This document shows positions 1 to 32,181 of a DNA stretch of 32,181 nt, piece after piece (position 1 is the stretch's first letter; the number at the start of each line of letters is the position of its first letter). The position numbers were made by a program, and so were the translations under genes. Below the pieces are notes generated by a model. The model ran no database searches, was not told the origin of the DNA, and saw only the letters and a list, made by a program, of their open reading frames with translations. The DNA comes from Candidatus Eremiobacteraceae bacterium (GTDB lineage: Bacteria; Vulcanimicrobiota; Vulcanimicrobiia; Eremiobacterales; Eremiobacteraceae). The stretch lies in assembly GCA_036511855.1 (NCBI GenBank), contig DATCBN010000003.1, forward strand, positions 1 through 32,181, written 5' to 3'.

Positions 1-2190
1 GGATCTGCGCGGCGACAGCGCGGATTCGAGCTGCGGCATGTCGGCATCGCCGACTAGAATCTTACGCGGCTTCGTGCCTTCGGCCGCTCCGACAACGCGA
101 TATTCTTCAAGTATCTTCATGAGCCGGACCGCCCGCGGATGCCCCACTTTGAGTTCGGCCTGCAGCAGGGCCACCGACGCCATCTGCCGGTCGACGATGA
201 TCCGCGCGGCGTCCAACGCGAGCTCGTCCGCCGGACCGTTGCCGTCTTCTTCCACTTCTGTGAGCTCAAAATCGAGACGGTTCTCCGGATCATCTTGATC
301 CCGCCAGAACTCGCAAAGCCGCTCGATCTCGTCGCCCGTGACCATGGCGCCTTGGACCCGCACCGGCTTCGGCGCGTCGATGGGTAGATAGAGCATGTCG
401 CCGCGCCCGAGCAAACGCTCGGCGCCGACCATGTCTAAAATGGTGCGCGAATCCACCTGCGACGACACAGCAAACGCGATGCGCGATGGGATATTGGCTT
501 TGATGAGGCCCGTGATGACGTCGACCGACGGGCGTTGCGTGGCGAGCACCAGATGGATCCCGGTGGCTCGCGCCAACTGGGCGATGCGGCAGATGCTGGT
601 TTCCACACGCGTCGGCGCGACCAGCATGAGGTCGGCCAATTCGTCGATGACGACGACGATATACGGAAGCTTGTCATCGGGAAACTCGGCGTTGTATTCT
701 TCGATCTTCCGCACGCCGGCGCGCGCGAATCGCTCGTAGCGTGAATCCATCTCGCGCGTGAGCTCGTACAGCGCGCCCGCCGCGAGCTTGGGATCGACGA
801 TGCAGTCCTTTATGAGATGGGGGATGCCGTTGTACTCGATCAACTCGACACGCTTCGGATCGATGAGGAGCAACTGCACTTGGTCGGGCGTGCACGTGGA
901 AAGCAATGACGCGAGGATGACGTTGAGGCAGACGCTCTTGCCGGCGCCGGTCGCCCCCGCGACCAGCAAGTGCGGCATGCGCGCAAGATCGGCCACGATC
1001 GGACGGCCGGTGATATCCTTGCCCAGCCCGATCGACAGCTTGCCTTCTATCTTCGGCAGAAAATCGAGGATTTCGCGAATGGCAACGATCGACACGGCGC
1101 TGTTGGGCACTTCGATGCCCACTGCCGACTTGCCGGGGATCGGCGCTTCGATGCGCACGCTCTGTGCGGCGAGCGCGAGTTGGATGTTGTCGGACAGCGA
1201 CTTGATGGCGCTGACCTTCACGCCTGTGCCCGGCGTCAACTCGTAGCGCGTGACGCTCGGGCCGCGTTCGATGTGCGTGACGCGCGCACTGATGCCAAAC
1301 GATGCGAGGGTTTCTTCGAGCAATTTGGCGGCGCTGGTCTCGTCGTGCACGCGCTTCTCGGGCGGATTGAAAAGCGCGAAATCGGGCAGCCGGTAGCCGC
1401 CCGGGTTCACAGCTTGGCGCGCTGTTTTTGGAACCGGCGCGACTTTTTCTACAGGTTCGGCTTCAATGATTTTTGCGAGCGGCCTGAGCTGTTCGGCGGG
1501 CGCGGATTCGACCACATCCGCGAGCGGAATACCCGAGTCGACCGGCGCGGCTTCCACAACTTGAGATTGGTAGAGGTCGAGCTTGACCGGCTCTTTGTAG
1601 CGGTCGACCGGAATGCTTCCACCGGCATTTGGCCGCTTGATCGCAGCCGCGCCCGCGCCGATGAGCGCGCCGGCTTTGACGCCCGCCTTCGCTGCGCCGA
1701 CGGCCGCGGCGCCAAGCACGCGTTTGAGCGAAATGCCGGTAGGCGCCACGATGAAGGCGACCAGTCCGAATATCAAGATCACGTTCGCGCCGATGCCGCC
1801 GACCAGCCACGTCAGACCGTGCGCCATCGCGTTGCCGGCGAAGCCGCCGCGCGCGCCCGTGCCGAACATGGCATCGAGCACCAAAAATTCGGCGATCGCG
1901 CACCCGGCGAACAGCGCCATCATCCGCGGTACGTGCAATTCGAGGAAAATGATCACGGCCACGGTGGCAAGCGCGAGAACGAGTATCCAGGCGGCGCCGC
2001 CGAACCACGCGTGCAGCGTTGCGTTGATCGTGGGTCCTATCGATCCGGACTTCCCGGTCGGCAGCTCAATAGCCAATGACAGCAGTATCGCGATGCAGAG
2101 CAATCCGATTCCGAGGATTTCCAGATTGAGCGTGAGGCCCGGCAATGGGTCGACGCGGCGCGATTTGGCGGGCGTTTTCACGCGGCTCAC
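1..2190 (-). CDS. ftsK: DNA translocase FtsK (C-terminus cut by window edge)
   Basis: Membrane-anchored, ATP-driven DNA pump that clears chromosome ends from the division septum. The minus frame is open from a GTG at 2190 to the window edge, 730 codons with no stop. An N-terminal block of hydrophobic helices (about residues 12-160) is followed by a short linker and the motor domain. The Walker A motif GATGAGKS has its lysine at residue 418. The sequence LLLIDPKRVELIEYNGIPHL and the Walker B region VVVIDELADLM follow. The C-terminal winged-helix gamma domain is visible near the edge (ASVALLQAELKVGHPRA, then GTKPRKIL), so only a few residues are missing. The linker is short compared with E. coli FtsK, as in SpoIIIE-like proteins. 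The start is uncertain: GTG 2190 or GTG 2181, with no strong ribosome-binding site before either. Tandem terminator-like hairpins separate it from the upstream permease gene, so it may have its own promoter. Confidence 0.93.
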   Translation of the reverse strand, partial: MSRVKTPAKSRRVDPLPGLTLNLEILGIGLLCIAILLSLAIELPTGKSGSIGPTINATLHAWFGGAAWILVLALATVAVIIFLELHVPRMMALFAGCAIAEFLVLDAMFGTGARGGFAGNAMAHGLTWLVGGIGANVILIFGLVAFIVAPTGISLKRVLGAAAVGAAKAGVKAGALIGAGAAAIKRPNAGGSIPVDRYKEPVKLDLYQSQVVEAAPVDSGIPLADVVESAPAEQLRPLAKIIEAEPVEKVAPVPKTARQAVNPGGYRLPDFALFNPPEKRVHDETSAAKLLEETLASFGISARVTHIERGPSVTRYELTPGTGVKVSAIKSLSDNIQLALAAQSVRIEAPIPGKSAVGIEVPNSAVSIVAIREILDFLPKIEGKLSIGLGKDITGRPIVADLARMPHLLVAGATGAGKSVCLNVILASLLSTCTPDQVQLLLIDPKRVELIEYNGIPHLIKDCIVDPKLAAGALYELTREMDSRYERFARAGVRKIEEYNAEFPDDKLPYIVVVIDELADLMLVAPTRVETSICRIAQLARATGIHLVLATQRPSVDVITGLIKANIPSRIAFAVSSQVDSRTILDMVGAERLLGRGDMLYLPIDAPKPVRVQGAMVTGDEIERLCEFWRDQDDPENRLDFELTEVEEDGNGPADELALDAARIIVDRQMASVALLQAELKVGHPRAVRLMKILEEYRVVGAAEGTKPRKILVGDADMPQLESALSPRRS

Positions 2191-2276
2191 GGCTGGATGA
2201 CCATTCGTACGGGTGTTCGATAGATGCTTAAATCCCGCCTTCGTACGAACGCGAGCGGCGGTCGTAGTGCCATTCT

Positions 2277-2338
2277 GTAGGAGGGCAAGCAACGCTTGCC
2301 CTTCGCAAAAAATGGGTGAGCGCTGCTCACTCTCCTAC
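2277..2338. repeat. Composite palindromic repeat (two nested hairpins)
   Basis: An outer inverted repeat, GTAGGAG (2277-2283) and CTCCTAC (2332-2338), encloses two hairpins. The first is GGGCAAGC-AAC-GCTTGCCC at 2283-2301. The second is GTGAGC-GCT-GCTCAC at 2316-2330. The first hairpin belongs to the dispersed family described throughout the window. A similar two-hairpin arrangement follows the ABC ATPase gene at 15173-15224. Confidence 0.85.
2307..2330 (-). terminator. Terminator-like hairpin, minus strand
   Basis: Read on the minus strand, GTGAGC-AGC-GCTCAC (2330-2316) is followed by CCA and six T residues (2312-2307). This is the layout of an intrinsic terminator. It lies after the permease gene and before ftsK, so it would end the rnj-permease transcript. 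Confidence 0.6.
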
Positions 2339-2340
2339 AC

Positions 2341-2371
2341 TAAGAAGAAAATGGGCAAGCGATGCTTGCCC
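2341..2371 (-). terminator. Repeat hairpin acting as a probable terminator, minus strand
   Basis: A copy of the dispersed palindrome, GGGCAAGC-GAT-GCTTGCCC (2353-2371), starts 6 bases after the permease stop codon. On the minus strand it is followed by the T-rich tract ATTTTCTTCTTA. With the hairpin at 2307-2330 it makes a tandem terminator. Confidence 0.6.
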
Positions 2372-2377
2372 TAGTAC

Positions 2378-3280
2378 TTATCGAGATTTCGGGTCGAGCG
2401 CGTCGCGCAGACCATCTCCAAGTAGATTGAAGCCCAACACGGTCACGGATATCGCCATGCCCGGGAAGAGCAGCGCCCACGGCGCGGACAGCCAATAGTC
2501 GCGCGCATCGTTGAGCATGGAGCCCCACTCAGCGGTCGGCGGCTGGATGCCCAGACCCAAGAACGACAGCCCTGCCGAATCCAATTCCGCCGTGCCGACA
2601 CCCAACGTAGCCTGCACGACGAGCGGCGCCAGTATGTTCGGCAGCACGTACTTGAAGAGCATCGAGAAAATGCTGTTGCCGATGGCGCGCGCCGCTTCGA
2701 CGTACTCCATCTCCTTCACCGACAGCACCGACGCGCGCGCGATCCGGGCGTAGACCGGAATGCCCACGATGCCGACGGCGATGAACAACTTCACGACGTC
2801 GGACACGCGCGTGTCCAGGATGGCGGACACGGCGATGGCGAGGATGATGCTTGGAAACGCGAGCATCACATCCATGAAGCCCATCAAGACGGAATCGAGC
2901 CAGCCGCCCCAAAACCCGGCCACCACGCCGACCACGGTTCCGATGAGCAGACCGATGCCGACCGACACGAAGCCGATCTCCACCGATAGCCGCGCTCCGA
3001 AGACCAAACGCGTGAAGATATCGCGCCCGAGTTTGTCGCTGCCGGCTAGGTGCGCAAACGATGGCGCCAAAGCGGTCGCGGAGAGATCCTGCGCGATAGG
3101 GTCGCGGTGTTGCGTGATGACCGGCGCGAAAACCGCGCATACCGCAAGCACGACGATGATCGTCAGCCCGATCAGCGCCGACGGGCTCCTGCGAAAGCGC
3201 CGCCACGTATCGGTCCATACCGACGTGTACGGCGCATCGCCGAACTCTGCGCCGGCGAGCGCCGGCGCTACGAAGGCCAC
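2378..3280 (-). CDS. Peptide/nickel-type ABC transporter permease (DppC/OppC family)
   Basis: Inner-membrane permease, 300 residues, which is normal for the family. The N-terminal segment (about residues 28-56) holds the first membrane helix and the OppC-type lead-in (TDTWRRFRRSPSALIGLTI). A periplasmic stretch with HLAGSDKLGRDIFTRLVFGAR follows. The binding-protein-dependent transport domain then carries the EAA-type cytoplasmic loop VEAARAIGNSIFSMLFKYVL, which docks to the ATPase. The GTG start at 3280 lies 6 bases after the RNase J stop codon, so the two genes are probably co-transcribed. No DppB partner, ATPase or substrate-binding protein is nearby, so the substrate cannot be inferred beyond the family (peptides, nickel or similar). 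Confidence 0.92.
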   Translation of the reverse strand: MAFVAPALAGAEFGDAPYTSVWTDTWRRFRRSPSALIGLTIIVVLAVCAVFAPVITQHRDPIAQDLSATALAPSFAHLAGSDKLGRDIFTRLVFGARLSVEIGFVSVGIGLLIGTVVGVVAGFWGGWLDSVLMGFMDVMLAFPSIILAIAVSAILDTRVSDVVKLFIAVGIVGIPVYARIARASVLSVKEMEYVEAARAIGNSIFSMLFKYVLPNILAPLVVQATLGVGTAELDSAGLSFLGLGIQPPTAEWGSMLNDARDYWLSAPWALLFPGMAISVTVLGFNLLGDGLRDALDPKSR

Positions 3281-3286
3281 CGCCTG

Positions 3287-5038
3287 CTAGATCTCCATGA
3301 CGACGGGCACGATCATCGGCCGCCGCTTGGTGCGATCGTACACGAACTTCGACAGTCCTTTATGGATGTGTTCGCGGATCGCGGTCCATTCCGTCAGGCC
3401 TTTGGCGGCGCCTTCCTCGATGATGCCGCGCGCTTCGCGTCGCACCTCATCTAAAACGCCGTCGCTTTCGGACGCCTGATCGAATGTGAATCCGCGCGAG
3501 ACGATGTCGGGACCGGCAAGCACTTTGCCGTCGACGCTATCGATGCTCACCGTCACGATGATCATGCCGTCGCCCGAGAGATGGCGGCGGTCGCGCAGCA
3601 CGACCTGGCCGACGTCGCCTACGCCCAGTCCGTCGACGTACACCGGGCCTGCGGCCGTCTTACCCACCTTCGCGGCCTTGCCGTTCTCCGTGAATTCGAT
3701 GACGTGACCGTTCTCGACGACGAAAACGTCGTCGGGATGGATGCCGGTCTTTTGCGCCAGCCGCGCGTGCTGCACGAGCATGCGATATTCCCCGTGCACG
3801 GGGATGAAATATCGCGGTTTGGTGAGGTTGAGCATGAGCAGCAGCTCTTCTTGGCAGCCGTGTCCGGAGACGTGCGCCATGCGGTCTTTGCCGTAGATGA
3901 CGTTGACACCCAACTTGAACAAGTTGTTGATGGTGCGGCCGATGCTGCGCTCGTTTCCCGGAATGGGCGTGGCCGAGATGATGACCGTATCGCCGCGCAC
4001 CAGTTTGATCTTGCGGTGGTCGCGGGCGGCCATACGCGTCAGCGCCGACATGGGCTCGCCCTGGCTGCCCGTGGTGCAGATCACGATGCGCTCGGGCGGA
4101 TGCGAATCGATTTCGTGCTCGCGGATGAGCTGACCGGGCGCGATGGTGAGGTACCCGTGCTCCATCGCGATGTTCGAAACGTTGAGCATGCTGCGGCCGA
4201 CGAAACACACCTTGCGGCCATGGCGTGCGGCGGCGTCCACCGTTTGCTGCAAGCGCGGAACGTTGGAGGCGAACATCGTGACGATGATGCGCCCTTCAGC
4301 GCGAGCGAAGATGTCCGCGAACGTCTCGCCGACGACGCGTTCCGAGAGTGTGTGGCCGGGGATTTCCGAGTTGGTCGAGTCGGAGCACAGCAGCAGGACG
4401 CCTTCATCTCCGTAACCGGCAAGCGCGGCGATATCGGTGGGCTTGCCGTCGATCGGCGTTTGATCGAATTTGAAATCGCCGGTATGGACGACGGTGCCAA
4501 GCGAGGTGCGCAAAGCGATGACGCACGCTCCCGCCACGCTATGCGTGATGTTGCTGAAGTGCGCGTCGATCTGGCCGACCCGTACGGTTTCGCCGGCCTG
4601 GACCGTGATGGTCTCGACGCTGGCCAGCTTGTGTTCTTTGAGTTTGCCGCGCAAGAGCGCGAGCGTGAAATCGGTGCCGTAGACGGGCACCTTGAGCTGA
4701 GCGAGAAAATACGGCACGCCTCCGATGTGGTCTTCGTGCGCGTGCGTGAGCAGCAAACCGCGGATCTTGCGCTTGCGCTCGAGCAGATAGGTGATCTCGT
4801 CGATGACAAGATCCACCCCGAGCATCTCTTCTTCGGGGAACTGTACCCCTGCGTCTACGACGAGGATATCGTCGCGGGTCTCGTAGACCGTCATGTTGCG
4901 GCCGATCTCGCCGCAGCCGCCTAAGGGGATGACCCGGAGATAATCTTGATCGCGGGGCGGCTCGGGCAACGGATTGTTCGCGTCGCGGGGACCCGCGGCG
5001 GGGAAATACTCATGTAGCATGGGACGTTGCTTAGCCAT
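3287..5038 (-). CDS. rnj: Ribonuclease J (metallo-beta-lactamase/beta-CASP)
   Basis: Cytoplasmic RNase with 5'-to-3' exonuclease and endonuclease activity in mRNA decay and rRNA maturation. It is 583 residues, slightly longer than the usual 550-560 because of an N-terminal Pro-rich extension (about 30 residues). The metallo-beta-lactamase core begins at IPLGGCGEIGRNM. The zinc motif is H99-A-H101-E-D103-H104. Further signatures are NITHSVAGACVIAL, HTGDFKFD, the beta-CASP region (LLLCSDSTNSEIPGHTLSE; CTTGSQGEPMSALTRMA) and the late motif FIPVHGEYRML. The C-terminal domain ends in KFVYDRTKRRPMIVPVVMEI, typical of RNase J. The ATG start at 5038 is chosen because the downstream Met7 has no ribosome-binding site. 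Confidence 0.97.
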   Translation of the reverse strand: MAKQRPMLHEYFPAAGPRDANNPLPEPPRDQDYLRVIPLGGCGEIGRNMTVYETRDDILVVDAGVQFPEEEMLGVDLVIDEITYLLERKRKIRGLLLTHAHEDHIGGVPYFLAQLKVPVYGTDFTLALLRGKLKEHKLASVETITVQAGETVRVGQIDAHFSNITHSVAGACVIALRTSLGTVVHTGDFKFDQTPIDGKPTDIAALAGYGDEGVLLLCSDSTNSEIPGHTLSERVVGETFADIFARAEGRIIVTMFASNVPRLQQTVDAAARHGRKVCFVGRSMLNVSNIAMEHGYLTIAPGQLIREHEIDSHPPERIVICTTGSQGEPMSALTRMAARDHRKIKLVRGDTVIISATPIPGNERSIGRTINNLFKLGVNVIYGKDRMAHVSGHGCQEELLLMLNLTKPRYFIPVHGEYRMLVQHARLAQKTGIHPDDVFVVENGHVIEFTENGKAAKVGKTAAGPVYVDGLGVGDVGQVVLRDRRHLSGDGMIIVTVSIDSVDGKVLAGPDIVSRGFTFDQASESDGVLDEVRREARGIIEEGAAKGLTEWTAIREHIHKGLSKFVYDRTKRRPMIVPVVMEI

Positions 5039-5090
5039 CGGCCCAAAACGCCCCCGCCGCGTTGTTGCGGTTTGCCGCAGCGGGCCAACG

Positions 5091-5588
5091 CTAGAACTTT
5101 TCGATGGCCCAATGCAACGCGGTAGGCCGCAGCGCTGCCGGACAGAGCAACTCCACGCGGCGAGATTCGCCCGCGCCGATATTGCTAACTGCTACCGACG
5201 CCGTGGACTCTCGGCCGTCGCCGTACGCGAGGTGCGCCACGAGCACTCCCGAGAATTGCGTGGACGAACGATTGCGAACTATGGAACGAATGATGGGGCT
5301 GCCGAGAAAATCCACATCGACGATTGTGGGGCCGATAGCCAGCGGGCCGGTCATCGTGGGTTCGCGTACGGCGAGCAAAGGCGATTCGGTTGACGCGGCG
5401 GCGATGAAATCCTCGAGTTCCGTTTCGCGCCGTATCAAAGCCGCGATGATCGCTAGGCGGACCACTCGCCGGCGCTCGATGCGTTCGGCCGCGATCGATA
5501 ATTCGCGAGGCGGCGGAACGCGGTGTTTACGCTTTGGTTTGGCGGCGATCGCCGTTCCGATGACGGCGGCTGCGACGAGGCTAATCAT
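5091..5588 (-). CDS. Hypothetical membrane-anchored or exported protein
   Basis: I do not recognise this 165-residue protein. From the ATG at 5588 it starts MISLVAAAVIGTAIAAKPKRKHR, a hydrophobic segment followed by a basic patch, so it is an anchor or signal peptide. A charged helical middle (ELSIAAERIERRRVV...) is followed by a beta-rich C-terminal part (GPTIVDVDFLGSPIIRSIVRNRS) that weakly recalls FxLYD-like extracellular domains. The frame stays open to 5681, but a start there would run into the divergent promoter at 5675-5703, so the start at 5588 is preferred. It lies just upstream of rnj on the same strand. Confidence 0.6.
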   Translation of the reverse strand: MISLVAAAVIGTAIAAKPKRKHRVPPPRELSIAAERIERRRVVRLAIIAALIRRETELEDFIAAASTESPLLAVREPTMTGPLAIGPTIVDVDFLGSPIIRSIVRNRSSTQFSGVLVAHLAYGDGRESTASVAVSNIGAGESRRVELLCPAALRPTALHWAIEKF

Positions 5589-5674
5589 GGCGACCGTTTC
5601 ACTCGGGGCCCTGGGCCGGGAAATGGCTCTGCGGCCGAGGGCCGCACGTTGTCGAACCTCGATGGAAAAGGGTC

Positions 5675-5703
5675 TTGACACGCCACCGTCGCTTTTGTAT
5701 TAT
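5675..5703 (+). promoter_or_regulatory. Consensus sigma70 promoter of the GntR efflux operon
   Basis: The -35 box TTGACA (5675-5680), 17 bases of spacing and the -10 box TATTAT (5698-5703) form a near-perfect vegetative promoter. Transcription should start near 5710, about 40 bases before the GntR start codon. A strong promoter of this kind fits a repressor-controlled operon. Confidence 0.85.
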
Positions 5704-5707
5704 AGGC

Positions 5708-5729
5708 TTGTCCTAAACCACTAAGACAA
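5708..5729. promoter_or_regulatory. Putative GntR operator palindrome
   Basis: TTGTCCTA (5708-5715), six bases, then TAAGACAA (5722-5729) form an inverted repeat matching at 7 of 8 arm positions. It sits directly over the predicted transcription start, where a bound repressor would block initiation. The adjacent gene encodes a YtrA-type GntR repressor, so autoregulation is the simplest reading. This is inferred from position and symmetry, not from a known motif. Confidence 0.65.
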
Positions 5730-5750
5730 TGAGACAGGATTCTAGACGAG

Positions 5751-6134
5751 TTGCTCTTCCATCTAGACGGCAGCAGTAGCATCCCGGTGTACGTGCAACT
5801 CCGAGAACAGGTTCTTCATGCGATATCCCGCGGACAACTCAGGCTTGGCGACCAACTCCCGACCGTACGCGAAGTCGCCGTCGCTTTGGCCATCAATCCG
5901 AATACGGTGAACCGCGCATACGCCGATTTGGAACGTGAGGGCGTCCTCGTGAGCCGGCGCGGCCGCGGTACGTTCATCGCGGGCGGCGGCCGTGTGGAAG
6001 ACGATGCCGCGCGCGCGACGCGGCTCAAAGACATTGCGCGCCGCGCGCTAGGTGAGACGCGCGCATTCGGCTTCGCGCAGGATGAACTTCTCGCCGCCAT
6101 CGCGCAGGTAGCGCGCGAAGATCACGGAGGTTGA
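5751..6134 (+). CDS. GntR-family transcriptional regulator, YtrA subfamily
   Basis: DNA-binding repressor of 127 residues. The winged helix-turn-helix spans about residues 10-77 (SIPVYVQLREQVLHAISRGQ; LPTVREVAVALAINPNTVNR; ADLEREGVLVSRRGRGTFI). The C-terminal part is short and helical (about 50 residues) with no large ligand domain. That is the YtrA layout, whose members commonly control ABC transporters that respond to cell-envelope antibiotics. Translation starts at TTG 5751. The gene is first in a ten-gene plus-strand run and its stop lies 4 bases before the slipin gene. A palindrome over the promoter (5708-5729) is the likely operator. Confidence 0.93.
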   Translation: MLFHLDGSSSIPVYVQLREQVLHAISRGQLRLGDQLPTVREVAVALAINPNTVNRAYADLEREGVLVSRRGRGTFIAGGGRVEDDAARATRLKDIARRALGETRAFGFAQDELLAAIAQVAREDHGG

Positions 6135-6138
6135 CACC

Positions 6139-7122
6139 ATGCCCGTAATCGCGCCGCCCGCCAATGCGCCAAAGACCGCTTCAGCTCCGAGCGGAGCAGT
6201 CAATCAGTCAGGACAGTCGATACACTTCGGAAATCCCGTATCGTGGCTTCTCGCCATCATCCTGGCGTTTGCGGGCACGATCGCAACCGCGATGACCAGC
6301 AATCCGGCTTGGTTCATCGCCGGAATGATCGCCGCTATCGTGATCGTGGTCGTGCTGCAGATCGCGCTGGTGTGGGAACGCGCCGTGGTGCTGCGGTTCG
6401 GGCACTTCCGGTCGCTCGCGGGGCCTGGCGTGTTCTTCCTTATACCTGCCGTGGATACGATCGCCGCGTGGATCGATCAGCGCGTGCAGACCAGTACGTT
6501 CACCGCCGAAGAAACGCTCACCAAGGACACGGTGCCGGTCGACGTGGATGCGGTGCTGTTCTGGGTGGCCTGGGATGCCAAGAAAGCCGCCGTCGAAGTC
6601 GCATCGTATCGCGACGCGATCGGCTGGGCCGCGCAGACCGCGCTTCGTGACATCATCGGCACGACCGACCTCTCCGACCTCTTGTCCAACCGCCAAGCGG
6701 TGGACGACAAGCTTGCGCACACCATCGACGCGCGGACGACGCCGTGGGGCATCACCGTGCAGTCTGTGGAGATCCGCGACATCAAGATACCTGAAAATCT
6801 CCAAGACGCTATGTCGCGAAAGGCGCAGGCGGAGCGCGAACGTGAGGCGCGCGTCATCCTCGGCGACGCCGAACGCCAGATCGCCGCTTCGTTCATGGAA
6901 GCGGCCAAACAGTACGAAGGCAACAACGTCGCGCTGCATCTTCGTGCGATGAACATGCTGTACGAAGGATTGAAGGAACGCGGCGCGATGATCGTCGTGC
7001 CCAGCACGGCTGTCGAGACCATGGGTCTCGGCGCGATCACCGGCTTGTCCGCGATGGCCGGCATGTCGCCGTCGTCGAATCCGGTCGGACCATCGCCAAA
7101 TATGCCGGGAGGAAATCCATGA
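6139..7122 (+). CDS. SPFH/stomatin-like protein (slipin)
   Basis: Membrane-organising protein of 327 residues. A Pro/Ala/Ser-rich N-terminus is followed by two hydrophobic helices (about residues 33-80). The SPFH (band 7) domain follows, with WERAVVLRFGHFRSLAGPGVFFLIPAVD and the conserved block TLTKDTVPVDVDAVLFW. Then comes a helical stretch typical of slipins (IKIPENLQDAMSRKAQAERE; RVILGDAERQ), a short hydrophobic segment and a Pro/Asn/Gly-rich tail. A strong ribosome-binding site CGGAGG (6125-6130) precedes the ATG. Slipins often sit beside an NfeD-type protein, but none is present here. The gene overlaps the next by ATGA, so it belongs to the operon. The likely role is membrane-domain organisation or stress protection, which is inference. 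Confidence 0.92.
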   Translation: MPVIAPPANAPKTASAPSGAVNQSGQSIHFGNPVSWLLAIILAFAGTIATAMTSNPAWFIAGMIAAIVIVVVLQIALVWERAVVLRFGHFRSLAGPGVFFLIPAVDTIAAWIDQRVQTSTFTAEETLTKDTVPVDVDAVLFWVAWDAKKAAVEVASYRDAIGWAAQTALRDIIGTTDLSDLLSNRQAVDDKLAHTIDARTTPWGITVQSVEIRDIKIPENLQDAMSRKAQAEREREARVILGDAERQIAASFMEAAKQYEGNNVALHLRAMNMLYEGLKERGAMIVVPSTAVETMGLGAITGLSAMAGMSPSSNPVGPSPNMPGGNP

Positions 7123-7931
7123 CCGCAGTTGCCCTCATCGCGGCCGCGATGCTCGCCGCGTCGCCTGCACCGCCGGCCTCATCACCTGCGCCGCCCGCGG
7201 CCACAGCGCCGCCGGCCGCGCCGGCAGCTCCTGCGCCGCCCGACGGAACCTATGTATACGAGTTGACGGTCGCTGGCCAGCCCTCCACGTCCACGATAAA
7301 AGTAAAACGTGATGCGGACGGACTCCACATAAGCGAAGACTCGGAGATCGCTAGCCACGCCGTGAACGCGGCCCTCGTCTTGAACGCGTCGACTCTCGCG
7401 CCGGTGTCGTACGCCGCCACCTACGACGCAGGGACGTCGCACCCGCAGGATATCTCCATCACGTTCACCGCGAACGCGGCGCACGTCGCCACGTTCGGGC
7501 TCCAGACAACGCTGGCCGCCCAACCGGGCGCGCCGCATCTCGTGCTGCTCGACGGCGCGATGCCGTCCGGCTTTTTCGCACTGCCGGCTGTGGCCGCGGC
7601 GGCCCGCGATGCGTCGTTGACGGCCATCAATGCCGGCGCCCTTAGCGCGATCGTCCTCTCGCTCAACCGCAGTCTGTCGCTGCCCCGCCCAGCAAGTGTG
7701 CCCGCTGGAGACGTAGCCGTGTCCGTCCTCTCGCCCACCGCTTTTTCAGTATGGTATGACCCGAAGACATTCGTGATGCACGAACTCGACGTGCCGCTGC
7801 AAAATGTCGTCGAGAAATTCGTCAAGTACGTCGCGGCGGCGGGGACCCCGTCTGCAGTAGCGCTTGCCCGCCAAGGCGAACATCGCCGCAACGCGCGGTA
7901 TAGTGCCGCCGTCATGATTGCGAGGTTTTGA
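7119..7931 (+). CDS. Exported protein of unknown function
   Basis: I do not recognise the family of this 270-residue protein. It starts with a signal peptide (MTAVALIAAAMLAASPAPP), followed by a Pro/Ala-rich linker to about residue 41. A mainly beta-strand domain begins at GTYVYELTVAGQPSTSTIKV and alternates polar and hydrophobic residues, as in periplasmic lipid- or peptide-binding folds. It resembles DUF3108-type proteins in general pattern only. The ATG overlaps the slipin stop codon (ATGA), with GGGAGG at 7107-7112 as ribosome-binding site. The stop overlaps the next start (TGATG). The tight coupling suggests it works with the slipin and Yip1-type proteins. Confidence 0.75.
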   Translation: MTAVALIAAAMLAASPAPPASSPAPPAATAPPAAPAAPAPPDGTYVYELTVAGQPSTSTIKVKRDADGLHISEDSEIASHAVNAALVLNASTLAPVSYAATYDAGTSHPQDISITFTANAAHVATFGLQTTLAAQPGAPHLVLLDGAMPSGFFALPAVAAAARDASLTAINAGALSAIVLSLNRSLSLPRPASVPAGDVAVSVLSPTAFSVWYDPKTFVMHELDVPLQNVVEKFVKYVAAAGTPSAVALARQGEHRRNARYSAAVMIARF

Positions 7932-8662
7932 TGTCTATCGATCAACCTCAGCCGGAGGCTGTAGTTCCGGCCGAGAGCGCAAGCGGCGTGACGACCTACT
8001 TCGGCGTGCTGTTCTCCCCCGGTGAGGCATTCGAGACACTAGGACGGGTCCCGATGTGGGGCTGGGCATGCATATTCGGCATGCTCATCTCACTTGTCGC
8101 GGCCATCGTGGGGCTGCCGGCCACGGCTCACATCGCCGCGGTCGCCCAACAGACGGCCATTTCACAGGCGCCGGCCGATCAGCAGCAAGCGATGCGCGAT
8201 GGGATCGGCAAGTTCGCGCCTTTCATGTCGGCCACGATCATCATCAGCGTGGTCTTCGCCAATTGGATAATCTGGCTTATCACCGCTCTCGTCGTGCTGG
8301 CCGGCGCGGCGATCGGCCGCGGCGTCGTGAAATTCGGCCACGCCTGGGCCTTGGCGGTCAATCTATTCGCCATCCCTGTGCTGGGCTCGTTAGTCGCCAA
8401 CGTCATACTGCGGCTGCAGGGTCCTGAGAATATCACGAAGCAGAGCGACGCATATGTGTTGCCGTCGCTTGCGATGCTCGTGCACGGCGATCCGAAAGTC
8501 ACCGGTTTTCTCTACGCGTTCAACGTCGTCAACTTGTGGTGCTATGCGGTTCTCGCCATCGCCCTGCAGAAGACGATGAAGATGAGCGCGCTGGCGTCCT
8601 GGGTGACCACCATCGTCTTCGCGTTGCTTAGCGCGCTGTTGGCGATGAGATTCGCGAAGTGA
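7931..8662 (+). CDS. Yip1-domain integral membrane protein
   Basis: Polytopic inner-membrane protein of 243 residues. A soluble N-terminus leads into TYFGVLFSPGEAFETLGRVPMWGW, a typical bacterial Yip1 entry where the SPxEAF motif precedes the first helix. About five membrane helices follow, near residues 43-63, 98-130, 140-160, 195-215 and 220-240. The loop between helices 1 and 2 is Gln/Ala-rich. An in-frame TTG lies one codon earlier, but the ATG at 7931 is preferred because it overlaps the previous stop as TGATG. Bacterial Yip1 proteins have no settled function. Here the gene is embedded in an efflux operon, 7 bases before the TolC gene. Confidence 0.85.
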   Translation: MSIDQPQPEAVVPAESASGVTTYFGVLFSPGEAFETLGRVPMWGWACIFGMLISLVAAIVGLPATAHIAAVAQQTAISQAPADQQQAMRDGIGKFAPFMSATIIISVVFANWIIWLITALVVLAGAAIGRGVVKFGHAWALAVNLFAIPVLGSLVANVILRLQGPENITKQSDAYVLPSLAMLVHGDPKVTGFLYAFNVVNLWCYAVLAIALQKTMKMSALASWVTTIVFALLSALLAMRFAK

Positions 8663-8669
8663 CGACCGG

Positions 8670-10016
8670 ATGATCCTTGCCGGACTCGTTCTCGCTGCTG
8701 CCGTCGGCACGTTGCCGTCACCGCAGCCGATGTCGCTCGACCAAGCCGTCGCATTCGCCATGACGCACAATGCGGCGGTGCTCGCGGCGAAAGTTTCATT
8801 CGCTGCGGCCGGTGCGACGGTCGCGGCGAACCGGGCGGCCGGCTTGCCGAACATGAACGCTCAGGCTCAATCGGTGTTGAACCGCCAGAGCACGAGCAAC
8901 GCCGGCCAATTCGCCCAGTTCGGCCTTTCGCCAAGTCCCAACTTCTCGCAGAGCACCACCCAATTGCAGGCCGGTCAGAACATCTTCGATCTCACCACGA
9001 CTTTGCAGGCGCGTGATGCGCAGCGCGCGTACGACGCGGCGCGCCACAATTTCCGGCTTGCCCAAGAGACCACCAAGCTCGATGTAGAGACTTCATTCTA
9101 CGGACTCGCGGAATCCGCACAACTCGTCGCGCTCGCCCACTCGGATACCGCGTATCAGCAATCGCTCGTCAGCATCGCGCAAGTGAACTATAGCACCGGT
9201 AAGGTCGCCGGCATCGACGTGCTCAAAGCCCGCATCGGGCTCACCTCGAGCCAAGAGAGCGGCGCATCGGCCGAAGCGGATGAAGCGGACGCGAAAGAAA
9301 ATCTAGCGCAGCTCATCGGGGCGCCGGCGATGCAACAATTCGCGGTGCCCGACACTATCCCGGTGCCCGATCCGCCGGCCGGCGATCTAGCCAGTCTCAC
9401 GGCCCGAGCACTGCGCGACCGGCCCGATGTGCTCGCCGCCTTCGACAGCTATAGTCAGGCGCTCGTCGAACGTTCGCTCGTCGATGCGCCGGACAGGCCG
9501 GTCATCAATCTGAGCGGTGCCTGGGGCAACCAAGTTTCGCCGACGAACAACGTCGCCATCCTCGCGGCGTGCAACAATCCGGGCCGGCCGCTCGGCGAAC
9601 CGCCGTGCGGCCTGGGGCCGTCGCACTTCTACACCGTTTCGCTGACGTCGACGTGGACACTGCCGTTGCTCGATTGGGGCAGCAAACATGCGGCGCGCTC
9701 GAGCGCGTCCGTCGCAGCGGACGAAAAGTTGACGGCATACGATGCCGCAAAACAACAGGCGCTGATCGACGTCGATCAAGCCTTCCGGCGGCTATCGGTC
9801 GACCGGCAAAACCTCGCTCTCGCGACGGATAACGATAAGCTCGCAAAACAGAGCGCCGACGTTTCGAAGGTCCAGTACCGCACGGGATTGATCAGTCAGA
9901 TCGACGTCACCGCAGCCGAACAGACCTATCTTCAGACCGCGAAAGATCTGCTCACCGCACAAGTGGGCTACGTATTGTCGGTCGAGAAGCTCAAACTCGC
10001 GATCGGCGCGCTGTGA
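8670..10016 (+). CDS. TolC-family outer-membrane efflux protein
   Basis: Outer-membrane channel of a tripartite efflux or secretion system, 448 residues. It has a short signal peptide (MILAGLVLAAAVG), then two repeated long-helix modules of the OEP type. The first begins MSLDQAVAFAMTHNAAVLAAK and contains YGLAESAQLVALAHSDTAYQ. The second begins DLASLTARALRDRPDVLAAFDSY and contains VDQAFRRLSVDRQNLALATD and YRTGLISQIDVTAAEQTYLQ. The order is TolC, then adaptor, then permeases, then ATPase, so this channel most likely pairs with the downstream MacAB-like pump. Its presence is the clearest evidence that the host has an outer membrane. Confidence 0.95.
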   Translation: MILAGLVLAAAVGTLPSPQPMSLDQAVAFAMTHNAAVLAAKVSFAAAGATVAANRAAGLPNMNAQAQSVLNRQSTSNAGQFAQFGLSPSPNFSQSTTQLQAGQNIFDLTTTLQARDAQRAYDAARHNFRLAQETTKLDVETSFYGLAESAQLVALAHSDTAYQQSLVSIAQVNYSTGKVAGIDVLKARIGLTSSQESGASAEADEADAKENLAQLIGAPAMQQFAVPDTIPVPDPPAGDLASLTARALRDRPDVLAAFDSYSQALVERSLVDAPDRPVINLSGAWGNQVSPTNNVAILAACNNPGRPLGEPPCGLGPSHFYTVSLTSTWTLPLLDWGSKHAARSSASVAADEKLTAYDAAKQQALIDVDQAFRRLSVDRQNLALATDNDKLAKQSADVSKVQYRTGLISQIDVTAAEQTYLQTAKDLLTAQVGYVLSVEKLKLAIGAL

Positions 10017-10061
10017 TCGCCGGAACACCGATACGCGGAGCGAACTTCCGCGAAGGAACAT

Positions 10062-11630
10062 ATGAAGCAGCCTAGACCCAAATGGATGGTGCCGGCGATC
10101 GTCGTCGCGGCGGTGATCGTCGTCATCATCATCGGAGTCGTCTCACGTCATGGCGTGGATGCGATTCCGGTGACGACGATAACCGTCGCGCCCGCGGACA
10201 TGGTGGTGAAGTTGCCGGAGAACGGCGTCGTGGATCTGCCGCAGACGGCGACGATCGCCGCGCAAAGCAACGGCACGGTCGTGGAAGTCGTGGCGCACGA
10301 GGGCCAGCGAGCGCGGGGCGGCGATCTGCTCATGCGATTGGACGACCGGCAAGCTGCGGCCAAGGTCTCCGCCGACCAAGCGCAAGCGGCCTCGGCGCAA
10401 GCGACGCTCGACAAAGCGCAGCAAACCGCTCAGATCGCCGGCGATACGAGCATTCAAACGATCGCCGGCGCCGAGCAGACGCTGCTCGCCGCCCAAGCAC
10501 GTCTACAGGGCGACATCAACAGCAAAAAAGAAGGCCAATTGTCGGGCGCGGTGGCCGGCGCTTCCGCTTTCGGCGTGAGCGGCGAATCGCAGCTGATCCA
10601 GCAAGAACAACAGCTCCAGGCCGCGACGTCGAATCTTCAAACCGCGCGCGAAACGTATTCGTCCGATCAAGCGCTCTTCAAGATCGACGCGCTGCCTCGT
10701 CAGACTCTCGACCGGGATCAAGTCGCGTTAGAACAGGCACAGTCCGCCGCGGGTGCTGCGCAGCGCCAGTACGACCTTGTGAAGCGACAGCTCACCGACA
10801 ATGCCGCAGAATTCAACAACACGATCGAGGCCGACCGGCGCGCAGTGGAAAGCGCCGAGGCCGGCGTGCGGCAAGCACGCGTGCAGGCGCGCGACGACAA
10901 GACCGTCGACGTGCGCTCCGCGCAGGCCGGGCTCGATTCCGCGAACGCGCAGATGGCCATCGACCAGGCGCAACTCGACGCGACGCACGTACGCGCGCCG
11001 TTCGACGGCGTCGTGCAGTCGATCGGCACGGTGCAATCGTCGCTCGGCAGCGGACTCGTGCAGTTGGCCATCGGCGACGCGGTGGTTCCCGGTCAGACGC
11101 TCTTCACATTCGCGGGAACGGGACCGATGGTCGTGAAGGCGCAAGTCGACGAGCAGGACATCATCAACGTCGCGCTCGGCCAGCATGCATTCATCACCGG
11201 GCAAGACTTCCCCGACCGCACGCTCGTGGGCACCGTGACGAGGATCGCCCCGGTCGTCGTGGCCCAAAGCCAGGCCGGCAACGCGGCGAAGAACGTCGAG
11301 ACCACGATCGCCCTCGCGCAAGCCTACTCGTTTTTGCGCGACGGCATGTCCTGCGACGTCGATCTCGTCACCGGCAAGGCACAGCACGCGTTGACGGTGC
11401 CGCTGAGCGCGGTCGTGGACGACGGCACGAAGCATCACGTCTTCGTAATCAAGGGCGGCGTCGCGCACAAGACGATGGTGACCGAAGGCATCAAGAACGA
11501 CACCGACGTCGTGATCGTCAGCGGACTGTCAAAGGGTGATGTCGTCGCCACGACCGGCGTCAAGGATCTTAAGGATGGCGCGAAGGTCCAGGGCACTGCC
11601 GCGTCACCCACACCTTCGGCCGGAAGTTGA
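10062..11630 (+). CDS. HlyD/MacA-family periplasmic adaptor
   Basis: Membrane-fusion protein that bridges the inner-membrane transporter and the TolC channel. It has 522 residues with one N-terminal anchor helix (WMVPAIVVAAVIVVIIIGVV). The first half of the lipoyl-like domain is at about residues 60-90 (IAAQSNGTVVEVVAHEGQRARGGDLLMRLDD, broken here only by length). An unusually long Ala/Gln-rich coiled-coil hairpin (about 90-300) follows, then the second lipoyl half (HVRAPFDGVVQSIGTV), a beta-barrel domain and a C-terminal membrane-proximal domain. MacA is usually about 370 residues, and most of the extra length lies in the hairpin. A ribosome-binding site AAGGA precedes the ATG. The stop overlaps the DUF1648 gene as TGATG. 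Confidence 0.94.
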   Translation: MKQPRPKWMVPAIVVAAVIVVIIIGVVSRHGVDAIPVTTITVAPADMVVKLPENGVVDLPQTATIAAQSNGTVVEVVAHEGQRARGGDLLMRLDDRQAAAKVSADQAQAASAQATLDKAQQTAQIAGDTSIQTIAGAEQTLLAAQARLQGDINSKKEGQLSGAVAGASAFGVSGESQLIQQEQQLQAATSNLQTARETYSSDQALFKIDALPRQTLDRDQVALEQAQSAAGAAQRQYDLVKRQLTDNAAEFNNTIEADRRAVESAEAGVRQARVQARDDKTVDVRSAQAGLDSANAQMAIDQAQLDATHVRAPFDGVVQSIGTVQSSLGSGLVQLAIGDAVVPGQTLFTFAGTGPMVVKAQVDEQDIINVALGQHAFITGQDFPDRTLVGTVTRIAPVVVAQSQAGNAAKNVETTIALAQAYSFLRDGMSCDVDLVTGKAQHALTVPLSAVVDDGTKHHVFVIKGGVAHKTMVTEGIKNDTDVVIVSGLSKGDVVATTGVKDLKDGAKVQGTAASPTPSAGS

Positions 11631-12088
11631 TGACCACCCAAGTTCTGATCGGCGTGCTGTGCGAGGTCGCCGGATTTGCGTCCATGGTCCTGCTTGTCGG
11701 CTTGACGGTGCAGACGTACGCGCTCCTTCCCGAAAGGATCGCCACGCATTTCGGCTTTCGGGGTCAACCGAACGGTTGGGGGCCGCGTGGAGTCGCGCTC
11801 GTGTTCCCCATAATCAGCGTGATCATGTTCGGCACTTTGACGATCCTAAATCCGGTCGTAGGTCTCGGCACCGCGATGATCGGACCAGGGGCTGCGCGTA
11901 ATCCGATCTTCAGCACGTTGATCGTTGCCGGTATCCTCGTGCTCACTGCAGCCGTCGGCCGGGCGATGATCGCTTACAACCTCGGACAAACTCATGGTTT
12001 GGGCTCCCCGCCCTTCTTTGTTGCGCTGACGTTTGCCGCGTTGGCCTTCGCGCTGGCCTTCTATTTCGAGGCACTCGCGCACCCGTGA
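11630..12088 (+). CDS. DUF1648/SdpI-like integral membrane protein
   Basis: Small polytopic membrane protein of 152 residues with about four helices. The N-terminal part carries the DUF1648 signature LPERIATHFGFRGQPNGWG between helices 1 and 2. DUF1648 forms the N-terminal part of SdpI, the immunity protein against the Bacillus toxin SdpC, and also occurs alone in small membrane proteins. The ATG at 11630 overlaps the adaptor stop codon, and the stop overlaps the GTG of the first permease. It is therefore translationally coupled between adaptor and permeases. A role in immunity or as an accessory pump subunit is inference. Confidence 0.85.
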   Translation: MTTQVLIGVLCEVAGFASMVLLVGLTVQTYALLPERIATHFGFRGQPNGWGPRGVALVFPIISVIMFGTLTILNPVVGLGTAMIGPGAARNPIFSTLIVAGILVLTAAVGRAMIAYNLGQTHGLGSPPFFVALTFAALAFALAFYFEALAHP

Positions 12089-13275
12089 AGATCCTCGAAT
12101 TCTTTTTCGCCGCGCTGGACACGCTTTGGGCCAACCGCATGCGCTCGTCGTTGACCATGATCGGCATCGTCATCGGCACCGCCGCCGTGATCTCCATCTT
12201 CGCGATCGGACAGAGCGCGTCGTCGTCCATCGGCGGGTTGCTCAACATGACCGGCGATCGCGGCACGATCATCTTCCCGAATAGCGCGACCACCCAAGTC
12301 GCGGAACCTTTCTCGTGGTCCGACGTCAAGATCATCCGCGACGCCTGCTCGCGCTGCGACAAGGTCTTTCCGTCGTACAACGCGGTCTTCTTCATCACGA
12401 TCAATCACAAACCGTCGCCGGTCCGCCTCGTCTCGCGCACCGACTATATCAAGGACTCGTTTACGATGTCCGACGGACGGCGCTTCGACGAAGCCGATGT
12501 CGCGGGCGCGCGTCCGGTCTGCCTGCTCACCTACCCAACCGCGAAGAAATTGTTCCCCAATGAGTCGGCGGTCGGACGCGACGTTCGTGTCGCCGATCAC
12601 CGGTTCACGGTCATCGGCGTTTTCGCCGATATCAGTCTGGGTTTGCTGGGCGCACAGCAGGGCGACGTGGTCTTCATCCCCTACACGACCTACCATCAAC
12701 TCGCGGGCTCGGAGATCGCCGTGATGCAGGTCTATCCCAAGCCCGGGGTGACATCGGCGCAGGTCACGGACGAAGTGGAGAGTCTTCTGCAACGAACGCA
12801 CGGCGTCCGCGCGAAGTATTCGGGCATCGATTCGTCGCAACAGGCGTCGGCCTTCTTGAGCATCATCGGCTTCGTCTCGGTCGCAATCTCGGGCATCGGC
12901 GGCATCGCGCTCTTGGTGGGCGGCATCGGCGTGATGAACATGATGCTGGTGTCGGTCAACGAACGCACGCGCGAGATCGGGATCCGCAAAGCCATCGGTG
13001 CGTCGCGGCGCGACATCTTGCTGCAGTTTCTCACCGAAGCAGCCGCCATCACGCTTCTCGGCGGCATCATCGGCACGATTATCGGCGGTCTCGCGGGCGC
13101 CGGCGCCAGTTCGCTTCTGATCACGCAGCTCTCGGGCAGCGCGGGCCACATCGCGTGGGTCCCGATCATCGCCGTCTCGCTCGGTTTTTCGATCCTCGTC
13201 GGCGTTTTTTTCGGCACGTACCCGGCCGTTCGGGCATCGCGCCTATCGCCGATCGATTGCTTGCGCCATGAATAA
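12085..13275 (+). CDS. MacB/FtsX-type ABC permease 1
   Basis: Inner-membrane subunit of a type VII (mechanotransmission) ABC transporter, 396 residues. Helix 1 (about 21-42) is followed by a periplasmic MacB-PCD domain (about 45-260), then the FtsX domain with three helices (about 275-390). The cytoplasmic coupling segment [20 protein letters not shown] is conserved. The periplasmic domain contains a CxxC pair (CSRC near residues 89-92), which the second permease lacks in this position. GTG start 12085 overlaps the previous stop by four bases. It probably forms a heterodimer with the next protein, with the ATPase on a separate chain, unlike E. coli MacB where both are fused. Confidence 0.94.
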   Translation: MKILEFFFAALDTLWANRMRSSLTMIGIVIGTAAVISIFAIGQSASSSIGGLLNMTGDRGTIIFPNSATTQVAEPFSWSDVKIIRDACSRCDKVFPSYNAVFFITINHKPSPVRLVSRTDYIKDSFTMSDGRRFDEADVAGARPVCLLTYPTAKKLFPNESAVGRDVRVADHRFTVIGVFADISLGLLGAQQGDVVFIPYTTYHQLAGSEIAVMQVYPKPGVTSAQVTDEVESLLQRTHGVRAKYSGIDSSQQASAFLSIIGFVSVAISGIGGIALLVGGIGVMNMMLVSVNERTREIGIRKAIGASRRDILLQFLTEAAAITLLGGIIGTIIGGLAGAGASSLLITQLSGSAGHIAWVPIIAVSLGFSILVGVFFGTYPAVRASRLSPIDCLRHE

Positions 13276-14476
13276 GATCCGCGAGTTCATCTCCGAAGCG
13301 CTTGAGATACTGTGGGGCAACCGCCTACGTTCGCTGCTCACGATGCTGGGGCTCATCATCGGCGTCGGTTCAGTCATCACGACGCTGGCGGTCGGCGATT
13401 CCATGAACCGGTCGGTCAAGAACCTGCTCTCGCCGTTCTCGCAAGCTGCGAGCTTCGTCTCGGCCAAGGAAGATCAACCGGATCCGCAACTGGCGGCCAT
13501 CCGTTACGAAGACGCGACGCGCATCGCGCCGCACATCGCCGACGCGAGCGCGGTGTATCCGGTCGTGGAGATCGTCACGACGACCGAAGTCCGGCACACC
13601 CAGAAAACGCTGGTGGTGGACACGGACGGCGCCGGCGTGGGCTTCGATCAGACGCCGCTCGCCGAAGGGCGCCGGTTCACCGACGAGGAGGTGACCGCGC
13701 ATCGGCACGTCGCGATCCTGTCGGATCAGGCCAAGCAAGAACTGTACCCGGACCAGGCATCGGTGGCCGGCAGATCGGTCCGGCTGGCCGGCACGTACTA
13801 CACGATCGTGGGCGTACAGGAAAAACCGTTGAGTTCGGGCGCTCTCGGCGGCACCAGCGACAGCATCACCGTGACGGTACCCTATTCGCTCATCCCCGAG
13901 ATGGGGTACACGTACGTGGACGGCTTGGCGGTGGTCTCTCGCGATCCGGGCAAGGTGGCGCAAGTCGGTGACGAGGCGATCGCGGCGCTGCAAAAGATCC
14001 ACGGCACCCGCGCGCTGTACGACGCACAAGACTTGAAGTCGGTCAACGACATCATCAACAAGACGTTCACGGTTCTCACCGCGGTGGTGGGCGTGGTCGC
14101 CGGCATCTCGCTGCTCGTCGGCGGCGTCGGCATTATGAACATCATGTTGGTCTCGGTCAGCGAGCGCACGCGCGAGATCGGCATCCGCAAGGCCATCGGC
14201 GCCACGCGGCGTGACATCGCGCTGCAATTCCTCACGGAGGCGCTGCTGCTCTGCTGTATCGGCGGCCTGATCGGTTTGGTGTTCGGCATCGCATTGGCGG
14301 AGGTCGTGATTCACCTCGCCATCGCGAAGGTCGTCGGGACGGTCGTCTCATTCGCGTGGCTTCCCATCGTCACCGTCGCGGTCGCGTTCTCGGCAGGGGT
14401 CGGACTCATCTTCGGCACGTATCCCGCGATACGCGCGTCATATCTCAATCCGATAGACTGCCTGCACTATGAGTGA
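13268..14476 (+). CDS. MacB/FtsX-type ABC permease 2
   Basis: Paralogue of the preceding permease, 402 residues with the same architecture: helix 1 (about 20-40), a periplasmic MacB-PCD domain, then the three-helix FtsX domain. The coupling helix [20 protein letters not shown] is almost identical to that of permease 1, while the periplasmic domains have diverged strongly. The ATG overlaps the previous stop by eight bases, and its own stop overlaps the ATPase start by eight. Equal subunit stoichiometry (a heterodimer) is the likely reason for such coupling. Confidence 0.94.
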
Positions 14477-15176
14477 CGTCATCGCGATCGAGGCCATGAC
14501 CAAGACCTACAAGATCGGCGACATCGACGTGCATGCGTTGCGCGGCGTCACGCTTTCCGTGGCGCGCGGAGAATACGTAGCCGTCATGGGTCCGTCCGGC
14601 TCCGGCAAGTCCACGCTGATGAACCTCATCGGATGTCTGGACAAGCCGACCTCCGGCACCTACCGGCTCGACGGAGTCGATGTCGCGGAGCTTGACGACG
14701 CGCAGCTTGCAGGCATCCGTCTTCAAAAGCTCGGCTTCATCTTCCAAGGATTCAATCTGCTCGCGCGCACGACAGCGGTGCGAAACGTGGCGCTGCCGCT
14801 TTTCTACGCGGGCGACCCGGATCGCGAACGCAAAGCGCTCAAGGTGCTCGACGAGGTCGGCCTGGGCGATCGCGTCTCGCACCGGCCCAACGAACTTTCG
14901 GGCGGCCAGCAACAGCGGGTGGCCATCGCGCGCGCGCTGGTCAACAATCCGGCGCTCGTGCTTGCCGATGAACCCACGGGCAACTTGGATTCCACCACAG
15001 CCGAAGGCATCATGACGCTCTTCCAGCGCTTGAACGACGGCGGCCGCACGGTGGTCATGGTGACGCACGACGAAGATGTTGCGCGCCATGCCAAGCGCAT
15101 CGTGCGCTTGCGCGACGGCCTCGTCGTGAGCGACGAAGCCGTCACCTCGCGGATGATCGCCCCCGCCGTTCCGTAG
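14469..15176 (+). CDS. ABC transporter ATP-binding protein (MacB/LolD type)
   Basis: Cytoplasmic ATPase of 235 residues that powers the two upstream permeases. Walker A is GPSGSGKST (residues 41-49), the Q-loop is in [20 protein letters not shown], the signature is [15 protein letters not shown], Walker B is [11 protein letters not shown] and the switch histidine is in [14 protein letters not shown]. The FQGFNLLxxxTAxxNV pattern is typical of the MacB/LolD/FtsE branch. It is the last gene of the operon. Its stop codon (TAG, 15174-15176) lies inside the GTAGGAG arm of a dispersed palindromic repeat, which suggests the repeat overlaps or has reshaped the gene end. Confidence 0.96.
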
Positions 15177-15224
15177 GAGGGCAAGGATCGCTTGCCCTAA
15201 TGGTGAGCGTTGATCAACCGCTCG
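15173..15224. repeat. Composite palindromic repeat after the ABC operon
   Basis: GTAGGAG (15173-15179) leads into a diverged copy of the family palindrome, GGGCAAGG-ATC-GCTTGCCC (15179-15197). A second hairpin with arms GAGCG and CGCTC around TTGATCAA follows within 30 bases. The same order of two hairpins is seen at 2277-2338. It may end transcription of the operon, although no T-run follows. Confidence 0.75.
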
Positions 15225-15270
15225 CCCATGTCAAAACCCGCTTGCGCATGGCGGGACGTTTTACCTAATC

Positions 15271-15299
15271 TTGACGATTGGCACTCTCGATGCTATAGT
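15271..15299 (+). promoter_or_regulatory. Sigma70-type promoter of the htrA-dnaK operon
   Basis: The -35 box TTGACG (15271-15276), 17 bases of spacing and the -10 box TATAGT (15294-15299) form a good vegetative promoter. The CIRCE operator overlaps the spacer and the -10 box. Transcription should start near 15306, giving a leader of about 210 bases before htrA. Confidence 0.85.
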
Positions 15300-15304
15300 G
15301 CTAA
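15278..15304. promoter_or_regulatory. CIRCE element (HrcA operator)
   Basis: TTGGCACTC (15278-15286), nine bases, then TAGTGCTAA (15296-15304). The CIRCE consensus is TTAGCACTC-N9-GAGTGCTAA, so 16 of 18 arm positions match and the spacing is exact. It overlaps the promoter, where bound HrcA would block RNA polymerase at normal temperature. The hrcA gene itself is not in this window. Confidence 0.92.
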
Positions 15305-15516
15305 AAGCGGGAAGGGACGGCAAAGCTGGAGTCGGTCCGTGGGACGCGAACCCGCATATATTGGCGGAACATTCACCCTCATTTTCGGGTACAACCATTA
15401 GGGCAGCATATTCCGCGCCGTGAGCCGCCGGATTCATGGTCGACTGGCGTCGGCCAAGCTGAAATTCGAAGCGAGATTCACGAGCGCGAACCACATAACA
15501 GGAGTCGAAATTTCAC
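15305..15516 (+). promoter_or_regulatory. Long structured 5' leader of htrA, possible RNA thermometer
   Basis: About 210 bases without a convincing gene. Early in the leader, GCGGG (15307-15311) can pair with CCCGC (15351-15355), and GCGGAA (15364-15369) with TTCCGC (15411-15416). Next to the start codon, TGAAATTCGA (15460-15469) can pair with TCGAAATTTCA (15505-15515), ten pairs with one bulged A. The right arm lies exactly between the ribosome-binding site AGGAG (15500-15504) and the ATG at 15517. An A/U-rich helix over the initiation region of a heat-shock gene is the layout of an RNA thermometer. The pairing is visible in the sequence; the function is inferred. Confidence 0.5.
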
Positions 15517-16716
15517 ATGGCATCGCAAACGCGCACGTCGCTGGGATTCGCATTAACGGGCATCCTCGGCGTGCTGATCGGGGCGCTCATCGTTGCTTGC
15601 GGATCCGGCAAATTGCTGGGTACCGCAGATAGCCCGACGGCCAGCGTCGCCGCCGCCGCGTCGTTACGCGGCGTCGTCAATCCCGACCTCGAGCAGCGCA
15701 TCATCAGCGCAGTCAAGCAAGCTGAGCCGTCGGTCGTGCTCATCAAATCGACCGTGCATGGCGTGCAGCAGTATCCCTTCGGCAACGACCCATTCTTCAA
15801 GCAGTTCTTCGGGCAAGGTAACGGCGCGCAGCCGTACACCGCTCATGCCTCCGGTTCGGGTTTCATCTACAAGCACGACGGCGATACCGCGTACATCGCC
15901 ACGAACGCGCACGTCGTTTGGAAGGCCGACAACATCGAAGTGCTGCTTTCCAACGGACGTAAGTTCCCCGGCACGGTCGTCGGCAAAGACATCCAGGACG
16001 ACCTTGCGCTCGTGAAGATCACGGGCTCCGATCTGCCGGCAGCGCTTCCAATCGGCGATTCGAAAGCGCTTCAACAGGGCGAATTCGTGTTGGCAATCGG
16101 CGAGCCGGTCGAATTGCAGAACTCGGTTTCCTTCGGCATCGTCGCCAACGTCGACCGGCAAGGTATTGCGGCGGGCGGCCAAGACGGAATTCCGGCCATC
16201 CACTACAGCGACTTGATCCAGATCACCACGCCCATCAACCCGGGCAACTCCGGCGGTCCGCTCATCACCGACACCGGTGAAGTGGTCGGCATCAATGCTG
16301 TCGTCGACTCGGGCGCGCAGAACATCGGCTTCGCGGTGCCCATGCACAACGCCGCGCCGATCCTCGCCGACATCCACAGCGGCAAATATATCGCAGCCAC
16401 GCATCCGTTCATCGGAGTCCAGATGGCGGCGCTCGATCAACGCTGGCGGAACTACCTCAACTATTCCGGCAAGACGGGCGTGCTCGTCGCGGCAGTCGTC
16501 GCAGGCAGCCCGGCCGACCAGTCCGGCCTGCAGCAAGGCGACGTCATCCAACAGATCAACCGCGAGACGGTCAACTCGCCCGACGACGTGACAAAGATGA
16601 TCAAGGCCATGAAGGTCGGAGAAAAAGTCGCGCTGGTCGTCTGGCGGCAGGGGTCCGTGCAGCCCGTCGACGTGACGCTCGGCGACGAGAACAACTACAG
16701 CATCCCGCAAGGGTGA
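15517..16716 (+). CDS. htrA: HtrA/DegP-family serine protease with PDZ domain
   Basis: Envelope protease or chaperone that degrades misfolded proteins, 399 residues. The N-terminus has a hydrophobic segment ending LIGALIVAC-GSG. This fits a lipobox with Cys28, so the protein may be a lipoprotein; otherwise the segment is a membrane anchor. The trypsin-like domain has the complete triad: His132 (TNAHVV), Asp162 (DDLALVKI) and Ser245 (GNSGGPL). One PDZ domain follows at about residues 290-390 (FIGVQMAALDQRW; GVLVAAVVAGSPADQSGLQQGDVI). It sits behind a CIRCE promoter and 92 bases upstream of dnaK, so it is probably the first gene of the heat-shock operon. That is not the usual place for htrA. 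Confidence 0.95.
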   Translation: MASQTRTSLGFALTGILGVLIGALIVACGSGKLLGTADSPTASVAAAASLRGVVNPDLEQRIISAVKQAEPSVVLIKSTVHGVQQYPFGNDPFFKQFFGQGNGAQPYTAHASGSGFIYKHDGDTAYIATNAHVVWKADNIEVLLSNGRKFPGTVVGKDIQDDLALVKITGSDLPAALPIGDSKALQQGEFVLAIGEPVELQNSVSFGIVANVDRQGIAAGGQDGIPAIHYSDLIQITTPINPGNSGGPLITDTGEVVGINAVVDSGAQNIGFAVPMHNAAPILADIHSGKYIAATHPFIGVQMAALDQRWRNYLNYSGKTGVLVAAVVAGSPADQSGLQQGDVIQQINRETVNSPDDVTKMIKAMKVGEKVALVVWRQGSVQPVDVTLGDENNYSIPQG

Positions 16717-16735
16717 TATATTCAGTTAAGTAGTA

Positions 16736-16780
16736 GGGCAAGCAACGCTTGCCCTAAACTTGGGCAAGCGTTGCTTGCCC
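16736..16780. repeat. Inverted pair of palindromic repeats between htrA and dnaK
   Basis: GGGCAAGC-AAC-GCTTGCCC (16736-16754), seven bases, then its exact reverse complement GGGCAAGC-GTT-GCTTGCCC (16762-16780). RNA could form either two small hairpins or one 19-bp stem. No T-run follows directly, so it need not terminate fully. It could attenuate transcription from htrA into dnaK or protect mRNA ends after cleavage. Confidence 0.9.
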
Positions 16781-16808
16781 TAATACGATTTCGGAGGAAT
16801 CAACCAAC

Positions 16809-18674
16809 ATGGCAAAAGTCGTCGGCATAGACCTCGGCACGACAAACTCAGTTGTGGCGTGCATGGAGGGGACGACGCCCACAGTCATCACCAACGCGGA
16901 AGGCAGCCGGCTCACGCCGTCGGTCGTTGCGTTCACGAAGAGCGGCGAGCGGCTCGTCGGCCAATTGGCCAAGCGTCAAGCGATCACCAATCCCGATCGC
17001 ACCGTGGCATCGATCAAACGTCACATGGGCACCGATTTCAAAGTGACCGTGGACGGCAAGAACTATACGCCGCAAGAGATCTCCGCCATGGTGCTGCAGA
17101 AGCTCGCGAACGACGCGAGCACGTACCTCGGCGAAAAAGTCACGCAGGCAGTCATCACGGTGCCCGCTTATTTCAACGACGCCCAGCGTCAGGCCACGAA
17201 AGATGCCGGACGCATCGCGGGACTCGAAGTGCTGCGCATCATCAACGAACCCACCGCGGCGGCGCTCGCGTACGGCCTCGATAAAAAAGGCAACGAGACC
17301 ATCCTCGTCTGGGACCTCGGCGGCGGCACGTTCGACGTGTCGGTCCTCGAAGTCGGCGACGGCGTGTTCGAAGTGAAGTCCACCAACGGCGACACGCGGT
17401 TGGGCGGCGATGACTACGACAAGCGTATTGTCGAGTGGCTCGTCGCTGAGTTCAAGAAGGACCAGGGCATCGACCTCGGCGGCGACCGCCAGGCTTTGCA
17501 GCGCCTCACCGAGGCCGGCGAAAAAGCGAAGGTCGAATTGTCATCCATGACCCAGACGTCCATCAATCTTCCGTTTGTCACGGCCGATCAAAATGGGCCG
17601 AAGCACATGGACTACACGCTGACCCGCGCGAAGTTTGAGCAACTCACTGCCGATCTCACCGAGCGCTGCCGCAAACCGTTCGAGCAAGCCTTGGCCGATG
17701 CAAAACTGTCGATAAGCGAAATCAATGAAGTGGTGCTGGTCGGCGGCTCCACGCGCATGCCCGCCGTCGTCGATCTCGTCAAGCAATTGACGGGCAAAGA
17801 TCCTCATCAGGGCGTCAACCCGGACGAAGTCGTCGCGGTCGGCGCGGCCATTCAGGCCGGCGTGCTCTCCGGCGACGTCAAGAACGTCGTGCTCCTCGAC
17901 GTCACGCCGCTCTCGCTCGGTTTGGAAACGCTCGGCGGCGTCATGACGAAGCTCATCGAGCGCAACACCACCATACCTACTCGCAAAGCGCAGACCTTCA
18001 CCACCGCTGAAGACGGACAGACGTCCGTGGACATCAGCGTGTTCCAAGGCGAGCGTGAGATGGCGAGGGCCAATAAGGCGCTCGGCCAGTTCCGGCTCGA
18101 GGGCATCGCGCCCGCGCCGCGCGGCATTCCCCAGGTCGAAGTCGCGTTCGACATCGACGCCAACGGCATCACCCACGTGAGCGCCAAAGACATGGGCACC
18201 GGCAAGGAACAGCGCATCACGATCACGGCTTCGAGCAATCTCTCAAAAGACGAAGTCGACCGTATGGTGCGCGAGGCCGAATCCCACGCCGACGATGATC
18301 ACAAGCAGCGTGAAGCAGCCGACATCAGCAATCGCGCCGACCAGCTGGTGTACGTGACCGAAAAGACACTCAAGGAAGTCGGCGACAAGGCTGTCGCCTC
18401 CGATCGTCAGGACGTCGAAAAAGCGCTTGAAAATCTTCGCTCGTTGCTGAAGACCGGCACGCCCGAGGAACTCACGAAGGCGTCCGATCAGCTGCAGGAA
18501 GTCTCGCTCAAACTCGGCCAGCACATCTACGACCAAGCCAAGGCGAGCGGTGACGCGCAGGGCGCCGCGACCGGCAACGGTGCGACGTCCGCCGACGGCG
18601 CTCAGTCCGACGCGGGTGCGCCATCCGCTCCTCCTGACGGTGACGTCATCGACGCCGAATTCAAGGAACGGTAA
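16809..18674 (+). CDS. dnaK: Chaperone DnaK (Hsp70)
   Basis: ATP-dependent Hsp70 chaperone, 621 residues, normal length. The nucleotide-binding domain starts [17 protein letters not shown] and contains [32 protein letters not shown] and [15 protein letters not shown]. The substrate-binding domain starts after the linker [11 protein letters not shown] and includes [21 protein letters not shown] helical lid and an Ala/Gly-rich tail end in [12 protein letters not shown], close to the EEVD-like ends of bacterial DnaK. Ribosome-binding site GGAGGA (16793-16798) is ideal. No separate CIRCE or HspR (HAIR) site is visible directly upstream, so transcription probably comes from the htrA promoter. Confidence 0.98.
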
Positions 18675-18683
18675 GGCCCGCGC

Positions 18684-19247
18684 ATGGCCGATCTAAATCC
18701 GCTCGACGAATACGATTCACTTTCGGGCTCTCCGCTCTCCGGCATCGACGACGTCGCGCCCGCCGATAGCGCTTCCGCAGATGCCGGACTGCAGTCCGAG
18801 CTTGCCTCCGCGAAAGCGCTGGCGGAGGAGAATCGCAACCTCTACCTGCGCGCGCTCGCCGATTTCGACAACTACAAAAAGCGCGTGGACCGCATGATCT
18901 CCGACCGCTCCGATGCCGGACGGCGCGACTTGCTCAAGCGCATCTTAGACGTGCTGGATAGTCTCGATCGCGCGGCCGCCTTCCGCCAACAGGGCGCGCC
19001 GCCGGAACAGCTCGTCGACGGTTTGCTCGCCACCGCCAAGCAGTTCGCCACGATATTGGAAACCGAAGACGTACGGCCGATCGACGTCGTCGGCAAGCAG
19101 TTCGATCCGGCCGTGGCGGAGGCCGTCGGCACCCGCGCAAATCTCGATGTGCCCGATCACACCGTGCTCGACGAAGCGCGCAAGGGGTACCGCATCGGTG
19201 ACGACGTATTGCGCCCTGCGCAGGTCATCGTCTCCGTCGGCGACTGA
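18684..19247 (+). CDS. grpE: Nucleotide exchange factor GrpE
   Basis: Releases ADP from DnaK. It has 187 residues. The acidic, disordered N-terminus (about 1-40) is followed by a long dimerising helix (LQSELASAKALAEENRNLYL; RALADFDNYKKRVDRMISDR). The C-terminal beta domain contains KQFDPAVAEAVGTRANLDVPDHTVLDEARKGYRIGDDVLRPAQVIVSVG; only its general pattern is cited because it is the GrpE signature. It starts 9 bases after the dnaK stop codon and is clearly co-transcribed. Confidence 0.96.
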   Translation: MADLNPLDEYDSLSGSPLSGIDDVAPADSASADAGLQSELASAKALAEENRNLYLRALADFDNYKKRVDRMISDRSDAGRRDLLKRILDVLDSLDRAAAFRQQGAPPEQLVDGLLATAKQFATILETEDVRPIDVVGKQFDPAVAEAVGTRANLDVPDHTVLDEARKGYRIGDDVLRPAQVIVSVGD

Positions 19248-19281
19248 GGAGCGCACCTCCGGCCTCCCAAAAGGACGTTAG

Positions 19282-20304
19282 ATGTCCGTCCAATTCAAGG
19301 ACTACTACAAGGTTCTCGGTGTCCCTAAGACGGCTGCGACAAAAGAGATCAAGTCGGCGTATCGTAAGCTCGCGCGCAAGTGGCATCCGGACGTCAACCC
19401 GACGAAAAAAAAAGAGTCTGAAGATAAGTTCAAAGAGATCGCCGAGGCCTACGAGGTGCTCGGGGACGCTGAAAAGCGAAAGACCTACGACACCTTAGGG
19501 CCCGACTGGCAGTCGCGCGCGCAACCCCCTCCCGGATATCAGCAATGGTCCACGCAAGGCGGGCCGCAGGGAGTCCACTTCGGCAACGGCGAGTTCGCGG
19601 ATGAGGGATTCTCCGATTTCTTCCAGCAATTCTTTGGAAACTTCGGACATACGCCCGGTGCGCCGACCACAGCCGGGCGGCGCGGTCAACGCGGAAGGCG
19701 AGGTCAGGACATCGAGTCCGAATTCTCGTTGAGCTTGCGCGAGGCGTACGCCGGCGGACAACGCTCGCTCTCGCTGCAATCGCAAACGCAGTGCCCTCGC
19801 TGTCATGGCACCGGCACTGAAAACGGCAAGCTTTGCCACCAATGCCACGGAACGGGCGCGGTTAATTCGCAGCGCACCCTCGACGTCACGATTCCCCCAG
19901 GCGTCCGCGACGGTCAGCGGATCCGGCTGTCCGGTCAGGGCGGCCCAGGCATGGGCGGCGGTCAGAGTGGCGACCTTTACCTCATCGTGCGCATCACGCG
20001 CGACCCAACCTTCGAGCGCCGCGGCGACGATTTGTACGAAGAACATCCAGTCAGCGTCTACACGCTCGTGCTCGGCGGTGAGATCACCGTGCCGACGATG
20101 ACCGGACATATAGACGTCAAAGTGCCCGCCGGTTCGCAAAACGGCCGCACGCTGCGCATCGGCGGCAAGGGAATGCCGCGGGTCGCAGCGGGCGGAGGCT
20201 TCGGCGACCTCTACGTAAAGCTCGTGGCGCAAGTGCCCACAAATCTTACCGACGATGAGCGCGAGTTGTTCAAGCAACTCGCGGAGAAGGCAAAGGCTCG
20301 CTGA
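19282..20304 (+). CDS. dnaJ: J-domain co-chaperone DnaJ with reduced zinc finger
   Basis: Stimulates DnaK ATPase and delivers substrates. It has 340 residues, shorter than the usual 370-380. The J domain (about 6-73) has His35-Pro36-Asp37. A Gly/Phe/Gln-rich region (about 80-130) follows. The cysteine-rich region holds only two CxxCxGxG motifs (Cys171/174 and Cys185/188), separated by a short loop. Canonical DnaJ has four such motifs and two zinc sites, so this protein can form at most one. The C-terminal substrate domain is complete ([40 protein letters not shown]). Its stop overlaps the next ATG as TGATG. Confidence 0.95.
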
Positions 20305-20576
20305 TGGATACCGAGACCAGCGAAGGAGTCTACGCGATAACGGCAGTCGTCGCGCAATTCGATCTGACGCCCGAAACGCTCGTTCGCTACGAACGGGCTG
20401 GGTTGTTACGACCGACCATCGTCAACGAAGTGCGTTTTTACACCACGGCGGATGTAGAGCGCCTCTCGACCATCCGCCGGCTGACCGATATCTGCGGTCT
20501 GAACCTAGCCGGCGTCGATGTCGTGCTTCGTCTGGTCGACGAGATCCGGACACTGCAGCACCAACTGGCGCCTTAA
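20304..20576 (+). CDS. hspR: MerR-family regulator, HspR-like
   Basis: Small repressor of 90 residues. The MerR helix-turn-helix is at about 10-50 (TPETLVRYERAGLLRPTIVN; VRFYTTADVERLSTIRRLTD). It is followed by the segment GLNLAGVDVVLRLVDEI, closely matching the GLNLAGI-VL pattern of HspR. HspR represses dnaK operons in actinobacteria and others using DnaK as co-repressor, and is often the last gene of dnaK-grpE-dnaJ-hspR, as here. No canonical HAIR site is visible near the operon promoter, so its target is unknown. The stop codon shares the palindrome TTAA with the stop of the convergent methyltransferase gene. Confidence 0.88.
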   Translation: MDTETSEGVYAITAVVAQFDLTPETLVRYERAGLLRPTIVNEVRFYTTADVERLSTIRRLTDICGLNLAGVDVVLRLVDEIRTLQHQLAP

Positions 20577-21424
20577 ACCGGCGCCCGCTCCATCAGCGCC
20601 ATAGTCGACCAGAGTTTCACATTGCGCGCTCTCAGCAGCCCCACGGCCCACAGCAGTCGCGCCATCGGCATTTCACGCCCAAGCCGATGCGCTTCGCCGA
20701 CCATGTCGCGCTCCTCGCGCGGCAACCAGCCTTGGGCCGCGTGAAACGCAAGGCCGGTCTGTGGCGCGAACTGCATCGGCGCGTTTGCGGCCGCAAGCCC
20801 ATGATGGTATCTTCGCGTGATCAGCGCGACGATCGCCGGTGAAGTTTGATCGAATAGCCACAACGCGAAGTTCGGGTATTCGTGCAGGTCGCGCCCGAGC
20901 TGCGCCACTTGTTCCTCGGAAAGATAGACGATAAGACCTTCGCTGAGCACCAGCACGCGGCGCGCGCGAGAATTGACGCGCGCGAACAATTCGCGCCGCG
21001 CAGCAAGATCGGCTAAGTCAAGCCCGATCCTCTCCACGAAGCACGATGCAGGGGCTGCGGTCAGCTTCTCGTTCTTGTACGCGATCATGTCCGGCAGATC
21101 GACCTCGATCCAACGCAACGACCCCGGCAGCGCGAGCCGCTGCGGCCTCGTGTCCAATCCCGCCCCGAGGTTGAGCACCGCGTCGCAGCCGAGGTTGACT
21201 TCGCGTAGGATGAGCTCGTCCATCACTGCCGTCCGCACGATCATCGACCATGCTGCGGAGCGGTTGAGGTCGGCCATGCGCTTGCCGACGTCGCCGGCGA
21301 GATCGCGGGCGAATGGGTCGCGGAAGATCGCGTCCTTCCGGTCGGTTTCGAGCGCGCGGTAGTAGGCTACCCAGCGTGCGGTATCACCGATCGACCGGAT
21401 GCCTTCGACCCTGGGATCATTCAT
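20573..21424 (-). CDS. SAM-dependent methyltransferase, LCMT/TIGR00027 family
   Basis: Class I O-methyltransferase-like protein, 283 residues. The N-terminal helical part contains TARWVAYYRALETDRKDAIF and DPFAR. The SAM-binding loop is NLGAGLDTRPQRL, followed by the acidic strand end EVDLPDMIAYK. The family motif LSEGLIVYLSEEQV is clear. Members methylate small molecules or carboxyl groups, especially in polyketide and lipid metabolism of actinobacteria; the substrate here is unknown. The ATG overlaps the stop of the upstream adenylation-like gene as ATGA, and AGGTGA precedes it. The two therefore form a small operon. Confidence 0.92.
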   Translation of the reverse strand: MNDPRVEGIRSIGDTARWVAYYRALETDRKDAIFRDPFARDLAGDVGKRMADLNRSAAWSMIVRTAVMDELILREVNLGCDAVLNLGAGLDTRPQRLALPGSLRWIEVDLPDMIAYKNEKLTAAPASCFVERIGLDLADLAARRELFARVNSRARRVLVLSEGLIVYLSEEQVAQLGRDLHEYPNFALWLFDQTSPAIVALITRRYHHGLAAANAPMQFAPQTGLAFHAAQGWLPREERDMVGEAHRLGREMPMARLLWAVGLLRARNVKLWSTMALMERAPV

Positions 21425-22401
21425 GCCGTCACCTGCGCGACGACGCGGACGCCGAACTTGTCGGCGAACTCGTCTCGCGCTTTAGAAGTGACCGTTCGAC
21501 CGGCGATCGTCACGACGCGCACGCTCACGTGCGCGCTACTTTCGGGCGGCCCCGCGAATTGCAGGTCCAAGAATTGTGTGGGCATGAGCGCAAGCCATGT
21601 CGCGCGTTGCGCGGCCGCCAGTTCCCAGAAATGCCGCGCATCGAATCGCTCCGGGATGACGAGCCGCGAACCCGCCGCCACCGCCGCGACGAGCGCGGTG
21701 ACGCCGTCGCCGTGGCCGAGCGGGATAGCGCAGATTCCGCGGTCCTCGGGCGTCATCGCAAGCTGGTCCGCGAGCCGCGCGGCATCCTCGATCAACGCTT
21801 CGTGCGTGCGCCGCACCGCTTCGAGATTGTCGGTATGGAATCGATAGGCCTCGATCGCGACATCGCCGGCTTCAGGATTGCCCCCGGCGACTGACTCTTT
21901 TTTTTCCACTGTTGCCGAGAGCAACGCGTCGAAGTCGCGAAATCGGGGAAGCGAAGGCGAACCGCCTATGGCGAAAACCGCCTCAAGAGAATTGCACTCT
22001 TCGAGAAGTCCGCTCAGTTCGACCAGGCGCCGTTCGTCGATGACGAGCGCGGTCGCGCAGCTCGCCATGATGAGGTCACGCGCGTCGGGCCCTTTGAGCA
22101 TCGGGTCCACCGGCACGACGATCGCGCCGAGACGCCACGCGCCGAAGAGGCTGGTCGCGTAGCGCGCGCCATTCGGCAGCATCACTGCGAGCTTTTTGCC
22201 GTGCGCAAGGCCACCGCTCGAAAAGACCACCGCTGCGGCACCTGCGCGTAGATGCACGTCGGCGCGCGTCATGTCGGCGTGGTCGTCTGGAAACACGAGG
22301 GCGCTGCGCGTTGGGTCTTGCTCGGCACGAACTGCGACGAGGCCGGCCACTGATTGCGCTTCGGGGCGGTCCATGCGTGCCGCATTTGCCTCAAATCTCA
22401 T
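21421..22401 (-). CDS. Truncated adenylate-forming (acyl-CoA synthetase-like) protein, probably inactive
   Basis: Similar to the N-terminal domain of AMP-dependent acyl-CoA synthetases, 326 residues against the usual 500-550. Recognisable parts are KLAVMLPNGARYATSLFGAWRLGAIVVPVDP and, later, GDGVTALVAAVAAGSRLVI and TWLALMPTQFLDLQ. The ATP-binding loop normally reads YTSGTTGxPKGV, but the aligned segment here is AYRFHTDNLEAVRRTHEAL, which lacks the glycines and the lysine. The whole C-terminal lid domain is absent. The frame is otherwise clean, with normal codon use, so it does not look like a recent pseudogene. It is more likely a kept pseudoenzyme or binding protein. ATG 22401 is chosen, with Met10 as an alternative. 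Confidence 0.8.
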   Translation of the reverse strand: MRFEANAARMDRPEAQSVAGLVAVRAEQDPTRSALVFPDDHADMTRADVHLRAGAAAVVFSSGGLAHGKKLAVMLPNGARYATSLFGAWRLGAIVVPVDPMLKGPDARDLIMASCATALVIDERRLVELSGLLEECNSLEAVFAIGGSPSLPRFRDFDALLSATVEKKESVAGGNPEAGDVAIEAYRFHTDNLEAVRRTHEALIEDAARLADQLAMTPEDRGICAIPLGHGDGVTALVAAVAAGSRLVIPERFDARHFWELAAAQRATWLALMPTQFLDLQFAGPPESSAHVSVRVVTIAGRTVTSKARDEFADKFGVRVVAQVTA

Positions 22402-22451
22402 CCGCCCTGCACCGCGTCAGACCAGGGCGCTCCGGCGGGCTGACCGAACTC

Positions 22452-22489
22452 TCTCCCGATAAAGCTTCAAGCGATCAGTAATCGGGAGA
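22452..22489 (+). promoter_or_regulatory. Inverted repeat covering the acyl-CoA dehydrogenase ribosome-binding site
   Basis: TCTCCCGAT (22452-22460) and ATCGGGAGA (22481-22489) are perfect nine-base complements with a 20-base loop. The right arm contains the ribosome-binding site GGGAG, 10 bases before the ATG at 22499. It may be an operator in the divergent intergenic region or an RNA hairpin that controls translation. Confidence 0.65.
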
Positions 22490-22498
22490 CAAGACCAC

Positions 22499-23653
22499 AT
22501 GCTCGCACCGGAACGCAACGCCGAAGCGCTCGAGATGGAGCGCATGATCCTCGACACGGTACGCCGGATCACCGCCGAAAAAGTGGCGCCGCGCGCGGCT
22601 GAAATAGACGCGACCGGCATCTACCCCAAAGACATCCGCGATGTCTTCGCCGAAAACGAACTGTTCAGCGTGCCGTTCCCGGAAGAATACGGCGGTTTGG
22701 GCTCGTTCACCACATACGTTAAGGTGGTCGAAGAAGTCAGCAAAGCGTGTGCCACATCCGGTCTCATCATCGCCGTCCAAGAGCTGGGCGGGTTGCCGAT
22801 CATGATCGCGGGCACGCCCGAACAGAAGAAAAAGTATCTGCCAAAGCTCGCGACGGGTGAGTGGATGGCTTCGTATGCGCTCTCCGAAGCCACGTCCGGG
22901 TCCGACGCGGCCAACATGCGGACGACGGCGATCCGGCAAGGCGATCAATACGTGCTCAACGGCACGAAGGTGTTCATCACCAACGTGGCTGTTGCAGATA
23001 TTTGCATCGTGTTCGCCGTGACGAACAAAGAGCTCGGCTCGAAGGGCACGTCCGCGTTCATCTGTCATACCGACGATCCCGGATTCAAGCTCGGCAAGGT
23101 CGAGCATAAGATGGGCATCAAGGGTTCGCCAACCAACGAAGTCGTGCTCACAGATTGCCGCATTCCCGCCGACCGGCTGCTCGGCGCAGAGGGCCAAGGT
23201 TTCGGCATCGCGATGAAGACGCTCGATAAATCGCGGCCAGGAATCGCGGCTCAGGCGCTCGGCATCGCGCAAGGCGCGCTCGATTTCGCCGCCAAGTACA
23301 TCCAGGAACGAGTCGCGTTCGGCAAACCGCTCTCGAAGCAACAGGGCTTGCAGTGGATGATCGCCGACATGGATTTGGACGTGCAATCCGCGCGGCTGCT
23401 GCTTTACGAAGCTGCACGACGCTGCGATGCCGGCGCCGACGACGTCACGTACTGGGGCGCGCTCTGCAAGCTCAAATGCGGCGACGTCGCGATGCGGGTG
23501 AGCACCGATGCCGTGCAGTTGGTCGGCGGCTACGGCTACATGACCGAGTACCCGGTGGAGCGCATGATGCGCGACGCGAAGATCACGCAGATATACGAGG
23601 GCACGCAGCAGATCCAGCGCATCGTGATCGGCCGCCACATCCTCGGGAAATGA
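22499..23653 (+). CDS. Acyl-CoA dehydrogenase
   Basis: FAD enzyme that oxidises acyl-CoA to 2-enoyl-CoA in fatty-acid or amino-acid breakdown, 384 residues. The N-terminal helical domain is followed by FAD signature 1 (YALSEATSGSDAA), the middle beta domain (YVLNGTKVFITN) and the C-terminal helices. Signature 2 is LVGGYGYMTEYPVERMMRDA, followed by KITQIYEGTQQIQRIVIGR with the catalytic base Glu367. That base position is the one used by short- and medium-chain and butyryl-type enzymes rather than isovaleryl type. The exact chain length cannot be read from the sequence. It is a single-gene unit that starts divergently from the adenylation-like gene and ends at a terminator (23688-23714). Confidence 0.95.
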   Translation: MLAPERNAEALEMERMILDTVRRITAEKVAPRAAEIDATGIYPKDIRDVFAENELFSVPFPEEYGGLGSFTTYVKVVEEVSKACATSGLIIAVQELGGLPIMIAGTPEQKKKYLPKLATGEWMASYALSEATSGSDAANMRTTAIRQGDQYVLNGTKVFITNVAVADICIVFAVTNKELGSKGTSAFICHTDDPGFKLGKVEHKMGIKGSPTNEVVLTDCRIPADRLLGAEGQGFGIAMKTLDKSRPGIAAQALGIAQGALDFAAKYIQERVAFGKPLSKQQGLQWMIADMDLDVQSARLLLYEAARRCDAGADDVTYWGALCKLKCGDVAMRVSTDAVQLVGGYGYMTEYPVERMMRDAKITQIYEGTQQIQRIVIGRHILGK

Positions 23654-23667
23654 AGCAATTCTGTTCT

Positions 23668-23680
23668 GTAGGAGGGCAAC
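23668..23680 (+). repeat. Half copy of the palindromic repeat
   Basis: GTAGGAGGGCAA matches the left half of the repeat (compare 2277 and 15173) and then breaks off. It lies 8 bases before an intact copy that has the other flank type, TACTAGGGCAAGC. Confidence 0.65.
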
Positions 23681-23687
23681 TGTACTA

Positions 23688-23714
23688 GGGCAAGCATCGC
23701 TTGCCCCGTTTTTT
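23688..23714 (+). terminator. Repeat hairpin with T-run: intrinsic terminator
   Basis: The repeat palindrome GGGCAAGC-ATC-GCTTGCCC (23688-23706) is followed by CG and six T residues (23709-23714). It lies 34 bases past the acyl-CoA dehydrogenase stop codon and is the best case for a repeat copy acting as terminator. Confidence 0.8.
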
Positions 23715-23715
23715 G

Positions 23716-23742
23716 GTGTGGGGCCGGCCTTTATGGCCGGCC
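23716..23742. repeat. Second hairpin repeat family, copy 1
   Basis: GTGTGG precedes GGCCGGCC-TTTAT-GGCCGGCC, an eight-base stem. A related copy in the opposite orientation is at 24992-25023, with the shared pattern GTGTGGGGCCG...TTTATGG. Confidence 0.7.
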
Positions 23743-23796
23743 TTCTTCATGTGCAAAAAAGGTCGGCGCACGGTGCCGTGAGTAAGGTCGGCCTCG

Positions 23797-24828
23797 ATGC
23801 ACGATTTTGCTGACCAATGGGAACAACACGGCGTCTACCTCAATACGGCAACCTACGGCTTGCCCCCCAAGACCGCATATGAGGCAACCGCGGCCGCGCT
23901 TGCGGACTGGCGGATCGGACGCACGAACGAAGACGAGTGGGAAGCGAGTACAGAACACGCGCGCAGGACGTTTGCCAGATTGGTCAACGTAAAGCCCGAG
24001 TCTGTCGCCTGCGGAGCCACTGTATCCGAGCTCATCGGCCTTGTCGCTGCTTCGTTGCCCGACGGTGCGCGAGTATTGACGGCAGAAAACGATTTCGCAT
24101 CGACGCTGTTTCCATTCACCGTTCACGGCGGCCGCGGCGTCGCCGTGGACGCCGTCCCCCTAGCAAGGCTCGTCGATGCGCTCAGTGAGTCCTACGCAAT
24201 CGTCGTCGTCAGTCACGTTCAGGCATTTAGTGGTGAGGTCGCAGATCTCCAGGGATTGAGCGAAAAATGCGCTCGCACCAAAACATTGCTGTGTGTCGAC
24301 GCGACGCAATCGTGCGGATGGCTTCCCACCGATGCGAGCAAGATCGACTTCTACATATGTCATGCGTATAAATGGCTGCTCTCGCCGCGCGGCAGCGCGT
24401 TCATGGCGGTGCGCAGCGATCGCCTGCAGTCGATCATTCCGTTGCACGCAGGTTGGTGGGCGACTGACGATCCGAACAACAATCTATTTGGATTGCCCAA
24501 TCGCATTTCTAAAAACACGGCGCGAAGAATCGACACGTCGCCGGCGTGGTTCTCTTGGGTCGGAACGGCTACTTCTCTCGATGTCATCTCCGAGATCGGT
24601 GTGGAGGTCATCGAAGCGCACGACATGCGGCTCGCGCGGCGATTCTGCGATAAGATGGGCCTGGCAGCCCCGGTATCGCCGATCGTGTATGTGACTTCCG
24701 GCAATAGCCTCGAACGATTGATGGCCAAGGGAATCCGCGCATCCGTACGCGCCGGACGGACGCGCGTTTCATTCCACATCTACAATTCGGAGGCCGACGT
24801 CGACAGCGCGGTCGCTGCGCTTGCGTGA
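23797..24828 (+). CDS. Class-V aminotransferase-fold PLP enzyme
   Basis: PLP-dependent enzyme of the aminotransferase class V / cysteine desulfurase fold, 343 residues. The start YLNTATYGLPPKTAYEA is typical. The cofactor region is VVSHVQAFSGEVADLQGL, then LLCVDATQSCGWLPTD with the PLP-binding aspartate. The PLP lysine is Lys192 in CHAYKWLLSPRG. The late substrate loop is RIDTSPAWFSWVG. No active-site cysteine loop of an IscS/NifS type is visible, so a desulfurase role is unlikely; an aminotransferase or lyase is more probable. The substrate is unknown. The gene has no obvious partner; it follows a terminator and precedes a convergent gene. Confidence 0.88.
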   Translation: MHDFADQWEQHGVYLNTATYGLPPKTAYEATAAALADWRIGRTNEDEWEASTEHARRTFARLVNVKPESVACGATVSELIGLVAASLPDGARVLTAENDFASTLFPFTVHGGRGVAVDAVPLARLVDALSESYAIVVVSHVQAFSGEVADLQGLSEKCARTKTLLCVDATQSCGWLPTDASKIDFYICHAYKWLLSPRGSAFMAVRSDRLQSIIPLHAGWWATDDPNNNLFGLPNRISKNTARRIDTSPAWFSWVGTATSLDVISEIGVEVIEAHDMRLARRFCDKMGLAAPVSPIVYVTSGNSLERLMAKGIRASVRAGRTRVSFHIYNSEADVDSAVAALA

Positions 24829-24900
24829 CAAAAGTGAACTTCGGTCTCGATCAGCCAAAGCGGCCCGACAAAGAAGTTGCTTACATTTCGATAGTCGATA

Positions 24901-24946
24901 CAAACAAGGGACCGTCGTTACACGTTCTACTTCGTGGCCTTGTTTG
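24901..24946. other. Inverted repeat between convergent genes
   Basis: CAAACAAGG (24901-24909) and CCTTGTTTG (24938-24946) are perfect nine-base complements with a 28-base spacer. It lies in the 271-base gap between convergent genes, together with one copy of each repeat family. It may be a bidirectional terminator or a diverged element. No gene is visible in this gap. Confidence 0.55.
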
Positions 24947-24952
24947 ATTACC

Positions 24953-24980
24953 GTAGGGCAAGCGATGCTTGCCCTCCTAC
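24953..24980. repeat. Palindromic repeat copy
   Basis: GTA precedes GGGCAAGC-GAT-GCTTGCCC (24956-24974), and TCCTAC follows. It is in the gap between the convergent PLP-enzyme and DUF1579-like genes. Confidence 0.9.
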
Positions 24981-24991
24981 ATTTTCAAATC

Positions 24992-25023
24992 GGCACCGCC
25001 GACCATAAAAGTCGGCCCCACAC
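24992..25023. repeat. Second hairpin repeat family, copy 2
   Basis: The stem GCCGAC (24998-25003) and GTCGGC (25011-25016) has loop CATAAAA, followed by CCCCACAC. It is the reverse-complement relative of the element at 23716-23742. Confidence 0.65.
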
Positions 25024-25099
25024 GGAATAAGTCACCGCCTTGCAGTGATGAACCGCGCTAAGCCCGCGTTCGCCGGACGAAGGCGGGAGCGCACCGCGC

Positions 25100-25588
25100 C
25101 TAATGCGCGCCGCGCAAGCAGGTATCGACGGAAGTGATCGTTTTACCACCTGAGCGCACCGTTCCGTGCAGCGTGTACTTTGCCGCCGAGATGCGATCGA
25201 ACGTTACGGCGATGCTTGTGTCGGGGTAGACGCTTCGGTAGGCGATGTGGTTCGGATCGCTGCCGGTCGCGCGCATGATCGTGACGGTTTGGTCGTCGAG
25301 AACGACCGCCGTCCAGCGGCTGTGCTGCGCGTCATACGCGACTAATTCTTCGTCGCCGCCACCCGCCCAGGAAGCGATCTCCCGCAACGTGTGGCCGTCG
25401 CGCTCGTAAGCGTACGTGGCATCGTAGACAAAGTTTACCGCTCCCGCGCGGTACGTGCAGTTCCACGATCCGACGAGATAGTGCAGACCGGCCAGGGGCG
25501 CCGCCGTTCCGCCGGCAGCCGACGAAAGCGTCACGAATGACCCGAGCAAGCCGATCACGGCAAGGGTCATCCCGAAGAATCTATTCAT
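25100..25588 (-). CDS. Exported DUF1579-like (lipocalin-like) protein
   Basis: Small secreted protein of 162 residues. A clear signal peptide (MNRFFGMTLAVIGLLGSFVTLSSAAGG) is followed by LAGLHYLVGSWNCTYRAG, the typical opening of DUF1579/lipocalin-like domains. Alternating strands follow (YAYERDGHTLREIASW; HSRWTAVVLDDQTVTIM). One cysteine near the start (WNC) and one near the end (DTC) could form a disulfide. The ribosome-binding site TAGGAGA precedes the ATG well. Its role is unknown; such proteins are often annotated as uncharacterised exported proteins. Confidence 0.78.
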   Translation of the reverse strand: MNRFFGMTLAVIGLLGSFVTLSSAAGGTAAPLAGLHYLVGSWNCTYRAGAVNFVYDATYAYERDGHTLREIASWAGGGDEELVAYDAQHSRWTAVVLDDQTVTIMRATGSDPNHIAYRSVYPDTSIAVTFDRISAAKYTLHGTVRSGGKTITSVDTCLRGAH

Positions 25589-25815
25589 TTCATTCTCCTA
25601 AACCGACATTCCCAATTTGAGCGAGTTTTTTCGACGCTCAGAGGGGCGCTCCCCGGGCCGAGGGCAGAGCCGGGCGCCCTGGCGGCCGGAGTCATGTAGA
25701 GGTTCGCGACGAAAACCGACGTGAGCCGCGTCGTCATCAAGCGACGGCGACGACGACCAATAACAAATGATGTCGACGACTAGGGACGCGAACGATGAGC
25801 GGATTCAGGTCCCAT

Positions 25816-25840
25816 GGGCAAGCGATGCTTGCCCTCCTAC
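25816..25840. repeat. Palindromic repeat copy
   Basis: GGGCAAGC-GAT-GCTTGCCC (25816-25834) followed by TCCTAC. It is the outer of two copies downstream of metH. Confidence 0.9.
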
Positions 25841-25850
25841 AGGATCGACG

Positions 25851-25875
25851 GGGCAAGCGATGCTTGCCCTAGTAC
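25851..25875. repeat. Palindromic repeat copy at the metH end
   Basis: GGGCAAGC-GAT-GCTTGCCC (25851-25869) followed by TAGTAC. On the minus strand it lies 25 bases past the metH stop codon. Together with 25816-25834 it forms a tandem pair, without a T-run. Confidence 0.9.
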
Positions 25876-25894
25876 AGGATGCCCTCGAACACGA

Positions 25895-28800
25895 TTAACC
25901 CAGGCTGGCGGTTAGGACGCTTTCGCCGGCGCCGAGGGCGGAGAAGTACGTGGCTTCGGGGTGGTGTATCACGATCGCGACGGTGGACTGTTCCGGCACA
26001 AGTTGACTCGCCTCGGTGATGGCGAGGCCGATCTTCTCGCACGGCATGAAGCCGAAGAATATCCGGTGATCCTCGATGTTCGGACACGCGGGATAGCCCC
26101 ACGAATATCGTTTGCCTTGCCCTGCGGGCAGCCCCAGTTCGCGGCGCATGTGGCGATGCACGAGTTCGGCCAGGCCCTCGGCGCACTCGACGGCGAGACC
26201 GTGCACGTAAAGCGCTTCTGAATACTCGCCGGCGGCCTGCAGCCGCGCGTAGCGTTCGGTCGCCTCTGCGCCCACGGTGACCGCTTGGAATCCGACGACG
26301 TCGCGCCGCTCTTCGTCGACGCCCCGGAAATAATCGCTGATGCACAGCCGCGGCATTGCGGGTTGTCGCGGAAACGAGAAGCGCGCTAGTTCGATCGCCG
26401 GATCGTTGGGTTGGAACAGCACGAGTTCGTCGCCGTCGGCCGCCGCCGGAAAATATCCGTAGACGGATTGTGGCTGGAGCCAGCCCGTAGCCAAAGCTTC
26501 CGTCTTCATCCGCTCGAATCGCGGCCGGAATTCGTCGTGCAGCAAAGCGCGCCACGCATCGCCCTTCGCGCTTTTCGCGCCCCACTGCAGGCGATAGAGC
26601 GAACGCACGTCGAGCGTGCGGAACACCTCGGCAAGACTGATATCACGCAACTCGCGCGCGCCCCAAAACGGCGCTTTTGGAATGGGCGAGTCCTTAGCGA
26701 CCGAAGATCGCGCCGGCAAATCGGCACTCGCGGACGGCACGACCCGCGCAGCGCGCTTTGCGACCGCTGCCCGCGCGCCGGCCTCGGTCGTCGTGCGCAA
26801 ATCCTCGCGCTTCGCCGGATTTTGCAGGGTATCCATCAGCGCGAGCCCTTCGAACGCGTCCTTCGCGTAGAACACGCCGGGAGCGTAATAGGTGTCGGGA
26901 TCGACGAACCCGATCCGCTGGACATACGCCCGATTGATCGCTGCGCCTCCGACGATAACGGGATAGCGGTGACCGTCGCGATGCAGGTCCTGAAGGCAAA
27001 GCGGCATCTGCTTGGAGGTGGAGACGAGCAGCGCTGAGAGCCCGATGGCGTCGGCGTTCACTTCAACCGCTTTCGCGATGATCGAGGTCACGGGCACCTG
27101 TTTGCCGAGATCGTGGACAGTGTAGCCGTTGTTCGAAAGAATCGTGTGCACCAAGTTCTTGCCGATGTCGTGAACGTCGCCAAAAACCGTAGCGAGCACG
27201 ACCGTGCCTTTGGTGTACGAGTCATTTTTCTCCAAGAACTTTTCGACGTGCGAGACGGCCTTCTTCATCACCTCGGCCGACTGCAGCACGAACGGTAGGA
27301 TGAGCTCGCCGGCGCCGAACTTGTCGCCCACATCCTTCATCGCGCCCAATAGCACGCCGTTCAGCACATCTACGGGCGATTGCGTTTCAAGTGCCTGGTC
27401 CAGCAGCGCCTCGATGCCTTCTTTCTTGCGGTGCAGAATGCGGCGGTGGATGCGCTCGTTGACAGGCAGATGTGAATCATCGTCGTCAATCGCGCCGTTG
27501 GTAGACGCCGCGCTGACGCCTTCGTAGCGGGCGATGACGCGCTGCAGGGCTTCGGGGTGCCGATTGAAAATCAGGTCCTCGACCAGCGCGCGTTCGTCTT
27601 GCATGATCAGCGCGTACGGCGTGATGTCCTTCGGGTTGACGATGGCCAGATCGAGGCCCGCCTCCACGCAGTGATAGAGGAACACGCTGTTAATCACCGC
27701 GCGCGCAGCCGGATTCAACCCGAACGAGATGTTCGAAACGCCGAGCACGGTGAGCACGCCGGGCAGCGCCTCTTTAACCGCACGGATGCCTTCGATCGTG
27801 TTGACGCCGGCGTCGAGATATTCGGGCTGTCCGGTGGCCAGCGTGAAGGTGAGCACGTCGAAGATCAGGCGCCCGCGCGGCAGCCCGTACTCGCCGCAGC
27901 ACATAGCCTCGATCTGGCGCGCTACCAGCACCTTGTCTTCGATCGTCTTCGCCATGCCGACCGACTTTTCGATGGTCAACGCCACCACCGCGGCGCCATG
28001 CTCGATGGCGAGCGGCAACACGTCGTCGATCCGGCTGCGGCCGTTCTCCAGATTGACGGAATTGATGATGGCGCGGCCCGGATTGGTCTCAAGCGCGCGC
28101 TTGATGACGCGGGCTTCGGTGCTGTCGATCATGAGCGGCGCTTCGACCGACAATTCGAGGCGTTTCACGACCTCGGCCATGGCGGTGTCTTCGCCTTCGC
28201 GCTCGGTGAGGGCCATGCAGACGTCGAGCGCGTGCGCGCCGCCCGAGACCTGTTCGCGCGCGACCTCCACCAATGCGTCGTAGTCGTCGGAAAGGATCAG
28301 GCGCTTGACCTTGCGGCTGCCTTGCGCGTTGAGCCGCTCGCCGACGATGAGCGGCCTGGGCTCTTGCTCTAGAGCAAGCGAGGTCATCGCGCTTGCGATC
28401 TCTTGCGCGGGATGCGGCTTGGGGGTGCGCGGGTGCAAATCTGCCGTCGCTTCCACCAAAAGGCGGATATGCTCCGGGCCGGACCCGCAGCAGCCGCCGA
28501 CGATGTTGGCGCCGAATTCGGCGACGAACGCGCGCAATTGATCGCGCATCCCCGCCGGCTCGAGCGGATAGATGGCGAGCCCGCCCTCGTTGCGCGGAAT
28601 GCCGGCATTGGGTATGCACGAGATGTACTTCGATGAATGTTGCGCGAGGTAGCGGACCGCATCGCGCATGTAGTCCGGGCCGGTGCTGCAATTCATGCCG
28701 ACCACGTCGCATGGCAGCGCTTCGAGGATGGCGTTGACCGCCGCGATGTCGGTGCCCAGCAGCATGCGCCCTTGCGTGTCCAAAGAAACCGACGCCATCA

Positions 28801-29407
28801 CCGCCGGCCGCGGGCGGCCGGTCGATTCCGCATATGCAGCGGCAGCCCGAGCGCACGCCGTGACGGCGGCTCGAGTCTCCAATATGTCCTGCTGGGTCTC
28901 GACGAGCAGCGCGTCGACTCCACCTTCGAGCAGCGCCTCCGCTTGCTCGTGGTAGACGGCGTACAGATCCGCGTACGTCAGTTTCGAAAGCGACGGATCG
29001 TTCGCGGAAGGCAGCATGCCGGTTGGCCCGAGCGAGCCCACGACAAATCGCGGCTTCGACGGATCGCGCGCGGTGTACGCGTCGGCGAGTTCGCGCGCCA
29101 AGCGCACCGAGGCGATGTTGTGTTCGCGCATGGAATCGCCCAAACCGTATTCGTCGAGCTTCAATCGCGTGGCCTGAAACGTGTTGGTCTCGAGCGCATC
29201 GGCGCCGGCATCCAAAAACGACAGGTGCACGGCGCGCACCGCATCTGGCTTGGTGAGCGACAGGTGATCGTTGCAGCCTTCCTTGCCGCCGAAATCGGCC
29301 GCCGTCAGGTTCAAGGCTTGCAGCGTCGCGCCCATCGAGCCGTCGAACACCAGCACCCGGTGCGCGAGCGCCTCCAGGAACGGATGCTTCTCGTCAGTGC
29401 GCGGCAT
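25895..29407 (-). CDS. metH: Cobalamin-dependent methionine synthase MetH
   Basis: Transfers a methyl group from methyltetrahydrofolate to homocysteine through B12, 1170 residues, with all four modules. The homocysteine domain has zinc ligands Cys240 (MNCSTGP) and Cys306/Cys307 (GGCCGSGPEH). The folate (pterin-binding) domain includes GERLNAQGSRKVK and ALDVCMALTERE. The cap and B12 domains carry GDVHDIGKN with axial His746. The C-terminal activation domain has RYSWGYPACP, matching the SAM-binding RxxxGYPACP motif. The ATG at 29407 is preferred because TTGAGG sits six bases upstream; a TTG at 29419 is in frame. It overlaps the upstream ligase gene by 14 bases, so it is co-transcribed with it. 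No riboswitch is seen directly before it. Confidence 0.97.
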   Translation of the reverse strand: MPRTDEKHPFLEALAHRVLVFDGSMGATLQALNLTAADFGGKEGCNDHLSLTKPDAVRAVHLSFLDAGADALETNTFQATRLKLDEYGLGDSMREHNIASVRLARELADAYTARDPSKPRFVVGSLGPTGMLPSANDPSLSKLTYADLYAVYHEQAEALLEGGVDALLVETQQDILETRAAVTACARAAAAYAESTGRPRPAVMASVSLDTQGRMLLGTDIAAVNAILEALPCDVVGMNCSTGPDYMRDAVRYLAQHSSKYISCIPNAGIPRNEGGLAIYPLEPAGMRDQLRAFVAEFGANIVGGCCGSGPEHIRLLVEATADLHPRTPKPHPAQEIASAMTSLALEQEPRPLIVGERLNAQGSRKVKRLILSDDYDALVEVAREQVSGGAHALDVCMALTEREGEDTAMAEVVKRLELSVEAPLMIDSTEARVIKRALETNPGRAIINSVNLENGRSRIDDVLPLAIEHGAAVVALTIEKSVGMAKTIEDKVLVARQIEAMCCGEYGLPRGRLIFDVLTFTLATGQPEYLDAGVNTIEGIRAVKEALPGVLTVLGVSNISFGLNPAARAVINSVFLYHCVEAGLDLAIVNPKDITPYALIMQDERALVEDLIFNRHPEALQRVIARYEGVSAASTNGAIDDDDSHLPVNERIHRRILHRKKEGIEALLDQALETQSPVDVLNGVLLGAMKDVGDKFGAGELILPFVLQSAEVMKKAVSHVEKFLEKNDSYTKGTVVLATVFGDVHDIGKNLVHTILSNNGYTVHDLGKQVPVTSIIAKAVEVNADAIGLSALLVSTSKQMPLCLQDLHRDGHRYPVIVGGAAINRAYVQRIGFVDPDTYYAPGVFYAKDAFEGLALMDTLQNPAKREDLRTTTEAGARAAVAKRAARVVPSASADLPARSSVAKDSPIPKAPFWGARELRDISLAEVFRTLDVRSLYRLQWGAKSAKGDAWRALLHDEFRPRFERMKTEALATGWLQPQSVYGYFPAAADGDELVLFQPNDPAIELARFSFPRQPAMPRLCISDYFRGVDEERRDVVGFQAVTVGAEATERYARLQAAGEYSEALYVHGLAVECAEGLAELVHRHMRRELGLPAGQGKRYSWGYPACPNIEDHRIFFGFMPCEKIGLAITEASQLVPEQSTVAIVIHHPEATYFSALGAGESVLTASLG

Positions 29408-31355
29408 CGATGGCCTCAAGCGATGCCGGGTTTTCCAGCGCGGAGAGATCGCCGAGCGACGCGAGCTTGAGATAGCGCGCGCGCGCGACGCGCCGCATCA
29501 TCTTGCCGTTGCGAGTGTGCGGAAGATCGGCCACGAATTTCACAGCCTTCGGCGCAAGCGCCTTGCCCAGATTTTTCGCGCAGAGCGAGACGAGCGCCGC
29601 GCGAAGTTCCTCTGTGGGCGCATTGTTCGATCGCAGCACAGCAAGGCAGACGACCGATTCGCCTTTCACGTCGTCGGGCACCGAAACCGCCGCGGCCTCT
29701 TTCACCGCCGGATGCGCGACCAACGCGCTTTCGTACTCCGCCGGACCCACGCGCTTGCCGGCGACGTTGATCGTATCATCCGAGCGTCCGAGGATAAACC
29801 AGTAGCCGTCCGCGTCGACGCTGCACCAATCGCCGTGAACCCAAACGCCGGGTATGCGATTCCAGTAGGTCTGCAGATAGCGTTCGTCGTCGTGCCAAAA
29901 CGATTGCGTCATGCCTGGCCACGGCTGCCGTATGCACAGCTCGCCGACCGCGCCGCGCACTGAAGCGCCGTTACTATCGATGACGTCGGCGTCCATGCCA
30001 GGTACGGGCCCGTGGAATGCGCACGGCACAAGTGGACGCACGGGGAAGCAGCCCAAGATGCCGCCGCTGATCTCTGTGCCGCCGGAATAATTGATGATCG
30101 GGCAGCGGTCACCGCCGACGTGATGCGAGAACCACTTGTACGGCTCGGGGTTCCACGCTTCACCGCTCGACCCGAGGATGCGCAAGCTTGAAAGGTCGTG
30201 ATTGTGCGGATGATCGTCGCCGTGCGCCATGAGCGCGCGGATCGCGGTGGGCGCGATGCCGAGATGCGTGGCCTTGTGGCGCGCCACCACTTCCCACAGG
30301 CGATCCGGCCTGGGATGGTCGGGCGTTCCGTCGAAGAGCACGATGGCGGCGCCGAGACCAAGCGCGCCCAACACGAGGAAGGGCCCCATCATCCAGCCCA
30401 TGTCGGTGAACCACAGCATGCGGTCGCGCGGCTTGACGTCAAAGCAAAGATACTGATCGATCTGCACTTTGACCGGAAAGCCCGCATGGCCGTGCACGGC
30501 ACCTTTGGGTTTTCCGGTGGAGCCAGATGTGTAGAGCAAGAGATAGGGGTCGTTTGCAGCGGTGCGCTCGGCCTCAAAGAAATCCGGCTGGCCTGCGGTG
30601 AGCCCAACCCAATCTACGACGCGATAGCGCCGTCCATCGGCCGCACCACCTGAGGAGCCGCCCAACACGACCACATGCTCGATGCTCGACACTTCATTCG
30701 CCGCAGCAAGCGCGGCCGACAGCATATCCACCGGCTTGCCGCGGCGCGAGGTGGAGTGCACCGTCAAAAGCGTCTTGGCGCGGGCATCGTCGAGACGCGA
30801 GACCAGCGCGGGCGCCGCATAGCCGGAAAACGCGGGCACGGCGACGGCGCCGATCCGGCCGATGGCCAAGAGCGCGATGGCCGTCTCGGGAACGAGCGGC
30901 ATGTAGATGCCCACGCGATCGCCTTTGCTCACACCCAGCGTGCGCAGACCTGCCGAAAGACGGCAAACCTCGGTCAGCAACTCCTTGAACGTGAAACTCC
31001 GAGACGGTCCGCGCTCACCTTCCCAAACGAGCGCCTCGTCATCGCCGCGACCTGCCAACACATGCTTGTCCAAACAGTTGTAGGACGCGTTGTAGCGCCC
31101 GCCGACGAACCAGTTGGCGAACTCCGGCCCACGCGAGAGGTCGAGCGTCGTGGAATACGGCTCGAACCACGCAAGTCCGATGTGGGCGAGGAGGCGGTGA
31201 TAGAACCCGGCGATGTCGGTGCGCGCCATTGCCCAGAGGTTCTCAAGGCTGTCGGCGCCGAGCGCCCGCATGGCGGCGGTGAGATTTGCCGATTCGATGG
31301 CAGCGGGTGTAGGCGTCCACACCGCGGCCGGGCGAGCGAGCGCGTCCTTCGTCAT
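29394..31355 (-). CDS. Acyl-CoA synthetase of the acetyl-CoA synthetase type
   Basis: AMP-forming ligase of 653 residues that activates a short carboxylic acid to its CoA ester. The N-terminal ACS region contains WFEPYSTTLDLSRGPEFANW and GGRYNASYNCLDKH. The ATP loop is YTSGSTGKPKG (Thr276). Other signatures are WFTDMGWMMGP, ILGSSGEAWNPEPYKW, NYSGGTEISGG and RSDDTINVAGKRVGPAEYE. The C-terminal catalytic lysine is Lys618 in HTRNGKMMRR. It is complete and apparently active, unlike the gene at 21421-22401. The substrate could be acetate, propionate or acetoacetate; the sequence does not decide. It lies 28 bases after the S41 protease gene and overlaps metH, so the three may share a transcript. 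Confidence 0.92.
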   Translation of the reverse strand: MTKDALARPAAVWTPTPAAIESANLTAAMRALGADSLENLWAMARTDIAGFYHRLLAHIGLAWFEPYSTTLDLSRGPEFANWFVGGRYNASYNCLDKHVLAGRGDDEALVWEGERGPSRSFTFKELLTEVCRLSAGLRTLGVSKGDRVGIYMPLVPETAIALLAIGRIGAVAVPAFSGYAAPALVSRLDDARAKTLLTVHSTSRRGKPVDMLSAALAAANEVSSIEHVVVLGGSSGGAADGRRYRVVDWVGLTAGQPDFFEAERTAANDPYLLLYTSGSTGKPKGAVHGHAGFPVKVQIDQYLCFDVKPRDRMLWFTDMGWMMGPFLVLGALGLGAAIVLFDGTPDHPRPDRLWEVVARHKATHLGIAPTAIRALMAHGDDHPHNHDLSSLRILGSSGEAWNPEPYKWFSHHVGGDRCPIINYSGGTEISGGILGCFPVRPLVPCAFHGPVPGMDADVIDSNGASVRGAVGELCIRQPWPGMTQSFWHDDERYLQTYWNRIPGVWVHGDWCSVDADGYWFILGRSDDTINVAGKRVGPAEYESALVAHPAVKEAAAVSVPDDVKGESVVCLAVLRSNNAPTEELRAALVSLCAKNLGKALAPKAVKFVADLPHTRNGKMMRRVARARYLKLASLGDLSALENPASLEAIDAAH

Positions 31356-31383
31356 TCGAAGACGGATTTTAGTGCGATGCGGC

Positions 31384-32181
31384 TTAGATGCCTGCGCCGC
31401 TCGAGGTGGGAACTGCCGGCAGGGGCGATGCCGCCAATTGCGAGCGCACGATCTCTACGGCGCGCCGCAGTTGACCATCGGTTTCGAGTTGTCCGACGCT
31501 CTGAATGTCGACATCGGGAACCGCGACGTCGGGATCGATGCCGACGGCATTGAGGTCGTGGCCGTTCGGGGTGAGATAGCGCGCCGTCGTGATCTTTATC
31601 GCGCTGCCGTCCGGCAACGGATACACCGTCTGCACGACGCCTTTGCCGAATGTGCGGCTGCCCAAGATGACGCCCGCGCCGCTATCCTGGATGGCGCCCG
31701 ACGTGATCTCAGAAGCGCTTGCCGTGTTGCCGTTCACCAGCACCACGAGCGGCCGCGGTGCGACCGCGGTGTCATCGGCATCGAACGTGGTCAGCGGTTT
31801 CGAGCGGCTGTCGATCGACACGATCGGCCCCTCGGGAATGAACTTTGATGACACGTCGACGGCCGCGTTGAGATAGCCGCCGCCGTTATTGCGAAGATCG
31901 AGGATGTAGCCCACGGCGCCGTCTTTGTCCAGCCGCGCGAGCGCTTCGTTCATCTCTTGACCCGTGCTCGAGCCGAAGACCAGAATTTGCACGTAGCCTA
32001 TGCTCCCGGTCAGCATGCGCGCGAGCACGCTTGGCGTGCGCACGAAATTGCGCTTCAACGCAATGGTGATCGGAGCCGCCGTGCCCGGCCGCTGCACGAC
32101 CAGGTTGACCGAGGTGCCGGCTTTTCCGCGCAGGAGCGCGCTCGCTTGGGGAATAGTGAGGCCCGCCGTGTCGTGGCCGTC
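31384..32181 (-). CDS. S41 C-terminal-processing protease (CtpA type), N-terminus outside window
   Basis: Periplasmic serine protease fragment of 265 residues; the frame is open through the window edge, so the true start lies beyond 32181. The visible part starts inside the PDZ domain (DGHDTAGLTIPQASALLRGK), then AGTSVNLVVQRPG. The protease core has LDLRNNGGGYLNAAVDVSSKF, the catalytic serine in NGNTASASEITSGAIQ and the general-base lysine in GSRTFGKGVVQ. The tail (IQSVGQLETDGQLRRAVEIV) is typical. An apparent internal start at 32097 (GTG) is not used. It is the first visible gene of the minus-strand run leading to metH. Confidence 0.94.
   Translation of the reverse strand, partial: DGHDTAGLTIPQASALLRGKAGTSVNLVVQRPGTAAPITIALKRNFVRTPSVLARMLTGSIGYVQILVFGSSTGQEMNEALARLDKDGAVGYILDLRNNGGGYLNAAVDVSSKFIPEGPIVSIDSRSKPLTTFDADDTAVAPRPLVVLVNGNTASASEITSGAIQDSGAGVILGSRTFGKGVVQTVYPLPDGSAIKITTARYLTPNGHDLNAVGIDPDVAVPDVDIQSVGQLETDGQLRRAVEIVRSQLAASPLPAVPTSSGAGI

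What the first reader, a model, noticed from the sequence alone, without database searches (positions are those of the whole stretch)
15271..15304. CIRCE operator over a sigma70 promoter upstream of htrA rather than dnaK
The CIRCE arms match 16 of 18 consensus positions with exact N9 spacing, and they overlap the promoter. CIRCE normally precedes groESL, hrcA or dnaK. Here the first gene is an envelope protease, so HrcA would link cytoplasmic and envelope protein quality control in one operon.
Basis: partly seen in the sequence, partly recalled or inferred. Interest (0 to 1): 0.6.

Follow-up and report, generated by a model that had tools for sequence, protein, structure and literature searches.

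The report
HrcA operator driving htrA-dnaK operon
In one family of soil bacteria the classic heat-shock repressor site (CIRCE) sits exactly on the promoter of a four-gene operon that begins with a cell-envelope protease and continues with the DnaK chaperone machine, so one heat-shock switch probably controls protein repair both inside the cell and in its envelope.

Summary
A CIRCE element (16 of 18 arm positions, N9 spacer) lies at 15278-15304, interleaved with a sigma70-type promoter (TTGACG, 17 bp, TGCTATAGT) upstream of htrA-dnaK-grpE-dnaJ. It is not chance: no match in 100 shuffles. The genome has an HrcA gene and only two other sites of this quality, before hrcA-dnaJ2 and groESL. All 13 loci of the family for which sequence is held keep the CIRCE/promoter block (94% mean column identity, against 51% and 44% in the flanks). 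The gene order htrA-dnaK-grpE-dnaJ is shared by the whole class, but the CIRCE is not: 24 loci from two sister families lack it and instead carry, between htrA and dnaK, a conserved, covarying leader RNA with no Rfam match. So control of the dnaK operon was rewired. An ECF-sigma-like promoter motif lies between CIRCE and htrA (15366-15391), so htrA probably has two promoters. Verdict: a real, conserved new variant of the HrcA/CIRCE regulon; moderate interest.

The parts
15271..15276 (+). -35 hexamer TTGACG of promoter P1
   Evidence: Scan; TTGAC conserved in all 13 family loci
15278..15304 (+). CIRCE element (HrcA operator), arms 15278-15286 and 15296-15304
   Evidence: 2 mismatches of 18, 0 expected; 94% mean column identity across 13 family loci, flanks 51% and 44%
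15291..15299 (+). Extended -10 TGCTATAGT of promoter P1, overlapping the CIRCE spacer and right arm
   Evidence: conserved in most relatives
15366..15391 (+). Putative second promoter P2, ECF-sigma-like: GGAAC-N16-GGGTA
   Evidence: Motif upstream of htrA in 11 of 13 family loci (shuffled mean 0.62, max 3) and 13 of 24 sister-family loci (shuffled mean 0.93, max 5)
15517..16716 (+). htrA: trypsin-like serine protease with one PDZ domain, N-terminal hydrophobic segment with a lipobox-like IVAC, and TNAHVV, DDLAL and GNSGGPL motifs
   Evidence: Pfam, NCBIfam, translation
16734..16782 (.). Intercistronic 21-bp hairpin made of dispersed palindromes; no T-run after it
   Evidence: -50.4 kcal/mol, z -10.7; palindrome family counted
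16809..18674 (+). dnaK
   Evidence: NF001413 967 bits over cut-off 648
18684..19247 (+). grpE
   Evidence: PF01025 1.1e-38
19282..20304 (+). dnaJ, last gene of the inferred operon; the next gene is on the other strand
   Evidence: Pfam DnaJ and DnaJ_C

Best explanation
P1 at 15271-15304 is a housekeeping-sigma promoter whose core is occupied by HrcA at a CIRCE operator when the cell is unstressed. The operator overlaps the extended -10, so bound HrcA would exclude RNA polymerase. When unfolded protein titrates the chaperonin GroE that keeps HrcA active (established for HrcA in other bacteria), HrcA leaves and a long transcript htrA-dnaK-grpE-dnaJ is made together with groESL and hrcA-dnaJ2. 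HtrA degrades misfolded protein in the envelope and DnaK-GrpE-DnaJ refolds protein in the cytoplasm. A second, ECF-type promoter P2 between CIRCE and htrA would let envelope stress raise the same operon independently. Shown here: the operator, its conservation, hrcA, the three-site regulon and the gene order. Inferred: HrcA binding, P1 and P2 activity, and read-through into dnaK.
For: CIRCE beyond chance. hrcA present. Exactly three sites at up to 1 mismatch genome-wide, with no hits to the reversed control pattern in this genome; the other two precede hrcA-dnaJ2 and groESL. CIRCE/promoter block selectively conserved in 13 of 13 family loci. htrA-dnaK adjacent in all family loci not cut by a contig end. 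No promoter-like site in the window's htrA-dnaK gap. dnaK has a single full copy in this genome.
Against: No expression or binding data. The strong hairpin in the window's gap could cut or attenuate the transcript. P2, if real, makes htrA partly independent of HrcA. A dnaK promoter of unusual type in the gap would have been missed by the sigma70 scan.
Confidence: 0.85

Rival explanations
1. The CIRCE controls htrA alone: the intercistronic hairpin ends or trims most transcripts, and dnaK is made from its own, unrecognised promoter, as in the sister families.
For: Strong hairpin between htrA and dnaK in the window. Sister families mostly have a 193-476 bp gap (longer in a few) with a dedicated leader before dnaK.
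Against: The hairpin has no T-run. In other family members the gap is as short as 12, 31 and 36 bp, too short for a promoter and leader. No promoter-like site in the window's gap. The dnaK leader RNA is absent at f1 dnaK loci.
Confidence: 0.1
2. The operator is real but htrA is driven mainly by the ECF-type promoter P2; HrcA control from P1 matters chiefly for dnaK-grpE-dnaJ, and htrA is merely passed through because it lies in between.
For: P2-like motif enriched in the family and in part of the sister families; P1/CIRCE found only in the family with the shortened htrA-dnaK gap.
Against: P1 lies upstream of htrA, so htrA is necessarily co-transcribed from it. P2 is a motif match only.
Confidence: 0.3
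3. Chance resemblance or a decayed site without function.
For: Two mismatches to consensus.
Against: Zero expected matches; conservation far above the flanks; mismatches of the same kind occur in the groESL and hrcA sites of this genome.
Confidence: 0.01

Closest known systems
HrcA/CIRCE class I heat-shock regulon (groESL; hrcA-grpE-dnaK-dnaJ), e.g. Geobacter (PMC545781)
   Same: Same operator consensus and spacer, same repressor family, groESL and the dnaK operon as targets
   Different: Here hrcA is apart (with a second dnaJ) and the dnaK operon starts with htrA. In the cited delta-proteobacteria the listed targets are groESL, hrcA-grpE-dnaK-dnaJ and rpoH, with no htrA
HrcA target extension in other lineages (rpoH in G. 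sulfurreducens, PMC545781; added predicted targets in Chlamydia, PMC8762339)
   Same: The CIRCE regulon gains further genes by lineage
   Different: No envelope protease among the targets in the passages read
Envelope-stress control of htrA/degP by ECF sigma factors (general knowledge)
   Same: An ECF-like promoter motif precedes htrA here
   Different: Here it lies downstream of a CIRCE-controlled promoter in an operon with dnaK

Membership tests
CIRCE/HrcA operator | TTAGCACTC-N9-GAGTGCTAA, few mismatches, exact spacing | tested here: met
   2 of 18 mismatches, N9
CIRCE/HrcA operator | Overlaps or adjoins the promoter or translation start of a heat-shock operon | tested here: met
   Interleaved with -35/-10 ahead of htrA-dnaK-grpE-dnaJ
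CIRCE/HrcA operator | hrcA in the same genome | tested here: met
CIRCE/HrcA operator | groESL also under CIRCE (constant member of the regulon) | tested here: met
   C111:11811, groES and groEL downstream
CIRCE/HrcA operator | HrcA binds and represses; relief on heat shock | not testable with these tools
   Needs EMSA or footprint and transcript mapping
Canonical dnaK operon of the HrcA regulon | Operator directly ahead of hrcA, grpE or dnaK | tested here: not met
   First gene is htrA; hrcA is on another contig
ECF-sigma-dependent promoter (P2) | -35 GGAAC/GCAAC and -10 GTA at 15-17 nt, conserved | tested here: inconclusive
   Motif enriched, but the pattern was chosen on the same alignments and the cognate sigma factor was not identified

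The most novel reading that the evidence does not exclude
Within one class of Vulcanimicrobiota/Eremiobacterota the dnaK operon exists under two mutually exclusive controls: HrcA/CIRCE ahead of htrA in one family, and a previously undescribed structured dnaK leader RNA between htrA and dnaK in its sister families. A DNA-level repressor and an RNA-level element would have replaced each other at the same operon, and the CIRCE form makes HtrA part of the HrcA regulon.
Probability: 0.55. Interest if true: 0.6.

Novelty: new variant of a known kind. Interest (0 to 1): 0.45.

Why it matters
HrcA is usually thought of as a controller of cytoplasmic chaperones. Here, in a poorly studied phylum, an envelope protease heads the HrcA-controlled dnaK operon, and the arrangement is kept across a whole family. 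It is a clear comparative case of heat-shock rewiring: the gene order stays fixed while the control changes between a repressor site and a leader RNA. It also points to a candidate new dnaK leader RNA that can be tested directly.

Tried and rejected
(1) A separate dnaK promoter in the window's htrA-dnaK gap: none found by the sigma70 scan. (2) The idea that the window's htrA 5'UTR (15305-15340, AAGCGGGAAGG...GGTCCG) is a moved copy of the sister-family dnaK leader RNA: rejected, since the covariance model finds nothing in the window or at any f1 dnaK locus and the stretch is not conserved in f1. (3) The weak f1 hit of the leader model in G002:C20 (26 bits): it lacks the core motif and does not precede dnaK. 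(4) Rfam matches in the region (FourU, mir-266 and others): all far below gathering scores and lying on the palindrome hairpin. (5) htrA-dnaK with CIRCE outside the phylum: among 80 HtrA loci from public genomes only the same-genus locus L110 has dnaK nearby; that scan reaches only HtrA relatives. (7) RNAalifold on the raw leader alignment gave no useful structure because the arms are misaligned; the structure was set by hand and tested by covariation.

Full report
What is there. The window is contig 3 of a 3.07-Mb, 96% complete draft genome. A close relative (83% HtrA identity) is titled Candidatus Eremiobacterota (L110). At 15278-15304 lies TTGGCACTC-N9-TAGTGCTAA, a CIRCE element with 2 of 18 mismatches; 100 shuffles gave no match. 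It is interleaved with TTGACG-N17-TATAGT preceded by TG. The genes behind it are htrA, dnaK, grpE and dnaJ on one strand, followed by a gene on the other strand. HtrA has a trypsin-like domain, one PDZ domain, the motifs TNAHVV, DDLAL and GNSGGPL, and an N-terminal hydrophobic stretch ending in a lipobox-like IVAC. It scores below the curated cut-offs of the named HtrA/Deg models, so it is called simply an HtrA-family protease.

Regulon. The genome encodes one HrcA (TIGR00331 322.9 bits). With at most one mismatch in the core there are three CIRCE sites and none for the reversed control pattern: this one, one whose right end touches the hrcA start codon (hrcA-dnaJ2), and one behind a TATAAT ahead of groESL. 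dnaK has one full copy, and it is in this operon.

Conservation. In the family (f1), all 13 loci with sequence upstream of htrA, the window included, carry a CIRCE with 1-2 mismatches at the same place. Mean column identity is 94% in the 27-bp element against 51% and 44% in the 40 bp on either side; TTGAC and, in most, the extended -10 are kept too. The usual right-arm mismatch is a -10 base, so the site seems a compromise between operator and promoter (inference). The htrA-dnaK gap in f1 is 12-154 bp.

Relatives outside the family. The order htrA-dnaK-grpE-dnaJ, often with macB-macB-ABC upstream, is also found in the two other families of the class examined (f2, f3; 24 loci), but none of these dnaK loci has a CIRCE even at 4 mismatches. 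Their CIRCE sites precede groESL and hrcA-dnaJ2 and, in several genomes, hsp20-like genes. In other classes of the phylum dnaK usually lies beside grpE, without htrA upstream or CIRCE in the stretches read. In a DnaK tree f1 is the sister of f2+f3 (support 91/84) and each family is one clade. The tree is thus compatible with a single switch, but which state is older within the class cannot be decided; the lack of CIRCE at outgroup dnaK loci weakly favours a gain in f1.

What f2 and f3 have instead. Between htrA and dnaK (gap mostly 193-476 bp) lies a leader with the core GTAAGCGGCAAGGC...GCTGGTCC close to the dnaK start. A hand-set structure (P1 of 10 bp, P2 of 7 pairs) is supported on 32 sequences: 93% of cells paired, 11 pairs with changes on both sides, 67 such cells against 19.6 in shuffles, and all slid controls far lower. 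That alignment was fitted to the model, but the eight-sequence MAFFT alignment behaves alike. Strong hits in the class lie at dnaK; the weak off-site hits looked at are spurious. Seven of these loci, searched against Rfam, gave no relevant match.

Second promoter. In f1 a motif GGAAC/GCAAC-N15-17-G(G/A)GTA lies between CIRCE and htrA in 11 of 13 loci (shuffled mean 0.62), and upstream of htrA in 13 of 24 f2/f3 loci (0.93). It resembles ECF-sigma promoters (general knowledge). The pattern was chosen after looking at these same alignments, so its enrichment is somewhat flattered.

Mechanism. Best reading: HrcA on CIRCE blocks P1 in the unstressed cell, and stress releases htrA-dnaK-grpE-dnaJ together with groESL and hrcA-dnaJ2, while P2 adds envelope-stress input. 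Operator, repressor gene, regulon and conservation are shown here; binding, promoter use and read-through are inferred. The chief caveat is a 21-bp hairpin between htrA and dnaK in this genome, made from a palindrome with 449 copies at up to 2 mismatches in the genome. It has no T-run and is not needed for the arrangement, since relatives have gaps as short as 12 bp.

Known or new. CIRCE, HrcA and their chaperone targets are textbook. In the papers read (PMC545781, PMC10602874, PMC3842655, PMC8762339, PMC9004370, PMC7464140; passages found by term, not whole papers) and the searches made no htrA-headed CIRCE operon was found; the library holds only openly licensed papers, so absence is not proof. 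I rate it a new variant of a known kind.

Noticed in passing
L090-L109, L190-L196, L198, L215-L218 (upstream of dnaK in sister families f2/f3), e.g. L103:3948-4048: Conserved structured leader RNA directly upstream of dnaK (core GTAAGCGGCAAGGC...GCTGGTCC, 10-bp covarying P1, P1 base next to the ribosome-binding region); no Rfam match in the loci tested, not found at f1 dnaK loci. Candidate new dnaK leader RNA.
   Followed up: partly
window 16734-16782, 15178-15198, 2282-2302, 24955-24975: Dispersed palindrome AGGGCAAGC-N3-GCTTGCCCT, 449 copies at up to 2 mismatches in the 3.07-Mb genome (control 1); two copies form the hairpin between htrA and dnaK.
   Followed up: partly
window 15366-15391 and the same place in relatives: ECF-sigma-like promoter motif upstream of htrA, enriched in the class.
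   Followed up: partly
L221, L225, L231, L232, L238, L088: CIRCE sites ahead of hsp20-like genes in relatives: a further lineage extension of the HrcA regulon not seen in the window's genome. Gene identity read from the translations by eye, not by a family search.
   Followed up: partly
L230:1197-1505: CIRCE-like site ahead of an FmdB-like zinc-ribbon protein in an f2 genome.
   Followed up: no
L077:4175-4201 and 4264-4290: One family member (G008) has two CIRCE elements in tandem, 89 bp apart, upstream of htrA.
   Followed up: no
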